Source: an uncultured Rhodobacter sp. (lineage in GTDB: Bacteria; Pseudomonadota; Alphaproteobacteria; Rhodobacterales; Rhodobacteraceae). Taken from it: a stretch of DNA of 64,000 nucleotides. Each line of letters starts with the position of its first letter. Position 1 is the first letter of the stretch. Location: positions 248,001 to 312,000 of the forward strand of contig CAMFII010000002.1 in NCBI GenBank assembly GCA_945952585.1. Direction: 5' to 3'. The notes beneath the pieces were generated by a model. That model was not told where the DNA came from and searched no databases. It worked only from the letters and a program-made list of their open reading frames with translations. Below are positions 1 through 64,000 of the stretch, piece by piece. A program made the position numbers and the translations under genes.

Positions 1-148
1 AGACCCGGTCGAAGAGGCCGGGTTCTGGGGCAAGATCGGTGAAAACGTCGATCTCAAGGCCCGGGTTGAGCGTCCTGAGGCTCCGGGCCGAACGCTGCGC
101 AAGGTCTAGGTAAGCCGCGCCCTTCGCCACATAGATCACGCCTTGCAT
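1..148 (-). CDS. Partial hypothetical protein, possibly glycosyltransferase-like (3' end outside window)
   Basis: The minus-strand frame starts at the ATG at 148 and is open to the window edge, giving 49 residues (MQGVIYVAKG... then a segment ending LNPGLEIDVFTD). A short beta strand followed by an Ala/Arg-rich helix and a second strand ending in an acidic pair is the usual opening of nucleotide-diphospho-sugar transferase folds. That is only a resemblance, because no catalytic motif lies inside the window. It is divergent from the membrane protein at 258, with about 110 bp between the starts. Confidence that it is a gene is moderate; confidence in function is low. Confidence 0.5.
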   Translation of the reverse strand, partial: MQGVIYVAKGAAYLDLAQRSARSLRTLNPGLEIDVFTDLAPEPGLFDRV

Positions 149-257
149 TCCGCTGTCCCTTTGGTCCGCCTTTTGCTGTTAAGCTCGATCGCGCCGCCGA
201 TCCGTCAAGGGCAACCGCGTCGGCGCCATCGCTTTCAGGAGTTGGCAAAGGTTCAGG

Positions 258-770
258 ATGCGCGTTGTCGAAAACTCTCCCGACCGGCTTGTGCTTCGCG
301 ACATTCCCCTTGGTCCCGGCCTTGCCCTTCTGGCTGTTGCGCTTTTGCCGATGCTTTGGGGCTGGGCCCTCGCACGGGCAGGGCAGGGGACGGGCGGGTT
401 GTTCCTGATCGGCATCGGTGTGCTCATCTTCCTTGGCTGCTTCGGCGCCTTCGTTCAGATGCTGACCGTCCGGCTCGACCGTCCGAGCGACAGTGCCCAG
501 ATCACGCAGACCGGGCTGTTCGGACGACGCAGGACGAACCATCCCCTGTCCGATCTGACCGGCGCGACGCTGCAATCGACGCTCATCAAGCGCAAGCCCG
601 GCGACATGGTGGGCAAGTCAGGCCGCCGGCTGCCCCCGCAACCCCGGGTCTGGCGGGCCGCACTCGTGCGGCGCGACGGCACCCAGTTGCCCCTGACCGA
701 GGCCTATGGCAGCGAAAGGACCGCAGGCGCCTTTGCCGCCGCGCTGAACGGCTGGTTTGGCGCCGCCTGA
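258..770 (+). CDS. Hypothetical two-helix membrane protein
   Basis: 170 residues. After a short N-terminal strand region (MRVVENSPDRLVLRD) two hydrophobic segments lie at about residues 18-40 and 46-66. A soluble C-terminal part of about 100 residues follows, rich in Arg and beta-strand-like stretches, ending NGWFGAA. The N-terminal pattern (short strand, two helices, then a beta-rich domain) is common in small bacterial membrane proteins of PH-like type, but I do not recognise a named family. The start is supported by the purine-rich AAGGTTCAGG just upstream. It is separated from ffh by about 207 bp that contain a promoter-like sequence, so it is probably its own transcription unit. Confidence 0.7.
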   Translation: MRVVENSPDRLVLRDIPLGPGLALLAVALLPMLWGWALARAGQGTGGLFLIGIGVLIFLGCFGAFVQMLTVRLDRPSDSAQITQTGLFGRRRTNHPLSDLTGATLQSTLIKRKPGDMVGKSGRRLPPQPRVWRAALVRRDGTQLPLTEAYGSERTAGAFAAALNGWFGAA

Positions 771-793
771 ACTGCTGTCGATCGGCTTCCGCC

Positions 794-822
794 TTGACTC
801 CCGCACCGCCCGGGCGTATCGC
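794..822 (+). promoter_or_regulatory. Sigma-70-like promoter for ffh
   Basis: TTGACT at 794-799, a 17-bp spacer and TATCGC at 817-822, placing the predicted start near 829 and leaving a leader of about 150 nt before ffh. The -35 context GCCTTGACTC is also found at the atpI promoter in this window. The rest of the 771-977 gap shows no gene. Confidence 0.45.
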
Positions 823-977
823 TCTGCGGAATTCCCCGGAGGCATGCCGCTTCCGGTCCCATGGGCAATGCCCGGGATCGCCATCCGTCAGCGCGTTGCG
901 CCCACGGGTGCGCTCCGGCTTTGTATCATGGTCCCGCCGCCCCATATCGGGGCAAATGCCAAGGATGAGGTGCCGCG

Positions 978-2471
978 ATGTTCGAGAACCTGTCAGAACG
1001 CTTGGGTGGCGTCTTCGACCGGCTGACCAAGCAGGGCGCCCTGACCGAGGCTGATGTCGCGACCGCGCTGCGCGAGGTTCGGACGGCGCTCCTGGAGGCC
1101 GACGTCTCGCTTCCTGTCGCGCGCGACTTCGTCAAGCGAGTGCAGGACAAGGCGACCGGCCAGTCGGTGACGAAATCCGTCACGCCGGGCCAGCAGGTCG
1201 TCAAGATCGTCCATGACGAGCTGGTGCATGTGCTGGCGGGCGACGGCCCGGCCGACGCGCTCAAGATCGACAACCCGCCTTCGCCGCTTCTCATGGTGGG
1301 CCTGCAGGGCTCGGGCAAGACGACCACGACCGCGAAGCTTGCGAAGCGTCTGAAGGAAAAGAACGGCAAGCGGGTGCTGATGGCCTCGCTCGACACCAAC
1401 CGCCCGGCGGCGATGGAGCAGCTCCAGATCCTCGGTGCGCAGATCGGCGTCGACACGCTGCCGATCGTCAAGGGCGAGACGGCGGTGCAGATCGCCAGAC
1501 GCGCCAAGACGCAGGCCTCCCTCGGCGGCTATGACGTCTACATGCTCGACACCGCCGGGCGCCTCCATATCGACGAAGTGCTGATGGACGAGGTGCAGGC
1601 GGTCCGCGACGCGGTGAACCCGCGCGAGACGCTGCTGGTCGTCGATGGCCTCACGGGGCAGGACGCGGTCAACGTCGCCACCGAATTCGACGGCAAGGTC
1701 GGCATCACCGGCGTCGTCCTGACCCGGATGGATGGCGACGGGCGCGGCGGTGCGGCCCTGTCGATGCGGGCCGTCACCGGGAAGCCGATCCGCTTCGTCG
1801 GCCTCGGCGAGAAGATGGACGCGCTCGAAACCTTCGAGCCGGATCGCGTCGCGGGCCGCATCCTCGGCATGGGCGACATCGTCGCGCTGGTCGAGAAAGC
1901 GCAGGAAACCTTCGAGGCCGAACAGGCCGAGCGCATGGCGAAGCGCTTCGCCAAGGGCCTGTTCAACATGAACGACCTGAAGATGCAGCTCGACCAGATG
2001 CTCAAGATGGGCGGCATGCAGGGCCTGATGGGGATGCTGCCCGGCATGGGTGGCATGGCCAAGAAGGCCGAGGCTGCCGGGTTCGACGACAAGATGCTCC
2101 GTCGCCAGATCGCGCTCATCAACTCGATGACCAAGAAGGAGCGGGCGAACCCGGACCTGCTGCAGGCGAGCCGCAAGAAGCGGATCGCCGCCGGCGCGGG
2201 CCTCGACGTGGCCGAACTGAACCGGCTTCTGAAGCAGCACCGCCAGATGGCGGACATGATGAAGAAGATGGGCAAGGGCGGCATGATGAAACAGGCCCTC
2301 AAGTCCATGCTCGGCAAGGGTGGCATGCCGGACCTGTCGAAGATGTCACCGGAACAGCTGGAAGAAACCGCCAAGGGCATGCGCGAGGGCATGTCCGGCA
2401 TGCCGCCGATGGGCATGCCGCGCGGCCTGACCCTGCCGGCAGGACTTTCAGGGCTGATGAAGAAGAAATGA
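978..2471 (+). CDS. ffh: Signal recognition particle protein Ffh (SRP54)
   Basis: 497 residues. GTPase that binds the SRP RNA and signal sequences of nascent membrane and secreted proteins and docks with FtsY. The N domain occupies residues 1-90. The G domain shows the P-loop GLQGSGKTTTT (108-118), DTAGR (191-195) and TRMDGD (249-254). The C-terminal M domain, from about 330, is rich in Met and Gly (GGMQGLMGMLPGMGG), as expected for the signal-sequence groove. A short Met/Pro/Gly tail ends LMKKK. The start follows an AAGGATGAGG ribosome-binding site. It leads into the tandem acetyltransferase gene after a 94-bp gap that holds two palindromes. Confidence 0.98.
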   Translation: MFENLSERLGGVFDRLTKQGALTEADVATALREVRTALLEADVSLPVARDFVKRVQDKATGQSVTKSVTPGQQVVKIVHDELVHVLAGDGPADALKIDNPPSPLLMVGLQGSGKTTTTAKLAKRLKEKNGKRVLMASLDTNRPAAMEQLQILGAQIGVDTLPIVKGETAVQIARRAKTQASLGGYDVYMLDTAGRLHIDEVLMDEVQAVRDAVNPRETLLVVDGLTGQDAVNVATEFDGKVGITGVVLTRMDGDGRGGAALSMRAVTGKPIRFVGLGEKMDALETFEPDRVAGRILGMGDIVALVEKAQETFEAEQAERMAKRFAKGLFNMNDLKMQLDQMLKMGGMQGLMGMLPGMGGMAKKAEAAGFDDKMLRRQIALINSMTKKERANPDLLQASRKKRIAAGAGLDVAELNRLLKQHRQMADMMKKMGKGGMMKQALKSMLGKGGMPDLSKMSPEQLEETAKGMREGMSGMPPMGMPRGLTLPAGLSGLMKKK

Positions 2472-2491
2472 GCCCGGCCTTCCGCTCCCAC

Positions 2492-2511
2492 GAATTTTCT
2501 TGCGAAAATTC
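2492..2511. repeat. Palindromic element copy 1 (GAATTTTC-TTGC-GAAAATTC)
   Basis: Two 8-bp arms with perfect inverted symmetry around a 4-bp centre, 21 bp after the ffh stop. AT-rich against a background of about 65 percent GC. Same arms as the copies at 2524 and 3109. The centre is 32 bp from the centre of copy 2, about three helical turns. Confidence 0.85.
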
Positions 2512-2523
2512 ACCGCCTCCTCC

Positions 2524-2543
2524 GAATTTTCGTACGAAAATTC
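2524..2543. repeat. Palindromic element copy 2 (GAATTTTCGTACGAAAATTC)
   Basis: A perfect 20-bp palindrome, extended by one C/G pair on each side. It lies between ffh and the likely start of the acetyltransferase gene at 2566. In the acetyltransferase frame it reads EFSYENS, and the same peptide pattern arises on the opposite strand because of the symmetry. Confidence 0.9.
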
Positions 2544-2565
2544 GCGCCTCCGGGCTGCGCTGCGC

Positions 2566-3669
2566 ATGATCACCCGCCCGCAGCATGTCCAGCACGCCAT
2601 TGCGCCGGTCCTTGAGACCGAGCGCCTGCGTCTGCGCATGCCTCGGTATGAGGATTTCGCCCATCGCCTGGCCTTCCTCGCCGCCGACCGGGCGAAATGG
2701 GAAGGCGGGCCATTCACCGACGAGCAGGCCTGGCGCATCTTCGCTTCCGAAGTGGGCCAGTGGCCGCTGATGGGCTTCGGTCCCTTCTCGATCGACGACC
2801 GGACGACGGGCGAGTATCTGGGCGAGGTCGGAATCTACCAGCCCGAGGGCTATCCCGAGCCCGAACTGGGCTGGTTCGTGACCGAGGCGGCCGAGGGCCG
2901 GGGCATCGCCGCCGAAGGTGCCCGGGCCGTGATGGGCTGGGCGGCGGCGACCTTCGGCTGGGACCACATCGACAACTACATCGACCCGGGCAACGACCGC
3001 TCCATCGCGCTCGGCCTGCGCCTTGGCGGCCGCAAGGTCGATGCGCCGGGCGCCGACCCGACCGATGTCGTCATCCGCCACGACCTGACGCGCCTCACCG
3101 GCACCCCCGAATTTTCGTGCGAAAATTCGCGCCCAGTGACGCTCGCCGGAACCCCGGTGCTCGAGACCGAACGGCTCATCCTGCGTGCCCCGCGCCAGGG
3201 CGATTTCGAACCCTGCGCCGAGTTCCTCATGTCGGAACGCGCCCGTTTCGTCGGCGGCCCTCTGACGCGTCCGCTGGCCTGGCGCGCGATCGGGCACCTG
3301 ACCGGTCACTGGGTACATCGTGGCTTCGGCATGTTCATCTTCTCGACCAAGGAGGCGCCCGACGTCCCGCTCGGTATGGCAGGTCCGTGGTTCCCCGAGG
3401 GCTGGCCCGAGCACGAGATGGGGTGGACGGTCTGGTCGCCCGAGGCAGAAGGCAAGGGCTACGCCTTCGAGGCCGCCGGCGCCGCCCGCGACTGGGCGAT
3501 CCGCCGGCTCGGCTGGACCGACATGGTCAGTTATATCGCCCCCGACAACCTTCGGTCCATCGCGCTCGCGTGCCGGCTCGGCGCGGTGCTGGATCCGGCG
3601 GCGCGCCCGATTCCGGGCGACACGCCCTGCCTCGTCTACCGCCATCCGGCCCCGGAGGCACGGCAATGA
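2566..3669 (+). CDS. Tandem GNAT-family N-acetyltransferase (two domains in one frame)
   Basis: 367 residues from the ATG at 2566; the frame is also open upstream to a TTG at 2500 inside the first palindrome. Two homologous GNAT domains of the RimJ/RimL kind follow each other. Domain one opens with APVLETERLRLRMPRYEDF and domain two with TPVLETERLILRAPRQGDF. Each ends with the acetyl-CoA-binding region (EGRGIAAEGARAVM and EGKGYAFEAAGAARDW) and a conserved NDRSIALGLRLGG or NLRSIALACRLGA segment. Substrate unknown. Between the domains the third palindrome is translated as EFSCENS. An in-frame GTG at 3136 could start domain two separately, but it has no visible ribosome-binding site. The linker may be recent: the palindrome sits where a stop and a new start would be expected. 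Confidence 0.85.
   Translation: MITRPQHVQHAIAPVLETERLRLRMPRYEDFAHRLAFLAADRAKWEGGPFTDEQAWRIFASEVGQWPLMGFGPFSIDDRTTGEYLGEVGIYQPEGYPEPELGWFVTEAAEGRGIAAEGARAVMGWAAATFGWDHIDNYIDPGNDRSIALGLRLGGRKVDAPGADPTDVVIRHDLTRLTGTPEFSCENSRPVTLAGTPVLETERLILRAPRQGDFEPCAEFLMSERARFVGGPLTRPLAWRAIGHLTGHWVHRGFGMFIFSTKEAPDVPLGMAGPWFPEGWPEHEMGWTVWSPEAEGKGYAFEAAGAARDWAIRRLGWTDMVSYIAPDNLRSIALACRLGAVLDPAARPIPGDTPCLVYRHPAPEARQ
3109..3128. repeat. Palindromic element copy 3, inside a coding frame
   Basis: GAATTTTC-GTGC-GAAAATTC, identical arms to copies 1 and 2, lying in the linker between the two GNAT domains. It keeps the frame open, so it is translated as EFSCENS. The flanks CCCCC before and GCGC after differ from those of copy 2, so only the 20-22 bp core is repeated. 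Confidence 0.9.
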
Positions 3670-3743
3670 CCAAGCGCTTTACTCGCCACACGGTCGCTGT
3701 ACGGACACCGTACGGAAACCAGCACCCCGGGAGGTCAGAATGA
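3666..3743 (+). CDS. Possible 25-codon ORF bridging the acetyltransferase and chorismate mutase genes
   Basis: The ATG at 3666 overlaps the acetyltransferase stop (ATGA), and the TGA at 3741-3743 overlaps the chorismate mutase start. The peptide is 25 residues, beginning MTKRFTRHTV and ending HPGRSE. An inverted repeat GTACGG-ACA-CCGTAC lies inside it at 3699-3713. It could serve translational coupling between neighbours. It does not look like an aromatic amino acid leader: one Phe, one Tyr, no Trp. It may equally be chance. Confidence 0.25.
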   Translation: MTKRFTRHTVAVRTPYGNQHPGRSE

Positions 3744-4036
3744 CCGATACCGCCAGCCGGGCGCAGGCCCTTCTGAAGACCCATCGCGAAAGCATCGACC
3801 GGCTCGATGCGATCCTCGTCTACACGCTTGCGGAGCGTTTCAAGCACACGCAGGCCGTCGGCCGTCTCAAGGCCGAGCACGACCTTCCGCCGTCGGACCC
3901 GACGCGCGAAGCACGGCAGATCGAACGTCTGGAGCGCCTGGCGCAAGAGGCAGACCTCGATCCGGAATTTGCCAAGAAATTCCTGAACTTCATCATCTCC
4001 GAAGTCATCAGGCACCACGAGAAACTGCAGAAATGA
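3740..4036 (+). CDS. Chorismate mutase, AroQ class
   Basis: 98 residues, all helical, the usual length of a stand-alone AroQ domain. It converts chorismate to prephenate, the first step towards phenylalanine and tyrosine. The conserved pattern is visible: [18 protein letters not shown] in helix one with the active-site Arg, [17 protein letters not shown] with the active-site Lys and Arg, and the final helix [17 protein letters not shown]. The start is the ATG after GGGAGGTCAGA. It precedes rpsP by 43 bp, a linkage I know from other Rhodobacteraceae. Confidence 0.92.
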
Positions 4037-4079
4037 CCGGTCCCAAGCCGGTATACCCAACCCTGAAGGAGACTACCCC

Positions 4080-4433
4080 ATGTCCATGAAAATCCGTCTG
4101 GCCCGCGGCGGCTCGAAGAAGCGCCCGTTCTACTCGATCGTCGCGACCGACTCGCGGATGCCCCGCGACGGCCGCTTCATCGAAAAGCTCGGCACCTACA
4201 ATCCGCTCCTGGCGAAAGACGACGAGAAGCGCGTTCAGATGAACATCGAGCGCGTCCAGTACTGGCTGTCGCAGGGTGCCCAGCCGACCGAGCGGATCGC
4301 CCGGATGCTGGAAGCCGCCGGCCACAAGCCGAAGGTTGCCCGCAGCAACCCGAAGGCCGCCGTGCCGGGCAAGAAGATGGCCGAGCTCGCCGCCAAGAAG
4401 GCCGCGCGCGCAGCTGCCCCGGCCGAGGAATAA
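4080..4433 (+). CDS. rpsP: 30S ribosomal protein bS16
   Basis: 117 residues, with the family signature [19 protein letters not shown] at the N-terminus, [13 protein letters not shown] in the middle and [14 protein letters not shown] further on. The C-terminal tail is extended and Ala/Lys-rich ([14 protein letters not shown]), common in alphaproteobacteria. The start is preceded by GAAGGAGACTACCCC. A second in-frame ATG two codons later is also possible. First gene of the rpsP-rimM-trmD-rplS set. Confidence 0.97.
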
Positions 4434-4499
4434 TCGGTCTGGCGAGATGTGGGCGGCCCGGTCGGGCCGTCCGCCCCAACACCTGCCAAGGACGCGCCC

Positions 4500-5009
4500 A
4501 TGCCCGGACCTGACCGTATCTGTGTCGGTGCCATCGCCGGATCCTTCGGCGTCAAGGGAGAGGTGCGGCTGAAGAGCTTCTGCTCGGAACCCACCGATAT
4601 CGCCTCTTACGGACCGCTCTTCACCGAGGACGGGACCCGCAGCTTTCGCGTAACGCTGACCCGGCCCGTCGCAGGCGGCCTTGGCGCGCGTCTGACCGGT
4701 ATTTCCACCAAGGAAGAGGCTGACGCGCTGAAGGGGACCAGCCTTTTTGTTGACCGGTCACGGCTGCCGGCGCCGGACGAAGACGAATTCTATCACGCCG
4801 ACCTGCTGGGCCTCGAGGTGCGCGATACGGGCGGTGTCGTTCTGGGCAAGGTCCGCGCGATCCACAATCACGGTGCTGGCGACCTGATCGAGGTGATCCG
4901 TCCTGCCCCGGCGGACATCCTCTTGGTCCCCTTCACCCGCGCTGCCGTTCCCACGGTCGACATTGCGGCGGGCAGGCTGATCGTCGATCTGCCCGAAGGT
5001 CTGGAATAG
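4500..5009 (+). CDS. rimM: 16S rRNA processing protein RimM
   Basis: 169 residues. A 30S maturation factor that binds uS19 and helps assemble the head of the small subunit. The N-terminal RimM barrel begins ICVGAIAGSFGVKGEVRLKSF. The C-terminal PRC-barrel contains EFYHADLLGLEV, the HNHGAGDLIEV segment and the final AAGRLIVDLPEGL. I chose the ATG at 4500 because AAGGACG lies just upstream; an earlier GTG-type start would add an unconserved Pro-rich stretch. It lies 66 bp after rpsP. Confidence 0.95.
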   Translation: MPGPDRICVGAIAGSFGVKGEVRLKSFCSEPTDIASYGPLFTEDGTRSFRVTLTRPVAGGLGARLTGISTKEEADALKGTSLFVDRSRLPAPDEDEFYHADLLGLEVRDTGGVVLGKVRAIHNHGAGDLIEVIRPAPADILLVPFTRAAVPTVDIAAGRLIVDLPEGLE

Positions 5010-5033
5010 CCTTCCGGACGCTTGCCAGACGCC

Positions 5034-5070
5034 CTTCCCCCCGGCATCCTGTAGCCGGTGTGGGGGGAAG
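5034..5070 (+). promoter_or_regulatory. Hairpin that encloses the ribosome-binding site of the next gene
   Basis: CTTCCCCCC (5034-5042) pairs with GGGGGGAAG (5062-5070), with an extra GGC/GCC helix inside (43-45 with 54-56). The 3' arm is the purine-rich Shine-Dalgarno of the gene starting at 5074 or 5077. There is no U-run after it, so it is not a standard terminator; it looks like a structure that lowers translation or acts at the end of the rpsP-rimM message. Confidence 0.55.
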
Positions 5071-5073
5071 AGT

Positions 5074-5979
5074 GTGATGTTCAATCGAGCCATCTTGCTC
5101 CGTTGTGCGACGGTCCTCCTCTATATCGGACCGCTCCTGGCAGGGCTTGCCGGACTTGGCTGGGCGCTGGTCCCGGTCTTTACCCTGCTGTTCCTGATGT
5201 GGCTTGTCGTGCTTCGTCCGGAGACATGGCCAAGGCAGGATCGGGAATGGCTGATGCTGCGGCCCTGGATCGCTCTGGCTGCGCGGACGGTCATTCAACT
5301 TATGCTTGTCCTGCTTTGCTTCGGGCTCGGTCGCGGCGTTGGGCATGTCCTTGGCTTTGATCCCCGCGTTCCGTTCTGGTTGCCCGTCGGCCTGAGCGCC
5401 TTGGCGATCCTTCTTGGACGCCTGGTCTGGAGTCCCGCCAAGCGGACGGAGATGGACGCTTTGCTGGACGATGCCTTGCGGCAGATGACGGCCATGCCGC
5501 TTGCCGAACGGCCGCGGTCGGACTGGCCCGGCCGGTTTGCGCCGCTTCTGGAGCTGTCCGAAGACACGCCGGATTTCCGCATGGACGAGGCGTTGTTGGA
5601 CGCGATCGGAACCGAGGACAGCGGTGGGAACCTCCGGCTGCTGGCGCGGCACTTGCGCTTTTCCGAAGGGGAACAGGCGGTTCTGCGCCGGGCGATCGTA
5701 CGGCTGGCCACCGATCCGGCGACGGCCGACCTGCTTAAGGGCACGTCCGGTGTCACCGAAGCCTTCTTCGTTGCCGGCCAGGATCCCGCTTTGCTGGACG
5801 AATTCCTGTCCCGCGCCGAGGCGCTTTTCGCCGACCGACCCGACCTATGGGACGATTACCCGGCGCCGGATGCCTTGCGGATGGCGGCCTCTTCCGTCGC
5901 CAACGACGTATTGGGCGACAGGCTGCGTGACTTTGCCGAGGTCATCGAGGTCTCCGATCCCGACAATGCGCCGATCTAA
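5074..5979 (+). CDS. Hypothetical membrane protein inserted between rimM and trmD
   Basis: 301 residues from the GTG at 5074; the adjacent ATG at 5077 is equally possible. Four hydrophobic segments in two pairs lie in the first 115 residues (about 10-28, 31-48, 68-88 and 94-112). A long soluble, acidic, mostly helical C-terminal half follows, with no catalytic motif I recognise (it contains LRLLARHLRFSEGEQAVLRRAIVR and ends SDPDNAPI). It interrupts the rpsP-rimM-trmD order. Its Shine-Dalgarno is inside a strong hairpin. It could be a membrane-anchored regulator or simply a passenger. Confidence 0.75.
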   Translation: MMFNRAILLRCATVLLYIGPLLAGLAGLGWALVPVFTLLFLMWLVVLRPETWPRQDREWLMLRPWIALAARTVIQLMLVLLCFGLGRGVGHVLGFDPRVPFWLPVGLSALAILLGRLVWSPAKRTEMDALLDDALRQMTAMPLAERPRSDWPGRFAPLLELSEDTPDFRMDEALLDAIGTEDSGGNLRLLARHLRFSEGEQAVLRRAIVRLATDPATADLLKGTSGVTEAFFVAGQDPALLDEFLSRAEALFADRPDLWDDYPAPDALRMAASSVANDVLGDRLRDFAEVIEVSDPDNAPI

Positions 5980-6021
5980 GCCGGTTTCCGTCGCGGCCGG
6001 AACCCGCTAGAAGGCGGCACC

Positions 6022-6870
6022 ATGTCCGATGCATCCGACTCCCCGCCGCCAAAGGTCGCGGCGAAATCCCACGGGCGGCTGAAGATCAGCGCCACGCTGA
6101 AGCCGCGTGACCTGATGGAAGAGCCGCGCCGCCTGATGGGTGCCTGGTGCGCCCGGATCATCACGCTTTTCCCCGAGGCTTTCCCCGGCACGCTTGGCCT
6201 CAGCCTGACCGGCAAGGCGCTGGACATGGGCCTTTGGGCGCTAGAGACGATCGACCTGCGCCCCTTTGGCGAAGGCCGGCACAGGAACGTCGACGACACG
6301 CCGGCGGGCGGGGGCGCGGGGATGGTCCTGCGTGCCGACGTGGTGGATCGGGCGCTGGCGCAGGCCTCGATCGGTGCGCCGGTCGACAGGGCGCGCTGGC
6401 CGGTCGTCTATCTTTCCCCGCGGGGAAAGCCGTTCACGCAGGCGATGGCGCAGCGCTGGTCCGAGGGGGAGGGGATCACCCTTCTCTGCGGCCGGTTCGA
6501 GGGCGTCGACCAGCGCGTGATCGACCATTGGGGGATCGAGGAGGTCAGCCTTGGCGACTTCGTCCTGACCGGAGGAGAGATCGCGGCGCAGGCCTTGATC
6601 GATGCGACCGTTCGCCTTATACCCCGCGTGCTCGGGAATCAGGTGTCCACCGAAGAGGAAAGCTTTTCGGGGGGCCTTCTTGAATTTCCGCAGTACACGA
6701 AACCCCCGGTCTGGGAAGGCCGCGAGATCCCCGAAGTTCTTCTGTCGGGGCACCACGCGAAGATCGCCGACTGGCGCCGGGGAATGGCCGAAAGGCTGAC
6801 GAAAGAACGCAGGCCTGATCTCTGGCGGGCTTACTGTGCCGAGCACGGTAGGGACCCGGATGAAGACTGA
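6022..6870 (+). CDS. trmD: tRNA (guanine-N1-)-methyltransferase TrmD
   Basis: 282 residues. It methylates G37 next to the anticodon of tRNAs reading codons beginning with C, preventing +1 frameshifting; it acts as a knotted dimer with S-adenosylmethionine. The conserved core begins near residue 39 with [13 protein letters not shown] and contains the cofactor and knot motifs [15 protein letters not shown] and [14 protein letters not shown], then [16 protein letters not shown]. About 38 residues precede the usual start, ending [17 protein letters not shown]. This extension is familiar from Rhodobacteraceae TrmD. The start is at 6022 after GAAGGCGGCACC. Confidence 0.96.
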
Positions 6871-6928
6871 GAGCTCTGAGGCGGCATCACCTTCACGGGA
6901 AAACCGTGAGCATCGAAAGGACCAGGGC

Positions 6929-7312
6929 ATGAACCTGATCGCCCAACTCGAAGCCGAGCAGATTGCGGCTCTCGGCAAGACCATTCCGGATTTCAAGGCC
7001 GGCGACACCGTGCGCGTCGGCTACAAGGTGACCGAAGGCTCGCGTTCGCGCGTGCAGGCCTATGAGGGCGTCGTGATCGGCCGCAAGGGCGGCAACACGA
7101 TCTCGGCCTCGTTCACCGTGCGCAAGATCTCGTTCGGCGAAGGCGTCGAGCGCGTCTTCCCGCTCTACTCGACCAACATCGACTCGATCGAGGTCGTGCG
7201 TCGTGGCCGCGTGCGCCGCGCCAAGCTGTACTACCTCCGTGACCGTCGCGGCAAATCCGCCCGGATCGCCGAGGATGCGAACTACAAAGCCAAAGACGGC
7301 GCCGTCGCGTAA
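6929..7312 (+). CDS. rplS: 50S ribosomal protein bL19
   Basis: 127 residues, beginning [22 protein letters not shown] and containing the family signature [17 protein letters not shown] and [17 protein letters not shown]. It lies at the 30S-50S interface. I chose the ATG at 6929, preceded by GAAAGGACCAGGGC, rather than an upstream in-frame start that would overlap trmD. The C-terminus is slightly longer than in enterobacteria ([14 protein letters not shown]). Confidence 0.97.
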
Positions 7313-7323
7313 GGACCGGGACC

Positions 7324-7545
7324 ATGAAAAAAGACATCCACCCCGACTATCACCTGATCACGGTCAAGATGACCGACGGCACCACCTTCCAGACCCGCAC
7401 CACCTGGGGCAAGGAAGGCGAGCAGCTCGCGCTCGACATCGATCCGCTGGCGCACCCCGCCTGGACCGGTGGTTCGGCCAAGCTGATGGACACCGGCGGC
7501 CGCGTGTCGAAGTTCAAGAACAAGTACGCCGGCCTCGGGTTCTGA
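7324..7545 (+). CDS. rpmE: 50S ribosomal protein bL31, zinc-independent form
   Basis: 73 residues beginning [19 protein letters not shown]. It has no cysteine, so it belongs to the form without the CxxC zinc ribbon. The C-terminal [21 protein letters not shown] matches the family. It begins 11 bp after rplS and is the last gene before a strong terminator. Confidence 0.96.
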
Positions 7546-7569
7546 GACCGACGCCTGCGACAGGAAGCG

Positions 7570-7593
7570 AAGGCGCCCCTTGGGGCGCCTTTT
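7570..7593 (+). terminator. Rho-independent terminator after rpmE
   Basis: AAGGCGCCCC pairs with GGGGCGCCTT around a TT loop, followed by TT and TGC. The stem is a perfect 10 bp. It closes the ribosomal and tRNA-modification block. Confidence 0.85.
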
Positions 7594-7651
7594 GCATTCC
7601 GATGGCCTGATCCCGCTTGGCAGCGCTGCATCTGTGGCGCATCCTTCCCCC

Positions 7652-8071
7652 ATGTGGCGCACCCTTCTTCCGCTCTTGGTTCTGGCGTCTCCATTGCGGG
7701 CGCAATCCCTGCCAGAGATAATGCAAGGATCCTACGGCTCGGCGACTGATCCGGCCGGCAGTTGCCAGGTCAACCCGCACGAGATGAGTTTCCTCGCCTC
7801 GCCGCCACATCTGTTCCTGAGCTGGAAGCAGCCCTGGGTGACAGCCTCTGGCGAAACCGAAACCGGACGGCGCTACGATCTTCTGGCGATGGACGCCGGC
7901 AGCTTCACCCTGCGCCGCGAAGGCGAGACGCAGCGCACCGACAGCGGCGATCGCCCGATCTGGATTCTGCGGCGGACAACCAACCCCGAAGGCTATTGCT
8001 GGGGCAGGGCGGATTGGCCACTCGTCCGCTGCGAAGACCAGCAGCTGCGCTGCGATGCGCCGGTTTCCTGA
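7652..8071 (+). CDS. Hypothetical secreted protein
   Basis: 139 residues. Residues 1-18 (MWRTLLPLLVLASPLRAQ) look like a signal peptide with an AxA-like cleavage site at LRAQ. The mature part is short, with four cysteines (SCQV, EGYCWG, VRCED, LRCDA) that could form two disulfides in the periplasm. No known family recognised. Start chosen at 7652 because it places the signal peptide at the N-terminus. It ends about 100 bp before mipZ. Confidence 0.7.
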   Translation: MWRTLLPLLVLASPLRAQSLPEIMQGSYGSATDPAGSCQVNPHEMSFLASPPHLFLSWKQPWVTASGETETGRRYDLLAMDAGSFTLRREGETQRTDSGDRPIWILRRTTNPEGYCWGRADWPLVRCEDQQLRCDAPVS

Positions 8072-8172
8072 CCCCCGCTGAAACGGTGCCCCTTGTCGTT
8101 CCGGTGCCCCGCCTTCCCGCTTCCCCTTGCGCGGCGCTCCGCTTATAGCGGGGGAAAAAGGGGAATCCGGTC

Positions 8173-8982
8173 ATGGCGCATATCATCGTCGTGGGCAACG
8201 AAAAGGGCGGGTCTGGGAAATCCACGACCTGCATGCATGTCGCGACTGCGCTGGCGCGGATGGGGCACCGGGTCGGGGCATTGGACCTCGACCTGCGGCA
8301 GAAGAGCTTTGGCCGCTACATCGAAAATCGCCGCGCCTACCTGGAGCGGACCGGCCTGCACCTGGCCACGCCGGACTACCGCGAGCTTCCCGATGCCGCC
8401 AAGGATTCGCTGGCCGAGGGCGAGAACCCGTTCGACCAACGCCTGTCGGCGGCCATCTCGGCGCTGGAGCCGGTTTCGGACTTCATTGTCATCGACTGCC
8501 CCGGCTCGCACACACGGCTGAGCCAGGTGGCGCATTCGCTGGCAGATACCCTTATCACGCCGCTGAACGACAGCTTCGTCGACTTCGACCTGCTGGCCCG
8601 CATCGACCCGGAAACGGGCCGCGTCATTGGCCCGTCGATCTATTCCGAAATGGTCTGGAGCGCGCGGCAGCTGCGGGCTCAGGCGGGTCTGAAGCCGATC
8701 GACTGGATCGTGCTGCGCAACCGACTGGGTGCGCAGCAGATGCACAACAAGAAGAAGGTCGGCGCCGCGCTCGAGGATCTGTCACGGCGGATCGGGTTCC
8801 GCGTCGCGCCCGGCTTTTCCGAGCGCGTGATCTTCCGCGAGCTTTTCCCGCGCGGGCTGACGCTCCTCGACCTGCGCGACACCGGGGTGGACCAGCTCAA
8901 CATCTCCAACGTCGCCGCCCGGCAAGAGGTGCGCGACCTGGTGAACGAACTGCGCCTGCCGGGCGTGACGGTGAATTTCTAG
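8173..8982 (+). CDS. mipZ: Cell-division site regulator MipZ (ParA/MinD-type ATPase)
   Basis: 269 residues. In Caulobacter and Rhodobacter MipZ forms a gradient from the ParB-bound pole and blocks FtsZ polymerisation away from midcell. The deviant Walker A KGGSGKST lies at residues 11-18 with its signature Lys11, followed by ALDLDLRQKSFGRYIENR, FIVIDCPGSHTRLSQ (Walker B region) and WIVLRNRLGAQQMHNKKK. The last two stretches separate MipZ from generic ParA. The length matches the family. The ribosome-binding site is AAAAGGGGAA. Confidence 0.95.
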   Translation: MAHIIVVGNEKGGSGKSTTCMHVATALARMGHRVGALDLDLRQKSFGRYIENRRAYLERTGLHLATPDYRELPDAAKDSLAEGENPFDQRLSAAISALEPVSDFIVIDCPGSHTRLSQVAHSLADTLITPLNDSFVDFDLLARIDPETGRVIGPSIYSEMVWSARQLRAQAGLKPIDWIVLRNRLGAQQMHNKKKVGAALEDLSRRIGFRVAPGFSERVIFRELFPRGLTLLDLRDTGVDQLNISNVAARQEVRDLVNELRLPGVTVNF

Positions 8983-8995
8983 ACCGGGGGGCGGC

Positions 8996-10504
8996 ATGGC
9001 CAATCCGCTGTTCGACGCGCTGTTCGCCCCCCTGTCGGGACGCTCCTCACGGTTGCTGGTGCTGGCGTCGGGGGCCGAGATCAGCGGCGATGCCCTCTTT
9101 CGCATGGTCGCTCGCACCGCCAATGCGCTGCGTGGGGCGGGGGTCGGGCCGGGTGACCGCGTGGCCGCGCAGATCGCCAAATCGCCCGAGGCCTTGGCCG
9201 CCTATGGCGCCTGCGCGGCGCTCGGCGCGGTGTTCCTGCCATTGAACACGGCCTACACGGCGGCCGAGGTGGATTACTTCCTGGGCGATGCGACGCCGCG
9301 CGTGTTCCTCTGCGACGGCGCGACGTGCGAGGCGTTGGCCCCGGTTGCCGCGCGGCACGGGGCCAAGACGCTTACCCTGAATGCCGACGGGTCGGGGAGT
9401 TTGGCTGAGGCCGCAGAGGGGCAGCGCGACCTGATCACGCCCGCCGACCGGGGACCGGACGATCTGGCAGCGCTGCTTTATACCTCGGGCACCACGGGGC
9501 GGTCAAAAGGGGCAATGCTGACGCAGGCGAACCTCTTGTCCAATGCCGAGGTGCTGGTCGATCTGTGGCGATTCACCGACCGGGACGTACTGCTGCACGC
9601 GCTGCCGATCTTCCACACCCACGGACTGTTCGTGGCGTCGAATGTCTCGCTCCTGTCCGGCGGCGCGATGATCTTCCTGCCTGGTTTCGATCTGGAGCAG
9701 GTGCTGGCGGCCTTGCCGCAGGCAACTGCGCTGATGGGCGTGCCGACCTTCTACACCCGCCTGCTGGACGACCGGCGCTTCACGCGTGATCTGGTCGGGC
9801 ACATGCGGCTCTTCGTTTCCGGCTCTGCGCCACTTCTGGCCGAAACCCATGTGGCGTTCGAACAGCGGACCGGGCACCGCATCCTCGAACGCTACGGCAT
9901 GACCGAGACCAATATGAACACCTCGAACCCCTACGAGGGCGAGCGGCGCGCCGGCACGGTCGGTTTCCCGCTACCTGGCGTGGAGTTGCGGGTCATGTCC
10001 GATGGCAGGGAGGTCGCGCCGGGCCAGGTCGGCGTGATCGAGGTGCGCGGGCCGAACGTCTTCAAGGGCTACTGGCAGATGCCAGAGAAGACCGCCGAAG
10101 AGTTGCGCGCCGACGGCTTCTTCATCACGGGTGATCTGGGGATGGTCGATGCCGAGGGCTATGTCCACATCGTCGGCCGGCAGAAGGACCTGGTGATCAC
10201 CGGCGGCTACAACGTCTACCCGAAGGAGGTCGAGCTTCTGCTCGACGAGGTCCCGGACGTGCTGGAAAGCGCGGTGATCGGCGTGCCGCATCCGGATTTC
10301 GGCGAGGCGGTCTTTGCGGTGCTGGTCGCCCGGAAGGGCTCGGCGCTTGACGGCGAGGCGGCGCTGGCCGCCATCCGCGACCGGCTGGCGCGCTACAAGC
10401 AGCCCAAGGCGGCAGTCGTGGTCGACAGCCTGCCACGCAACACAATGGGCAAGGTGCAGAAGAACATCCTGCGCGACACCTACAAGGATTGGTTCAAGCG
10501 GTGA
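8996..10504 (+). CDS. matB: Malonyl-CoA synthetase-type acyl-CoA ligase (MatB-like)
   Basis: 502 residues of the ANL adenylating superfamily. Motifs in order: LLYTSGTTGRSKGAMLT (phosphate-binding loop), the core RYGMTETNMNTSNPYEGERR, FFITGDLGMVDAEGYVHIVGR and the C-terminal PRNTMGKVQKNIL with the catalytic Lys. The segment around NMNTSNPYEGERRAGTVGFPLPG is close to what I recall for malonate-activating MatB enzymes, which make malonyl-CoA from free malonate, ATP and CoA. No decarboxylase or malonate transporter is adjacent, so the substrate is inferred. Begins 13 bp after mipZ. Confidence 0.85.
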   Translation: MANPLFDALFAPLSGRSSRLLVLASGAEISGDALFRMVARTANALRGAGVGPGDRVAAQIAKSPEALAAYGACAALGAVFLPLNTAYTAAEVDYFLGDATPRVFLCDGATCEALAPVAARHGAKTLTLNADGSGSLAEAAEGQRDLITPADRGPDDLAALLYTSGTTGRSKGAMLTQANLLSNAEVLVDLWRFTDRDVLLHALPIFHTHGLFVASNVSLLSGGAMIFLPGFDLEQVLAALPQATALMGVPTFYTRLLDDRRFTRDLVGHMRLFVSGSAPLLAETHVAFEQRTGHRILERYGMTETNMNTSNPYEGERRAGTVGFPLPGVELRVMSDGREVAPGQVGVIEVRGPNVFKGYWQMPEKTAEELRADGFFITGDLGMVDAEGYVHIVGRQKDLVITGGYNVYPKEVELLLDEVPDVLESAVIGVPHPDFGEAVFAVLVARKGSALDGEAALAAIRDRLARYKQPKAAVVVDSLPRNTMGKVQKNILRDTYKDWFKR

Positions 10505-10511
10505 CGCCGGA

Positions 10512-10558
10512 CCGGGGCGCTGCCCCGGACCCCGGGATATTTGCAAAGCAGAAAATGG
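10512..10558 (+). repeat. Intergenic hairpin plus GGATATTT...CAGAAAATGG box, copy A
   Basis: Stem CCGGGGC / GCCCCGG with a GCT loop at 10512-10528, then ACCCC and the box GGGATATTTGCAAAGCAGAAAATGG ends at 10558. The same box follows glcD at 35633 and appears reversed at 48141. It separates matB from the end of the convergent ArsR gene. Confidence 0.65.
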
Positions 10559-10559
10559 T

Positions 10560-10904
10560 TTAGTCGGCGTCTTGTCCTTCTCCCTCGGACAATTCAGCTT
10601 CGAGGAACCGTTCCAGCGCGTCGAGATCCACCGGACCGAACTGGCCGAAGCCCTGCATCCACACCGAGGCGGCGCGAAGCGCATCAGGTTCCAGCTTGCA
10701 CCATTTCACCCGCCCGCGCTTTTCCTGGGTGATGAGCCCCGCATCGGCCAGCACGGCGAGGTGCTTCGAGATCGCGGCGAGCGACATGTCGAATGGTTCC
10801 GCCACGTCCGTGACCGCCATGTCGTCTTCAAGCAGCATGCCCAGGATCGCCCGGCGGGTCGGGTCGGCAAGGGCGGCGAAGGCGAGGTCGAGCGGGTCGG
10901 TCAT
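10560..10904 (-). CDS. ArsR-family transcriptional regulator
   Basis: 114 residues, one winged-helix domain: LADPTRRAILGMLLEDDMAVTDVAEPFDMSLAAISKHLAVL is the helix-turn-helix, followed by a wing (KRGRVKWCKLEP) and a C-terminal dimerisation helix. The classic metal-binding ELCVCDL cysteines are absent, so it is probably not a metal sensor; the set DPTRRAIL...SKHL...GRVKWCKL is common in the subgroup often paired with SRPBCC/AHSA1 proteins. No such partner is present here. A perfect inverted repeat lies just upstream and may be its own operator. Confidence 0.88.
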   Translation of the reverse strand: MTDPLDLAFAALADPTRRAILGMLLEDDMAVTDVAEPFDMSLAAISKHLAVLADAGLITQEKRGRVKWCKLEPDALRAASVWMQGFGQFGPVDLDALERFLEAELSEGEGQDAD

Positions 10905-10935
10905 GGCTTTGCCTAGCGGGGTTGCGGCAGAAAGG

Positions 10936-10951
10936 TCAACCGGAAGGTTGA
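10936..10951. promoter_or_regulatory. Inverted repeat TCAACC-GGAA-GGTTGA, candidate ArsR operator
   Basis: A perfect 6+6 bp inverted repeat 32 bp upstream of the ArsR start. Its left edge overlaps a minus-strand TTGACC (10939-10934) that could be the -35 of the same gene, with TAGGCA 18 bp downstream as -10. This is the geometry of autoregulation. Confidence 0.4.
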
Positions 10952-11074
10952 ATTTGGTGGCACGGCGACGCGAGCGATGCTTTGGCGGAAATGCGGGGCG
11001 GAGCGAGAGGTTGCGTTAGATATTCCATATATTTTTCAAATGCTTGATGGATCACGTCGCGGTGATATCACGCC

Positions 11075-11103
11075 TTGACTCACGCGCGCGGCCTCCGTAG
11101 GTT
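11075..11103 (+). promoter_or_regulatory. Sigma-70-like promoter for the atp operon
   Basis: TTGACT (11075-11080), 17-bp spacer, TAGGTT (11098-11103), about 29 bp before atpI. An AT-rich island just upstream (near 11020-11040) stands out in the GC-rich background and could act as an UP-like element. Confidence 0.5.
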
Positions 11104-11131
11104 CCGCCCGACTGTCGAAAGGGCGTCTTCC

Positions 11132-11470
11132 ATGGCTGACGAACCCGATCAGGACCGTTTGCGCTCGCTGGAACAGCGGCTGGCGCAGAAGGCTGAAGCG
11201 GGGAAGAAGCCGGAACGCTCGGAGATGGGCAAGGGTTTCTCGCAGGGCGAGGTAGCCTGGAGGATGGTGATCGAACTGGCGACCGGAATCGTGATCGGTT
11301 GCGGGATCGGTTACGGGCTTGACGAGCTGTTCGGCATGCGCCCGCTCTTCCTGGTGATTTTCTCGCTTCTGGGGTTCGCCGCCGGCATCAAGACGATGCT
11401 GCGCACGGCGGCCGAGTTGAAGGAAAAGACCGCGGTCGCCGAGGCGGACGCGCAGGATAGGAGCAAGTGA
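11132..11470 (+). CDS. atpI: ATP synthase accessory protein AtpI
   Basis: 112 residues. A small inner-membrane protein that assists c-ring assembly. The charged N-terminal part ([18 protein letters not shown]) precedes two transmembrane helices, about residues 50-70 and 76-95, with the GxGxGY pattern [13 protein letters not shown] between them. Start at 11132, where MADEPDQ begins; an earlier TTG would add an unconserved Arg-rich stretch. It is followed by atpB after one base. Confidence 0.92.
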
Positions 11471-11471
11471 C

Positions 11472-12248
11472 GTGGCAGGCGAAGCGGTGGTTCCCCTCAC
11501 GGAAGACGTCGATGGTCAGATGTTCCACATCGACCCGATGCACCAGTTCAAGATCCACCCGCTGTTCGGCGAGGGCGACGTTCACTGGTACACCGTCAGC
11601 AACGTGACGCTCTGGCTGGCGATCACCGTTCTGGTCATCGCCGCGATCCTGGTGTTCGGCACCCGCCGTCGCGCCATGATCCCGTCGCGCAGCCAATCGG
11701 TCGCCGAGCTGATCTACGGCTTCATCCACAACATGGTCGAGGAAGTGACCGGCCATGACGGTGTGAAGTACTTCCCCTATGTCCTGACGCTCTTCCTGTT
11801 CGTGCTATTCGCGAACGTGCTCGGCCTGATCCCGACGAGCTTCACCACCACCAGCCACTTCGCCGTGACGGTGACGCTGGCGCTGATGGTCTTCCTGGGC
11901 GTGACCCTTTTGGGCCTTTACCGCAAGGGCCTCGGCTTCCTGTCGATGTTCTGGGTCAGCTCTGCACCGCTGGCGATCCGCCCGATCCTGGCGATCATCG
12001 AGGTCATCTCGTACTTCGTGCGCCCGGTCAGCCACTCCATCCGTCTTGGCGGCAACATGATGGCCGGCCACGCCGTGATGAAGGTGATCGCCGGCTTTGC
12101 AACGATGCTGGTCGTCTCGCCGGTCGTCGTCGGCTCGATCGCCCTGATCTACGGTCTGGAAACGCTGGTTGCGGTCGTCCAGGCCTACGTCTTCACCATT
12201 CTGACCTGTGTGTATCTGCGCGACGCCGTCGGCGACAACCATCACTAA
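11472..12248 (+). CDS. atpB: ATP synthase Fo subunit a
   Basis: 258 residues from a GTG start two bases after the atpI stop. Five to six transmembrane helices. The essential Arg of the proton path is Arg191 in [14 protein letters not shown]. The family motif [18 protein letters not shown] precedes it, and [21 protein letters not shown] forms the last helix. It forms the proton half-channels against the c-ring. The ribosome-binding site is GGATAGGAGC within the end of atpI. Confidence 0.97.
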
Positions 12249-12297
12249 GGTCCGGACAAAGAACCCCTCAATCCAAATTCCATAAGGAGCTGAAGCT

Positions 12298-12534
12298 ATG
12301 GAAGGCGAACTCGCACAAATGGGTAAATTCATCGGCGCCGGTCTGGCTACGATCGGTCTCGGTGGCGCCGGCATCGGCGTGGGCAACATCGCCGGCAACT
12401 TCCTGTCGGGCGCCCTGCGCAACCCGTCGGCCGCTCCCGGCCAGATGGCCAACCTCTTCGTCGGCATCGCCTTCGCCGAAGCGCTCGGGATCTTCTCGTT
12501 CCTGATCGCGCTCCTGCTGATGTTCGCCGTCTGA
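12298..12534 (+). CDS. atpE: ATP synthase Fo subunit c
   Basis: 78 residues in two transmembrane helices joined by the polar loop [11 protein letters not shown]. The proton-carrying carboxylate is Glu61 in [10 protein letters not shown]. The Gly-rich first helix ([19 protein letters not shown]) is the c-c packing motif. It is preceded by an excellent AAGGAGCTGAAGCT ribosome-binding site, consistent with the high copy number needed for a c-ring. It is followed by a strong intercistronic hairpin. Confidence 0.98.
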
Positions 12535-12554
12535 TCTGACGACCGAGAGTTCGG

Positions 12555-12580
12555 GGCCGGAAGGGGAAACCCGTCCGGCC
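12555..12580 (+). promoter_or_regulatory. Intercistronic hairpin between atpE and atpF'
   Basis: GGCCGG pairs with CCGGCC, then A-U, one A-G mismatch, and an inner GGG/CCC closed by a GAAA tetraloop. TTATT follows. It could stop part of the transcripts, or protect the 3' end of the atpE message, and so raise c over the b-type subunits. Confidence 0.6.
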
Positions 12581-12608
12581 TTATTCCAACGGTCTGCAGG
12601 AGTAGGAC

Positions 12609-13142
12609 ATGGCAACCGAAGCAACCGACGCGGCAGGCCAAGCGGCCGAAGCCTCCGGCATGCCGCAGCTCGATTTCGCGCTCTGGCCCCACCAGATCTT
12701 CTGGCTTCTGGTGACGCTGGTCGTGATCTATCTGCTGCTGACGCGGATTGCGCTGCCGCGCATCTCGTCCGTCCTTGCCGACCGCAAGGGCGCGATCACC
12801 AATGACATCGCTGCGGCTGAAGAGCTGAAGCAGAAGGCGCTCCGCGCCGAGAAGGCCTATAACGACGCGCTGGCGCAAGCCCGGGTCGAGGCGGCCAAGA
12901 TCGTGGCGGAAGCCCGTGCCGAGATCCAGAAGGACCTCGATGCGGCGACGGCCAAGGCCGACGTGGAAATCGCGGCGAAGTCGACGCAATCCGAAGCCCG
13001 GATTGCCGAGATCCGCGATGGCGCTCTCGAGGCGGTCACCGAAGTCGCCAAGGATACCGCGAAGGAAATCGTCGCGGCCCTGGGTGGCAAGGCGGATGCG
13101 CGCAGCGTCACCGCTGCCGTCAACGCGCGGCTGAAAGGGTGA
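12609..13142 (+). CDS. atpF': ATP synthase Fo subunit b'
   Basis: 177 residues, the divergent b-type subunit found in photosynthetic bacteria and alphaproteobacteria, called atpX in some genomes. N-terminal anchor [30 protein letters not shown] at about 20-50, followed by a long Ala/Glu/Lys coiled coil ([20 protein letters not shown]) that forms the peripheral stalk with AtpF. Ends just before atpF, with a GTG overlap. Confidence 0.94.
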
Positions 13143-13147
13143 GACCG

Positions 13148-13702
13148 ATGAAGAAACTCGTTCCCCTCGCCCTGTTGGCTGCAAGTCCGGCCTACGCCGC
13201 GGAAGGCCCGTTCTTCTCGCTCGGCAACGCCAACTTCGTCGTTCTGCTCGCCTTCATCCTTTTCGTCGGCGTCCTGATCTATCTGAAGATCCCGGGCAAG
13301 GTCACCGCGATGCTCGACGCCCGCGCCGAGCAGATCAAGGCCGAGATCGCCGAAGCGAAGGCGCTGCGTGAAGAGGCCCAGGCGATCCTGGCGTCCTACG
13401 AGCGCAAGCAGAAGGAAGTCCAGGGTCAGGCCGACCGCATCGTGTCGACCGCCCGGGAAGAGGCGCTTGCTGCCGCTGCCCAGGCCAAGGACGACCTGAA
13501 AGTGTCGATCGCACGCCGCATCGCGGCCGCGGAAGAGCGCATCTCCTCGGCCGAAGCCTCGGCGCTGAAGGAAGTGCGCGAGCGTGCCGTCTCTGTGGCA
13601 ATCGCTGCGGCGGCCGACGTGCTGTCCAAGCAGGTCACGGGCGACGACGCGACGGCCCTGATCGAGAAGTCGATCGCCGAGGTCGACGCGCGCCTGCACT
13701 GA
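13148..13702 (+). CDS. atpF: ATP synthase Fo subunit b
   Basis: 184 residues from the ATG at 13148; a GTG at 13139 overlapping the previous stop is the alternative. A short signal-like start ([18 protein letters not shown]) precedes the anchor helix [18 protein letters not shown] and the coiled-coil stalk. It forms the second stator stalk with AtpF'. The AAGGGTGAG ribosome-binding site favours the ATG. The F1 genes are not in this window, so Fo and F1 are split, as in other Rhodobacteraceae. Confidence 0.94.
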
Positions 13703-13728
13703 GGCACCGGCACTAAGACAATCTTCAG

Positions 13729-13760
13729 GACGCCCGGTCAGAAATGGCCGGGCGTCTTGT
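13729..13760. terminator. Terminator hairpin after atpF
   Basis: GACGCCCGG (13729-13737) pairs with CCGGGCGTC (13748-13756), then TTGT. It lies between atpF and the end of the convergent regulator gene. Confidence 0.7.
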
Positions 13761-14530
13761 CATTGGCGGTTGCGTTCCTGCTCCAGCCGCTGGCGGGCGA
13801 TATCCTCCTGCTGCGCGGCGCGGCGGCGGGTGGCCAGCACATCTTCGACGAAGCCCAGATGCATGGCGACGGCACGGCGCGCTGCGGCGGGGTTACGGGC
13901 CTGCAATGCTTCCAGGATCGTCCGATGCTGGGCCAGCAGGGCTTCGCGCGTCGAGGTTTGCCGGAACAGGATCTGGCGGTTGTAGAAGACGCCGGCCCGC
14001 AGCAGGTCGAACATTGACCGCATCATGTGCAGCATGATGACGTTGTGGCTCGCCTCGAGGATCGCCAGGTGGAACTCCGCATCCAGCCGCGCCTCTTCTT
14101 CGGGATCGGGCTTGCCATGCGCTGCCTCCATCCGGCGGAAGATTTCGCCGATCACCGCCAGATCGGTGTCGGAGGCCTGGGTCGCGGCCCGCTCGGCCGC
14201 CAGGGCCTCGATATCGCGGCGGAAGGCGATGTAGTCGAACAGGGCTTCGTCATGTTCGCCCATTAGCCGGATCAGCGCCGGCGAGAAGGCAGAGCCCAGC
14301 ACATCGGCGACATAGATGCCGGCGCCAGGGCGGGCGACCAAAAGACCTTCGGACTGAAGGTCGGCAAGGGCCTCACGCAGCGAAGGGCGCGAGACGCCCA
14401 GGCGCTCCGCAAGATCGCGCTCACCGGGAAGGCGCTCGCCGGGGCGCAGGATACCTTGAAGGATCAGGGTTTCGATCTGGCGGGTGACCGACCGCGACAG
14501 TTTTTGAGGTTCGATCTTCCTGAACGGCAT
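13760..14530 (-). CDS. GntR-family regulator with FCD ligand domain (FadR type)
   Basis: 256 residues. The N-terminal winged helix-turn-helix (residues 10-75) shows LILQGILRPGERLPGERDLAERLGVSRPSLREAL. The C-terminal helical FCD domain has the metal- and acid-binding residues in LDAEFHLAILEASHNVIMLHM and LAQHRTILEAL. Such proteins sense lactate, pyruvate, glycolate or similar acids and repress the matching catabolic genes. No target gene is adjacent. The closest candidate in the window is glcDEF, whose start carries a TGGTAA...TTACCA repeat of the FadR/PdhR kind; that link is inference. Confidence 0.9.
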   Translation of the reverse strand: MPFRKIEPQKLSRSVTRQIETLILQGILRPGERLPGERDLAERLGVSRPSLREALADLQSEGLLVARPGAGIYVADVLGSAFSPALIRLMGEHDEALFDYIAFRRDIEALAAERAATQASDTDLAVIGEIFRRMEAAHGKPDPEEEARLDAEFHLAILEASHNVIMLHMMRSMFDLLRAGVFYNRQILFRQTSTREALLAQHRTILEALQARNPAAARRAVAMHLGFVEDVLATRRRAAQQEDIARQRLEQERNRQ

Positions 14531-14603
14531 GGTGCACCTCTCCCAGCCCGGACCCTAGAGCCGAAGCCGGGACCGGGCAATCCGAAAGGGAATGGGCACG
14601 CCT

Positions 14604-15485
14604 TCAGGAAGATGCGCGACGACCGGGCTCGCCTTCGGCATCGCTTCGGGCGGCTTCCCAGGCCAGCATCGCCCGCTTGACCGGCAGGCCCCAGTGATAG
14701 CCGCCGAGGCCCCCGGATTTGCGCAGGGCGCGGTGGCAGGGGATGAGCCAGCTGATCGGGTTGCGGCCCACGGCATTGCCCACGGCGCGCACCGCGGTCG
14801 GATGGCCCACGGCGCCGGCAAGCTGGGAATAGGTCGTGACATGGCCCGTGGGGATGCGCAGCAACGCCTCCCAGACCTTGATGTGGAACGGCGCGCCGAT
14901 CAGGTAGAGCGGTGTGTCCGAATTGGCGGGCGTCGTCGCGCCAAAGGCCGACAGAACCCAGGGCCGCAGCATCATCGGATCCTCGATGAAATGCGCCTTG
15001 GGCCAGCGCGCGACGAGGTCGGCGATCGCCGCCTCTTCACCCATCTCGGCGGCAAATCCCATGCCGCAGATGCCCTTCTCGGTGCCCATCACGACGGCGG
15101 GGCCGAAGGGGCTTTCGAACCAGCCCCAGTAGATCGTCAGCCCCTCGCCCCCCTTGGCGAAATCGCCGGGGCTCATCGCCTCCCACCGCAGGAAGAGGTC
15201 GTGTAGCCGTCCGCCGCCCGACAGTCCCGTCGCAAGCGAGGTCTCGAGCACGGTGAAGCGGTCTGCCAGAAGGTGCCGGGCATGGTCGAGCGTGAGGTAT
15301 TGCTGGTAGCGCTTCGGGCTGACCCCCACCCATTGCGAAAAGACGCGCTGGAAATGCGCCGGGCTCATGTTCATCCGCTCGGCAAGGTCGTCGAGCGTCA
15401 TGCCGGGTCCGCCATCGTCGATCAGCTTCAACGCGCGGTCGATCACGGCGTAATGGTAGCGGTCTTCGGTTCCGGTGGCGGTCAT
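14604..15485 (-). CDS. Methylated-DNA-protein-cysteine methyltransferase with AraC-type HTH (Ada-like)
   Basis: 293 residues. Residues 10-108 form an AraC/XylS-type helix-turn-helix pair (SPAHFQRVFSQWVGVSPKRYQQY). Residues 118-280 form the alkyltransferase with acceptor Cys250 in LIPCHRALRKSGG and the VRAVGNAVGRNP helix. It removes methyl groups from O6-methylguanine. It lacks the N-terminal Cys4 domain of full Ada that reads methylphosphotriesters, so any regulatory role must use another signal. Start at 15485, where AGGAGAG sits upstream; the much longer open frame upstream is a shadow over nth. Confidence 0.93.
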   Translation of the reverse strand: MTATGTEDRYHYAVIDRALKLIDDGGPGMTLDDLAERMNMSPAHFQRVFSQWVGVSPKRYQQYLTLDHARHLLADRFTVLETSLATGLSGGGRLHDLFLRWEAMSPGDFAKGGEGLTIYWGWFESPFGPAVVMGTEKGICGMGFAAEMGEEAAIADLVARWPKAHFIEDPMMLRPWVLSAFGATTPANSDTPLYLIGAPFHIKVWEALLRIPTGHVTTYSQLAGAVGHPTAVRAVGNAVGRNPISWLIPCHRALRKSGGLGGYHWGLPVKRAMLAWEAARSDAEGEPGRRASS

Positions 15486-15599
15486 GGCGCTCTCCTTTGA
15501 TGCCGAAGATAGGGGCAGAGGGATCACGGCGCGACCCGGAACCTGCGCCTTCCGCTGCCGCCCGCTTGCCGGGGGCATCGGGCTTTGGCAAGAGGGGGC

Positions 15600-16244
15600 A
15601 TGAGCCGCCAATTGCCCTATCACACGATCCGCGAGATCTTCACCCGCTTCCACGCGCAGGAGCCGGAGCCGAAGGGCGAGCTGGAGCATCTGAATGCCTA
15701 TACCCTTCTGGTGGCAGTCGCGCTGTCGGCACAGGCGACGGATGCCGGCGTGAACCGCGCGACGCGGGCGCTCTTTGCGGTGGCGGACACGCCCGAGAAG
15801 ATGCTGGCGCTCGGGGAAGAGGCGCTGATCGGGCATATCAAGACGATCGGCCTTTTCCGCAACAAGGCGAAGAATGTGATCCGCCTGTCGCAGATCCTGA
15901 TCGAGCAATATGGCGGCGAGGTTCCGTCGTCGCGCGCCGCGCTGCAATCGTTGCCGGGGGTGGGGCGCAAGACTGCGAACGTGGTCCTGAACATGTGGTT
16001 TCGCCAGCCGACGCAGGCCGTCGACACCCATGTCTTCCGTGTCGCCAACCGCACCGGCATCGGGCCCGGCAAGGACGAGTTGGCGGTCGAGCGGGCGATC
16101 GAGAACCAGGTCCCCGCCGAATTCCAGCTGCATGCCCATCACTGGCTGATCCTGCATGGCCGCTACATCTGCGTCGCCCGCAAGCCGCGCTGCCCGGATT
16201 GCCTGATCCGCGATCTCTGCCCCTTCGAGGAGAAGACCGAATGA
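15600..16244 (+). CDS. nth: Endonuclease III
   Basis: 214 residues. A base-excision glycosylase and AP lyase for oxidised pyrimidines. The helix-hairpin-helix LPGVGRKTANVVL carries the catalytic Lys124, and Asp142 follows in AVDTHVFRV. The [4Fe-4S] ligands are Cys191, Cys198, Cys201 and Cys207 with the exact C-x6-C-x2-C-x5-C spacing. Start at 15600 after AGAGGGGGC. Divergent from the alkyltransferase gene with about 114 bp between starts, forming a small DNA-repair island. Confidence 0.97.
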   Translation: MSRQLPYHTIREIFTRFHAQEPEPKGELEHLNAYTLLVAVALSAQATDAGVNRATRALFAVADTPEKMLALGEEALIGHIKTIGLFRNKAKNVIRLSQILIEQYGGEVPSSRAALQSLPGVGRKTANVVLNMWFRQPTQAVDTHVFRVANRTGIGPGKDELAVERAIENQVPAEFQLHAHHWLILHGRYICVARKPRCPDCLIRDLCPFEEKTE

Positions 16245-17224
16245 AGACCTACAACGTCGTCGGCATCGGCAACGCCATCGTCGACGTGTTCTCGCAGGCC
16301 GATGACAGCTTTCTCGAACTCATGGGGATCGAGAAGGGCATCATGCAGCTTGTCGAGAAGAAGCGGGGCGAGCTCCTCTATGCCGCGATGCGCAACCGGG
16401 TGCAGGCGCCGGGCGGGTCGGTCGCCAACACGCTGGCGGGACTTGGTAATCTGGGGCTGACGACCGCCTTCATCGGTCGGGTCCATGATGATGCGCTTGG
16501 CAAGTTCTACGCGCAGAGCATGGCCGAGAACGGAACCGACTTTGTCAACGCCCCCGTGCCGGGCGGAGAGTTGCCGACCTCGCGCTCGATGATCTTCGTC
16601 TCGCCGGACGGGGAGCGGTCGATGAACACCTATCTGGGGATTTCCTCGGAACTCGGTCCCGATGATGTCTCCGACCATGTTGCGGGACGGGCCGAGATCC
16701 TGTTCCTCGAGGGCTATCTCTACGACAAGCCCAAGGGCAAGCAGGCCTTCGAGCGGGCGGCGAAGCTATGCCAGCAGAATGGCGGCAAGGCGGGCATCGC
16801 GCTGTCGGACCCGTTCTGCGTCGACCGCCACCGCGACGACTTCCGCCGGCTGGTGCGCGACCTCGACTACGTCATCGGCAACGAGCACGAATGGTGCTCG
16901 CTCTACCAGACCGACCTGTCGGCGGCGCTGGAAAAGGCGGCAGCGGATTCGGGCTGCGTGGTCTGCACCCGGTCCGGACATGACGTGATCCTGCAGATGG
17001 GCGAGGATCAGGCCATCGTCCCTGTCCGCCGGGTGGTGCCTGTCGATGCGACCGGCGCCGGGGACCAGTTCGCCGCCGGTTTCCTATACGGCCTCGCGAC
17101 CGGCCAATCCCTCGCAACCGCCGGACGCATGGGCTGCGTCGCGGCAGCCGAGGTCATCAGCCATTACGGTGCACGGCCCGAGACGGACCTGAAGGAACTG
17201 TTCCGCAAGGAAGGGCTGATCTGA
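16241..17224 (+). CDS. PfkB-family sugar kinase, probably adenosine kinase
   Basis: 327 residues. The start overlaps the nth stop (ATGA). It has the ribokinase fold, with GNAIVDV near the N-terminus, the substrate glycines in APGGSVANT (57-64) and the catalytic anion hole VDATGAGDQFAAGFLYG, with Asp275 as base. The start (YNVVGIGNAIVDVFSQADD) and the length resemble the adenosine kinases of alphaproteobacteria. Substrate assignment rests on this resemblance only. Confidence 0.88.
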   Translation: MKTYNVVGIGNAIVDVFSQADDSFLELMGIEKGIMQLVEKKRGELLYAAMRNRVQAPGGSVANTLAGLGNLGLTTAFIGRVHDDALGKFYAQSMAENGTDFVNAPVPGGELPTSRSMIFVSPDGERSMNTYLGISSELGPDDVSDHVAGRAEILFLEGYLYDKPKGKQAFERAAKLCQQNGGKAGIALSDPFCVDRHRDDFRRLVRDLDYVIGNEHEWCSLYQTDLSAALEKAAADSGCVVCTRSGHDVILQMGEDQAIVPVRRVVPVDATGAGDQFAAGFLYGLATGQSLATAGRMGCVAAAEVISHYGARPETDLKELFRKEGLI

Positions 17225-17244
17225 AGCAGGGGGCGCCGGCCTCA

Positions 17245-17259
17245 GGCTCCGCTGGAGCC
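17245..17259. terminator. Possible bidirectional terminator hairpin
   Basis: GGCTCC-GCT-GGAGCC, a perfect 6-bp stem between the convergent kinase and sulfotransferase genes, enclosed by further GGC...GCC complementarity. No U-run. Confidence 0.35.
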
Positions 17260-17293
17260 ATCGGCCGCCGCCGCTGCCGCGGACTGCGGGGGT

Positions 17294-18112
17294 CTAGTCG
17301 CCAAGCTTGGCGTGGACCTCGTCGAGGTCGACCTCGCCCAAGGGCATCTTGTTGGCCGGGTTCTCGAAATCGTAGCGGAAGATCTGGAAGTCCTTCCGGT
17401 AGATTTCCCACATCAGGTGCATCGACAGGTCATCGAAATAGGCCTCGACCGGATGGGCGCGCTTGGGTCCGTGGCCTTCGCTTTCGTTGAAGCGGGGGAT
17501 GGTCTTGAGGTCGATCGGGTGCTTGGTCTCGACATGGTCGAGGACGTCCTGCATCCCCTCGTCGAAGGCTTCGGTGAAGAAGATGCGGTCGTAGCGGCCG
17601 CCATTGACGATGAAGGTCGAGACATGTCCCGACATGGCGGACCAGTGGATGTCGGGCTCCATCGGCTTCTTCCAGCGGATGGTGTCGCGGGCGAAGAGCA
17701 GGAAGCGGCGGAAGCTGGCGATCTGGTCGAACTCGCCCTTGCCATCCTCGCCGCCGACCTCGATCCCGTATTTCTGGATGATGAGCGGCACCAGGTTGCC
17801 GCGATAGCGCCGCCCGTTGCGCTGGATGCCGCAGATCTTGTCGAAGAACGAGGACAGGATGCGGGTGTAAGGGTTGCGCACGCAGGTGAACGTATAGGCA
17901 CGGTGCTTCTTCACCGTCTTCTCGATCAGCGGCTGGCTTTCCTCGATCGCCCATTTGTGCATGCCCGAGGTGGCATCGTGGATATCGCCGTCAAAGAAGC
18001 GGCCGTGATCGGAAAAATACATGATCTGCCCGATGGTCGAGCAGGCGCATTTCGGGACGACGCGATAGACCATGCTCTCGCTTTCCGTCATCCACGTACC
18101 GGGAAACCCCAT
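17294..18112 (-). CDS. Carbohydrate sulfotransferase-like protein (Sulfotransfer_2 type)
   Basis: 272 residues. The 5'-phosphosulfate loop is visible as VPKCACSTIGQIMYF (residues 19-33) and the 3'-phosphate site as FTCVRNPYTRILSSFFDK (75-92). These are the two PAPS-binding motifs of Golgi-type carbohydrate sulfotransferases such as the chondroitin and HNK-1 enzymes. The protein would transfer sulfate from PAPS to a sugar hydroxyl. No signal peptide, so it acts in the cytoplasm. It is divergent from a branching glycosyltransferase across 136 bp, which suggests a shared glycan. Acceptor unknown. Confidence 0.82.
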   Translation of the reverse strand: MGFPGTWMTESESMVYRVVPKCACSTIGQIMYFSDHGRFFDGDIHDATSGMHKWAIEESQPLIEKTVKKHRAYTFTCVRNPYTRILSSFFDKICGIQRNGRRYRGNLVPLIIQKYGIEVGGEDGKGEFDQIASFRRFLLFARDTIRWKKPMEPDIHWSAMSGHVSTFIVNGGRYDRIFFTEAFDEGMQDVLDHVETKHPIDLKTIPRFNESEGHGPKRAHPVEAYFDDLSMHLMWEIYRKDFQIFRYDFENPANKMPLGEVDLDEVHAKLGD

Positions 18113-18248
18113 GAAAACACTTCTCCATTCACCCTGCGGCAGATCGGTTACCGAATTGCGCGGGAATCAAGACAACATCGGCTTTCCAATGGTGGATAAT
18201 CCGGAATAAGGAAACAATGGGGGCAGAAAAGGGGCAAGAATTTCGGTC

Positions 18249-19826
18249 ATGGCGCGGATAGCCTATGTCCTTCTCTGTCACAAGGATCCCGACGGGATCA
18301 TCGCCCAGGCCGAACGGCTGACCGCCGTCGGCGACTTCATTGCCATCCATTTCGATGCGCGCGCCAGCCGTTCCGATTTCGACCGGATCCGGAACGCCCT
18401 GGCAGACAACCCCTCGGTTGCCTTCGCGCGGCGCCGGATCCGTTGCGGCTGGGGCGAGTGGAGCCTGGTCGGGGCGACGCTGCTGGCCACCGAGGCCGCG
18501 GTCGATGCCTTTCCGGAGGCGACGCATTTCTACCTGCTCTCGGGCGACTGCATGCCGATCAAGTCGGCCGAGTATGCCCATGACTTCCTCGATGCCGCTG
18601 ACCGTGACTATGTCGAGAGCTTCGATTTTTACGCCTCGGACTGGATCAAGACCGGCATCAAGGAAGAGCGGCTGATCTACTGGCACCTGTTCAACGAACG
18701 CGAGCGCAAGAAGCTGTTCTATCGCTCGATGGACTGGCAGAAATCGCTCGGGTTGGAGCGCAAGGTGCCCCATGACCTGCAGGTGATGATCGGCAGCCAA
18801 TGGTGGTGTCTGCGGCGGCGGACGATCGAGGCGATCCTGCAGTTCTGCCGCAAGCGCCCGGACGTGATGCGGTTCTTCCGATACAGCTGGATTCCTGACG
18901 AGACGTTTTTCCAGACGCTGGTTCGCCATCTCGTGCCCGAAGCCGAGATCGACAGCCGCACGCTGACCTTCCTGATGTTTTCCGACTACGGCATGCCGGT
19001 GACGTTCTACAACGACCACTACGACCTGCTCGTCAGCCAGGATTACCTCTTCGCGCGCAAGATCTCGGGCGATGCGGCAGAGTTGAAGGCGAAGCTCGGC
19101 AATCTCTATGCCGCCGTCGGCGAGTCCTTCCGCATCTCGAACGAGGGACGGGAGCTTTATCGTTTCCTGACCGGGCGAGGGCGGATCGGGCGCCGCTTCG
19201 CCCCACGGTTCTGGGAGTCCGAGGGCAGTGTCGGGCGCAACCGGACGGTCCTGATCGTGGTGTCGAAGAAATGGCACGTCGCCAAGCGTCTGGCAGAGCG
19301 GATCCGCCAGGTCGCGGGCGTGCCGGCGGTCGACTACCTGTTCAACGAAGATGCGACGGTGCTGCCCGATCTGGGCGGTATCCAGAAGACCGTCGAGAAG
19401 CGCACGCGGCACCGGCGGGCGCTGGTTCGGATGCTGTTTGACGATTTCGGCTCTGACCGGATGGTGATGTGTATCGATCCGGCGAATCTTGACCTGATCC
19501 AGGATTTCGCGGCCGACCGCTCACCCCTCCGCGTGCTCGAGATCGATTGCGATTTCACCGACGATTATCTGATTGGCCACGCACGACGGGTGGGGCTGGC
19601 CAGCGACAATACGCCGGACGGCACGATTGAACTGCTTCTGCCGACCATCCGCTTCGATCTGCGCTTTGAAAGCGACAGGTTGCGCGATGCCGGGTTCGAG
19701 GGGTTTTTCCGCCTGCGCCAATCCGCCCCGGTCGAGGAAAATGCCGCGGTGCTGGCGGCCTTTCTTGATATTCCCGCCGACAAGGCGCAACAGATTGCGG
19801 CGACCGATTACCTCTTCGTGGACTGA
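18249..19826 (+). CDS. Core-2/I-branching beta-1,6-N-acetylglucosaminyltransferase-like protein with DUF5928 tail
   Basis: 525 residues. The first 270 or so form a GT14-like branching enzyme: MARIAYVLLCHKDPDGI, IHFDARASRSDFD, CGWGEWSLVGATLLATEAA, HFYLLSGDCMPIKS and the late SWIPDETFFQTLV, each at the expected place. The rest (about 290-525) is the DUF5928 domain I recall from this family in Rhodobacteraceae; it has a possible nucleotide-like loop near LIVVSKKWHVAKRL. It would extend a surface or capsular glycan. Paired with the divergent sulfotransferase. Confidence 0.82.
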   Translation: MARIAYVLLCHKDPDGIIAQAERLTAVGDFIAIHFDARASRSDFDRIRNALADNPSVAFARRRIRCGWGEWSLVGATLLATEAAVDAFPEATHFYLLSGDCMPIKSAEYAHDFLDAADRDYVESFDFYASDWIKTGIKEERLIYWHLFNERERKKLFYRSMDWQKSLGLERKVPHDLQVMIGSQWWCLRRRTIEAILQFCRKRPDVMRFFRYSWIPDETFFQTLVRHLVPEAEIDSRTLTFLMFSDYGMPVTFYNDHYDLLVSQDYLFARKISGDAAELKAKLGNLYAAVGESFRISNEGRELYRFLTGRGRIGRRFAPRFWESEGSVGRNRTVLIVVSKKWHVAKRLAERIRQVAGVPAVDYLFNEDATVLPDLGGIQKTVEKRTRHRRALVRMLFDDFGSDRMVMCIDPANLDLIQDFAADRSPLRVLEIDCDFTDDYLIGHARRVGLASDNTPDGTIELLLPTIRFDLRFESDRLRDAGFEGFFRLRQSAPVEENAAVLAAFLDIPADKAQQIAATDYLFVD

Positions 19827-19830
19827 TCCG

Positions 19831-20208
19831 ATGACCTACAGCTACGACGACCAGAACATCTTCGCCCGCATCCTGCGCGGCGAGATCCCCAACAAGACGG
19901 TGCTGGAAACCGAACATACGCTCGCCTTCCATGACATCCGTCCCCATGCCCCCCAGCATGTGCTGGTGATCCCCAAGGGCCGATACGTGAACTACGACCA
20001 CTTCTCGGCCGAGGCGAGCGCGGAGGAGATCGTCGATTTCCATCGCACCGCGGCGGCGGTCTGTGCGCTGCTGGGCGTGTCGCCGGGCAAGGGAGGGGCC
20101 GGTTATCGGGCGATCGCCAATTCGGGGCCGGACAGCAACCAGGAAGTGCCGCATTACCACCTGCACATCCTGGGTGGGCGCAATCTCGGGGCGCTTCTGC
20201 CGCATTGA
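19831..20208 (+). CDS. HIT-family nucleotide-binding protein
   Basis: 125 residues, the normal length of a bacterial HINT-type protein. The histidine triad is in EVPHYHLHILGGRNLG near the C-terminus, with [18 protein letters not shown] and GYRAIANSGPDSNQ before it. Such proteins hydrolyse adenosine phosphoramidates or AMP-lysine. Start at 19831, five bases after the previous stop, so it may be translationally coupled to the glycosyltransferase gene, with no obvious shared role. Confidence 0.93.
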   Translation: MTYSYDDQNIFARILRGEIPNKTVLETEHTLAFHDIRPHAPQHVLVIPKGRYVNYDHFSAEASAEEIVDFHRTAAAVCALLGVSPGKGGAGYRAIANSGPDSNQEVPHYHLHILGGRNLGALLPH

Positions 20209-20279
20209 CGGGAATGCGCAAGGATCGGGTCGCCTGAGACAGGGGGCTGAGCCAAGGTATCGGGGAAAGGAGACCCCCG

Positions 20280-20747
20280 ATGCCCCTGCATTTCACCCCG
20301 ATCCCGACCGAGATCGCCCGCCACTACCAGGCGGGTGGCGCCGATGCGAATGGCCAGACGCCCGAGCGCGTGATCGCCACGGCCGGTGCCAATCCCTGCC
20401 GGCACTGCCTGACGTTGATCCCGGAAGGCGCGCCGATGCTTATCCTTGCCCACCGGCCTTTTCCGGCGCCGCAACCCTATGCCGAGGTGGGCCCGATCTT
20501 CCTTTGTGCCGATCGCTGCGAGGCGCCAAAGGACGACACGGCAACGCCCGAGGTGCTCGCCTCGCCCGACTACATCCTCCGCGGCTATTCGGCGGATCAT
20601 CGGATCGTCTATGGCAGCGGCGCGGTGGTCGCGACCGGGCAGCTTCGCGACGAAGCGGTCAGGCGGTTCGCCGATCCTCGGATCGCCTATTGCCACGTGC
20701 GGTCGGCGCGGAACAACTGCTTTCAGGTCAGGATAGACCGGGGCTGA
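20280..20747 (+). CDS. DUF1203 domain protein
   Basis: 155 residues covering a whole DUF1203 domain: PCRHCLTLIPEGAPMLILAHRPFPAPQPYAEVGPIFLC, LRGYSADHRIVYGSGAVV and AYCHVRSARNNCFQVRI. The CxxC pair and the other cysteines suggest a metal or redox site, but no function is established to my knowledge. Good ribosome-binding site GGGGAAAGGAG. Stand-alone gene. Confidence 0.85.
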   Translation: MPLHFTPIPTEIARHYQAGGADANGQTPERVIATAGANPCRHCLTLIPEGAPMLILAHRPFPAPQPYAEVGPIFLCADRCEAPKDDTATPEVLASPDYILRGYSADHRIVYGSGAVVATGQLRDEAVRRFADPRIAYCHVRSARNNCFQVRIDRG

Positions 20748-20765
20748 GCTCAGCGACTGCGCCCC

Positions 20766-21341
20766 CTACCGCCGGAAGGGGCTAGGGCGCTTGCCCTCGG
20801 CAAGGCTCGCCCGGACATCCTCGATCCGCTTCGCGCGGGTCGGGGCGGTCCGGGCGGTCTTGATCCATTCCAGCGCCGCCCGCTTGATCGAGCGGGGATA
20901 GGCATCCCAGCCGGCCGTCAATTCCCCGAGCGCCTCGGTCAGATCGGCCGGCTTCTCGAGCCGTTCGACATCGTCCAGGAAACTCCATTGGCCGTTCGCC
21001 ACAGCGGTCGCAATCTTGGCCTCGCCGGCGGCCGTCATCGCGCCGCTCGCCCGCGCTTTCTCGACCAGCGCCTTGTTGACGGCCGACCAGGCGGAATCCG
21101 GCTTGCGCGGCGCGATCAGGATCATCGAGCGGTCGGCATCGAGTTCGCGCGGGATGCTGTTGATCCATCCCCAGCAGAGCAGCTCTTCGGTGCTTTCCGC
21201 GACCGAAAAGTAGTCGGGATGGTGCCGACGGTAGCAGGCCAGCCAGACCGGCCCCTTGTCGCCATGATGCTCTGCGAGCCAGTCGCGCAATTCGGCCCGG
21301 TTGCGCACTGTCACAATTGTTGCATCGTCCAGGCTCGCCAT
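20766..21341 (-). CDS. YdeI/OmpD-associated family protein
   Basis: 191 residues, with the family landmarks LRDWLAEHHGDKGPVWLACYRRH, EELLCWGWINSIPRELD, WSAVNKALVEKARASGAMTAAG and the C-terminal IKRAALEWIKTARTAPTRAKRIEDV. Members are often called bacteriocin-protection proteins, on thin evidence; the biochemical role is unclear. The final Lys/Arg-rich helix resembles the YdhG/YdeI nucleic-acid-like region. It ends close to the convergent DUF1203 gene. Confidence 0.85.
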   Translation of the reverse strand: MASLDDATIVTVRNRAELRDWLAEHHGDKGPVWLACYRRHHPDYFSVAESTEELLCWGWINSIPRELDADRSMILIAPRKPDSAWSAVNKALVEKARASGAMTAAGEAKIATAVANGQWSFLDDVERLEKPADLTEALGELTAGWDAYPRSIKRAALEWIKTARTAPTRAKRIEDVRASLAEGKRPSPFRR

Positions 21342-21346
21342 ATCGA

Positions 21347-21769
21347 TTACCAGCAGGATCCATGGACCGAGACGGTCCCGAATACGACGTCATGCATGAT
21401 CCGGCCTGGCATCAGCGTGAAAACGCCCGCGATCACCAGTGCCCCCAGGAACAGTAGGCGCATCGCGCGGGCATGGTCGCGCACCTTGTGCTGGCGCGCG
21501 CGCAGAACGGCGATCGGCAGGACTGCCAGTGTGAAGATCGACAGAAGGTGGATCACCGAGAAGCCACCGAATGTGCAGATCGTGTGGATGAACAGCGACG
21601 ATCCCGCGACGATCGTCATCAGCGTGACCCAGACCCAACCGAGCGAGCGGTGCGGCAGCGTGCCCTTCGGAGCCAGCAACTGGATCATGCCGAGGGCGAG
21701 GGCAGTCAGCGCGGCGAAGGCATGCCAGCGGATGGCGGGTGAGGATGCTAGAAGTGGCTCAAGTGTCAT
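21347..21769 (-). CDS. DUF2306 small membrane protein
   Basis: 140 residues with four transmembrane helices (about 13-33, 43-63, 67-88 and 100-120). The pairing HAFAALTALALGMIQLLAPKGTLPHRSLGWVWV, followed by a second helix pair with HKVRDHARAMRLLF, is the DUF2306 pattern (conserved His and Arg within membranes). Function unknown. Just upstream of polA's 3' end on the same strand, so it may be read through from polA. Confidence 0.82.
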   Translation of the reverse strand: MTLEPLLASSPAIRWHAFAALTALALGMIQLLAPKGTLPHRSLGWVWVTLMTIVAGSSLFIHTICTFGGFSVIHLLSIFTLAVLPIAVLRARQHKVRDHARAMRLLFLGALVIAGVFTLMPGRIMHDVVFGTVSVHGSCW

Positions 21770-21781
21770 CCTGATCCCATT

Positions 21782-24604
21782 TCAATGTGCGGCGGCCCAG
21801 CTTGTGCCCTTGCCGGATTCGACGGTCAAGGGCAAGGACAGGTGCACGGCAGGATCGGCTGCGCCCTCCATCACGGCTTTCGCGCGCGCCGCCAGCGTGT
21901 CGGCGGCGTCCTCGTCCACCTCGAACAGGAGTTCGTCATGGACCTGTAGCAGCATCCTTCCGGGCAGGTCGGCGATTGCGGCGGGCATGCGGATCATCGC
22001 CCGGCGGATGACATCGGCGGCGGTTCCCTGGATCGGGGCGTTGATCGCGGCCCTTCGGGCGAAGCCGGCCGTCGGCCCCTTTGAGTTGATCTCTGGCGTG
22101 TGGATCTTTCGCCCGAAGAGCGTCTGGACGAAGCCCTGCTCCTTCGCGAAGGCGACGGTGCGGTCCATGTACTCCTTGATGCCGGGAAAGCGTTCGAAGT
22201 AGCGGTCGATGAATCCCTGCGCGTCGGCGCGCGGGATCCGCAGGTTCCGCGCGAGGCCAAAGCCGGAAATTCCGTAGATGACGCCAAAGTTGATGGCCTT
22301 GGCCTGCCGCCGGATCTCGGGGGTCATCTGGTCGAGCGGCACGTTGAACATCTCGGAAGCCGTCATCGAATGGATGTCGATGCCATCCTTGAACGCCTGC
22401 TTCAGCGCCGGGATGTCCGCCACATGGGCGAGGATGCGCAGCTCGATCTGGCTGTAGTCGAGGCTGACCAGAAGCCGCCCCTTGGGCGCGACGAAGGCCT
22501 CGCGGATGCGGCGGCCTTCCTCGGTGCGGACGGGGATGTTCTGCAGGTTCGGGTCGGTTGAAGCGAGGCGGCCCGTCACGGCGCCGGTGATCGAATAGGA
22601 GGTGTGGACGCGGCCCGTGTCGGGGTTGATGTGGTCCTGCAGCGCGTCGGTATAGGTCGATTTCAGCTTGGACAGCTGACGCCAGTCAAGCACCCGCGCC
22701 GGCAGGTCGTGCCCTTCAGCGGCAAGGTCCTCCAGAACGTCGGCCCCGGTTGCGTAGGCTCCTGTCTTGCCCTTTTCCCCTCCGGGCAGGGACATCTTGT
22801 CGAACAGGATCTCGCCCAGCTGTTTCGGAGACCCGACGTTGAACTTCTCGCCGGCGAGTGTCTGGATCTCGTCCTCGAGCGCGGCCATCTTCTGGGCGAA
22901 GGCGTTCGACATGCGGCTGAGCGTGTCGCGGTCGATCTGGACGCCCGCCATCTCCATCTCGGCCAGCACCGGCACGAGCGGACGTTCGAGGGTCTCGTAG
23001 ACGGTCGTCACATGGGCACGGTGCAATTGCGGACGGAACAACTGCCAGAGGCGCAGCGTTACGTCGGCATCCTCGGCGGCGTATTTCACCGCATCGGCGA
23101 TCGGCACGCGGTCAAAGGTGACCTGGCTCTTTCCCGAACCGAGCAGCGACTTGATCGGGATCGGCTGGTGGTGAAGGTAGGTGTCCGAAAGCGCATCCAT
23201 GCCATGCCCATGCAGACCGGCATGCATGGCGTAGGACATCAGCATCGTGTCCTCGATCGGCGCGACATGAACGCCGTGCCGGGCAAAGATCTTCGCGTCG
23301 TATTTCATGTTTTGCCCGATCTTGAGGATCGCGTCGTCCTCAAGCACCGGTTTCAGCGCCGCCAGCACCTCGTCTGCCGGCAATTGTCCTTCAGCCAGCG
23401 CCGAGGACCCGAACAGGTCGCCGCCGCCCTGGCGATGGCCGAGCGGGATGTAGCAGGCGCGCCCGGCATGGACGCAAAGCGAGATCCCGACCAACTCGGC
23501 CCGCATTTCGTCCAGGCTCGTCGTCTCGGTGTCGACGGCGACGTGGCCGACCTCGCGGATCTCGGCGATCCAGCGCTCCAGCGTCGCGCGGTCGCGGACG
23601 GCCTCGTAGCTGTCATGGTCGAAGGGCAGGGGGGCGACATGCTCGACCGGTTCGTCGGTCGTGGGGGCCATAGCCGCCGCTGACGGGGCCACGGTCGGTT
23701 CAGGCACCGGCACCTTCAGGCTGTCGGCGACCCGCTTGGTCAGGGTCCGGAACTCCATCGCATTCAGGAAGCCCATGAGCTTTTCTGCCTCGGGATCCTT
23801 TACCTCGAGGCTTTCCAGCGAGAAATCGAGCGGGGTGTTGCAGTCGAGTTCGACCAGACGTTTCGAAATGCGGATCTGCTCGGCATTCTCGATCAGGGTC
23901 TGACGCCGCTTTTCCTGTTTGATTTCGCCCGCGCGTTCCAGCAGCGTTTCGAGATCGCCGTATTCCTGGATCAGAAGCGCGGCCGTCTTGATGCCGATCC
24001 CCGGCGCCCCGGGGACGTTGTCGACGCTGTCGCCGGCCAGAGCCTGGACATCGACCACCCTCTCGGGTCGGACGCCGAACTTTTCCTCGACCTCTGGGAT
24101 GCCGATCACCTTGTTCTTCATCGGGTCGAGCATTTCGACCCCGTTGCCGACAAGCTGCATCAGATCCTTGTCGGACGAGACGATGGTCACCCGCCCGCCT
24201 GCCTCACGCGCGCGGCACGCAAGCGTCGCGATGATGTCGTCGGCCTCGAATCCCTCGGTCTCGATGCAGGCCAGGTTGAAGGCGCGGGTCGCCTCGCGGG
24301 TCAGCGGGAATTGCGGACGCAATTCCTCGGGCAGCTCCGGGCGGTTGGCCTTGTAGAGCGGGTAGATGTCGTTGCGGAAAGTCTTCGAGGAATGGTCGAA
24401 GATCACCGCCACATGGGTCGCCTGATCGCCCTTCTTGTTGTTCTCGACATAGCGGAACAGCATGTTGCAAAAGCCTGCCACGGCGCCGATGGGCAGTCCG
24501 TCAGACTTGCGGGTCAGGGGCGGAAGGGCGTGGTAGGCGCGGAAAATGTAGGCCGAGCCGTCGATCAGGTGCAGATGGCTGCCCTTGCCGAATGTGCCGT
24601 CCAT
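21782..24604 (-). CDS. polA: DNA polymerase I
   Basis: 940 residues with all three activities intact. The N-terminal 5'-3' exonuclease (1-300) contains HLIDGSAYIFRAYHALPP, GFEADDIIATLA and GDSVDNVPGAPGIGIKTAA. The 3'-5' proofreading domain keeps DTETTSLDEMRAELVG. The polymerase palm shows LLVSLDYSQIELRILAHV, RRQAKAINFGVIYG and LQVHDELLFEV. I chose the ATG at 24604 because AGGAGGCGCG precedes it; an upstream in-frame start would add 14 Arg-rich residues. It fills gaps after Okazaki-fragment and excision repair. Confidence 0.97.
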   Translation of the reverse strand: MDGTFGKGSHLHLIDGSAYIFRAYHALPPLTRKSDGLPIGAVAGFCNMLFRYVENNKKGDQATHVAVIFDHSSKTFRNDIYPLYKANRPELPEELRPQFPLTREATRAFNLACIETEGFEADDIIATLACRAREAGGRVTIVSSDKDLMQLVGNGVEMLDPMKNKVIGIPEVEEKFGVRPERVVDVQALAGDSVDNVPGAPGIGIKTAALLIQEYGDLETLLERAGEIKQEKRRQTLIENAEQIRISKRLVELDCNTPLDFSLESLEVKDPEAEKLMGFLNAMEFRTLTKRVADSLKVPVPEPTVAPSAAAMAPTTDEPVEHVAPLPFDHDSYEAVRDRATLERWIAEIREVGHVAVDTETTSLDEMRAELVGISLCVHAGRACYIPLGHRQGGGDLFGSSALAEGQLPADEVLAALKPVLEDDAILKIGQNMKYDAKIFARHGVHVAPIEDTMLMSYAMHAGLHGHGMDALSDTYLHHQPIPIKSLLGSGKSQVTFDRVPIADAVKYAAEDADVTLRLWQLFRPQLHRAHVTTVYETLERPLVPVLAEMEMAGVQIDRDTLSRMSNAFAQKMAALEDEIQTLAGEKFNVGSPKQLGEILFDKMSLPGGEKGKTGAYATGADVLEDLAAEGHDLPARVLDWRQLSKLKSTYTDALQDHINPDTGRVHTSYSITGAVTGRLASTDPNLQNIPVRTEEGRRIREAFVAPKGRLLVSLDYSQIELRILAHVADIPALKQAFKDGIDIHSMTASEMFNVPLDQMTPEIRRQAKAINFGVIYGISGFGLARNLRIPRADAQGFIDRYFERFPGIKEYMDRTVAFAKEQGFVQTLFGRKIHTPEINSKGPTAGFARRAAINAPIQGTAADVIRRAMIRMPAAIADLPGRMLLQVHDELLFEVDEDAADTLAARAKAVMEGAADPAVHLSLPLTVESGKGTSWAAAH

Positions 24605-24711
24605 CTCGCGCCTCCTGCCGTTCCGTTCGCGGGAAAGTATTGGCACGATCAGAGGGCGCTTGCCACCCGTCCCCGCCCGCCTGCATCATCACGCCAGGAT
24701 AGGGGGGCGGA

Positions 24712-24924
24712 ATGCGGACGTTTCTTGGCTTCTTGCTGGGTGGGCTGATCGCGGGGGCAGTGGCGCTCGGAATCGGGATCCTCGCCATGGATCAGGGATG
24801 GGTGTCGACCCGCGAAGGGGCAGCGGCAATGGGGATCGTGTTCTTCATCACGCCCACGGCTGCCCTGTTCGGAGCGATTGCCGGTGCGATCATCGCCAGG
24901 GCGACGCGCAGGCGTCAGCCCTGA
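24712..24924 (+). CDS. Small two-helix membrane protein
   Basis: 70 residues. Two Gly/Ala-rich transmembrane helices (about 4-24 and 38-62) with the short loop MDQGWVSTREGAAAMG between, and a basic tail RATRRRQP. The helices carry GxxxG-like patterns, suggesting close packing. Good ribosome-binding site AGGATAGGGGGG. No family recognised. Divergent from polA. Confidence 0.6.
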   Translation: MRTFLGFLLGGLIAGAVALGIGILAMDQGWVSTREGAAAMGIVFFITPTAALFGAIAGAIIARATRRRQP

Positions 24925-24930
24925 ACAGCA

Positions 24931-25119
24931 TCAGCCCTGAACGGCCGGGTCCTTGACGCTTTCGTGGACAAAGCGCTTGTCGCAGTAGCCGCATTCGACC
25001 CAGCCGCGATCTTCCGGGATGGTCAGCCAGACACGGGGATGGCCAAGGGCACCTTCGCCGCCATCGCAGGCCACTTTCCAGGTCTTCACCACTTGGGTCT
25101 CGGGCGCTTCGATCGGCAT
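24931..25119 (-). CDS. Zinc-finger domain protein (zf-CHCC, NDUFS6-like)
   Basis: 62 residues. The zinc ligands are Cys18, His27, Cys43 and Cys46 (VACDGG, GHPRVWL, VECGYC), the CHCC pattern shared with the mitochondrial complex I subunit NDUFS6. In alphaproteobacteria such small proteins copurify with or are linked to complex I. Start at 25119 so that the core begins MPIEAPETQ. Function here is inferred from the family. Confidence 0.85.
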
Positions 25120-25201
25120 GGGTCGTGGTTCCTTGGCAGGCAGGCTTACAATGGGGCTCCATGATACCGATCCCTCCTGCGGCGGCAAGGCCGGCCAAGC
25201 G

Positions 25202-25942
25202 TCAAGACGCGCGGAGTGTGTCGATCCAGCCGAGGTTTTCCGCAGTCGGCCCGGCAGGAAAATACTCGGCGGCGACCCAGCCCCGGTAAGTGTCCAAAAT
25301 CGCCAGGTCCGCGGCAGTCTCCGCGTCGGGTTCATGTCGACCGGACTTGCCCGCAATCTGGATGTGCTGGATCCGGGGGCCATACCTCTCCCAGACATCG
25401 GCGAACCGCAGTCCCAGCCGCCAGACATGCCAGAGATCGGCTTGCAGACCGACGCTCGACTGATCGAGCCGGGCCAGGATGCGGGCGGCCTGGGCGAAAT
25501 CGTTCAGGAAATATCCGGGCATGTCGACCGGGTTCAGCGGCTCGATCACCAGCCCGACCGGTCCAGCCTGCTGCGCGGCCCAGTCGAGATTGCGTAGCAG
25601 GGTTGTCTCGGCCTCGGGACCCGAGGCGATGCCGGACATGACATGGATCAGCCCGGCCCGCAGGCCGAGCGCATGGTCGAGCGCGCGCCGGAAGCCGTCG
25701 CGAAACAGCCCCTCGGCCCCCGGAACGGCGGCCCAGCCGCGCTCGCCCGCCGCCCAGTTGCCTGCCGGCGTGTTGATAAGGGCCAAGGGCATGGCACCAA
25801 GCGCGCTCTGCCAGTCGGCTATTTCGTGGTCATAGGGGAAAAGCACTTCGACCCCGTCAAAGCCCGCTTGCGCGGCCAAGGCGGGCCGCTGAAGTGCCGG
25901 CACTTCCGTGAAGAGCAGCGTCAGGTTGGCGGCCAGCTTCAT
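25202..25942 (-). CDS. Hydroxypyruvate isomerase-family TIM-barrel protein
   Basis: 246 residues. A xylose-isomerase-like TIM barrel: [66 protein letters not shown] and VAAEYFPAG. The metal-site Glu residues in VLFPYDHE and IEPLNPVD are present. Matches hydroxypyruvate isomerase (Hyi), which links hydroxypyruvate and tartronate semialdehyde in glyoxylate metabolism. Start at 25942 overlaps the stop of the next gene by ATGA. A link to glcDEF is possible but they are 8 kb apart. Confidence 0.85.
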
Positions 25943-26517
25943 CCGACCAGTTCGGCCGAGGGCATCAGCGGGAAAAAGCGCCCGCCCGACCACAGGCCGA
26001 ACCAGTTCTGGCCATCAAGGGGTTCGTGGACGCCAAGCTCGACCAGCCGGTAGAACGACTTGCGGTCGATCAGCGCCTCGAGATTGGCGCGCACGAGCAC
26101 ATAGGGCGAGGGTTCGCCCGTATGCGGATCGCGGATGACGCGGATCGGGCGATCCGGTCCGGCGGTAGTGCGGTCACCAACCTGGGTGATGAAGGTCAAC
26201 GTCTGGTCGCGCCCCTGGCCGTCGCGCTCGAAATCCACCGCCACGAAGGGGGCGTCATCCACCTGGATGCCGACCTTCTCGACCGGCGTGACCAGGAAAT
26301 ACTTGCCGTCCTCGCGCTTGAGGATGGAAGAGAACAGCTTCACGAGGCTTGGTCGGCCGATGGGCGTGCCGAGATAGAACCACGTCCCGTCGCGGGCGAT
26401 GCGCATGTCGAGGTCGCCGCAGAAGGGCGGATTCCACAAATGGACGGGGGGCGGGCCTTTCTTCGCGGCCTCCTGTGCTCCGGCCAGCACACTGTCCGCC
26501 GAGGGTTTCACGATCAT
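25939..26517 (-). CDS. DUF1285 domain protein
   Basis: 192 residues, with the DUF1285 features PPVHLWNPPFCGDLDMRIARDGTWFYLGTPIGRPSLVKLFSSIL, DGKYFLVTPVEKVGIQVDDAPFVAVDFE and GQNWFGLWSGGRFFPLM. It is a two-lobed beta-rich cytoplasmic protein of unknown role. I chose the ATG at 26517, preceded by GGGAGGAGG; an ATG 24 bases upstream lacks a ribosome-binding site. It is divergent from the MoxR operon and translationally coupled to the isomerase-like gene downstream. Confidence 0.85.
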   Translation of the reverse strand: MIVKPSADSVLAGAQEAAKKGPPPVHLWNPPFCGDLDMRIARDGTWFYLGTPIGRPSLVKLFSSILKREDGKYFLVTPVEKVGIQVDDAPFVAVDFERDGQGRDQTLTFITQVGDRTTAGPDRPIRVIRDPHTGEPSPYVLVRANLEALIDRKSFYRLVELGVHEPLDGQNWFGLWSGGRFFPLMPSAELVG

Positions 26518-26576
26518 TTGTGCCTCCTCCCTTTTTGTCATTTGTAGCCGGCGGCATAGTCTGTTCAGATGCAGCA

Positions 26577-26582
26577 TATAAT
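26577..26582 (+). promoter_or_regulatory. Consensus -10 box TATAAT upstream of moxR
   Basis: A perfect TATAAT 18 bp before the MoxR start, without a clear -35. It lies in the 83-bp divergent gap shared with the DUF1285 gene. Confidence 0.4.
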
Positions 26583-26600
26583 CGCACGAGGATGATTGTC

Positions 26601-27605
26601 ATGGCCGAGCCGCAGGCATTGGTTGGCGAAATCGAAGCTCTGGGTCAGCGGCTGGCGCAGGCCAAATCCAGCATCAACCGCCGCTTCATCGGGCAAGAGG
26701 CGGTCGTCGATCTGGTGCTTGCAGCCATGCTGTGCGGCGGTCATGCGTTGCTGGTCGGCCTGCCCGGCCTGGGCAAGACCCGGCTTGTCGATACGCTTTC
26801 GACCGTCATGGGTTTGAAGGGCAACCGCATCCAGTTCACACCCGACCTGATGCCGGCCGACATCCTGGGGTCGGAGGTTCTGGATACGCGTCCCGATGGC
26901 GGGCGGGCCTTCCGCTTCATCGAAGGGCCGATCTTCTGCCAGCTGCTGATGGCGGACGAGATCAACCGCGCCAGCCCGCGCACCCAGTCGGCTTTGCTGC
27001 AGGCCATGCAGGAACGCGAGGTGACGATCGCCGGCGAGCACCGCCCGCTTGGCCGGCCATTCCACGTCCTCGCGACCCAGAACCCGATTGAACAGGAGGG
27101 GACCTATCCCCTGCCCGAGGCGCAGCTCGACCGGTTCCTTGTACAGGTCGATGTGGATTATCCCGACCGGGCGACCGAGCGGGACATCCTGATCGCCACC
27201 ACCGGGGCGGAAGAGGCCGAGGTGCATCAGGTCTTCACCGCCGACGAGTTGGTCGCGGCCCAGTCCGTCCTGCGCCGGATGCCGGTGGGCGATGCGGTGG
27301 TCGAGATGATCCTCGACCTTGTCCGTGCCTGCCGTCCGGGAGAGCCAGAGGGCCGAGCACTGGCCGATGTGCTGAGCTGGGGGCCGGGCCCGCGGGCCGC
27401 TCAGGCGCTGATGCTGACCGTCCGGGCACGGGCGCTGCTGCAGGGGCGGCTGGTGCCGGACGTGGACGATGTGCGCGCGCTGGCACGACCGGTGCTGATC
27501 CACCGGATGGCGCTGAGCTTTGCTGCGCGGGCGCGGGGCGAAAGCCTGGCCTCGGTGATCGACGGCGTCGTCGCCCGCACGACCGGGCTCGAGGCGGCCG
27601 CGTGA
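26601..27605 (+). CDS. MoxR-family AAA+ ATPase
   Basis: 334 residues. Walker A GLPGLGKT (53-60), Walker B LLMADEINR (115-123), sensor region FHVLATQNPIEQEGTYPLPEAQLDRF and a C-terminal lid. MoxR proteins act as chaperone-like ATPases that mature or insert metal centres or complexes, together with VWA proteins. It heads an overlapping operon with DUF58, DUF4159 and a large VWA-like protein, the usual partner set. An ATG three codons upstream is possible; AGGA spacing favours 26601. Confidence 0.95.
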   Translation: MAEPQALVGEIEALGQRLAQAKSSINRRFIGQEAVVDLVLAAMLCGGHALLVGLPGLGKTRLVDTLSTVMGLKGNRIQFTPDLMPADILGSEVLDTRPDGGRAFRFIEGPIFCQLLMADEINRASPRTQSALLQAMQEREVTIAGEHRPLGRPFHVLATQNPIEQEGTYPLPEAQLDRFLVQVDVDYPDRATERDILIATTGAEEAEVHQVFTADELVAAQSVLRRMPVGDAVVEMILDLVRACRPGEPEGRALADVLSWGPGPRAAQALMLTVRARALLQGRLVPDVDDVRALARPVLIHRMALSFAARARGESLASVIDGVVARTTGLEAAA

Positions 27606-28474
27606 CGCTGGACGACGACCTTCGCGTCAGGGCCGAGACACTCGGCCAGTCGCTGCCGGCCCTGCTGGCGGCGGCAGATCATCTTGCGGCGACGGTCATC
27701 CTTGGGGAGCACGGCCGGCGCCGGTCGGGCATGGGCGACGAATTCTGGCAGTACCGTGCGGCGCATCCCGGCGATTCCGCCCGCATGATCGATTGGCGCC
27801 GCTCTGGCCGGTCGGATGCGCATTTCGTGCGCGAACGGGAATGGCAGGCGGCGCAGTCTGTCGTCCTGTGGGTCGATGCCTCGCGGTCGATGGACTTCGC
27901 GGGCGACCGCAGCCGCCCGCCGAAAGGCGACCGTGCGCGCCTGTTGGCGTTGTCGCTGGCGATCCTGCTGATCCGCGCGGGCGAGCGCGTCGGCCTGGCG
28001 GGCAGCGACGCGCCGCCTAGGTCGGGCCGGGCGCAGGTCGAGCGACTTGCCTTTGCCCTGCGGCAGGCGAACGGCGAGGATTATGGCAAGCCGGATGTGG
28101 GCGGACTTGTCGCCCATGGCCGGGCGGTCTTTCTGTCGGATTTCCTGGGCGATCTTGGCCCTGTGGAAGAGGCGCTTGCACGCGCTTCGGATCGCGGGGT
28201 GCGCGGGGCGCTGGTGCAGGTGCTCGACCCGGCGGAAGAAGAGTTTCCCTTCGACGGCCGGACGATCTTTGAATCCATGGGCGGCAGCCTGCGGCACGAG
28301 ACCCTGCGTGCGGGCGACCTGCGTTCGCGCTATCTTGCGCGGCTGGCAGAACGCAAGGACAGGCTGCTGCGGCTGGCCGAGGCTTCGGGCTGGCATTACC
28401 TGTGTCACCACACCGCCGAGGGGGCGCAAGCCGCCCTCCTTTGGCTTTACCGGGCGCTGGAGCCTGCGCGGTGA
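27602..28474 (+). CDS. DUF58 protein (VWA-like)
   Basis: 290 residues from a GTG that overlaps the MoxR stop (GTGA). The DUF58 core is GRRRSGMGDEFWQYRAAHPGDSARMIDWRRSGR, followed by VVLWVDASRSMDF, which has the DxSxS metal-binding pattern of von Willebrand factor A domains. No membrane helix. Expected to be a binding partner that the MoxR ATPase remodels. Confidence 0.92.
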   Translation: MTLDDDLRVRAETLGQSLPALLAAADHLAATVILGEHGRRRSGMGDEFWQYRAAHPGDSARMIDWRRSGRSDAHFVREREWQAAQSVVLWVDASRSMDFAGDRSRPPKGDRARLLALSLAILLIRAGERVGLAGSDAPPRSGRAQVERLAFALRQANGEDYGKPDVGGLVAHGRAVFLSDFLGDLGPVEEALARASDRGVRGALVQVLDPAEEEFPFDGRTIFESMGGSLRHETLRAGDLRSRYLARLAERKDRLLRLAEASGWHYLCHHTAEGAQAALLWLYRALEPAR

Positions 28475-31233
28475 TGTGGACGGTCGGTTCCCTCGGTTTC
28501 ACGACGCCTTGGCTTCTTCTGGGCCTTCTGGCGCTTCCGATCCTTTGGCTGCTGCTCCGCGCTGTGCCGCCCGCGCCGATCCGGCGACGGTTTCCCGGCG
28601 TGGCGCTGCTGCTCGGGCTGAAGGACGACGAAGCCGAAACCGACAAGACGCCCTGGTGGCTGCTGCTTCTGCGGATGGCGGCAGTGGCGGCGGCGATCGT
28701 TGCCTTTGCCGGCCCCGTGCTGAACCCCGAGCCGCGCGTTGCAGGATCGGGGCCGCTGCTGATCCTGTTCGACGGCGGTTGGGCCGATGCCCGCGACTGG
28801 CCGCGTCGCATCGACCGCGCCACGGCGCTGCTCGAGGAAGCGCAGCGCAACGGCCGCACTGTCGCCGTCGCCCGACTGACCGACCGGCCGGAAACGCCAG
28901 CCTTCCAGACCGCCGAGACCTGGCAGGGTCGTCTGGGCGCGTTGCAGCCGCACCCTTGGGACGCGGGCGATCTGGCCGGCTGGGTCAAGGCGCTGCCGGA
29001 CGGGGCATTCGAGACCTTCTGGCTGTCCGATGGCCTTGACCACCCCGGAAAAGCCGAGCTTCTGGCCGCCCTGAAGGCGCGCGGAGCCGTCAGGGCGTTC
29101 GAAAGCGCGCGCCCGGTCGTGGGCCTGCGCCCTGCCGTCTTTGCCGATGGCGTGGTAAAGTTGCAGGCGGTTCGGCCGGTCGCGGGCGGGCAGTCGGATC
29201 TGGAGCTTTCGGCGCGCGGCACCGATCCGGGCGGTGTCGAGCGCGAACTCGCGCGCGTGCCGCTGGTCTTTCCCGCGGGATCGCTCCAGGCCGAAGCGCA
29301 ATTGTCGCTGCCGCCAGAGTTGCGCAACCGCCTGCAACGCTTCGAGGTGGCGGGCTTCCGGTCGGCTGGCGCAGTCAGCCTGACCGATGACAGCCTCAAG
29401 CGTCGGAAGGTGGCGCTGATTGCCGGAACCGAAAGCCGCGAAGGGCTGCAACTGCTGTCGCCCACCCACTACCTGCGGCAGGCGCTGGCGCCCGTGGCCG
29501 ACCTGATCGACGGCACGATGGCCGATGTCCTGCTGGCCTCGCCCGATGTGATCGTGCTGGCCGATGTCGTGAAGCTGTCGCAGTCCGAAACCGACGGGTT
29601 GAGCGACTGGGTGGACAAGGGCGGGCTTCTGGTGCGCTTCGCCGGGCCGAAGCTTGCCGCCAGCGATATCAGCCGGATCGAGGAAGACCCGCTGATGCCG
29701 GTGCGCCTGCGCGAAGGCGGCCGGACGGTGGGCGGCGCGATGAGCTGGGGCGAGCCCAAGACGCTGGCGCCCTTCCCGGAAAGTTCGCCCTTCCATGGGC
29801 TCGACATTCCGGCGGATGTGACCGTCAGCGAGCAGGTTCTGGCCCAGCCCGACCCCGACCTGTCCGAACGCACCATCGCGGCACTCGCCGATGGAACGCC
29901 GCTGGTCACGCGCAAGGCGGTCGGGCAGGGGCAGGTCGTGCTGTTCCACATTACCGCCAATGCCGAATGGTCGACCTTGCCGCTGTCGGGCCTGTTCGTG
30001 CAGATGCTTGAACGTCTGGCGATCTCGACCCGGCCCTCGATGCCGGAGGAAAGCGACCTGACGGGGCGGACCTGGGTTCCCGATACCGTGCTTGATGCCT
30101 TCGGCACGGCTGCCGATGCCGGCAAGGTGGCGGGCGTCGGTGGCAATGACCTGGCGAAGGCGCTGAAAGCCGGCCCGCATGAGGGGCTGCCCCCCGGCCT
30201 TTACACCGGCGACGACCGTCGGGTGGCGCTGAACGTGATCGGACCACAGAGCGTCCTGTCCCCCGCCGTCTGGCCCGCCGATGTCCCGGTGGAAGGTTTG
30301 GCCGCCGCGCATGAGCAATCGCTGAAGGGGGCATTCCTTGCTGCCGCGCTTTGCCTGCTTCTGGTCGACTTGCTTGCCTCGCTCTGGCTTACGGGGCGGA
30401 TGCGGGGTGCGGCCGTGGCCTCGGTGCTGCTGGCGGCACTTCTGATCGGCCCGGGGACAGCGAAGGCAAGCGAGAAGGACGATCCTCTGGCCCTGCGCGC
30501 CACGACCGGCGTGGTTCTGGCGCATGTGCTGACCGGCGATCCCCGGGTGGACGACATGGCGCAGGCCGGGCTTCTGGGGCTGAGCCAGAAGCTGGCCGAG
30601 CGCACGTCGATCGAGCCCGATCCGCCGCTCGGCGTGAACATCGAGACGGATGAGCTGGCCTTCTTCCCCTTCCTGTATTGGCCGGTGACCGCCGACCAGC
30701 CGATCCCGTCAGCCAGCGCCTATGCCGCACTCAACCGGTATCTCCGCACGGGTGGCATGATCCTGTTCGACACCCGCGATGCCGATATCGCGGGAACCGG
30801 CGGCACCACACCCGAGGGGCAGCGCCTGCAACAGATCGCGGCCCAGCTTGACGTGCCGCCGCTGGAGCCGATCCCGACGGACCATGTGCTGACCCGCACC
30901 TTTTACCTGCTGCAGGACTTTCCCGGGCGGTACAACGGCTCGATCTGGGTCGAGGCGGCGCCCCCTGACGCCGAGCAGGCCGAAGGGATGCCGTTCCGCA
31001 ACCTCAACGATGGGGTGACCCCGGTGGTGATCGGCGGGAACGACTGGGCGGCAGCCTGGGCCACGGATGATACCGGCTTGCCGCTCTATCCTGTCGGGAA
31101 CGGCCTGTCCGGCGAGCGCCAGCGCGAGATCTCGTACCGCTTTGGTATCAACCTCATCATGCATGTCCTTACGGGCAACTACAAATCCGACCAGGTCCAT
31201 GTACCGGCGCTTCTGGAAAGGCTGGGCCAGTGA
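28474..31233 (+). CDS. BatA-like membrane protein with C-terminal DUF4159
   Basis: 919 residues. The N-terminus (GFTTPWLLLGLLALPILWLLLRA) matches the aerotolerance-regulator start with two membrane helices and the FPGVALLLGL segment. A large periplasmic part contains a second VWA-like region (LLILFDGGWADARDW) and a glutamine-amidotransferase-like stretch (VIVLADVVKLSQSETDGLSDWVDKGGLLVRFAG). Another helix lies near 635-665, and the last 230 residues are DUF4159 (NIETDELAFFPFLYWPV, LFDTRDADI, SIWVEA). The start at 28474 overlaps the previous stop; a GTG at 28471 is the alternative. Role inferred only from the operon. Confidence 0.85.
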   Translation: MWTVGSLGFTTPWLLLGLLALPILWLLLRAVPPAPIRRRFPGVALLLGLKDDEAETDKTPWWLLLLRMAAVAAAIVAFAGPVLNPEPRVAGSGPLLILFDGGWADARDWPRRIDRATALLEEAQRNGRTVAVARLTDRPETPAFQTAETWQGRLGALQPHPWDAGDLAGWVKALPDGAFETFWLSDGLDHPGKAELLAALKARGAVRAFESARPVVGLRPAVFADGVVKLQAVRPVAGGQSDLELSARGTDPGGVERELARVPLVFPAGSLQAEAQLSLPPELRNRLQRFEVAGFRSAGAVSLTDDSLKRRKVALIAGTESREGLQLLSPTHYLRQALAPVADLIDGTMADVLLASPDVIVLADVVKLSQSETDGLSDWVDKGGLLVRFAGPKLAASDISRIEEDPLMPVRLREGGRTVGGAMSWGEPKTLAPFPESSPFHGLDIPADVTVSEQVLAQPDPDLSERTIAALADGTPLVTRKAVGQGQVVLFHITANAEWSTLPLSGLFVQMLERLAISTRPSMPEESDLTGRTWVPDTVLDAFGTAADAGKVAGVGGNDLAKALKAGPHEGLPPGLYTGDDRRVALNVIGPQSVLSPAVWPADVPVEGLAAAHEQSLKGAFLAAALCLLLVDLLASLWLTGRMRGAAVASVLLAALLIGPGTAKASEKDDPLALRATTGVVLAHVLTGDPRVDDMAQAGLLGLSQKLAERTSIEPDPPLGVNIETDELAFFPFLYWPVTADQPIPSASAYAALNRYLRTGGMILFDTRDADIAGTGGTTPEGQRLQQIAAQLDVPPLEPIPTDHVLTRTFYLLQDFPGRYNGSIWVEAAPPDAEQAEGMPFRNLNDGVTPVVIGGNDWAAAWATDDTGLPLYPVGNGLSGERQREISYRFGINLIMHVLTGNYKSDQVHVPALLERLGQ

Positions 31234-33380
31234 ACGGAACCTTCCTGACCGGTAGCGTCATCTTCGACCCGCTGCTACCCTGGTCGGTAGTCCTGGGCAT
31301 CGCGGCCCTCGCTGCTGCGGCCATTGCCATTGCGCTGTGGCGCGGCCTGTCGGGCTGGTGGCTTCGGGCGCTGACGGCGGTGGTCCTGCTTGGCGCTCTC
31401 GTCAATCCGTCGCTCCAGCGCGAGGATCGGGCCCCCCTTTCGGACATCGTCCTGATCGTCGTCGATGACAGTGCGAGCCAGCAGATCGGCGACCGCCCGG
31501 CACAGACCGCCTCGGCGCTGGCCGGGGTCGAGCGCGAACTGGCCTCGCTTGCGAATGTCGAGACCCGGGTCGTCCGGGTTGCCGATGGCGAGGGCGACAA
31601 GGGCACGTTGCTGATGAACGGCCTTGCCCAGGCGCTGGCGGAAGAGCCGCGGGCGCGGGTGGCGGGGGCGATCCTCATCACCGACGGGCAAGTTCACGAC
31701 ATGTCGGCCGCGCCGCAGATGCCGGCGCCGGTCCATGTGCTGCTGACCGGCCACAAGGGCGACTGGGACCGGCGGCTGACCATCCGCAACGCCCCCGCCT
31801 TCGGCATCATGGGGGAAGAGGTTTTCCTGAAGCTGCGGGTGGACGATGACGGGGCGGTGCCGGACGGGACCGAGCCGCTGGCCGCCCTGTCGATCTCGGT
31901 CGACGGCGAGACGCCGCAGGTCTTTCCGATCCCCGTGGGCCAGGACATGGAGCTTCCGGTCAAGCTGCCGCATGGCGGGATGAACGTGCTGCAGTTCAGC
32001 ATCCCGGCCGAAGCCGGCGAGCTGACCGACCGCAACAATGCCGCCGTCGTGCAGATCAACGGCGTGCGCGACCGGCTCAGGGTGCTGCTCGTCTCGGGCG
32101 AGCCCCATGCCGGCGAAAGGGTCTGGCGCAACCTGCTGAAGTCCGATGCCAGCGTCGATCTGGTGCATTTCACCATCCTACGACCGCCAGAGAAGCAGGA
32201 CGGGGTGCCGGTGACGGAACTGTCGCTGATCGCCTTCCCGACCCGCGAGCTGTTCATCGAGAAGATCGACGAATTCGACCTCATCATCTTTGACCGCTAC
32301 CGCCAACGCGGGATCCTGCCGAATTCCTATATCGAGAACGTCCGCGACTACGTTCGCAACGGCGGAACGGTGTTGATGGCGGCGGGTCCGGAATTCGGTA
32401 CGGCCGACAGCCTCTACCGCTCGCCCCTGGCAGAGATCCTGCCGGTCGTGCCTTCGGGTCGGGTGATCGAGGAAGGCTTCAAGCCCAGGTTGACGGATCT
32501 TGGACGGCGTCACCCGGTCACCCAGGGCCTGGATGATTTCAAGCCCGACGAAACCGGGCAGGACCAAAGCCCCCAAGCGTCGGGCCAGCCCTCGGCGAAG
32601 GGCAAAGACCCGCAATGGGGCCGCTGGTTCCGTCAAGTCGATGTCAAGGCGACCGGCGGTCAGGTGGTCATGGAGGGGGCCGAGGGGCGACCGCTTCTGG
32701 TTCTGGACCGGGTCGACAAGGGGCGGGTCGCGGTCCTGGCGTCGGACCATGCCTGGCTTTGGGGCCGGGGATACGAGGGTGGCGGTCCGCAGCTGGAACT
32801 GCTGCGTCGCTTGGCGCACTGGATGCTCAAGGAGCCCGAACTGGAGGAAGAGCTGCTTTCAGCCACCGCCAAGGGACAGACCATCACCATCACCCGCCAC
32901 ACCATCGGCGATCCGCCAGGGCCGGTCACCGTGACCGGGCCGGATGGCAAGGCGGTCGATGTGACGCTGAGTGAAACGGCCCCGGGCGCCTATCAGGCCG
33001 ACTGGCAGGCGCCGGGCCTTGGGCTGTACCGGCTGGAACAGGGCGACCTGAAGACGGTGATTGCGGTTGGCCCCTCGGCCCCCCGGGAATTCGAGCGCAC
33101 GATTGCGGATGGCAGCATCCTGCAGCCGATCGTTGATCCCGGGCGCGGCGGAATCCAGCGGATCGAAGACGGTGTTCCGGACATCCGCGAGGTCTCGGCC
33201 AACCGCTCGGCCGCCGGGCGTGGCTGGATCGGCATTACCCCCCGCGGCGCGTATGTCACGCAGGACGTGCATGTGCAGCCCTTGCTACCCGCATGGGCGG
33301 CGTTGCTGCTTGCGGCGATGCTCGCGGTTGCCGCCTGGATGTGGGAGGGGCGGCGATCACCCCCGACCCGACCGGTCTAA
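31230..33380 (+). CDS. Large membrane protein with VWA-like and amidotransferase-like regions
   Basis: 716 residues from a GTG overlapping the previous stop. Two membrane helices lie near 15-65, then SDIVLIVVDDSASQQIG with a DxSxS-like metal site and AGAILITDGQVHD, as in VWA domains. The middle resembles a class I amidotransferase fold without a catalytic Cys (LLVSGEPHAGERVWR, FDLIIFDRYRQRG, YVRNGGTVLMAAGPEFG). A last helix (LLPAWAALLLAAMLAVAAWMW) anchors the C-terminus. Its stop overlaps the convergent DUF599 stop by 3-4 bp. It completes the MoxR operon. Confidence 0.85.
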   Translation: MNGTFLTGSVIFDPLLPWSVVLGIAALAAAAIAIALWRGLSGWWLRALTAVVLLGALVNPSLQREDRAPLSDIVLIVVDDSASQQIGDRPAQTASALAGVERELASLANVETRVVRVADGEGDKGTLLMNGLAQALAEEPRARVAGAILITDGQVHDMSAAPQMPAPVHVLLTGHKGDWDRRLTIRNAPAFGIMGEEVFLKLRVDDDGAVPDGTEPLAALSISVDGETPQVFPIPVGQDMELPVKLPHGGMNVLQFSIPAEAGELTDRNNAAVVQINGVRDRLRVLLVSGEPHAGERVWRNLLKSDASVDLVHFTILRPPEKQDGVPVTELSLIAFPTRELFIEKIDEFDLIIFDRYRQRGILPNSYIENVRDYVRNGGTVLMAAGPEFGTADSLYRSPLAEILPVVPSGRVIEEGFKPRLTDLGRRHPVTQGLDDFKPDETGQDQSPQASGQPSAKGKDPQWGRWFRQVDVKATGGQVVMEGAEGRPLLVLDRVDKGRVAVLASDHAWLWGRGYEGGGPQLELLRRLAHWMLKEPELEEELLSATAKGQTITITRHTIGDPPGPVTVTGPDGKAVDVTLSETAPGAYQADWQAPGLGLYRLEQGDLKTVIAVGPSAPREFERTIADGSILQPIVDPGRGGIQRIEDGVPDIREVSANRSAAGRGWIGITPRGAYVTQDVHVQPLLPAWAALLLAAMLAVAAWMWEGRRSPPTRPV

Positions 33381-34072
33381 AGGCCACGCTTCAGGATGAT
33401 CTCGCGCGAATGCGAGGCGAATTCGCGGCGGATCAGGACGCCGGTCGCGGCAAGTGTCGCGACGATCAAGGGGATCGCCCCGAACAGCCATGCCAGCGCC
33501 CCGAGCGCGAAGAAGATCGACCGCAGCCCGGAATTGAAGGCCGCCGCCGCGGTGATGTTGACCTCGGCAGCCTGACCGGCTCGGTGATAGGCCAAGGGGT
33601 CGTTCGGATCATTCGGAACCGAGGCCATCAGGATGGCGCAGTAGCCGAACAGCCGGTTCGACCAGATGAATTTCAACAACGCGTTTGCCAGGAACAGGAG
33701 CGGCAGGATCACCCGGATTTCGAGCGCGTCGGCGATCATCCCGGGCGTGATGTCGCGTGCCACGCCTTCCAGCCGGTCGGAATTGCCAAGCAGGGCGACC
33801 CCGCCGCCAAGCGCGATCATGCAGGCCGAGGCGAGGAAGGCCGTGCCCTGTCGCAGGCTGTCTATCACCGTCGCATCGAAGATGCGCGGCTGGCGGGTCA
33901 CGAACTGCCGCATCCAGTCGCGGCGGTACTCGGCCATCAGCACGCTGACCGACGGCCTGCTGACCGGCGGGTGCTCGGTCAGTTGACCGGTCGCAAGCCA
34001 CGCGACCAACAGCATCGCGATCGCGGCGATGTCGAGTGAACCGAGGCTGGCAAAGAAGGGCGGGATGGACAT
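33377..34072 (-). CDS. DUF599 membrane protein
   Basis: 231 residues with four transmembrane helices (about 14-30, 78-98, 118-140 and 190-215). The DUF599 pattern is present: LMAEYRRDWMRQFVTRQPRIFDATVIDSLRQGTAFLASACMIALGG and a central conserved KFIWSNRLFGYCAILMAS. Function unknown. It is divergent from glcD with an 87-bp gap and convergent with the MoxR operon. Confidence 0.85.
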   Translation of the reverse strand: MSIPPFFASLGSLDIAAIAMLLVAWLATGQLTEHPPVSRPSVSVLMAEYRRDWMRQFVTRQPRIFDATVIDSLRQGTAFLASACMIALGGGVALLGNSDRLEGVARDITPGMIADALEIRVILPLLFLANALLKFIWSNRLFGYCAILMASVPNDPNDPLAYHRAGQAAEVNITAAAAFNSGLRSIFFALGALAWLFGAIPLIVATLAATGVLIRREFASHSREIILKRGL

Positions 34073-34101
34073 AGACTGAGACTACAACTCCCAGAGCCGC
34101 C

Positions 34102-34137
34102 TTGCCAGTCGTCGCGATTGGTAATATTTCCTTACCA
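34102..34137 (+). promoter_or_regulatory. Candidate glcD promoter with overlapping inverted repeat TGGTAA-N7-TTACCA
   Basis: TTGCCA (34102-34107), 17-bp spacer, TATTTC (34125-34130) as a promoter, with the inverted repeat TGGTAA (34119-34124) / TTACCA (34132-34137) exactly over the -10. TGGT...ACCA is the half-site pair of FadR/PdhR/GlcC-type GntR regulators. A repressor bound here would block polymerase. Confidence 0.5.
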
Positions 34138-34159
34138 GATGATCCGGGGGACAGCGACG

Positions 34160-35593
34160 ATGCAGATGCCAGAGCCCGATGCGGGCGTCCTTGACCGGAA
34201 GGCGACAGTCGTCGCGCGTTTGCGGGCTGTGCTGCCCACGGATGCGGTGATCGACGCCCCGGCGGAGACCCGCGCCTATGAATGCGACGGCTTGACCGCG
34301 TATCGCTGCCCCCCGCTCGCCGTTGTCCTGCCGCGCAGCACGGCCGAGGTTTCGGCGGTCCTGCGCATTTGCTACGAAGAACGGGTGCCGGTCGTGCCGC
34401 GCGGGTCGGGCACGTCGCTGGCCGGTGGCGCGTTGCCGACGGCGGACAGCGTCATCCTTGGCGTTGCGCGGCTGAACGCGGTGATCGAGACGAACTACGC
34501 CGACCGCTACATCCGGGTCCAGAGCGGCCGGACCAACCTGTCGGTGACCGGCGCGGTCGAGACGGACGGATTCTTCTACGCGCCCGATCCCTCCAGCCAG
34601 CTTGCCTGCGCCATCGCCGGCAACATCGCGATGAATTCGGGGGGGGCGCATTGCCTGAAATACGGTGTCACCACCAACAACCTGCTGGGCGTTACGCTGG
34701 TCCAGATGGACGGCACGGTGGTCGAGCTTGGCGGTCCGTGGATGGATGCGGGGGGGCTCGACCTCTTGGGCGTCGTCTGCGGGTCGGAAGGGCAGCTTGG
34801 GGTCGTGACCGAAGCGACGCTGCGCATCCTGCCAAAGCCCGAGGGCGCGCGTCCGGTGCTGATGGGCTTTGCCTCGAACGAAGTGGCGGGCGCCTGTGTC
34901 AGCGACATCATCAAGGCCGGAATCCTGCCCGTCGCCATCGAATTCATGGACCGCCCCTGCATCCGCGCCTGCGAGGATTTTGCCCATGCCGGCTACCCGG
35001 ATTGCGAGGCGCTGCTGATCGTCGAGGTGGAAGGGTCGGAGGCCGAGATCGACGACCAATTGGGGCGGATCATGGAGATCGCCCGTCGCCACGATCCGGT
35101 GGAACTGCGCGAGAGCCGCAGCGAAGAGGAAAGCAAGCGCATCTGGCTGGGGCGGAAGTCGGCCTTCGGGGCGATGGGGCAGATCAACGATTACATGTGC
35201 CTCGACGGCACGATTCCGGTTTCGGCCCTGCCTCTGGTTCTGCGCCGGATCGGCGAGATGAGCGGCGAATTCGGGCTGGACGTGGCGAACGTCTTCCATG
35301 CCGGCGATGGCAACATGCATCCGCTGATCCTGTTCGACGCCAACAAGCCGGGAGACCTTGAGCGGTGCGAGGCCTTCGGCGCGGCGATCCTGAAGCTTTG
35401 CGTCGAGGTCGGCGGCTGCCTGACCGGCGAGCATGGGGTCGGGATCGAGAAGCGCGACCTGATGAGCGTGCAGTTCTCGGAGGCGGACATGGAGGCGCAG
35501 ATGCGGGTCAAGGATGTCTTCGACCCGGCCTGGCTGATGAATCCGGCCAAGGTGTTTCCGCTGGAGCTGACTGCCGGGCGGCGCGCGGGCTGA
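34160..35593 (+). CDS. glcD: Glycolate oxidase subunit GlcD (FAD-linked)
   Basis: 477 residues. It oxidises glycolate to glyoxylate together with GlcE and GlcF and feeds electrons to the respiratory chain. FAD-binding type 4 region: PPLAVVLPRSTAEVSAVLRIC, VPVVPRGSGTSLAGGALP, GTVVELGGPW and CGSEGQLGVVTEATLRI. C-terminal catalytic half: NVFHAGDGNMHPLIL and GCLTGEHGVGIEKRDLM. Start at 34160; a second ATG two codons later is nearly equivalent. Promoter and operator-like repeat lie upstream. Confidence 0.96.
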   Translation: MQMPEPDAGVLDRKATVVARLRAVLPTDAVIDAPAETRAYECDGLTAYRCPPLAVVLPRSTAEVSAVLRICYEERVPVVPRGSGTSLAGGALPTADSVILGVARLNAVIETNYADRYIRVQSGRTNLSVTGAVETDGFFYAPDPSSQLACAIAGNIAMNSGGAHCLKYGVTTNNLLGVTLVQMDGTVVELGGPWMDAGGLDLLGVVCGSEGQLGVVTEATLRILPKPEGARPVLMGFASNEVAGACVSDIIKAGILPVAIEFMDRPCIRACEDFAHAGYPDCEALLIVEVEGSEAEIDDQLGRIMEIARRHDPVELRESRSEEESKRIWLGRKSAFGAMGQINDYMCLDGTIPVSALPLVLRRIGEMSGEFGLDVANVFHAGDGNMHPLILFDANKPGDLERCEAFGAAILKLCVEVGGCLTGEHGVGIEKRDLMSVQFSEADMEAQMRVKDVFDPAWLMNPAKVFPLELTAGRRAG

Positions 35594-35603
35594 GAGGGCG
35601 GAA

Positions 35604-35656
35604 GCGGGGGTTTCACACCCCCGCGCCCCCGTGGGATACTTGTGAGCAGAAAATGG
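35604..35656 (+). repeat. Intergenic hairpin plus GGATACTT...CAGAAAATGG box, copy B
   Basis: Stem GCGGGGGT / ACCCCCGC (35604-35624) then CCCCC and the box GGGATACTTGTGAGCAGAAAATGG ending at 35656, seven bases before the glcE start. Close match to copy A at 10534. If the hairpin terminates, it would lower glcE and glcF relative to glcD. Confidence 0.65.
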
Positions 35657-35663
35657 GGAACTG

Positions 35664-36773
35664 ATGCGCCCGGCGACCGAGACCGAACTGGCCGAAATGA
35701 TCCGGTCCGCCAACGCGCCGCTTGCAATTCGGGGCGGCGGAACCCGGGGCATCGGGCGGGCGACGGCAGGGGATCCGCTGGAAACCTCTGCTTTGTCGGG
35801 GATCGCTCTTTATGAGCCGGGCGCGCTGACGCTGGTCGCGGGAGCCGGTACGCCGCTCGCCGAGGTTGAGGCGGCACTGGCGGCGGAAGGGCAGCGGCTG
35901 CCGTTCGAACCGCCGGATTTGCGCGGGCTGCTGGGCCGGGAAGGGCAATCGACGCTTGGCGGCGTGGTTGCCGCCAATGCCTCGGGGCCGCGCCGGGTGC
36001 AGGCGGGGGCGTGCCGCGACAGCCTGATCGGGGTGCGCTTTGTCGATGGAAGCGGGACCGTGGTCAAGAATGGCGGCCGGGTGATGAAGAATGTCACCGG
36101 CTATGATCTGGTGAAGCTGATGGCGGGCAGCCATGGCACGCTCGGCGTGCTGACCGAGGTCAGCTTCAAGGTGCTCCCCGCACCCGAGGCCGAGGCGACA
36201 CTGCTGCTGCCCGGTCTTGATCCGGTCAGGGCGGTCGAGGCGATGTCGGCGGCGCTTGGTTCGCCGTTCGAGGTGACCGGCGCGGCGCGACAGGTTGACG
36301 GGACGACCGCTTTCCGTGTGGAAGGGCTCGACCTGTCGGTGCGCTACCGGGTAGGGCGTCTGACGGAGGTGCTGAGGCGGTGGGGCGCCGCGCAGGTGGA
36401 AGAGGGCGACGCCTCAATCGACCGGTGGAGGGCGATCCGCGACGTGAAGGCCTTTCACGGGCGGGAAGGGGATGTCTGGCGCCTGTCGGTCGCGCCTTCG
36501 ACCGCGCCGGAAATTGTGGATCGGCTGGGCGCCGGGGCCGTGCAGCTTGATTGGGGCGGCGGCTTGATCTGGGCCCTGGTTGCCGAGGGAACCGATCTGC
36601 GCGCAAGACTGGGTCCGATCGCCGGTCATGCCATGCTGGTGCGGGCTTCCGAGACGATCCGCGCTTTGATCCCGGCCTTTGCGCCCGAGGCTCCGGCCAT
36701 CGCGGCACTGACACGCGGCCTCAGGGCGAAATTCGACCCGCGCGGCCTTTTGAACCCCGGCCTGATGGACTGA
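35664..36773 (+). CDS. glcE: Glycolate oxidase subunit GlcE
   Basis: 369 residues, FAD-binding type 4 protein shorter than GlcD, as usual for this subunit. IRGGGTRGIGRATAG, GAGTPLAEVEAALAAEGQRLPFEPPDLRGLLGREGQSTLGGVVAANASGPRR and NGGRVMKNVTGYDLVKLMAGSHGTLGVLTEVSFKVLP are the flavin-contact segments. The catalytic residues used by GlcD are absent. Ribosome-binding site GGGGAA just before the ATG. Confidence 0.94.
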   Translation: MRPATETELAEMIRSANAPLAIRGGGTRGIGRATAGDPLETSALSGIALYEPGALTLVAGAGTPLAEVEAALAAEGQRLPFEPPDLRGLLGREGQSTLGGVVAANASGPRRVQAGACRDSLIGVRFVDGSGTVVKNGGRVMKNVTGYDLVKLMAGSHGTLGVLTEVSFKVLPAPEAEATLLLPGLDPVRAVEAMSAALGSPFEVTGAARQVDGTTAFRVEGLDLSVRYRVGRLTEVLRRWGAAQVEEGDASIDRWRAIRDVKAFHGREGDVWRLSVAPSTAPEIVDRLGAGAVQLDWGGGLIWALVAEGTDLRARLGPIAGHAMLVRASETIRALIPAFAPEAPAIAALTRGLRAKFDPRGLLNPGLMD

Positions 36774-36778
36774 GCCCG

Positions 36779-38074
36779 ATGCAGACCAACTTCACCCCCG
36801 AACAACTGGCCGATCCGGGTATCGCGCGCGCCAACGAAATCCTGCGAACCTGCGTCCATTGCGGCTTTTGCACCGCGACCTGTCCAACCTATCAGGTGCT
36901 GGGCGATGAGCTCGACAGCCCGCGCGGTCGCATCTACCTCATCAAGGACATGCTGGAGCAGGGGCGTCCTGCGGATGAAAAGACGGTCAAGCACATCGAC
37001 CGCTGCCTGTCCTGCCTGGCCTGCATGACCACCTGCCCGTCCGGTGTGCATTACATGCACCTGGTCGATCACGCCCGGGCGCATATCGAGAAGACCTATC
37101 GCCGTCCCCTGTCGGACCGGCTCCTGCGCTGGACGCTGGCGAAGGTCATTCCGCACCCGACCCGGTTCCGCCTCGCCTTGCTGGGCGCGCGGCTGGGCCG
37201 GCCCTTTGCGGGGTTGATCCCGGACCGCCGGCTTCGGGCGATGCTGGCCATGGCGCCGTCGCACCTTCCCCCGGTCAGCCGCAACGACGATCCTCAGGTC
37301 TTTGCAGCCGAAGGACCGCGCCGGATGCGGGTCGCGCTGATGACCGGCTGCGCGCAGAAGGCGCTGAACACCGATATCAACGACGCAACGATCCGGCTTC
37401 TGCGGCGGCTCGGCTGCGAGGTGGTGATTGCCAAGGGGCAGGGCTGCTGCGGCGCGCTGACCCATCACATGGGCCGCGAGCACGAGGCCCATGCGACCGC
37501 GGCCCGGACGATCCGGGCCTACAGCGCCGAAATCCGGGGCGAGGGTCTGGACGCCATCGTCATCAACACCTCGGGCTGCGGCACGACGCTGAAGGATTAC
37601 GGGCACATGTTCCGCAATGATCCGCTGGCGCAGGAGGCGGCCGAGGTTTCGGCGCGGGCGCTCGATGTCTCGGAACTTCTGGTGAAGATCGGCTTGCCTG
37701 CCGGAGCGCCCAAGGGCCTGCGGGTCGCCTATCACGCCGCCTGCTCGCTTCAGCACGGCCAGAAGGTGAAGACCGCGCCGAAGGACCTGCTGAAACAGGT
37801 GGGTTTCGAGGTGGTCGAACCAGCGGACAGCCACCTGTGCTGCGGCTCGGCGGGGACCTACAACCTGCTCCAGCCGGAAATTTCGGCGGAGCTGAAGACG
37901 CGGAAGGTTGCCACACTCGAAGCGCGGAAACCCGAGGTGATCGCTGCCGGGAATATCGGCTGCATGATGCAGATCGGGTCGGGCACCCGGATCCCGGTTG
38001 TTCATACCGTCGAGCTGCTGGACTGGGCGACCGGCGGGCCACAGCCGCGCGCGCTTGTGAACACGCGGCCTTAA
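36779..38074 (+). CDS. glcF: Glycolate oxidase iron-sulfur subunit GlcF
   Basis: 431 residues. Two [4Fe-4S] ferredoxin motifs near the N-terminus (CVHCGFCTATCPTYQVL and CLSCLACMTTCPSGVHY) carry electrons from the flavin subunits. Two CCG domains follow (GQGCCGALTHHMG and HLCCGSAGTYNLL) that bind further clusters. Starts five bases after glcE stops. Completes the glcDEF operon. Confidence 0.96.
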   Translation: MQTNFTPEQLADPGIARANEILRTCVHCGFCTATCPTYQVLGDELDSPRGRIYLIKDMLEQGRPADEKTVKHIDRCLSCLACMTTCPSGVHYMHLVDHARAHIEKTYRRPLSDRLLRWTLAKVIPHPTRFRLALLGARLGRPFAGLIPDRRLRAMLAMAPSHLPPVSRNDDPQVFAAEGPRRMRVALMTGCAQKALNTDINDATIRLLRRLGCEVVIAKGQGCCGALTHHMGREHEAHATAARTIRAYSAEIRGEGLDAIVINTSGCGTTLKDYGHMFRNDPLAQEAAEVSARALDVSELLVKIGLPAGAPKGLRVAYHAACSLQHGQKVKTAPKDLLKQVGFEVVEPADSHLCCGSAGTYNLLQPEISAELKTRKVATLEARKPEVIAAGNIGCMMQIGSGTRIPVVHTVELLDWATGGPQPRALVNTRP

Positions 38075-38122
38075 ATCTGCCCCAACATGCGGCTACTCCT
38101 TAGGGGACGAGCGGAGTCTCCC

Positions 38123-38935
38123 ATGCGCCTTGCCTTTCTGACTGTCCTGCTGGCCCTGTTCCTGCCGGTCGCTACCCTTGCTGATGAAAGCCCGTTGCGG
38201 CGGCTGCAGACCGGGGATGACAGTCGTGGCTGGAACGCGGTCGGGCGGCTCAACCTTGGCGATCGCGGGTTTTGCACCGGCACACTGATCGCGCCACAGC
38301 TCGTGCTGACGGCCGCCCACTGCATGTTCGACAAGGAAAGCGGACGCCCGTTCACGGCCGACGAGATCCAGTTTCTGGCCGGCTGGCGCAATGGCCGCGC
38401 CGAGGCTTACCGGGGCGTGCGGCGCATGGTCGTGCATCCCGAATACACATTCGACTCCGTCAATCGGCTGGATCGCGTCGGGACCGATCTTGCGCTTCTG
38501 GAGCTGGACCAGCCGATCCGCCTGCCCTCGATCACGCCCTTTGCCACAGGCCCGCAACCGCTGGATGGCGATGCGGTCGGGGTGGTGTCCTATGCGCAGG
38601 ACCGGTCCGAGGCGCCGTCGCTGCAGCAGTTGTGCCATGTCCTGGGCGAACAGCCCGGCGTGCTGGTGCTGACCTGCGACGTCGATTTCGGGTCGTCCGG
38701 GGCGCCGGTCTTTGCGATGAAGGATGGGGTCGAGCAGATCGTTTCGGTCATCTCGGCCAAGGCCGAACTCGACGGGCGCAAGGTCGCGCTCGGCGTGTCG
38801 CTGGAGCAGCCGCTCGGCGTGGTCATGGCCGCGCTGGAAGGCACTGCGCCGGCCCTGCCGCGATCCGGCGCGAAGGTCATTTCGCTGTCGGGGGGCACGG
38901 CGGGCGGCGCCAAGTTCATTTCGGCATCGCCATGA
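38123..38935 (+). CDS. Secreted trypsin-like serine protease (first of a tandem pair)
   Basis: 270 residues. A signal peptide (MRLAFLTVLLALFLPVATLA) is followed by a trypsin-like domain with catalytic His66 in LTAAHC, Asp122 in GTDLALLEL and Ser192 in FGSSGAPVF. The oxyanion loop GSSGAP replaces the usual GNSGGP. Two more cysteines (QLCHVLG, LTCDVDFG) may form a disulfide. The C-terminal GAKFISASP is like the end of its twin. Exported to the periplasm or medium. Substrate unknown. Confidence 0.9.
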   Translation: MRLAFLTVLLALFLPVATLADESPLRRLQTGDDSRGWNAVGRLNLGDRGFCTGTLIAPQLVLTAAHCMFDKESGRPFTADEIQFLAGWRNGRAEAYRGVRRMVVHPEYTFDSVNRLDRVGTDLALLELDQPIRLPSITPFATGPQPLDGDAVGVVSYAQDRSEAPSLQQLCHVLGEQPGVLVLTCDVDFGSSGAPVFAMKDGVEQIVSVISAKAELDGRKVALGVSLEQPLGVVMAALEGTAPALPRSGAKVISLSGGTAGGAKFISASP

Positions 38936-39765
38936 TGCGGCTGCGGGTTCTGCTTGCGCTTGCCTGCCTTGCCGTTCCGGCAGCGGCGGTGGCGAATTCG
39001 GGACTCGACCAGCTCAACCGCCGGGAAGAGGTGCTGGGCTGGGAAGCCGTAGGCCGGGTCGAGATCGGCAACGAAGGATTCTGCACCGGCACGCTGATCG
39101 CCACCGATCTTGTCCTGACCGCGGCGCATTGCCTGTTCCATCGCGAAACGGGCCAGCCCGTCGATGTCGGCACCATCCGGTTTCGCGCCGGGCTGAGCGG
39201 CGATGACGTTGTGGCCGAGTCCGCAGTTGCCCGGGCCGTGGCTCTGCCCGGCTACGAGCCTGCCGGACCGACGGACGAACAGAACATCCGCCACGATCTG
39301 GCGCTCTTGCAGCTTTCGCAGGCCATCCCGGCCGCCGTCGCCGCCCCCTTCGCGGTTTCGGATGCTTCGGGCGTCAGAGAGGTCAGCGTCGTCTCCTATG
39401 CGATCGGGCGCGAGCAGTCGCTGTCCTGGCAACGCTCCTGCGGGGTGCTCGGCCAACGGGACGGGCTGATCGGGTTCAACTGCGATGTCGATTTCGGATC
39501 GTCGGGCGCGCCCGTCTTCGATCGCAGCGGCAGCAGGCCGAGGATTGTCTCGATTGTCTCGGCCGGCCATCGCGATGCCGACGGTGTCGTGGCCTTCGGC
39601 ACGGTGCTGCCGGACGGCATTGCCGAATTGAAGGCCGATCTGCGAAGCGGCAAGGGCGTACTGTCCTCCTCGGCGCCAGCAGCGACCGCGTCTGCCCCGA
39701 CGATCCGGCGGATCGGCGTGGCCACCGATCCCGGCACGACCGGCGCGCGGTTCATCAAGCCCTGA
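38932..39765 (+). CDS. Secreted trypsin-like serine protease (second of a tandem pair)
   Basis: 277 residues; the ATG overlaps the previous stop (ATGA), so translation is coupled. Signal peptide MMRLRVLLALACLAVPAAAVA. Triad His66 (LTAAHC), Asp122 (RHDLALLQL), Ser191 (FGSSGAPVF). Many segments match the upstream gene, for example GFCTGTLIA, LVLTAAHC and CDVDFGSSGAPVF, so this is a duplication. Both end in a similar motif (GARFIKP versus GAKFISASP). Confidence 0.9.
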   Translation: MMRLRVLLALACLAVPAAAVANSGLDQLNRREEVLGWEAVGRVEIGNEGFCTGTLIATDLVLTAAHCLFHRETGQPVDVGTIRFRAGLSGDDVVAESAVARAVALPGYEPAGPTDEQNIRHDLALLQLSQAIPAAVAAPFAVSDASGVREVSVVSYAIGREQSLSWQRSCGVLGQRDGLIGFNCDVDFGSSGAPVFDRSGSRPRIVSIVSAGHRDADGVVAFGTVLPDGIAELKADLRSGKGVLSSSAPAATASAPTIRRIGVATDPGTTGARFIKP

Positions 39766-39780
39766 CGGGCGGTAGCGGCC

Positions 39781-39809
39781 CTTGAAACCGCCGTTTGCAG
39801 ATCCCAGAT
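39781..39809 (+). promoter_or_regulatory. Heat-shock sigma factor (RpoH)-type promoter for hsp20
   Basis: CTTGAAA (39781-39787), 15-bp spacer, CCCAGAT (39803-39809), close to the RpoH consensus CTTGAAA...CCCATnT. Predicted transcription start near 39816, leaving a leader of about 85 nt. Confidence 0.6.
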
Positions 39810-39815
39810 CGATGG

Positions 39816-39900
39816 TGTCCGGATGCCATGACGGGTCCGGAAAAGCCCACTGCCCGTCCCGCAAGGGAGGGTTCATGAACATCGCTCAATGAGGATGAAG
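39816..39900 (+). promoter_or_regulatory. Structured hsp20 leader, candidate ROSE-type RNA thermometer
   Basis: Helices in order: TCCGGA/TCCGGA (39818-39823 with 39836-39841), or alternatively GACGGG/CCCGTC (39830-39835 with 39853-39858); UCCC-GCAA-GGGA with a GNRA loop (39857-39868); and the final helix 39880-39897. In the last one CAUC G CUC pairs with GAG GAUG around an AAU loop, with G39884 bulged opposite the Shine-Dalgarno GAGGA. UCGCU (39882-39886) fits the UYGCU signature known for ROSE elements of hsp20 genes. At low temperature the ribosome-binding site would be closed. Confidence 0.65.
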
Positions 39901-40365
39901 ATGCGTACATTTGATCTTGCACCGCTCTATCGCGCCACCGTCGGTTTCGACCGTATTGCCGACCTGATGGATCGCGTGCTGGCCAGCGACGTCGCCCAGC
40001 CGGCCTATCCCCCCTACAACATCGAAAAGATCGACGAGAACGCCTATCGCATCTCGATCGCCGTCGCCGGGTTCTCGGCCGACGAGCTGAACGTCGAGGT
40101 CAAGGAAGGCGCGCTGATCGTTTCGGCCCGCAAGTCCGCTGATGAAACCGAGCGGACCTTCCTGCATCGCGGCATCGCGACCCGCGCCTTCGAACGCCGC
40201 TTCGCGCTGGCCGATCATGTCCGCGTCACCGGCGCGAGCCATGAGCACGGGATGCTGCACATCGACCTCGTCCGCGAAACCCCCGAGGCGCTGAAGCCGC
40301 GCCGCATCGAGATCTCGCAGCGGGCCGACGTGGAAACGAAGGCCGTCGAGGCTGAAACGGTCTGA
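39901..40365 (+). CDS. Small heat-shock protein, Hsp20/IbpA family
   Basis: 154 residues. Holdase chaperone that binds unfolding proteins. The alpha-crystallin domain runs from about 35 to 125, with YNIEKIDENAYRISIAVAGFSADELNVEVKEGALIVSARK and the FERRFALADHVRVTGASHEHGMLHIDL hairpin. The C-terminal IEI motif in RRIEISQ contacts neighbouring dimers. Three in-frame ATGs are close (39889, 39895, 39901); the last is best spaced from GAGGA and gives the usual N-terminus MRTFDLAPLYRATVGFDRI. Confidence 0.95.
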   Translation: MRTFDLAPLYRATVGFDRIADLMDRVLASDVAQPAYPPYNIEKIDENAYRISIAVAGFSADELNVEVKEGALIVSARKSADETERTFLHRGIATRAFERRFALADHVRVTGASHEHGMLHIDLVRETPEALKPRRIEISQRADVETKAVEAETV

Positions 40366-40385
40366 GACATCGTCTCTTGAACCGC

Positions 40386-40413
40386 AAGGCGCGTCCGTTC
40401 GGGCGCGCCTTTT
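40386..40413. terminator. Terminator between hsp20 and the CNNM gene
   Basis: AAGGCGCGTCC (40386-40396) pairs with GGGCGCGCCTT (40401-40411) around GTTC, then TT. The stem is complete over 11 bp with one U-G pair. It can serve both convergent genes. Confidence 0.85.
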
Positions 40414-40427
40414 CGTTTCGGCAGGGC

Positions 40428-41699
40428 TTATTCCCGCGCGACAAGCAGCTTGTCGATCCGCCGGTCGTCAAGGTCGATGACCTCGATCCGCCAGCCCTGC
40501 AGCGAAACCTTGTCGCCAAGCGCCGGCATCCGCAGCAGGTGGTGGATCACGAGGCCCGCGACGGTTTCGTAGTCCCCCGCCTCCTCGCGCGGAATCGAGA
40601 AGCGGTCGCAGAATTCGTCGGCCGGCATCCAGCCGGAGACGAGGAACGACCCATCGTCGCGCTGGACCAGCGCCGGTTCTTCGGCCACCGCCTCGCGGAA
40701 GGTGCCGGTGATCGCCTCAAGGATATCGCCCGTCGTGATGATGCCCTCGAAGCTGCCGTATTCGTCATAGACGAGCGCGAGGTGGTTGGGCGAGGCGCGC
40801 AGGATCTCGATCACGTCCAGCGCGTCGGCGCGGTCGGACACGACCGGGACGTCGCGCATCATCTCTGCAACATTCAGGGCCCGGCCCTGCGACAGCGCGG
40901 CGAAGGCATCGGTCAGGTAAAGCACGCCAACCACCTCTTCGGCACCGCGCCGGACGGGGATGCGAGGGCGGCCTATGCGGCGGATCTCCGACAGGACCTC
41001 GGCGGCGGGGGCGTCGATGTCGATGGTCTCGACCTCGCGTCGGGGGGTCATCAGGGCGCGGGCCGAGCGGTCGGCCAGCCGCATCACGCCCGAAAGCATC
41101 TCCTGCTCTTCGGTTTCGATCACCCCTTCGACATGGGCCTCGGCCAGGATGGTGCGCACCTCTTCCTCGGTGACGCGCGACTTCTCGACGCCGCCCTGTC
41201 CAAGAAGCCGCAGCACCAGACGGCCGGAGAGGTCAAGCAGCCAGACCAGAGGTGCGGCGATCCGCGAGACCCAGACCATCGCCGGAGCCACGCGCATCGC
41301 GACGGCCTCGGGGTTGCGGAGCGCGATCTGCTTGGGGACAAGCTCGCCCACGATCAGCGAAAGATAAGTCAGGACCAGCACGACGCCGCCGACACCCAGC
41401 CGGTCGGCCCAGATCGTTGGCACTCCCTGCGCCGCGAGCCACAGCGACAGACGTGCCCCGAGCGTCGCGCCCGAGAAGGCGCCCGACAGAACACCGACCA
41501 GCGTGATCCCGATCTGCACCGCCGACAGGAACCGGCCCGGATCCTCGCCCAGCATCAGCGCCGTCTGTGCGCCCTTGCTGCCAGCCTCTGCCAGCGGCTT
41601 CAGCCGCGCGGGGCGGGACGAGACGACGGCAAGCTCGGACATGGCGAGCGCGCCGTTCATCAGGATCAGCACCAGGACGATCAGAAGTTCGGTAATCAC
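40428..41699 (-). CDS. CNNM/CorC-family membrane protein with CBS domains
   Basis: 423 residues. The DUF21 transmembrane domain (1-190) has LTYLSLIVGELVPKQIALRNPE. Two CBS domains follow (about 215-335; ALMTPRREVETIDI, HLALVYDEYGSFEGIITTGDILEAITG). The CorC/HlyC transporter-associated domain (about 345-423) is at the end. Family members are linked to magnesium and cobalt efflux; hemolysin names for this family are historical. Alone in its transcription unit. Confidence 0.92.
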   Translation of the reverse strand: MITELLIVLVLILMNGALAMSELAVVSSRPARLKPLAEAGSKGAQTALMLGEDPGRFLSAVQIGITLVGVLSGAFSGATLGARLSLWLAAQGVPTIWADRLGVGGVVLVLTYLSLIVGELVPKQIALRNPEAVAMRVAPAMVWVSRIAAPLVWLLDLSGRLVLRLLGQGGVEKSRVTEEEVRTILAEAHVEGVIETEEQEMLSGVMRLADRSARALMTPRREVETIDIDAPAAEVLSEIRRIGRPRIPVRRGAEEVVGVLYLTDAFAALSQGRALNVAEMMRDVPVVSDRADALDVIEILRASPNHLALVYDEYGSFEGIITTGDILEAITGTFREAVAEEPALVQRDDGSFLVSGWMPADEFCDRFSIPREEAGDYETVAGLVIHHLLRMPALGDKVSLQGWRIEVIDLDDRRIDKLLVARE

Positions 41700-41780
41700 G
41701 CGGCAAACTCGGCAGATGAAAACGAATGTAGGACCCTAAGGAAACCGGGACCGAGTTCAACGGCAAACCGACAGGGGGCC

Positions 41781-42462
41781 TCAGGGTTCGTTGCTGAACG
41801 CTTCGAGCGCCGCCCGGTTGCGCACGATGATCGAGCCGTAATTTTGCTCGACCGCGCCACACTCCTCGAGACTGGTCAGCGCCCGGCGCAGCGACGAGCG
41901 GTTCATGCCGATCAGGCGGGCAAGGTCGAACTGGTTGGCCTCGACCCGCGTCTCGCTGGCCGACAGGCGCAGCAGCACCCTGGACAGCCGGGCGCGCGAG
42001 GAGAGCGACAGCGCCTCGGCGAGCAGCTGCACGGCGGTGCTGGCGTTAAGCAGGCTCAGCGCGCAGAAGCCCGGCCAAAACTCCGGCTGGCGGTCGAGCA
42101 GCCCGCGCAGCGCAGCGCCCGGAACCCGGAACAGCCGGCAGGTGGTGGCGGCCTGCAGCGAGATGACGCGGGGGGCACGGGCCAGGATTGCCGCCTCGCC
42201 GATCCAGAAGCCAAGTTCAGCCCGGTGCAACGTTACCTCTTCTTCACCGACAAGAGGCAAGGTGGCCTCCACCGCGCCTTCGCCCAGACCATAGATGGCG
42301 TCGGCAGGGTCGCCGAACGCGTAGATGACGTGCCCCCGTTCGTAGGTCTTCCAGCGGCCATTGCGGGCAATCCAGTCGCGCAGGCTTTCCGGTTGTTCCG
42401 ACAGCCAGCCGCGTTCGGCCAGCACCCCGAGAACCGCGGCAGAAGATGGTGCGAATTGGTTC
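41781..42462 (-). CDS. Crp/Fnr-family transcriptional regulator
   Basis: About 227 residues. An N-terminal cyclic-nucleotide-binding fold (GRWKTYERGHVIYAFGDPADAIYGLGEGAVEATL, then ELGFWIGEAAIL) is followed by a C-terminal Crp-type helix-turn-helix (EANQFDLARLIGMNRSSLRRALTSLEECGAV). No Fnr-type cysteine cluster near the N-terminus. The start is a TTG at 42464-42462, preceded by AAGGAC. It is divergent from the arylsulfatase gene, so it is a good candidate for its regulator. Confidence 0.88.
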
Positions 42463-42520
42463 AAAGCCGACAGTCCTTTTGTTCCTGCTTAGGGTAACAA
42501 TGCTCGTGTCGATCGCGCAA

Positions 42521-42549
42521 TGCCGAAGACCTTATTATGGTTTCCGGCA
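42521..42549. promoter_or_regulatory. Imperfect palindrome with TATTAT centre between the Crp-type regulator and the arylsulfatase gene
   Basis: TGCCGAAGACC (42521-42531) and GGTTTCCGGCA (42539-42549) are inverted with 9 of 11 matches around TTATTAT, which contains a -10-like TATTAT (42533-42538) on the plus strand. It is not a Crp consensus (TGTGA-N6-TCACA). It may be the binding site of the divergent regulator. Confidence 0.4.
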
Positions 42550-42587
42550 GGTCGGCGGACTTTCGTTTTCTTGTGTGAGGGAGAAAA

Positions 42588-44153
42588 ATGAAACGGTCAG
42601 CAAGACGAATCCTGAACCTTGGCGCGATCACCGGGGCGGCACTGTTTGTCCTGCCCATGGTCGCGCTGGCCCAAGAGAAACCGAACATCGTGGTCATCTG
42701 GGGCGACGATATCGGCCAGTTCAACATCAGCGCCTACAACAACGGGATGATGGGCTACCGCACGCCCAACATCGACAGCATCGCCAAGGAGGGCGCGCTG
42801 TTCACCGACTGGTACGGGCAGCAAAGCTGCACTGCGGGCCGTGCCGCCTTCATCACCGGACAGTCGCCGATCCGGACCGGCCTGACCAAGGTCGGCCTGC
42901 CCGGCGCACCCGAGGGGATGAAGATCGAGGACCCGACGATCGCCGGGCTTCTCAAGCCGCTCGGCTACGAGACCGGGCAGTTCGGCAAGAATCACCTCGG
43001 CGACCGGGACGAGATGCTGCCGACCAACAACGGCTTCGACGAGTTCTTCGGCAACCTCTACCACCTGAATGCCGAGGAAGAGCCCGAGAACGTCGACTAT
43101 CCGCAGGGCGCGGAGTTCAAGAAGATGTTTGGTCCACGCGGCGTCATCCATTCATGGGCGCTGCCTGACGGCACCCAGAAGATCGAGGATACCGGCCCAC
43201 TGACCCGCAAGCGGATGGAGACGATCGACCAGGAAGTCACCGACAAGGCGCTTGCCTTCATGGACAAGGCCCACAAGGACGGCAAGCCGATGTTCCTGTG
43301 GTACAACACGACGCGGATGCACATTTTCACCCATCTCAAGCCTGAATCGCAGGGCGTGACGGGTTTTGGCATCTATGCCGATGGCATGGTCGAAACGGAC
43401 GGAATGGTCGGCCAGATCCTGCAGAAGATCAAGGATCTGGGGATCGAGGACAATACCATCGTCATGTACTCGACCGACAACGGCGCCGAGACTTTCACCT
43501 GGCCCGACGGCGGCACCACGATGTTCCGCGGCGAGAAGAATACACCCTGGGAAGGCGGCTACCGCGTTCCGGCGATGATCCGCTGGCCGGGCGTCATCAA
43601 GCCCGGCACGGTGGTCAATGACATCGCCGCCCATGAAGACATGCTTCCGACGCTTCTGGCCGCGGCAGGCGATCCGAACGTCAAGGGAGAACTCCTCAAG
43701 GGCGAGACGATCAACGGTCGCGACTACAAGGTGCATCTGGACGGCTACGATCTTGGTCCCGCCCTGAAGGGGGCAGGAGAATGGCCGCGCAAGGAGTTCA
43801 TCTACTGGACGGATGACGGGTCGGTCGCGGCCCTGCGCTATGGTCCGTGGAAGATCAGCTTCCTCGAGCAGAAGGCGGAAGGCCTGAAGGTCTGGCAGGA
43901 GCCCTTCACCGAACTGAGGGCGCCCGTGATCACCAACCTTCGGATGGACCCGTTCGAGCGCGCCCGGTCGGAAGACGCGATGGGATACCAGCGCTGGTAT
44001 ATGGAACGCATGTTCCTGATCGCCCCGGCGGGCGCCTATGTCGGGCAGTGGCTGCAAAGCTTCAAGGACTTCCCGCCGCGCCAGAAACCGGGCAGTTTCA
44101 ACCTGAGCCGTGTCATGGAAGCCGTGACAGAGGGCAGCCCTGGCAACCAGTGA
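42588..44153 (+). CDS. Arylsulfatase, cysteine-type, secreted
   Basis: 521 residues. A signal peptide (to about residue 28, ending ALAQ) sends it to the periplasm. Type I sulfatase core: IWGDDIGQ with metal Asp40-Asp41, and the formylglycine motif QSCTAGR with Cys81 (CxAxR). It therefore needs a formylglycine-generating enzyme, which is not in the window. Further active-site residues are in FGKNHLGDRDEMLPTNNGFDEFFGN, NTTRMHIFTH and STDNGAE. It cleaves sulfate esters, probably from an organic sulfate. The natural substrate is not visible. Good ribosome-binding site GAGGGAGAAAA. Confidence 0.93.
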   Translation: MKRSARRILNLGAITGAALFVLPMVALAQEKPNIVVIWGDDIGQFNISAYNNGMMGYRTPNIDSIAKEGALFTDWYGQQSCTAGRAAFITGQSPIRTGLTKVGLPGAPEGMKIEDPTIAGLLKPLGYETGQFGKNHLGDRDEMLPTNNGFDEFFGNLYHLNAEEEPENVDYPQGAEFKKMFGPRGVIHSWALPDGTQKIEDTGPLTRKRMETIDQEVTDKALAFMDKAHKDGKPMFLWYNTTRMHIFTHLKPESQGVTGFGIYADGMVETDGMVGQILQKIKDLGIEDNTIVMYSTDNGAETFTWPDGGTTMFRGEKNTPWEGGYRVPAMIRWPGVIKPGTVVNDIAAHEDMLPTLLAAAGDPNVKGELLKGETINGRDYKVHLDGYDLGPALKGAGEWPRKEFIYWTDDGSVAALRYGPWKISFLEQKAEGLKVWQEPFTELRAPVITNLRMDPFERARSEDAMGYQRWYMERMFLIAPAGAYVGQWLQSFKDFPPRQKPGSFNLSRVMEAVTEGSPGNQ

Positions 44154-44173
44154 ACCGGCTGAGCTGATGCATG

Positions 44174-44206
44174 CGGCGCCCCGGTGAACGGGGCGCCGTT
44201 TTGTTT
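44174..44206 (+). terminator. Terminator after the arylsulfatase gene
   Basis: CGGCGCCCCG (44174-44183) pairs with CGGGGCGCCG (44189-44198) around GTGAA, then TTTTGTTT. A textbook rho-independent terminator, just 28 bp before the phosphatase gene, so that gene depends on read-through or its own promoter. Confidence 0.88.
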
Positions 44207-44233
44207 GGAAGAACCAGTAGACCGGAGGAACCC

Positions 44234-45199
44234 ATGCTTCGCTTCATCTTCGTCCTGCTCCTTGCCGCCACGCCGCTCAGGGCCGAGGTTGCCTTGCCGT
44301 CGTGGAACGATACCCCGGCGCGCACCGCCATTCTCGACTTCGTCGATGCGACGACCGATCCCAAGGCCGCCACCTTCGTCGAGCCAAAGGACCGGATCGC
44401 GGTCTTCGACAATGACGGAACGCTCTGGGCGGAACAGCCGGTCTATTTCCAGTTTCTTTTCGCGCTGGACCGGGCCAGGGCATTGGCCGCTGCCGATCCC
44501 GAATGGGCCAAGACGCCCGCACTGAAGGCCGCCGCCACAGGCGATGTGAAGGCGCTGATGGCGGGCGGAGAGGCGGCCCTGATCGAGGTGGTCGGCGCCA
44601 CCCATTCCGGCATGACGGTGGAAGAGTTCACCCGTGAGGCCGGTGAATGGGTGCGGACGGCAAAGCATCCGACCAAGGACAGGCCCTATATCGACATGAC
44701 CTATCTGCCGATGGTCGAACTGCTCGACTATCTGCGCCTGAACGGGTTCTCGACCTACATCGTGTCGGGCGGCGGGGTAGACTTCATGCGAGGCTTTACG
44801 GACGAGGCCTATGGCGTCCCGCCCCCCAACGTCGTCGGATCGCTCGGCAAGGCGACCTACCAGATCGTCGATGGCAAGCCGCAGGTGATTAAGGACCCCG
44901 CGATCGCCTTCATCGACGACAAGGAGGGCAAGCCAATCGGGATCATGCGGTCGATCGGGCAGCGCCCGATCTTTGCGGCTGGAAATTCCGACGGCGACTA
45001 CCAGATGCTGGACTGGACAACCTCGGCGGATGGTCCGCGTTTCGGCATGATCGTCCATCACACCGATGCCAAGCGCGAATGGGCCTATGACCGGGACAGC
45101 ATGGTCGGGCGGCTTGACAAGGCACTGACCGATGCCCCGGCAAAGGGCTGGCTCGTGGTCGACATGGCCAAGGACTGGTCGACGGTCTTTGCCAAGTGA
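44234..45199 (+). CDS. Secreted HAD-family phosphatase
   Basis: 321 residues. Signal peptide MLRFIFVLLLAATPLRAEV. The catalytic DxDGT loop is AVFDNDGTLW with Asp59 and Asp61. Motif II is in YIVSGGGVDFMR, and the late AGNSDGDYQML holds the motif III/IV acidic residues. A periplasmic phosphatase acting on a small phosphorylated compound is likely. It follows the arylsulfatase after a terminator; both may scavenge sulfate and phosphate from organic esters. Confidence 0.88.
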   Translation: MLRFIFVLLLAATPLRAEVALPSWNDTPARTAILDFVDATTDPKAATFVEPKDRIAVFDNDGTLWAEQPVYFQFLFALDRARALAAADPEWAKTPALKAAATGDVKALMAGGEAALIEVVGATHSGMTVEEFTREAGEWVRTAKHPTKDRPYIDMTYLPMVELLDYLRLNGFSTYIVSGGGVDFMRGFTDEAYGVPPPNVVGSLGKATYQIVDGKPQVIKDPAIAFIDDKEGKPIGIMRSIGQRPIFAAGNSDGDYQMLDWTTSADGPRFGMIVHHTDAKREWAYDRDSMVGRLDKALTDAPAKGWLVVDMAKDWSTVFAK

Positions 45200-45205
45200 G
45201 ATGGC

Positions 45206-45228
45206 GGAGCGGCCGCGCTGGCCGCTCC
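45206..45228. terminator. Hairpin between the convergent HAD and cupin genes
   Basis: GGAGCGGCC (45206-45214) and GGCCGCTCC (45220-45228) with a GCGCT loop, 9 bp of perfect stem but no U-run. Probably limits convergent transcription. Confidence 0.5.
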
Positions 45229-45240
45229 CGCAGACGCCGG

Positions 45241-45600
45241 TCAGTCCTGGTTCACGACGAAGTCGAAGTGCTTGCGCACATATTCCTCGATCTTCCAGGT
45301 GCCCTTGAAATCCTTCTCGACCACGAAGGCATCGCCCGCCTTGACCGTCACCGGTGTCCCGCCATCGGGGGTGATGACGATGCGGCCGGTGATGAGCACG
45401 ACGTATTCATAGGCCGTGTAAGTCGCATGGTAGCTGCCCGGGCTGCATTCCCAGATGCCCGAGACCATCGCCCCGTCCTTCGAGGTGTGCAGCACCCAGG
45501 TCTTCATCGAGGGGTTGCCCTCGGTCTTGATCCAGCCGTCCAGGTCGGCGGTGGACGGTTCGATGCCGGTCGTGTCCGGCAGTTTGACGATGCTTTGCAT
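45241..45600 (-). CDS. Cupin-domain protein (DUF861-like)
   Basis: 119 residues. A single cupin barrel of the ethanolamine-utilisation EutQ-like type: GIWECSPGSYHATYTAYEYVVLITGRIVITPDGGTPVTVKAGDAFVVEKDFKGTWKIEEYVRKHF. Only one His, in the SYHATY segment, remains of the metal site, so it may not bind metal in the classical way. Start at 45600 after GGAGCACC. No clear partner. It precedes gabD's terminator. Confidence 0.82.
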   Translation of the reverse strand: MQSIVKLPDTTGIEPSTADLDGWIKTEGNPSMKTWVLHTSKDGAMVSGIWECSPGSYHATYTAYEYVVLITGRIVITPDGGTPVTVKAGDAFVVEKDFKGTWKIEEYVRKHFDFVVNQD

Positions 45601-45699
45601 GCGGTGCTCCAGGCAGGTTGCCGCGCCACCCTGCCAGACGGCCGCTCGCCTCGTCCGTCCACCCTGCGACCCATTCCGGCCCGTTTCAGCCACCGGCCA

Positions 45700-45730
45700 A
45701 AAGGAAACGGGGCCCGCAAAGGGGCCCCGT
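45700..45730 (-). terminator. Terminator after gabD (minus strand)
   Basis: On the minus strand, ACGGGGCCC pairs with GGGCCCCGT around a CTTTGC loop, followed by TTCCTTTT. It lies 21 bp after the gabD stop. Confidence 0.8.
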
Positions 45731-45750
45731 ACCGTCTCTGTCCTGCCGGC

Positions 45751-47229
45751 TTAGACCGAGAGGCAGATGTATTTCATCTCGAGGTAATCCTCGATGCCGT
45801 GGTGGCTGCCCTCGCGGCCGAGGCCGGATTGCTTGATACCGCCAAAGGGTGCGACCTCGGTCGAGATCAGCCCGGTGTTCACGCCGACCATGCCGTATTC
45901 CAGCTTTTCCTGCACGCGGGTGATGCGGCCGATGTCGCGGGCGTAGAAGTAGGAGGCAAGGCCGAAGATCGTGGCATTGGCCTTCTCGATCACCTCGTCC
46001 TCGGTCTCGAACTTGAACAGCGGCGCGACCGGGCCGAAGGTTTCCTCCTGGCTGACCTTCATCTCCTGCGTGACGCCGGTGACGATGGTCGGCTGGAAGA
46101 AGGTGCCGCCCAACTCGTGGCGATGACCGCCGGCCACCACCTTGCCGCCTTTGGAGATCACATCGGCGATGTGCTCTTCGACCTTCTCCACGGCATCAGC
46201 GTTGATGAGCGGCCCGAAATCGACCGCCTCGGTCAGCCCGTCGCCGACCTTGGTCTTGGCCAGCGCCGCCGCGAGTTTCTCGGCAAAGGCGTCATAGACC
46301 CCAGCCTGCACGTAGATGCGGTTGGCGCAGACGCAGGTCTGGCCGTTGTTGCGGAATTTCGACGCCATCGCGCCGATCACCGCCTGGTCGAGGTCGGCAT
46401 CGTCGAACACGATGAAGGGCGCGTTGCCGCCCAACTCCATCGAGCATTTCATCACCTGGTCGGCGGCCTGCTTCAGCAGGATGCGACCCACTTCGGTCGA
46501 GCCGGTGAAGGTGAGCTTCCGCACGGTGGGGTTTTCGCAGAACTCCTTGCCGATATCCGAGGCGCGGGCCGAGGTGATGACCGACAGCACGCCCGCCGGC
46601 ACCCCGGCGCGTTCCGCCAGCACCGCCATCGCCAATGCCGAAAGCGGCGTCTCCGCGGCAGGGCGGGCGATGAAGGCGCAGCCTACGGCCAGCGCCGGGG
46701 CGACCTTGCGCGCGATCATCGCGTTCGGGAAGTTCCAGGGCGTGATCGAGGCGACGACGCCGACCGGCTGCTTGATGACCGTCAGGCGCTTGTCGCGCAT
46801 ATGGCCGGGGATGGTCTCGCCATAGACGCGCTTCGCTTCCTCGCCGAACCATTCGATGTAGGAGGCGCCATAGGCGACCTCGCCCTTGGCCTCGGCAAAG
46901 GGCTTGCCCATCTCGGCGGTCAGGATGCGCGCCAGATCGTCCTGGTTCGCCATCATCAGGTCGAACCACTTGCGCAAGACTGCGGCCCGCTCCTTGCCGG
47001 TGCGGGCGGCCCATTCCTTCTGCGCGTCCTTGGCGGCCGCGATGGCGCGGGCGGTTTCGACCCGGCTCAGGTTCGGCAGCTTCGCGATCACATCGCCGCG
47101 CGCCGGGTTGCTGACGGGGAAGGTCGACCCATCATCGGCGTCGACCCATTGGCCCCCGACAAAGGCCTTCTCGACCAGAAGCGACGGGTCTTTCAGCAGC
47201 GACCGCAGATCGGTTACGGAATCAAGCAT
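45751..47229 (-). CDS. gabD: NAD(P)-dependent succinate-semialdehyde dehydrogenase
   Basis: 492 residues. The aldehyde dehydrogenase core is clear: [33 protein letters not shown] with the general base Glu265 and [11 protein letters not shown] with the nucleophile Cys299. It makes succinate from succinate semialdehyde at the end of GABA breakdown. One oddity: the cofactor Lys of the PAAxTPLSAL motif is Arg189 here ([10 protein letters not shown]). Start at 47229 after GGGAGACCCCG. No GABA transaminase next to it. Confidence 0.9.
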
Positions 47230-47298
47230 GACGGGGTCTCCCATTTCGTGGATGCGCATGCAAATCATGGCCGACGGGGGGATGTCCAGTTCTCAGGG

Positions 47299-47326
47299 GC
47301 GGAAATCCGCAAATTTTGATCAAATT
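47299..47326. promoter_or_regulatory. Hairpin and AT-rich inverted repeat between gabD and the alpha/beta hydrolase gene
   Basis: GCGGA-AA-TCCGC (47299-47310) followed by AAATTTTGATCAAATT (47311-47326), nearly palindromic and very AT-rich for this genome. It is placed where a divergent promoter or operator would be. It is not an Fnr box, which needs TTGAT-N4-ATCAA. Confidence 0.35.
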
Positions 47327-47344
47327 ATGGGGTATCCGGTGGAT

Positions 47345-48133
47345 ATGGACCTCGCCTATGCCAACAGCGCCTTCATCCCGGGGGGCGATGGCTATGCTGA
47401 CCGATGGGCCAAGGATGCAGCCGCATTCCGCGCCCGCATAGGTCGGCAAGCCCGGTTGGACCTGCCTTACGGGCCCGGGGACCGGCACCGCTACGACCTG
47501 TTCCTGCCGAAGGCGCCGCCGCAGGGAACGGTGATCTTCATTCATGGCGGCTACTGGATGGCGTTCGACAAGAGCTTCTGGTCCCATCTCGCCGCCGGGC
47601 CGCTGGCAAGGGGTTGGGCGGTGGCCATGCCGTCCTACACCCTCGCGCCCGATGCCCGGATCGCGCAGATCACCACCGAGGTGGTCACGGCCGTCGAACG
47701 GATCGCCTCGGACCTGACCGGCCCGCTTTGCGTCACGGGCCATTCCGCGGGCGGGCACCTGGCGGCGCGGCTCGCCTGCCGCGACCTTCCGCTTTCACCT
47801 GTCGTCGCCGCGCGTCTTGTCCGGTCCGTGCCGATCTCGCCCCTTGCCGATCTCGAGCCGCTGCGCCAGACCTCGATGAACGACACGCTGCGCCTAGACG
47901 AGGCCGAGGAGCGGGCGGAAAGCCCGGCCCTGCTGCCGCGCCGCGAGGGCTGCGAGGTGCTCGTCTGGGTCGGCGGGCAGGAACGCCCTACTTTTCTTTG
48001 GCAAGCGAGGACGCTGTCCGAAGCCTGGTCCTGCCCTTGGCATGTCGCGCCGGGCCGGCACCATTTCGACGTGATCGACGACCTGGCGGACCCCGACAGC
48101 AGCCTTGTCGGCTTCCTCACAGGACAGAGCTGA
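47345..48133 (+). CDS. Alpha/beta hydrolase (BD-FAE/kynurenine formamidase-like)
   Basis: 262 residues. IFIHGGYWMAFDKSFWSHLA gives the HGG oxyanion hole, VTGHSAGGHLAARLAC the Ser nucleophile, and GRHHFDVIDDL the catalytic His. The tight HGGYW motif is typical of the esterases near kynurenine formamidase. An in-frame ATG at 47327 is an alternative start; neither has a strong ribosome-binding site. It is divergent from gabD. Confidence 0.85.
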   Translation: MDLAYANSAFIPGGDGYADRWAKDAAAFRARIGRQARLDLPYGPGDRHRYDLFLPKAPPQGTVIFIHGGYWMAFDKSFWSHLAAGPLARGWAVAMPSYTLAPDARIAQITTEVVTAVERIASDLTGPLCVTGHSAGGHLAARLACRDLPLSPVVAARLVRSVPISPLADLEPLRQTSMNDTLRLDEAEERAESPALLPRREGCEVLVWVGGQERPTFLWQARTLSEAWSCPWHVAPGRHHFDVIDDLADPDSSLVGFLTGQS

Positions 48134-48140
48134 CAAGCTT

Positions 48141-48206
48141 CTTCTGTTCAGAAATATCCTCGGGGGTGAATGCCCTGGCAGGGGCAGAGGGGGCAAAAGG
48201 CCCCCT
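48141..48206 (-). repeat. Intergenic GGATATTT...CAGAA box with hairpin, copy C (reversed)
   Basis: Read on the minus strand, the hairpin GGGGGC-CTTTT-GCCCCC is followed at 48166-48141 by CCCCCGAGGATATTTCTGAACAGAAG. The box is the same kind as copies A and B. Here it lies between two convergent genes. Confidence 0.6.
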
Positions 48207-48214
48207 TGTCCACC

Positions 48215-48541
48215 TCAGGAGGCGTTCATCCGCTCGATATAGGCGCGCATTTCCTCGGCTTCTTGCCGGGCGTCGCGCAGGCCTTCCATGGCGGCGCGCA
48301 GTTCGGCTTCGGCCTGCGAAATGTGATTGGCCAGTTCCGACTCCCGCTGCTCGAGGTAGATCAGCGCCTGGTCGCGCGCCTCTTCCGCCTCGTGCAGCGA
48401 CTGGGCCAGCCGGTCGACCTCGCCCATATCGGCGCCCGCGATCCGGGTGAAGCGGTGGAGCAGCCAATAGGCGAACCAGCCAAGCGCAAAGGCGATGAAC
48501 AGGACGATCGAGGTCGCGGCGACGAATTCGAGACGGTTCAT
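48215..48541 (-). CDS. Hypothetical membrane-anchored coiled-coil protein
   Basis: 108 residues: an N-terminal transmembrane helix (EFVAATSIVLFIAFALGWFAYWLLH, 5-29), then about 75 residues of charged helix (EEARDQALIYLEQRESELANHISQAEAELRAAMEGLRDARQEAEEMRAYIERM) that should form a coiled coil. It follows the OmpA-like gene by 26 bp on the same strand, so the two are probably co-expressed. No family recognised; an envelope-scaffold role is a guess. Confidence 0.7.
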   Translation of the reverse strand: MNRLEFVAATSIVLFIAFALGWFAYWLLHRFTRIAGADMGEVDRLAQSLHEAEEARDQALIYLEQRESELANHISQAEAELRAAMEGLRDARQEAEEMRAYIERMNAS

Positions 48542-48567
48542 GGTTACGGCTTCCCTGGCTTCGGCGC

Positions 48568-50790
48568 TCAGTTGGATTTCGGGCGTTTCTTGGGTTTCAC
48601 GTCGATCTTTTCGGGCGCGGCAGAGTCGTAGGGCTCTTCCGGCGCGGCAGTGGCATCGCTTCCGGCGGAAGCTGCGTCGCCCTGTGGGGCATCGACCGTG
48701 GCACCGCCCGCGATCTGGTCGGTCGCGGGGGCCGTCGCATCGGGCTGGGCCGTGCCGTCATCGGCGGGATTGTCCGGCGCGGTCCCGTCGGGGGCGTCGG
48801 GGCCATCCATCGGCTCGCCGGCGATCGGCTGGTCGGTCCCGACTCCGGTCGTGTCTCCGGCGGTGTCGCCCGTTCCATCTGCTTGCGCCGCGTTGGGTCC
48901 GGCATCTGTCGCGGCACCCCGTTCCATCGTCGCGGGCGCGTCCGGGGATGGTCCGACCGGTGCAGCACCGGCGACAGTCCCATTGGACAAAAGCTTGAAT
49001 TCGATCCGGCGGTTCTTTTCGCGCCCTTCCTCGGTGCCATTGTCCGCGATGGGCTGCGACTCGCCATAGCCCTTTGCGGTCAGTGAGCCCACCAGAACCC
49101 GGCGGCCTTGCAGCCCGAGCAGAACGGCCTCGGCGCGGGCCTGGCTCAGGGCCTGGTTGCCGGTTTCGCTGCCCTGGGCATCCGTGTGGCCACCGATCTC
49201 CATCGCGACGTCGGGGCATTTGCGCAGGATGTCCGCCAGCGCCGCCATGGTGTCGCGCGCATCGGATTCGATTTCGGCCGAACCGGGCGAGAAGACGATC
49301 TTGTGCTTCGCCAGCACGGCGTTGAGTTGCGCCACACATTCCTGGGGCGTGGGAAGGTCGGCTTCGGGATCGCGCGACTTGTCGTACTGCACGTTGACGG
49401 TGAAGGCCTGGCCCTGGCCCAGCTGACCTGACAGCGTTCGCGTGATCTCGGCCTGGGCGCCGGGCGAAATGGTAATGCCCGTGACTTCGACGGCGTCTGC
49501 CCGCACGACGATACTGCCCTCGGCAAGGTTCGACATCGCCTGGAGGCCCGCCAGAACGCGCACCGGCCAACCCTCGGGCAGGTTGGGGTCAAGCCGCGTC
49601 GCGGTATAGACGTTCGACGCCCCGAACCGTGCCTTGGCAAAGCTCGACACGGCGTTGCGGCTCATCTCGTCGGTCAGGCGGCCTCGCAGCTGGACCGCGC
49701 CTTCGGCGGACAGCGTGGCGGTGAATTCGGGCGGGCCTTCCGGCGCGGCGGTCTTCGGCTTTTCGGGCAGGGTGGCCTTCAGCGAGAAGACATCGGGCAG
49801 CGCCGCCTGCAACTCGCCCACCACGCGGTCGAAGGTATCCTGCGGGGTTGCTTCGGTCGCCAGGAGAGACACGTCGGCATCCGAGAAGGTGATGCTGCCA
49901 CCGCCCATCGCCGCCACGGCCTTGATCCCGAGCGTGGTCGCATCCGCCCAGCTGGGCGAGGGGACACCAAGGCCGATCACGCAATCGGCCTTGCCGGTCA
50001 GCCCCGAGGCGACGGCTGCGGCGATGATGCGGTCGCGCGCCTGTTCGGTATCGGCCGAGCAGGCATCGAAGCGCGCACCCTGCGCGTCGATCAGGAAGCG
50101 CAGCGTGAACGGCGTCAGCACCGGCCGGGGCGCCGAAATGTCCATCGCAATCTGCAGCCCCTCGGGCTTGGCGCGCGCAAGCTGGCTTTCGAGCGAGCGC
50201 CTTTCGCTGTCCGAACCCGAGATGGCGGTGATCGCGACCTTGTCGGCGGAGATCGAGATCTTTGCCCGCTCAAGCAGGCCAAGCGCCCTGACGCCGAAGC
50301 CCACGGCGGCGTCCCAGCCTTGCGGGGCCGGGAAATCCGCCTGTTCCAGCATGTTCGCCACCGGCGCGCCCTTGGCTGCCGCGGTCACCTCGTCGTTCAG
50401 GGCGTCCGCCTGTTCCTGCCCGGGGACAAGCCCGATGATCGAGATGCCGTCATCATTGCGCAGAAGTTCGACCGAGAAGCGCGGCGCTTCGATCGCCTGT
50501 GCCGGCGTGACCTGCATCAGGTCGCGGATGCGGCCGGAATCGACCAGCGAGCTGGCCAGGTTGACCGCGCGAAAGCGCTTCGCTTCGTCTGGCGCAGTTC
50601 CATGCAGGCGCACCTGCAGCCCATCGGTCTGGACCTCGACCCAGTCCAGCCCCTCGCGCAGATAAAGGCCGCGCACGTCTTCACCTGTGCGTTTCTCGAT
50701 CCAGCTCGCCGCCCAGCTTGCGGCAAGGATCGAGATCAGCAGGGCGCCCAGAAAGGCGGCCGGAGCGATGAGGCGAGGCGGAAAACGCAT
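48568..50790 (-). CDS. OmpA-family envelope protein with BON-like repeats
   Basis: 740 residues. An N-terminal membrane anchor or uncleaved signal (LIAPAAFLGALLISILAASWAASWIEKR) is followed by several beta-alpha repeat units (for example VRLHGTAPDEAKRFRAVNLASSLVD and ATLSAEGAVQLRGRLTDEMSRNAVSSFAK) that resemble BON domains. Residues 500-620 form an OmpA-like peptidoglycan-binding domain (IGGHTDAQGSETGNQALSQARAEAV, KGYGESQPIADNGTEEGREKNRRIEFKL). The last 120 residues are a low-complexity acidic tail rich in Asp, Ala, Gly, Thr and Pro that ends KKRPKSN. It probably ties the inner membrane to the cell wall. Confidence 0.85.
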   Translation of the reverse strand: MRFPPRLIAPAAFLGALLISILAASWAASWIEKRTGEDVRGLYLREGLDWVEVQTDGLQVRLHGTAPDEAKRFRAVNLASSLVDSGRIRDLMQVTPAQAIEAPRFSVELLRNDDGISIIGLVPGQEQADALNDEVTAAAKGAPVANMLEQADFPAPQGWDAAVGFGVRALGLLERAKISISADKVAITAISGSDSERRSLESQLARAKPEGLQIAMDISAPRPVLTPFTLRFLIDAQGARFDACSADTEQARDRIIAAAVASGLTGKADCVIGLGVPSPSWADATTLGIKAVAAMGGGSITFSDADVSLLATEATPQDTFDRVVGELQAALPDVFSLKATLPEKPKTAAPEGPPEFTATLSAEGAVQLRGRLTDEMSRNAVSSFAKARFGASNVYTATRLDPNLPEGWPVRVLAGLQAMSNLAEGSIVVRADAVEVTGITISPGAQAEITRTLSGQLGQGQAFTVNVQYDKSRDPEADLPTPQECVAQLNAVLAKHKIVFSPGSAEIESDARDTMAALADILRKCPDVAMEIGGHTDAQGSETGNQALSQARAEAVLLGLQGRRVLVGSLTAKGYGESQPIADNGTEEGREKNRRIEFKLLSNGTVAGAAPVGPSPDAPATMERGAATDAGPNAAQADGTGDTAGDTTGVGTDQPIAGEPMDGPDAPDGTAPDNPADDGTAQPDATAPATDQIAGGATVDAPQGDAASAGSDATAAPEEPYDSAAPEKIDVKPKKRPKSN

Positions 50791-50870
50791 GGAAGTCGGG
50801 GTGATCCGGACGAGAGACTCGGGGGCTTGCGCAACCCAAGCTTCCTAGGCGGTCGGGCCGCCGGGATCAA

Positions 50871-51836
50871 TCACAGGAGCGCGGCAATGGCAAGAAACAG
50901 CGCAGGGATCAGCCCGGCATCGCGGTTCGAGCGGAAGAGCCGCAGGCAAAGCGCCGGGTCCTCGGTGTCGAGCTGGCGCAGCTGCCAGGCCAGGTGCCAG
51001 CCCAGGCCCCAGACCCCGGCAATGCCGAGGACAAGTTTCAGGACGTTCCCGCTCGGCAGAAGCGCAAGGATCACCGCAAGCGCCATCAGGGTGAGCGTGG
51101 CCACCATGAACCCGCGCAGCCAGCCGCGCGTCGCCGTCCCGAACAGGCGGGCTGTCGATTTCACGCCGATCAGCGCGTCGTCGTCCTTGTCCTGGTGGGC
51201 ATAGATCGTGTCGTAGAACAACGTCCATGCGATGCCCGCCAGATACAGGGCCACCGCTGGCCAGCCGAGCGCGCCCTCCCGTGCCGCCCACAGCAGCAAC
51301 GCGCCCCAGTTGAAGGCGAGGCCAAGGAAGACCTGCGGCCACCAGGTAAAGCGCTTGGCAAAGGGATAGATCGCCACCAGCGCCAGCGACGCGATGCCAA
51401 GAGTCACGGCCGACCAGTTGTAGCTGAACAGGATGCCCGCCGCGATCACGGCCTGCAGGACCATCCAGATCAGCGCCTGCCGGACGGTCACCTGGCCCGA
51501 GGGCAGCGGGCGGGACCGTGTCCGGGCCACGGCCGCGTCAAAGTCGCGGTCGGTGATGTCATTCCAGGTGCAGCCCGCCCCGCGCATCAGGAACGCGCCA
51601 AGGCCGCTCGACAGGATCAGCCAGAGGTCCATGAACGACGGGCCGTCGCTCGAGGCGGCCGCACCGAGCGTGATCGCCCAGAGGCACGGAATCCACAGAA
51701 GCCAGGTCCCGACCGGCCGGTCGGCCCGCGACAGGCGCAGATAGGGGCGCAGGGGCGAGGGCGCGAGATGGTCGACCCAGTTGCCGGGCACCGCATCGGC
51801 CACGGTCGCATCTGGCGTTCCCGGTGCGTCGATCAT
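50871..51836 (-). CDS. ubiA: 4-hydroxybenzoate polyprenyltransferase UbiA
   Basis: 321 residues, multi-span membrane enzyme that attaches the polyprenyl tail to 4-hydroxybenzoate for ubiquinone. The first Mg-diphosphate motif is NDITDRDFDAAVARTRSRPLPSG, and the second is DTIYAHQDKDDDALIGVKSTA. Length fits. Start at 51836, only 12 bases from the start of the divergent rsmE. Confidence 0.95.
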   Translation of the reverse strand: MIDAPGTPDATVADAVPGNWVDHLAPSPLRPYLRLSRADRPVGTWLLWIPCLWAITLGAAASSDGPSFMDLWLILSSGLGAFLMRGAGCTWNDITDRDFDAAVARTRSRPLPSGQVTVRQALIWMVLQAVIAAGILFSYNWSAVTLGIASLALVAIYPFAKRFTWWPQVFLGLAFNWGALLLWAAREGALGWPAVALYLAGIAWTLFYDTIYAHQDKDDDALIGVKSTARLFGTATRGWLRGFMVATLTLMALAVILALLPSGNVLKLVLGIAGVWGLGWHLAWQLRQLDTEDPALCLRLFRSNRDAGLIPALFLAIAALL

Positions 51837-51848
51837 AGGTTCAAGCTC

Positions 51849-52583
51849 ATGCAGGAAGCGAAAGTCAGGCTCTATGTAGAACAGCCGCTTGGTCCGGGGC
51901 AACCTGTGACCCTGGAGCGGGAGCAGGCGCATTACCTCTTCAACGTCATGCGGCTTCAGCCGGGCGATGCGGTCCTGCTGTTCAACGGCCGCGATGGGGA
52001 ATGGCGCGCCTCGGTCGCGGATGCGGGAAAACGCGGCGGGATCCTGGCCTGCACCGAACGGACGCGCCCGCTGCAACCGCCGCCCGACCTGTGGCTGCTC
52101 TTCGCCCCGGTGAAGAAGGCGCGGACCGATTTCATCGTCGAGAAGGCGGTTGAACTGGGTGTCGCCCGCATCCAGCCGGTCCAGACTGCCCACACGAATT
52201 CCGAACGCATCCGCCCCGACCGCCTGCGCGCACATGCCGTCGAGGCGGCCGAGCAATGCGGGGCAACCGTTGTGCCCGAGGTCGCCGATCTGGTGTCGCT
52301 CGACCGCCTCCTGTCGGCCTGGCCGGACGGCCGCCGAATCCTCTGGGCCGACGAATCGCGCGTCGGCGCGCCCGCCGTCCTGACCGAGGCGGCACGGACA
52401 GGGCGCGGTGCTTGGGCGATCCTGATCGGGCCCGAGGGCGGGTTTTCGCAGGCCGAGCGCGCGCGGCTCCTTGCGCGCGCGGAGGTCACGCCTATCAGCC
52501 TTGGCCCGCGCATCCTGCGCGCCGATACGGCGGCCGTGGCGGCGATCACGCTGTGGCAGGCGCATCTGGGGGACTGGGTTTGA
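51849..52583 (+). CDS. rsmE: 16S rRNA (uracil-N3) methyltransferase RsmE
   Basis: 244 residues. Methylates U1498 of 16S rRNA. A PUA-like N-terminal domain precedes a SPOUT knot: VKKARTDFIVEKAVELGVARIQPV, LIGPEGGFSQAE, SLGPRILRADTAAVAAI. Starts 12 bases from ubiA on the opposite strand, so each promoter must lie in the other gene's coding region. Confidence 0.94.
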   Translation: MQEAKVRLYVEQPLGPGQPVTLEREQAHYLFNVMRLQPGDAVLLFNGRDGEWRASVADAGKRGGILACTERTRPLQPPPDLWLLFAPVKKARTDFIVEKAVELGVARIQPVQTAHTNSERIRPDRLRAHAVEAAEQCGATVVPEVADLVSLDRLLSAWPDGRRILWADESRVGAPAVLTEAARTGRGAWAILIGPEGGFSQAERARLLARAEVTPISLGPRILRADTAAVAAITLWQAHLGDWV

Positions 52584-53119
52584 GCGGCTTCATCCGGCCC
52601 GAGGCGCAAGCCAGCCTGCGTCGCTTTGCCGAAGTCATCCTTGCCAGTGGCGCTGGCCTGTTCGGAGCGTGGCTCCTGTGGCTTGGCGGCTATGTGCTGT
52701 TTCCCCTTGGACTGATCGTGATTGCGCTGGCCGCACTCTGGGCGCTGCAGGCGTTGCGGCGCGCGCGCTTTGCACGCTCTGTCGCGGCACCCGGCGTTGT
52801 CGAGGTGGACGAAGGGCAGGTCGGCTATCTCGGCCCGGTTTTCGGCGGTTACCTGTCCTTGCCGGAACTGGTCGAGGTCAAGGTAATCGTCATCCACGGC
52901 CAGCGGCTGTGGCGGCTGAAGCAGGCCGACGGGCAGGCGCTGCTCATCCCCATGCGGGCGACCGGCGCCGAGCGGTTGTTCGACGCGTTTTCGGCGCTGC
53001 CGGGCATGGACACGCAGGCACTGGTCGAGGCGGTCGAGGATGGCGGCAGCGAAGGTCTGGTGTGGAAGCGCGGCTCTCGCCCGGCCGTGACGCTCACCCT
53101 GACAAGCGGCCGCCCTTGA
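52580..53119 (+). CDS. Hypothetical membrane protein downstream of rsmE
   Basis: 179 residues from a TTG that overlaps the rsmE stop. One or two transmembrane helices lie near 18-55 (VILASGAGLFGAWLLWLGGYVLFPLGLIVIALAALWALQAL). A beta-rich C-terminal half (VVEVDEGQVGYLGPVFGGYLSLPELVEVKVIVI) follows. The overlap suggests co-translation with rsmE. No family recognised. Confidence 0.75.
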   Translation: MSGFIRPEAQASLRRFAEVILASGAGLFGAWLLWLGGYVLFPLGLIVIALAALWALQALRRARFARSVAAPGVVEVDEGQVGYLGPVFGGYLSLPELVEVKVIVIHGQRLWRLKQADGQALLIPMRATGAERLFDAFSALPGMDTQALVEAVEDGGSEGLVWKRGSRPAVTLTLTSGRP

Positions 53120-53182
53120 CTTGGCCTGCGCGACCGATCACCAGTTGCTGCCGAGACGAGCAGTTCATTCGGAGCGCCCCAG

Positions 53183-54550
53183 ATGTCCATTCCCCAGTCC
53201 GGCGGCGGGCCGATCGAGCGCTTCGAGCAGCTGGCCGAATACATGGAAGCCGGGTGCAAGCCGGCCTCGGAGTGGCGGATCGGCACCGAGCACGAGAAGT
53301 TCGGCTGGCTGACGGACAGCCGCCTGCCGCTGCCCTATGACGGCGACCGCTCGATCCGCGCGCTCTTCGAGGGCCTGATCCAGCGCTTCGGCTGGTCGCC
53401 GGTGCGCGAAGGCGACAATGTCATCGGCGTGACCCGTAACGGCGCGAATGTCAGCCTTGAACCCGGCGGCCAGTTCGAGCTTTCGGGCGCGCCGGTCGAG
53501 GACCTGCACGAGACCGCCGCCGAGTTGCGCAACCATCTTGCCGAAGTGGGCGAACTGGCCGGGCCGATGGGCGTCAACTTCATGGGGATCGGCGCCGCGC
53601 CGGAATGGACGCACGAACAGATGCCGGTCATGCCGAAGGGCCGCTACCGGCTGATGACCGACTACATGGGCCGCGTCGGCACCCATGGCACGCAGATGAT
53701 GTACCGGACCTGCACCGTGCAGGTGAACCTCGACTACGGTTCGGAAGCCGACATGGTGAAGAAGCTGCGCGTGGCGCTGGCGTTGCAGCCGGTCGCGACA
53801 GCGCTTTTCGCCTCTTCCCCGTTCTTTGAGGGCAAGCCAAACGGCCACAAGAGCTGGCGCAGCCGCATCTGGCGCAGCCTTGACGACAGCCGGACGGGAA
53901 TGCTGCCGTTCGTTTTCGAAGAGGGCATGGGGTTCCAGCGCTATGTCGACTGGGTGCTCGATGTGCCGATGTATTTCGTCTACCGCGACGGCAAGTACAT
54001 CAACGCGCTCGGCCAGTCCTTCCGCGATTTCCTGAAGGGCGAACTGCCGGCTCTGCCCGGCGAAAAGCCGACGCTTTCCGACTGGGCCGACCACATGACC
54101 ACGGTCTTCCCCGAGGCGCGCGCCAAGAAGTTCATCGAGATGCGCGGGGCCGATGCCGGGAACGAGGCGCATCTGAACGCGCTTCCCGCCTTCTGGGTCG
54201 GGTTGATGTATGACGATGCTGCGCTCGATGCCGCCTGGGATCTGGTCAAGGGGCTGGACGGCGAAACCCGGCAGGCCCTGCGCGTCGCCGCCTCGGTGTC
54301 GGCCCTTGAGGGAGAGGCCGGCGGCGTGAAGCTGATCGACCTGGCGCGCGCCGCGGTCGACATTTCGCGCGGCGGCCTGGCTGCGCGGGCGCGTGCCGGC
54401 AGCGGCAAGGCGGACGAGACCTGCTATCTCGACGTTCTGCTGGATAACGTCGCGCGGGGCAGGGTGCAGGCCGACGACCTGCTGGCGGCCTATGAGGGGC
54501 CGTGGCGTCGCTCGCTGGCGCCGATCTATCCCGACACCAGCCTGTGCTGA
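53183..54550 (+). CDS. gshA: Glutamate-cysteine ligase GshA (plant-like type)
   Basis: 455 residues. First step of glutathione synthesis, joining glutamate to cysteine with ATP. Plant-type GCL features: EWRIGTEHEKFGW, MGIGAAPEWTHEQMPVMPKGRYRLM, RTCTVQVNLDYGSEADM and the long C-terminal half including YKFMF-like VDWVLDVPMYFVYR. Cys near the start region may be the redox switch of this class. Start at 53183 where MSIPQSGGGPIERFEQL begins. Confidence 0.95.
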   Translation: MSIPQSGGGPIERFEQLAEYMEAGCKPASEWRIGTEHEKFGWLTDSRLPLPYDGDRSIRALFEGLIQRFGWSPVREGDNVIGVTRNGANVSLEPGGQFELSGAPVEDLHETAAELRNHLAEVGELAGPMGVNFMGIGAAPEWTHEQMPVMPKGRYRLMTDYMGRVGTHGTQMMYRTCTVQVNLDYGSEADMVKKLRVALALQPVATALFASSPFFEGKPNGHKSWRSRIWRSLDDSRTGMLPFVFEEGMGFQRYVDWVLDVPMYFVYRDGKYINALGQSFRDFLKGELPALPGEKPTLSDWADHMTTVFPEARAKKFIEMRGADAGNEAHLNALPAFWVGLMYDDAALDAAWDLVKGLDGETRQALRVAASVSALEGEAGGVKLIDLARAAVDISRGGLAARARAGSGKADETCYLDVLLDNVARGRVQADDLLAAYEGPWRRSLAPIYPDTSLC

Positions 54551-54567
54551 GGGGCCGCGCGCCTCAG
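54547..54567. terminator. Hairpin over the convergent stops of gshA and the DUF805 gene
   Basis: CTGAGG (54547-54552) and CCTCAG (54562-54567) pair across both stop codons, with a GC-rich inner loop. No U-run. Confidence 0.35.
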
Positions 54568-54983
54568 GCGTAGGGATTGACCGGCTGATCCGTGATCGGG
54601 TCGGGACCGTAGGCGTTGGCGCCGCGGTCGCCCGGTTTCAGCATGAACCAAAGGTAGATCAGCCAGCCTACGAACGGGATCAGGTTGATCCAGAACCACC
54701 AGCCCGACCGGCCGGTGTCGTGCAGCCGACGGACCATCACCGAAAGGCCCGGAAAGAGCACGACCAGCGAGAAGATGCCTCCGACGACGCTTTTCTGGAT
54801 GATCTCGATGCTGTCGGCGGTCTCGATGACGACGCTGCCGAAAAGTGCCCGGTCGATCATGCCGGCAATGATGCTGCCGAGGATGTTGAACAGCACGAAC
54901 CACCAGTATTCTGCCCGCCGCGCGCGGCCGGAGAAGGTCAGGAACTTGTCGAAGCAGCTTCGGACAGCTTCACCGAAACCCAT
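54564..54983 (-). CDS. DUF805 membrane protein
   Basis: 139 residues with three to four transmembrane helices. Characteristic start MGFGEAVRSCFDKFLTFSGRARRAEYWWFVLFN, then LSVMVRRLHDTGRSGWWFWINLIPFVGWLIYLWFML and a polar Asn/Pro tail. Function unknown. It is the only gene before the plsY gene on this strand. Confidence 0.9.
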   Translation of the reverse strand: MGFGEAVRSCFDKFLTFSGRARRAEYWWFVLFNILGSIIAGMIDRALFGSVVIETADSIEIIQKSVVGGIFSLVVLFPGLSVMVRRLHDTGRSGWWFWINLIPFVGWLIYLWFMLKPGDRGANAYGPDPITDQPVNPYA

Positions 54984-55115
54984 GGCGCAATCTCCCTTGC
55001 TACCGATACGCGGCGAGGCTGCGCCTGAATCCTCAATGCTGCAAATGCTTTAGTGTATCTAGTTGATCTGGGTGCCGGACTGTTGCGGGCACCGCACGCC
55101 ATCCCGGTTGCGTCG

Positions 55116-55727
55116 TCACGCCTTCTTCTGACCGATCCGGGGCTCGGTCCCGGCCAGGATGCGCGCGATGTTGGCTGAATGGCGCCAGAAGACCAGAACC
55201 GCCAGAACGACCACCAGCGCCAGCATCTGCCCTCGTCCGAAGATCACCAGCCAGAGTGGCGAAAGCGCTGCGGCAACCAGCGCCGAAAGCGACGAGATGC
55301 GCCCGATCGCGGCGACAACCGCCCATGTCGCGCAGGCGGCCAGCCCGACCGGCCAGGCCAGCGCCAGCAAGGTGCCGAGGAAGGTTGCGACCCCCTTGCC
55401 GCCCCTGAAACCCAGCCAGACCGGGTAGAGGTGACCAAGGAACGAAAACAGCGCCGCAACCTGCGCCGCATCCTTGCCCACGGCCGCGCGTGCGATCAGC
55501 ACGGCCACGGCGCCCTTTGCGGCGTCCAGGAGCAGCGTCGCAAGGGCCGCGCCCTTGTTGCCGGTGCGCAGCACGTTGGTCGCGCCGATATTGCCCGATC
55601 CAATCTGGCGCAGGTCGCCCAGGCCCATGATCCGCGTGATGATGACGCCAAACGGAATCGAGCCGAGCAGATAGCTCAATCCGGCGGTCAGGATGAGGGC
55701 GAAGGGGGCGCTGGTGATTTCAGGCAT
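55116..55727 (-). CDS. plsY: Glycerol-3-phosphate acyltransferase PlsY
   Basis: 203 residues. Makes lysophosphatidic acid from glycerol-3-phosphate and acyl-phosphate. Five to six helices with GSIPFGVIITRIMGLGDLRQIGSGNIGATNVLRTG, FLGHLYPVWLGFRGGKGVATFLG and the conserved HSANIARILAGTEPRIG near the end. Start at 55727 overlaps the stop of the dihydroorotase-like gene by 8 bp. Confidence 0.95.
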   Translation of the reverse strand: MPEITSAPFALILTAGLSYLLGSIPFGVIITRIMGLGDLRQIGSGNIGATNVLRTGNKGAALATLLLDAAKGAVAVLIARAAVGKDAAQVAALFSFLGHLYPVWLGFRGGKGVATFLGTLLALAWPVGLAACATWAVVAAIGRISSLSALVAAALSPLWLVIFGRGQMLALVVVLAVLVFWRHSANIARILAGTEPRIGQKKA

Positions 55728-57000
55728 CTGGTCCCCCGAAAACCTGCATCCCCGCGACCCAGGTGCCCAGAACCTTACCTTCCATGCGCTGGCCGTCAAA
55801 GGGCGTGTTCTTGGATTTCGATCTGAGGGTGAACCGGTCCAGAAGGAAGGGCGCGTCGGGATCGAAGAGCAGCAGATCGGCCGGCGCACCGATCGCAAGC
55901 CGTCCCTGCGGTAGGCCAAGACGCCGCGCCGGGTTCAACGACATGGCCCGGAACAGCTGCGGCAGCGTGATCCCGCCCGCATGGTAAAGCCGCATCGCCG
56001 CGGGCAGGAAGGATTCCAGTGCGACGGCCCCCGCCGCGGCCTCTTCAAACGGCAGGCGCTTGCTTTCCTCGTCGGCCGGGGTGTGGAACGAGGCGATGAC
56101 GTCGATCTCGCCCGCCGCCACCGCCTCGACCATGGCCAGACGGTCATCCTCGGACCTGAGGGGCGGGGTCATCTTGAAGAAGGTGCGGTAGTCGCCCACG
56201 TCGAATTCGTTCAGCGTCAGGTGGTGGATCGAAACCCCGGCGGTCACGTCCAGCCCTTGTTCCCGCGCGCGGCGCAGGGCGGGCAGGGTCGAAGCGCAGG
56301 TGATCTGGTCGGCGTGGTAGCGGGCGCCGGTCATCTCGACCAATGCGAGGTCCCGCTCCAGCCCCATGCGTTCGGCCAGGGGATGCACACCCGGCAGACC
56401 GTAAAGCGAGGCGAACTTGCCCGAGGTCGCCGCGCCGCCCGCCGACAGTGCCGGATCCTGCGGATGGCCGACCACCAGCGCGCCAAGGCTGCGCGCATAG
56501 GTCAATGCCCGGCCGAGGACCTTGCTGTCGGCGACAACATGGTCGGCATCCGTAAAGGCCAGCGCGCCGGCGTCGAGCAGAAACCCGATCTCGGTCATCT
56601 CGCGGCCCTGACGCCCCTTGGTCAGCGCCGCCATGTGGCGGATGCGGACGGGGCTCGCCTCGGCGGCGCGGCGGGTCACGAATTCCAGCGTCTCGGGCGT
56701 ATCGATGGCGGGATGGGTGTCTGGGCGTGCGATGATGGTGGTGACGCCCCCTGCCGCCGCAGCCAGCCCGGCGGAGCGGAAACTTTCCCGGTGACGCTCA
56801 CCCGGTTCGCCGATCTTGACGCCCCAGTCGACGATGCCCGGGGCAAGGCAGGCGCCGTGGCCATCGACGAGGGCGGCACCTTTCGGGGCTTCGGCCCCGC
56901 GCGCCATGATCGTGCCGTCTGCGACCGTCAGGCTGCCATCGTCGATCTCGCCAGTCTCGGGGTCGATCAGGCGGACATTCTGAAAGACGGTGATGCGCAT
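55720..57000 (-). CDS. Inactive dihydroorotase-like protein (PyrC-type, pseudoenzyme)
   Basis: 426 residues of the dihydroorotase fold. The metal-binding HxH of active enzymes (DxHxHLREPG) is replaced by D58-W-G-V-K62 (PGIVDWGVKIGEPGE), and the late DHAPH-like site reads SFHTPADEESK. It cannot be a normal dihydroorotase. In other proteobacteria such dead homologues support aspartate transcarbamoylase, whose gene lies at 58671 here. It ends overlapping plsY. Confidence 0.88.
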   Translation of the reverse strand: MRITVFQNVRLIDPETGEIDDGSLTVADGTIMARGAEAPKGAALVDGHGACLAPGIVDWGVKIGEPGERHRESFRSAGLAAAAGGVTTIIARPDTHPAIDTPETLEFVTRRAAEASPVRIRHMAALTKGRQGREMTEIGFLLDAGALAFTDADHVVADSKVLGRALTYARSLGALVVGHPQDPALSAGGAATSGKFASLYGLPGVHPLAERMGLERDLALVEMTGARYHADQITCASTLPALRRAREQGLDVTAGVSIHHLTLNEFDVGDYRTFFKMTPPLRSEDDRLAMVEAVAAGEIDVIASFHTPADEESKRLPFEEAAAGAVALESFLPAAMRLYHAGGITLPQLFRAMSLNPARRLGLPQGRLAIGAPADLLLFDPDAPFLLDRFTLRSKSKNTPFDGQRMEGKVLGTWVAGMQVFGGPDA

Positions 57001-57030
57001 CTCTGTCCCCTTGCTGCGGCCGCTGCCTGC

Positions 57031-57633
57031 CTAGCGCGGCGGGGCGTTCCCGGCAAGTTCCTGCCCGCTGATCGCGGTGATGAGGCCATAGACCTTGCGC
57101 GCCTCGGCGATCCGGCGAAAGCCGACCCGGCGTCGGATGGTCTGGCCCGGAACATACATGCCTTCGGAATGCGACCCGCGCCATTGGCCGGCGGTATGGC
57201 GCACATCCGTCGCAAACCAGACGGACCCAGGCTCGCCCTCCTGGAGATGTGCCTTCGTCTCTGGGCCGATGGCGTAGCGTTCCAGCTTCCGCCGCCCGCG
57301 CGGCTTGGTGGCGATGAAGGCCGTCCGGTCGGTCAGCGTGTAGTGCGTGCCCCGCCTCAGGGATGCATCCCAGAATAGCCGGCCGATGCTGAGCCAAAGG
57401 CCGAAACCGACGAACACCACCCCCAGGACGGCCGCAATCAGCGACGCGTGCCCGACCTTCAGGAGCACGGCGATGCCGGCGCCGCCCGCGATGATACCAG
57501 CAAGAGTCTCGTGCGCCGCGAGGTCGCGCCAGACCACAGACGCATCGGGCTGACCTTGCCAAAGGATGCGCTCGCCCGGAGCGAGGAAGTCCTCCCAGCC
57601 GGGCGGCGGGGAGGCGTCGGGAAGATCGGTCAT
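57031..57633 (-). CDS. Hypothetical PH-like membrane protein
   Basis: 200 residues. The N-terminal LAPGERILWQGQPDASVVWRDL is the typical opening of bacterial PH-domain membrane proteins, then two helices (about 43-63 and 65-85) and a beta-rich part with RRGTHYTLTDRTAFIATKPRGRRKLERYAI. Between the pyrC-like gene and the broken outer-membrane gene. No enzymatic motif. Confidence 0.75.
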   Translation of the reverse strand: MTDLPDASPPPGWEDFLAPGERILWQGQPDASVVWRDLAAHETLAGIIAGGAGIAVLLKVGHASLIAAVLGVVFVGFGLWLSIGRLFWDASLRRGTHYTLTDRTAFIATKPRGRRKLERYAIGPETKAHLQEGEPGSVWFATDVRHTAGQWRGSHSEGMYVPGQTIRRRVGFRRIAEARKVYGLITAISGQELAGNAPPR

Positions 57634-57756
57634 CGGTGCATCCCTGGCTGGCCTTGCGGAAGATCGTGGAGACAGAAGGACATCTCTTCTCCTACAGAAC
57701 TTCAGGTCTGTCGTGCCAGTGGAAGCTATCGGACACGGCCATGGTGGCCGGTGTCA

Positions 57757-58549
57757 TCACGTCTTCGGGAAAAGGTAGGTCACGACCAGACGCGCGCCCC
57801 ATCCGTCGGGCCCGTTCTCGGGCGTGTCGGCCCAGTAGCGCACACCGCCGGTGATCTGCACGGGCTTGCCGCCAATCTTGATGATCTGTCCGACCATGAA
57901 GTTGATCGGTACCGACCATTCCTCGTTCTCCCAGTCATAGGTCGACTCGGTGTTGATGGTAAAGGACGTGGCCTTTTTCGTCGTGTAGCTGAGGAAGGGC
58001 TGCAGGTAGAGCGCGTTGGTATTGCCGAACTTTTCGCTGCCCGACACGGACCAGATGTTGTTGGCGAGAATGCCGTAGGTCCAGCCCTTGGACTGCTTCA
58101 GCGCAACGCCGGTGATCCCCGCACCCCCATTGGTTGTTGGCGATGCCATCGGTCGCCGTGGGCAGCTGGAACACCGGACCGACGCCCCAGATAAGCCCGT
58201 TCTTCGTCGGGTTCTTGGGCGAGAAAAAGAAGCTCTGCGTGGTATTGCCGAAACCCGTCTGCGAACTGCCATCCGGCAGGAAACCGTCCTGATGGACGAC
58301 CGGCAGGATTGTGCGCGAAATCACGTTCCAGTTCGGGCTGATCGAGATCGGGATGACCGGCTGGATGTTGATGTAGCTCTGGTTGGCCGAGCCGCCAAGA
58401 AAGCCGTCGTTGTAGTTGTACTGGAACGGCACGCTGACGAGGTTGGCGACCGGGTTCGATAGCTTCTTGGCCAGGTCTTCGGCGGACTGGGCCTGCGCCA
58501 GACCAGACATCCCCAGCAGAATGAGAACAGCGCCTAGTAGCTTTTGCAT
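57757..58549 (-). pseudogene. Frameshifted outer-membrane transporter-like protein
   Basis: Two frames make one protein. The 5' part, from the ATG at 58549 with AAGGTCC upstream, has a signal peptide (MQKLLGAVLILLGMSGLAQAQ) and runs to ATDGIANNQWG. The 3' part continues GGAGITGVALKQSKGWTYGILANNIWSV and ends VVTYLFPKT, a C-terminal aromatic typical of beta-barrels. The break is at a run of five C (58124-58128; five G on the coding strand). Removing one G restores a single frame of about 264 residues. It looks like a recent slip, a phase switch or a sequencing error. Confidence 0.8.
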
Positions 58550-58670
58550 TGCTGGACCTTTCACCAAACGACTTGCCGGCACTGCCGACTCGTCCGAAGT
58601 TTATGCGCTTTCGGCCCGCGTCGCGTTGCTTTGCGCGCCAGATCCTGGCTTTTGGCGCGACCTGTGGCCG

Positions 58671-59633
58671 TCACGCCCCTGCTTCGGCGGCCACCCGTCC
58701 GCGTTCTGCCTTCAAATTACGCGCCAGCAGATCCATGCAGGCCATGCGCACGGCCACGCCCATCTCGACCTGGTCCTGGATCACCGAGCGGTTGATGTCG
58801 TCGGCGAGCGTGCCGTCGATCTCGACCCCGCGGTTCATCGGCCCGGGATGCATGACGATCGCATCAGGTTTCGCAAAGGCCAGTTTCTCGGCATCGAGCC
58901 CGTAGCGGTGGTAATATTCCCGCTCGGACGGGATGAAGCCGCCGTCCATGCGCTCCTTCTGAAGGCGCAGCATCATCACCACATCGGCGTCCTTCAGCCC
59001 CTCGGCCATGTCGTCAAAGACCTCGCAGCCGAACTCCTTCACGCCCGACGGCATGAGCGTCGAAGGCGCGATCAGCCGGATGCGGTTCTCCATCTTGCCA
59101 AGCAGGATCAGGTTCGACCGCGCCACCCGGCTATGGGCGATGTCGCCGCAGATCGCGACGGTCAGGCGCTGGAGCCGCCCCTTGGCGCGGCGGATGGTCA
59201 GGGCGTCGAGCAGCGCCTGGGTCGGGTGTTCATGGCGTCCGTCGCCGGCGTTCAGCACGGCGCAGTTCACCTTCGAGGCCAGCAGGTTGACCGCGCCCGA
59301 AGAGGAATGGCGCACCACCAGAAGGTCGGGCTGCATCGCGTTCAGCGTCATCGCCGTGTCGATCAGCGTTTCACCCTTCTTCACGCTCGACTGGGCGACG
59401 GACATGGTCATCACGTCGGCCCCAAGCCGCTTGCCGGCCAGTTCGAAACTCGCCTGCGTCCGGGTCGAGTTCTCGAAGAACATGTTGATCTGGGTCATCC
59501 CCGCGAGGACGTCGGTCCGCTTGATCGTGCGGCGGTTCAGGTCGACATAGCGCTCGGCCAGGTCAAGGACGGTAGTGATCTCATCCGGGGCGAGATGCTC
59601 GATTCCCAGCAGGTGACGGGCACGGAACGGCAT
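58671..59633 (-). CDS. pyrB: Aspartate carbamoyltransferase catalytic subunit
   Basis: 320 residues. Makes carbamoyl aspartate in pyrimidine synthesis. The carbamoyl-phosphate loop is [23 protein letters not shown] (STRT at 56-59), the second-substrate side has RHSSSGA and [17 protein letters not shown], and [14 protein letters not shown] and [12 protein letters not shown] follow. No regulatory subunit gene nearby, which fits use of the inactive dihydroorotase as partner. Confidence 0.96.
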
Positions 59634-59735
59634 GGGGCCTCCTGAGGCTGGATCGGGTCGGCCCGGTTATAGAAAGCGCGCCCCGCGCGGACAAGCCGGG
59701 TTGTTCCCGGCGGGTGGCGGGCATAGGTTTCCGGC

Positions 59736-60554
59736 ATGGAGCATGACAGCGAGTTTCATGCCGCCTTGGCGGCGCTGGCCTGGCAGATCGACCTCGGTGC
59801 GGACGAGGCGATCGGCGAGGTCCCGGTGAACCGCTACGAGGCCGTTGCCGCGTCTGAGTCTGTCGTCCCCCAACCGCAGACCACAGCGCCTTTCGCCCCT
59901 CCGGCAGCCCGACGCGCTGTCGAGCCGCCGCCCGAAGCGCCGGCGGTCGATGCCGTGGCCGAGGCCCGCCACGTCGCCGCCGCCGCGCGCGATCTCGATG
60001 GTTTGCGCGAGGCGCTCGCGGCCTATGAGCATTGCGAATTGAAGAAGGGCGCCCGGACTCTGGTCTTTGCCGACGGCAATCCTAGGGCGCGCGTCCTGGT
60101 ACTGGGCGAGGCGCCGGGTCGCGATGAGGATATGCAGGGCAAGCCCTTCGTCGGGCGGGCCGGGCAGTTGCTTGACCGGATGTTCGCGGCGATCGGCCTC
60201 AGCCGGACAGCGCCCGACGCCGAGAAATCGCTCTACATCACCAATGTCATGGTCTGGCGTCCGCCACAGAACCGCGACCCCTCGCCCGAGGAAATCGCGA
60301 TGATGCTGCCCTTCGTCGAACGGCACATCGCGCTGGTCGATCCGGACGTGGTCGTGGTGATGGGCAACACCCCTTGCGCAGCGCTTCTGGGGCAGCGGGG
60401 GATCACGCGGCTTCGGGGCAAGTGGACGCAGGCGCTTGGCAAGCCGGTGCTGCCGATGTTCCACCCGGCCTTCCTGCTGCGCCAGCCGCACATGAAGCGC
60501 GAAGCCTGGGCGGATCTGCTTGAGTTGCAGGCGAAACTGAGGGTCACCGCATGA
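59736..60554 (+). CDS. Uracil-DNA glycosylase (family 4/5-like)
   Basis: 272 residues. The active-site [26 protein letters not shown] and the C-terminal [16 protein letters not shown] match the family. A low-complexity Pro/Ala stretch of about 40 residues follows the N-terminus. The usual first cysteine of the iron-sulfur CxxC (C-x2-C-x-L) is missing: only the second (HCELKKG) remains, so a normal 4Fe-4S cluster is doubtful. It removes uracil from DNA. Start at 59736; divergent from pyrB. Confidence 0.88.
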
Positions 60555-61093
60555 GCCGAATTGACGAAAGCATGGCCTTCGTTCCGGTCCGCATCGCCGT
60601 TCTGACCGTGTCCGATACGCGCACGCCGGCCGAGGATCGCTCGGGCGACACGCTGGTCGAGCGGCTGACCGGCGCCGGGCATGTGCTGGCGGACCGGGCC
60701 ATCGAAAGCGATGACCGCGCCGCGATCGCCGCGCATCTGCGCCGCTGGTGCGCCGATCCGCAGATCGACGTGATCCTGACCACGGGCGGCACCGGCCTGA
60801 CCGGACGCGACGTGACGGTCGAGGCGCATCGCGACGTCTACGAGAAAGAGATCGAAGCCTTCGCCACCGTCTTTACGATGGTTTCCATGCAGAAGATCGG
60901 CACCTCGGCGGTTCAGTCGCGGGCGACCGGGGGCGTGGCGCAGGGCACCTACCTCTTTGCGCTGCCGGGGAGCCCCGGGGCCTGCCGCGATGCCTGGGAC
61001 GAGATCCTGAAATGGCAACTCGACATCCGCCACCGGCCCTGCAACTTCGTCGAAATCATGCCGCGGCTCGAAGAACACAAGCGGCGCAAGTAG
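60551..61093 (+). CDS. moaB: Molybdenum cofactor protein MoaB (MogA-like)
   Basis: 180 residues. MPT-binding fold: RIAVLTVSDTRTPAEDRSGD, ILTTGGTGLTGRDVTVEA and GTYLFALPGSPGACRDAWDEI. It adenylates molybdopterin or a related step in molybdenum cofactor synthesis. Start overlaps the glycosylase stop (ATGA). Confidence 0.92.
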   Translation: MSRIDESMAFVPVRIAVLTVSDTRTPAEDRSGDTLVERLTGAGHVLADRAIESDDRAAIAAHLRRWCADPQIDVILTTGGTGLTGRDVTVEAHRDVYEKEIEAFATVFTMVSMQKIGTSAVQSRATGGVAQGTYLFALPGSPGACRDAWDEILKWQLDIRHRPCNFVEIMPRLEEHKRRK

Positions 61094-61096
61094 CGG

Positions 61097-61891
61097 TCAG
61101 TCGGCGGGGCAACCGCGGATTTCGACCGCACGGTCGGGGCCCAGCACCGTCACGGTCAGGTTGCGCCGGTCCAGCGCAATCGGCGCGCCCGAATCCGAAA
61201 CCATGTCAGCCGAAGCAACGAGCGTGCCGCCCTTGCGGGTCACGGCCGCGTCTGACACCCAGACCGGAACCGGGCCCGGTTCGAACACGACGGTTTCCTT
61301 GCCGCCAAGCGGCGGCAGCGACATGTGGGCTGTAATCGTCAGACCGTCATTCGACGGCGAGACTTCGCAGGAAATCCCGTCTACGCCGGCCTTGTCCGCC
61401 GGGATCGGTTGATCCGCGAGGGCGGCCTTGATGAGCGGATCGGACTGTCCAGTGCCTGAAAGCTCTGCCTCGACGCTGACGCTGGCCGGCATGCAGATGT
61501 CGTTGCAGACACCCAGGTCGATCGTCGCATTCAGCCGGATCGGCTTGGAGGGGTCGCTTGGTGTCAGTTCCAGCGGCAGGACGAGATGCTTCTTGTAGCC
61601 GATGGACTGCATCCCGTTCAGGTCGAAGACCTGGGGCCGTGGCCAGTGGAACCGGACGCCCTCGAGGTTTTCCGAGCCCGACCAGTCGAATGCCGGGGGG
61701 ATGCCGGCATCGCCGGGGCTGCGCCAGTAGGTCTTCCAGTCCGGCGCCAGATCCAGCGCCAGCGCGGCCATGCGCCGCCCGTCGGCCATCTGCCAGCCGG
61801 GCAGAAGTCGGGCCTGCAACACCTCCGACGCGGTTTGCGCGGCGGCGGGCAGGGCGGTCAAGCCAAGGGTGATGAGGGTTCTCAGCAGCAT
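61097..61891 (-). CDS. Periplasmic protein with a DsbD N-terminal-like domain
   Basis: 264 residues. Signal peptide (MLLRTLITLGLTALPAAAQTA) then a DsbD-alpha/ScsB-like beta-sandwich: GWQMADGRRMAALALDLAPDWKTYWRSPGDAGIPPAFDW, and the cysteine pair VCNDICMPASV. Thiol transfer in the periplasm is likely. It lacks the membrane and thioredoxin domains of full DsbD, so it needs another electron donor. Divergent from yqgE. Confidence 0.82.
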   Translation of the reverse strand: MLLRTLITLGLTALPAAAQTASEVLQARLLPGWQMADGRRMAALALDLAPDWKTYWRSPGDAGIPPAFDWSGSENLEGVRFHWPRPQVFDLNGMQSIGYKKHLVLPLELTPSDPSKPIRLNATIDLGVCNDICMPASVSVEAELSGTGQSDPLIKAALADQPIPADKAGVDGISCEVSPSNDGLTITAHMSLPPLGGKETVVFEPGPVPVWVSDAAVTRKGGTLVASADMVSDSGAPIALDRRNLTVTVLGPDRAVEIRGCPAD

Positions 61892-62005
61892 GAGCCCTGA
61901 TATGGGGCCAGCCGCATCCGGGGTGAAATCACATTCGGGCGACAAGTGGTGAGGTGTTGCAACATTGCCCTTGAGCCGTGCCGGACCGACGCCCATCTTG
62001 GTCGC

Positions 62006-62566
62006 ATGAGTCTCGATCTGGCAGGTAAGCTTCTGGTTGCGATGCCCGGCATGGGTGATCCTCGCTTCGAGCGGAGCGTTATCCTGATCTGCGCCTATTC
62101 GGACGAGGGCGCCATGGGGCTGGTCGTGAACAAGCCCGTTCCCGAACTGAGCTTCGGCAGCCTGCTCGACCAGCTCAATATTCCCCGTGTGCCTGAAGGG
62201 CGCGACATCAGGGTCCATCTCGGCGGACCGGTCGAGCGGGGCCGCGGTTTCGTGCTACACTCGCCGGACTGGTGGGCTGACAAGGCAACGATGGATGTTC
62301 CCGGCGGATTGGGCATGACCGCCACGCTGGACGTACTTGCCGCAATCGCCCGGGGCGACGGCCCGGAATCGGCCCTGCTGGCGCTTGGTTATTCCGGTTG
62401 GGGGCCGGGTCAGCTTGAGGCCGAGATCGGACGAAATGACTGGCTGACCGCCGATGCTCCCGCGGATCTGGTCTTCTCGGCGGACGACGGCGGGAAATGG
62501 TCCAAGGCACTCCGCGCGATGGGCATCGACCCGCTGACGCTGTCGTCGGCCGCGGGCCGGGCCTGA
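62006..62566 (+). CDS. yqgE: YqgE/AlgH family protein
   Basis: 186 residues. Typical start MSLDLAGKLLVAMPGMGDPRFERSVILICAYSDEGAMGLVVNKP, then HLGGPVERGRGFVLHSPDW and LGYSGWGPGQLEAEIGRNDWL. Linked by name to alginate regulation in Pseudomonas, but the molecular role is unknown. Start at 62006. A weak TTGAGC (61971) with CATCTT (61994) could be its promoter. Confidence 0.9.
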   Translation: MSLDLAGKLLVAMPGMGDPRFERSVILICAYSDEGAMGLVVNKPVPELSFGSLLDQLNIPRVPEGRDIRVHLGGPVERGRGFVLHSPDWWADKATMDVPGGLGMTATLDVLAAIARGDGPESALLALGYSGWGPGQLEAEIGRNDWLTADAPADLVFSADDGGKWSKALRAMGIDPLTLSSAAGRA

Positions 62567-62567
62567 A

Positions 62568-64000
62568 TCACTCCCCGTAGGGCACCCAGATCGTCTTGAC
62601 CTCGGTCGCCGCGCGCAGGAAGGCGCGGCCTTCGCCCTCGGTCGTCCAGTCGCGGGCGCGGCCATAGTTGACCCAAGTCCGCTTGAGATTGCTGGCGGCT
62701 TCCTTCTCGATGAGCCCCGAGATGTCGGAAGCCGAGAACGACCAGACCGCATCGACGTCCATGTGACCCGCCAGCGTCTTCGCCAGTTCCGCATGACCGC
62801 CGGTGACGATGTTCACCACGCCGCCCGGCACGTCAGAAGTGTCGAGCACTTGGTAGAGGTCGGTCGCGGCCAGCGGGAAGGCCTCGGACGGCACCAGGAT
62901 CGCCGCGTTTCCCATGGCAATGGCCGGGGCCATCAGGCTGACGAGGCCCAGAAGCGGCGCCTCGTCGGGGCAGAGCGCGCCGATAACGCCGACCGGCTCG
63001 TTCATTGCCAGGGCCACGCCGCGGATCGGCACTGACTTCGCCACGCCATCATATTTGTCTGCCCAGGCGGCATAGGTGAAAAGCCGCTGGATCGACGCGG
63101 CCACCTCAGCCTCGCCTGACCGCCCCGTCATGTCGCGCAGCCGCGCGGCGAATTCGGCTGAACGGGCGGAGAGGTTCTCGGCAATGTAATAGATCACCTG
63201 GGCGCGGTTATGGCCGGTGGCCTTGCCCCAGCCCTTGGCGGCATGGGCAGCCTCGACCGCGTTGCGGATGTCCTTGCGGTTGCCGACACCGACATGGCCG
63301 AGGAGCTTGCCCCTGGGCGACCATATCGCCTTGGAATATCCGCCATCGGGCCGCGCCTGCTTGCCCCCGACATAGAGTTTGGCGGTGCGGTCGATGCCCT
63401 CGACGATCACGTCCTTCGGGGCGGGGACGGCGGCGACGGGTTTCAACGCCTTGGCGCTGCCGGCGGGCTTGAGATAGGCCATGAGCCCCTCCCATTCGCC
63501 TTCGCGGCCAAAGCCCGACTCGCGCACACCACCGAACCCGGCAGCGGCGTCGAAGAGGTTCGTCGCGTTCACCCAGACGACGCCCGCCTTGATCTTGGGC
63601 GCGATGTCGAGCGCGAGGTTGACGTTCTCGGTCCAGACGCTGGCGGCCAGGCCGTAGCGGGTGTTGTTGGCCAGCGCCACAGCCTCTTCAGGCGTGCGGA
63701 AGGTCATCGAGACGAGGACCGGGCCGAAGATTTCCTCCTGCATCAACCGCGACGAGGCGGAGAGGCCGGTGATGAGCGTCGGCGGGTAGAAGCATCCCGC
63801 GGGCACGGGCGTTGCGGCCCGGTAGACCTCGCCCTCGGCATTGCCGTCGACCATCGCCGTGATGGTGGCAAGTTGGATCGGGTCCACCACCGCGCCCACG
63901 TCGATGCACTTGTCCAGCGGATCGCCGATCCGCAGGCCGTCCATCCGCCGCTTGAGCTTCTGGTGGAACCGCTCGGCCACACCTTCCTGCACCAGAAGGC
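62568..64000 (-). CDS. Partial double aldehyde dehydrogenase (5' end outside window)
   Basis: At least 476 residues, open to the window edge. The visible part begins inside the C-terminal half of one aldehyde dehydrogenase domain (EEIFGPVLVSMTFRTPEEAVALAN, NATNLFDAAAGFGGVRESGFGREGEWEG), then a second dehydrogenase-like domain from about 205 (KLYVGGKQARPDGGYSKAIWSPRGKLLGHV...). The second domain lacks the usual catalytic Cys segment and ends after the Rossmann part, so it looks like a pseudo-domain. The upstream domain's active site is outside the window. Gene neighbours off-window would name it. Confidence 0.85.
   Translation of the reverse strand, partial: LLVQEGVAERFHQKLKRRMDGLRIGDPLDKCIDVGAVVDPIQLATITAMVDGNAEGEVYRAATPVPAGCFYPPTLITGLSASSRLMQEEIFGPVLVSMTFRTPEEAVALANNTRYGLAASVWTENVNLALDIAPKIKAGVVWVNATNLFDAAAGFGGVRESGFGREGEWEGLMAYLKPAGSAKALKPVAAVPAPKDVIVEGIDRTAKLYVGGKQARPDGGYSKAIWSPRGKLLGHVGVGNRKDIRNAVEAAHAAKGWGKATGHNRAQVIYYIAENLSARSAEFAARLRDMTGRSGEAEVAASIQRLFTYAAWADKYDGVAKSVPIRGVALAMNEPVGVIGALCPDEAPLLGLVSLMAPAIAMGNAAILVPSEAFPLAATDLYQVLDTSDVPGGVVNIVTGGHAELAKTLAGHMDVDAVWSFSASDISGLIEKEAASNLKRTWVNYGRARDWTTEGEGRAFLRAATEVKTIWVPYGE

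Follow-up and report, generated by a model that had tools for sequence, protein, structure and literature searches.

The interval 39815–39900 of the window, by which we mean the whole 64,000-nucleotide stretch analysed here, is very probably the leader of an hsp20 gene. Its Shine-Dalgarno (SD) hairpin, which carries UCGCU and a bulged G, is predicted to block the ribosome in the cold and probably opens when heated; a likely RpoH promoter precedes the leader. The pairing and the bulge are conserved among related leaders, the promoter pattern stands at a near-fixed distance from the first hairpin, and hsp20 lies directly downstream. An earlier reading of the letters as a ROSE-like RNA thermometer is supported by conservation in 81 of 81 leaders and agrees with the literature's definition of the ROSE type. 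The features, all on the + strand, are as follows.

39781–39809, +: RpoH-type promoter, −35 CTTGAAA (39781–39787), 15-nt spacer, −10 CCCAGAT (39803–39809); conserved pattern, single genomic copy
39815–39900, +: leader RNA, from sequence, fold and promoter distance; 5′ end placed at about 39815–39817 from the −10 position
39818–39841, +: hairpin I with bulged G39825 (U-[G]-CC facing GGG), from RNAalifold on 81 leaders and pair counts
39852–39872, +: hairpin II with bulged G39856 and a GCAA loop (39861–39864), from the fold; loop not conserved
39880–39897, +: SD hairpin, proposed thermosensor, strands CAUC[G]CUC and GAGGAUG around the loop AAU, bulged G39884; letters, fold and conservation
39891–39895, +: Shine-Dalgarno GAGGA, 5 nt ahead of the start codon; letters, and AGGATG in 81 of 81 leaders
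39901–40365, +: hsp20 gene, 154 aa, PF00011 by Pfam, IbpA-like

The hsp20 locus

The downstream gene had been called hsp20 from the letters, and its product does match PF00011; the nearest NCBIfam model is IbpA, at a score below that model's cut-off. The relatives used for comparison are the best 80 of 251 loci, picked by protein similarity alone, which together with the window give 81 leaders. The closest relative found in the protein similarity search is that of Tabrizicola rongguiensis (96% protein identity). The ATG at 39901–39903 was checked in the letters, and since the 80 relatives align from residue 1 at 39901, an open reading frame start at 39889 was dropped. Extra ATGs at 39889 and 39895 lie inside the SD hairpin and are in frame with hsp20 in the window; the one at 39895 belongs to the conserved strand GGATGA and, in some of the relatives (for example L003 and L004), falls out of frame.

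The same genome contains a second, more distant hsp20 gene (G000:C1:510123-510404, locus L081), where model R1, a model built from the 81 leaders, finds no such leader at E≤1. Directly upstream of the promoter lies a tandem pair of trypsin-like serine protease genes (38087–39765), and convergent with hsp20 is a minus-strand gene for a CNNM/CorC-type membrane protein with CBS domains (40428–41699). The sole Rfam gathering-level match within the window is the ffh RNA at 867–918 (63.9 bits).

Letters and fold of the leader

Positions 39880–39897 read CATCGCTCAATGAGGATG. In the RNAfold structure CAUC pairs with GAUG and CUC with GAG, and the only bulge is G39884, which confirms the hairpin with one bulged G opposite the SD that the sequence-only reading had drawn. 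Its further points on this hairpin are also borne out: removal of G39884 leaves a perfect helix of 7 bp, and UCGCU at 39882–39886 matches the UYGCU signature. The upstream helix proposed as part of a multi-stem leader folds as hairpin I. The GNRA hairpin is found in the window as the GCAA loop of hairpin II, but only 13 of the 81 hairpin II loops are GNRA, and such a loop was rejected as a family-wide feature. The bulged G39825 of hairpin I and G39856 of hairpin II had been overlooked. The fold energy of the window leader is no better than that of many shuffles (z −0.90; 38 of 200 shuffles equal or better), so the single sequence is weak evidence and the case is borne by comparative conservation.

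Conservation among hsp20 leaders

UYGCU and AGGATG stand just ahead of the start codon in 81 of 81 leaders (TCGCT in 80, TTGCT in 1), and the column of G39884 is G in all 81 of an unanchored alignment; the earlier expectation that bulge and UYGCU would be kept in related hsp20 leaders thus holds throughout. RNAalifold, given the alignment with no structure imposed, recovers both hairpin I and the SD hairpin, bulges included. Standard pairs occupy 97.9% of the pair cells of the 81 leaders, against 35.5–59.7% when the pairing is slid. Cells with changes on both sides number 80, where shuffles average 24.1. Six pairs show such changes, against 4.1 in shuffles, a count reached by 14 of 500 shuffles in this one of five shuffle measures. 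All 6 lie in hairpin I. The SD helix hardly varies: the top pair is U-G in 38 leaders, C-G in 36 and U-A in 7. Because none of the pairs of this helix is changed on both sides, the covariation supports hairpin I and not the sensor. Kinship among the sequences inflates the shuffle tests, and weight is therefore placed on the slid control and on the class-wide set described below. The leader ends in the alignment were set by a pattern requiring YGCC..GG, which also matches 9088 of 23009 control stretches. An automatic, energy-based search for hairpin I was dropped, as it chose other hairpins in several leaders. Six leaders (L007, L015, L041, L051, L068 and L076), Cypionkella and Pseudorhodobacter among them, have four stems, the added hairpin lying after hairpin II and just ahead of the SD hairpin.

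The class-wide set consists of 90 alphaproteobacterial leaders chosen by protein: 30 loci and 60 hand-picked leaders, the latter mostly one per family, taken by score order from 181 genomes with a match. Four of the 90 come from the window and its own family. The anti-SD motif is present in 80; the other 10 lack UYGCU..AGGA by regular expression, several of them being near variants, and were left out of the bulge counts. The SD hairpin has its G bulge in 70 of the 80. The same layout precedes hsp20 in other alphaproteobacteria.

The promoter

The promoter CTTGAAA...CCCAGAT, proposed earlier for a heat-shock sigma factor, is present letter for letter. Its pattern, scanned as CTTGA..C[CA][CT]ANNT with a spacer of 12–17 nt after the heptamer, is found in 77 of 81 leaders within the 60 nt that precede the apex of hairpin I. 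The count of 77 is a fitted one, in that the pattern was widened and anchored after the sequences had been seen; the same scan matches 182 of 36473 control windows. The initial pattern had matched 67 of 81 leaders, with some matches off target. The spacer is 15 nt in 72 of the 77 promoter-bearing leaders, and in 47 of them the distance from the end of the −10 element to the apex of hairpin I is 14 nt. In the 3.91-Mb genome that contains the window, CTTGAAA-N14-16-CCCANAT occurs once and the reversed control pattern not at all. The elements of the RpoH class, −35 CTTGAAA and −10 CCCANNT at fixed spacing, are thus in place, and this motif suggests that RpoH acts at the hsp20 promoter. For both RpoH paralogs of Rhodobacter sphaeroides, the TTG within the −35 element is important (PMC3441632).

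Relation to the ROSE families

The literature defines ROSE elements, in the accounts drawn on here, by UYGCU facing the SD, a bulged G, several hairpins and a small heat shock gene (PMC11342760, PMC4166951, PMC3669281). U(U/C)GCU pairs with the SD in 81 of 81 leaders, the G opposite the SD is bulged in the alignment fold, and three hairpins, within the usual range of two to four stem-loops, precede hsp20. The Rfam scores tell otherwise. It had been proposed that a ROSE model should score here; RF00435 is indeed the top Rfam match, aligning over its full length with the SD hairpins in register, yet it reaches 18.3 bits where the cut-off is 45 (E = 1 across all families), and on this count the proposal fails. 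RF02523 (ROSE_3) gives 14.1 bits against a gathering cut-off of 43. None of the 80 relatives matches any Rfam family. Under stricter filters RF00435 yields 14 weak matches in 240 genomes of the class, none of them above the cut-off; in the window's own genome it finds nothing at E≤1, and 14 control genomes gave no match either. Judged by its letters and fold, the leader would be classed as ROSE-type by the literature's definition, though below Rfam's ROSE cut-off.

Model R1 finds one strong place in the window's own genome. A candidate second copy at G000:C3:47547-47625 (18.6 bits, E 0.37) was taken as chance, there being no such leader in that stretch. R1 matches 171 of 198 own-family genomes, a lower bound, since one own-family genome without a match (G314) still displays the leader by eye (L268). 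Under the stricter filters it also matches 48 of 289 class genomes, 4 of these own-family, in a draw different from the 240 genomes searched with RF00435. With the chance match L084 set aside, 59 R1 loci remain. A script placed the motif in 56 of these, 55 of which have an Hsp20 match downstream; the remaining one (L150) has such a match once the motif is placed correctly, and the three in which the script did not place it (L135, L140 and L141) adjoin Hsp20 matches by coordinates. A leader detected by R1 in 171 of 198 own-family genomes falls below the Rfam cut-off, so that Rfam surveys undercount RNA thermometers here.

Modelled opening and proposed mechanism

At low temperature the SD hairpin with its bulged G would hide the SD from the ribosome. 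Heat would then act twice: RpoH, judging by the promoter motif, would raise the amount of hsp20 mRNA, and the SD hairpin would melt, as its structure, its conservation and the published behaviour of ROSE elements suggest. Hairpins I and II may serve as a stable scaffold, leaving the SD hairpin to fold on its own.

In the folding model the SD of the window is unpaired to 1% at 20 °C, 6% at 42 °C and 15% at 50 °C. Without G39884 it stays at 3% or less up to 60 °C in silico, against 31% with it. For AGGA, the median unpaired share across the 81 leaders is 5% at 20 °C and 14% at 42 °C, and falls to 1% at 42 °C without the bulged G. Only the direction of the modelled opening counts, since nearest-neighbour energies ignore non-standard contacts and the ribosome. 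The opening modelled at 42 °C is small, and would to that extent weigh against the thermometer reading. It also fits the alternative that control is purely transcriptional through RpoH, with the leader there to keep the mRNA stable or to make for normally efficient translation. Two further points favour this alternative: the strong conservation of the promoter pattern, and the position of hairpin I close to the predicted 5′ end, where stem-loops can stabilise mRNA, as suggested for Pseudomonas (PMC3669281). Nevertheless, all 81 leaders, and 70 of the 80 SD hairpins in the class-wide set, keep a G opposite the SD, which is difficult to account for unless the SD is controlled, and we regard purely transcriptional control as highly improbable.

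For the thermometer reading, the published mutants are instructive. Strengthening the UYGCU-type motif abolishes induction in Pseudomonas and in other ROSE-like leaders (PMC3669281, PMC11342760). When the G that corresponds to G39884 is deleted in P. aeruginosa, expression is repressed, but in P. putida that deletion alone did not abolish induction, and repression was reported only when a U had also been changed to C, turning the next pair into C-G (PMC3669281). By analogy, the P. putida result would count against an explanation of the window that relies on the bulge. The window already has that C, so the off state predicted for deletion of G39884 alone is reasonable.

A bulged G repeated in the upstream hairpins

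All three stems of the window bear a bulged G on the 5′ strand (G39825, G39856 and G39884). In hairpin I the unpaired G has a U-G or C-G pair on one side and two C-G pairs on the other, and G39825 is invariant in 81 of 81 leaders, also in the unanchored alignment, although the lower stem varies. Hairpin II, which is absent from the structure of model R1, has a single 5′-strand bulge with at least 3 bp on each flank in 70 of 81 single-sequence folds. This bulge is a G in 69, against 53 of 4050 dinucleotide shuffles. In these 69 leaders the pairs flanking the bulge change on both sides many times, the pair just below it being C-G in 33, U-A in 25, G-C in 7 and U-G in 4; the rows were selected by fold, so that the 100% pairing in this table is by construction.

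Across the class-wide set, at least one upstream G-bulge hairpin is present in 67 of 80 leaders and two in 25, while shuffles of these leaders give about 3.5% (one 3.4%, two 0.1%). The upstream single bulges on the 5′ strand are G in 92 of 102, with C as the next base in 80 of the 92, and only 7 single bulges fall on the 3′ strand against 102 on the 5′ strand. The N-[G]-C bulge is retained in hairpins I and II while other pairs change. Among leaders from outside the class an upstream G-bulge hairpin occurs in 9 of 14, a count without shuffle control in which several genomes come from one family; the hairpin I shape is found there in L297, L299 and L300, and not in all 9 hairpins. As the consensus structures of RF00435 and RF02523 both draw the G of hairpin I unpaired, this bulge is already implicit in Rfam; the RF00435 consensus draws hairpin II with no bulge. 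No description of a bulged G in upstream ROSE hairpins was found in the open literature searched, though figures of the 2001–2006 ROSE papers may show it. No prior description was thus found for the repetition in hairpins I and II, the kind of thermometer itself being known.

Possible roles of hairpins I and II

In Pseudomonas, hairpin I did not melt and the heat response persisted in constructs without it, while its disruption derepressed; seven base pairs in it are highly conserved, and the function of 5′ hairpins is described as ‘not fully understood’ (PMC3669281). That an unpaired G should be conserved in a non-melting stem points to recognition or packing. In hairpins I and II the bulged Gs may form a putative repeated module, structural or protein-binding.

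Alternatively, they could tune stem stability with no partner at all. Bulges weaken stems, and the Pseudomonas constructs without hairpin I were still heat-responsive (PMC3669281). Destabilisation should not need one particular base, however, and G in 92 of 102 upstream bulges, followed by C in 80 of 92, counts against it as the whole explanation, since shuffled class-wide sequences favour A and C bulges. Stability tuning is possible but doubtful.

If the module has a partner, the bulged G would be a packing or recognition site, perhaps, at a guess, for the Hsp20 protein itself. The R.F.R.F spacing is present in 81 of 81 Hsp20 proteins, and we take its arginine to be the equivalent of R93 of E. 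coli IbpA. The latter protein acts on the 5′ UTR of its own mRNA to repress translation, for which it needs R93, an arginine reported also in alphaproteobacterial IbpAs (PMC10474464), which makes Hsp20 one candidate. In its full form this proposal holds that Hsp20 attaches to the leader of its own mRNA, perhaps at the bulged-G stems, and keeps translation repressed until titrated away by aggregated protein, with melting secondary; conserved unpaired Gs in stems away from the SD would fit a binding site. On the other hand, the conservation of the SD hairpin is explained without Hsp20 binding, and such gating could coexist with melting. We hold gating by the protein to be doubtful. Broader still, proteobacterial ROSE leaders might be arrays of stems presenting N-[G]-C facing G, gripped by one partner, most likely Hsp20, and so sensing heat and free chaperone jointly. 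This is unlikely, the more so because it is partly implicit in the Rfam drawings and because the count outside the class has no control.

Returning to the module reading, a fixed bulged G amid changing pairs offers a single-base handle on what the 5′ hairpins do; the sensing hairpin of ROSE elements is well studied and the 5′ hairpins are less understood (PMC3669281).

Comparison with known thermometers

The closest model, the rhizobial hspA type of ROSE (RF00435), shares with the window the hsp20 gene, UYGCU with a bulged G facing the SD, and the unpaired G in the first hairpin of its consensus. It differs in score (18.3 bits against 45), in a hairpin II drawn without a bulge, in a long stem below the SD hairpin that the window lacks, and in UUGCU where the window has UCGCU. 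With RF02523 (ROSE_3) the window shares hairpin I, GAUGCC..GGGUC with its unpaired G, but that model, at 14.1 bits against 43, has two hairpins and the window three. The short ROSE-like thermometers of Pseudomonas ibpA also have a stable first hairpin, UYGCU in the SD hairpin and a small heat shock gene, but consist of two hairpins, and the available text of that study contains no word beginning with ‘bulge’ (PMC3669281). In ROSE-G the anti-SD strand likewise has a bulged G (PMC12857270). ROSE-G is described, however, with CUGCU, a second bulged G on the SD side and a location before ABC transporter genes (PMC12857270), whereas the window has UCGCU and an SD strand without a bulge. The same kind of element was reported in 2011 for a roseobacter, Nautella sp. 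R11, as ROSE-like motifs at ibpA and hspD, in the accessible part of that report for one strain and without alignment or structure (PMC3230580). Since ROSE-like motifs were thus already on record for one roseobacter, the thermometer of the window belongs to a known kind.
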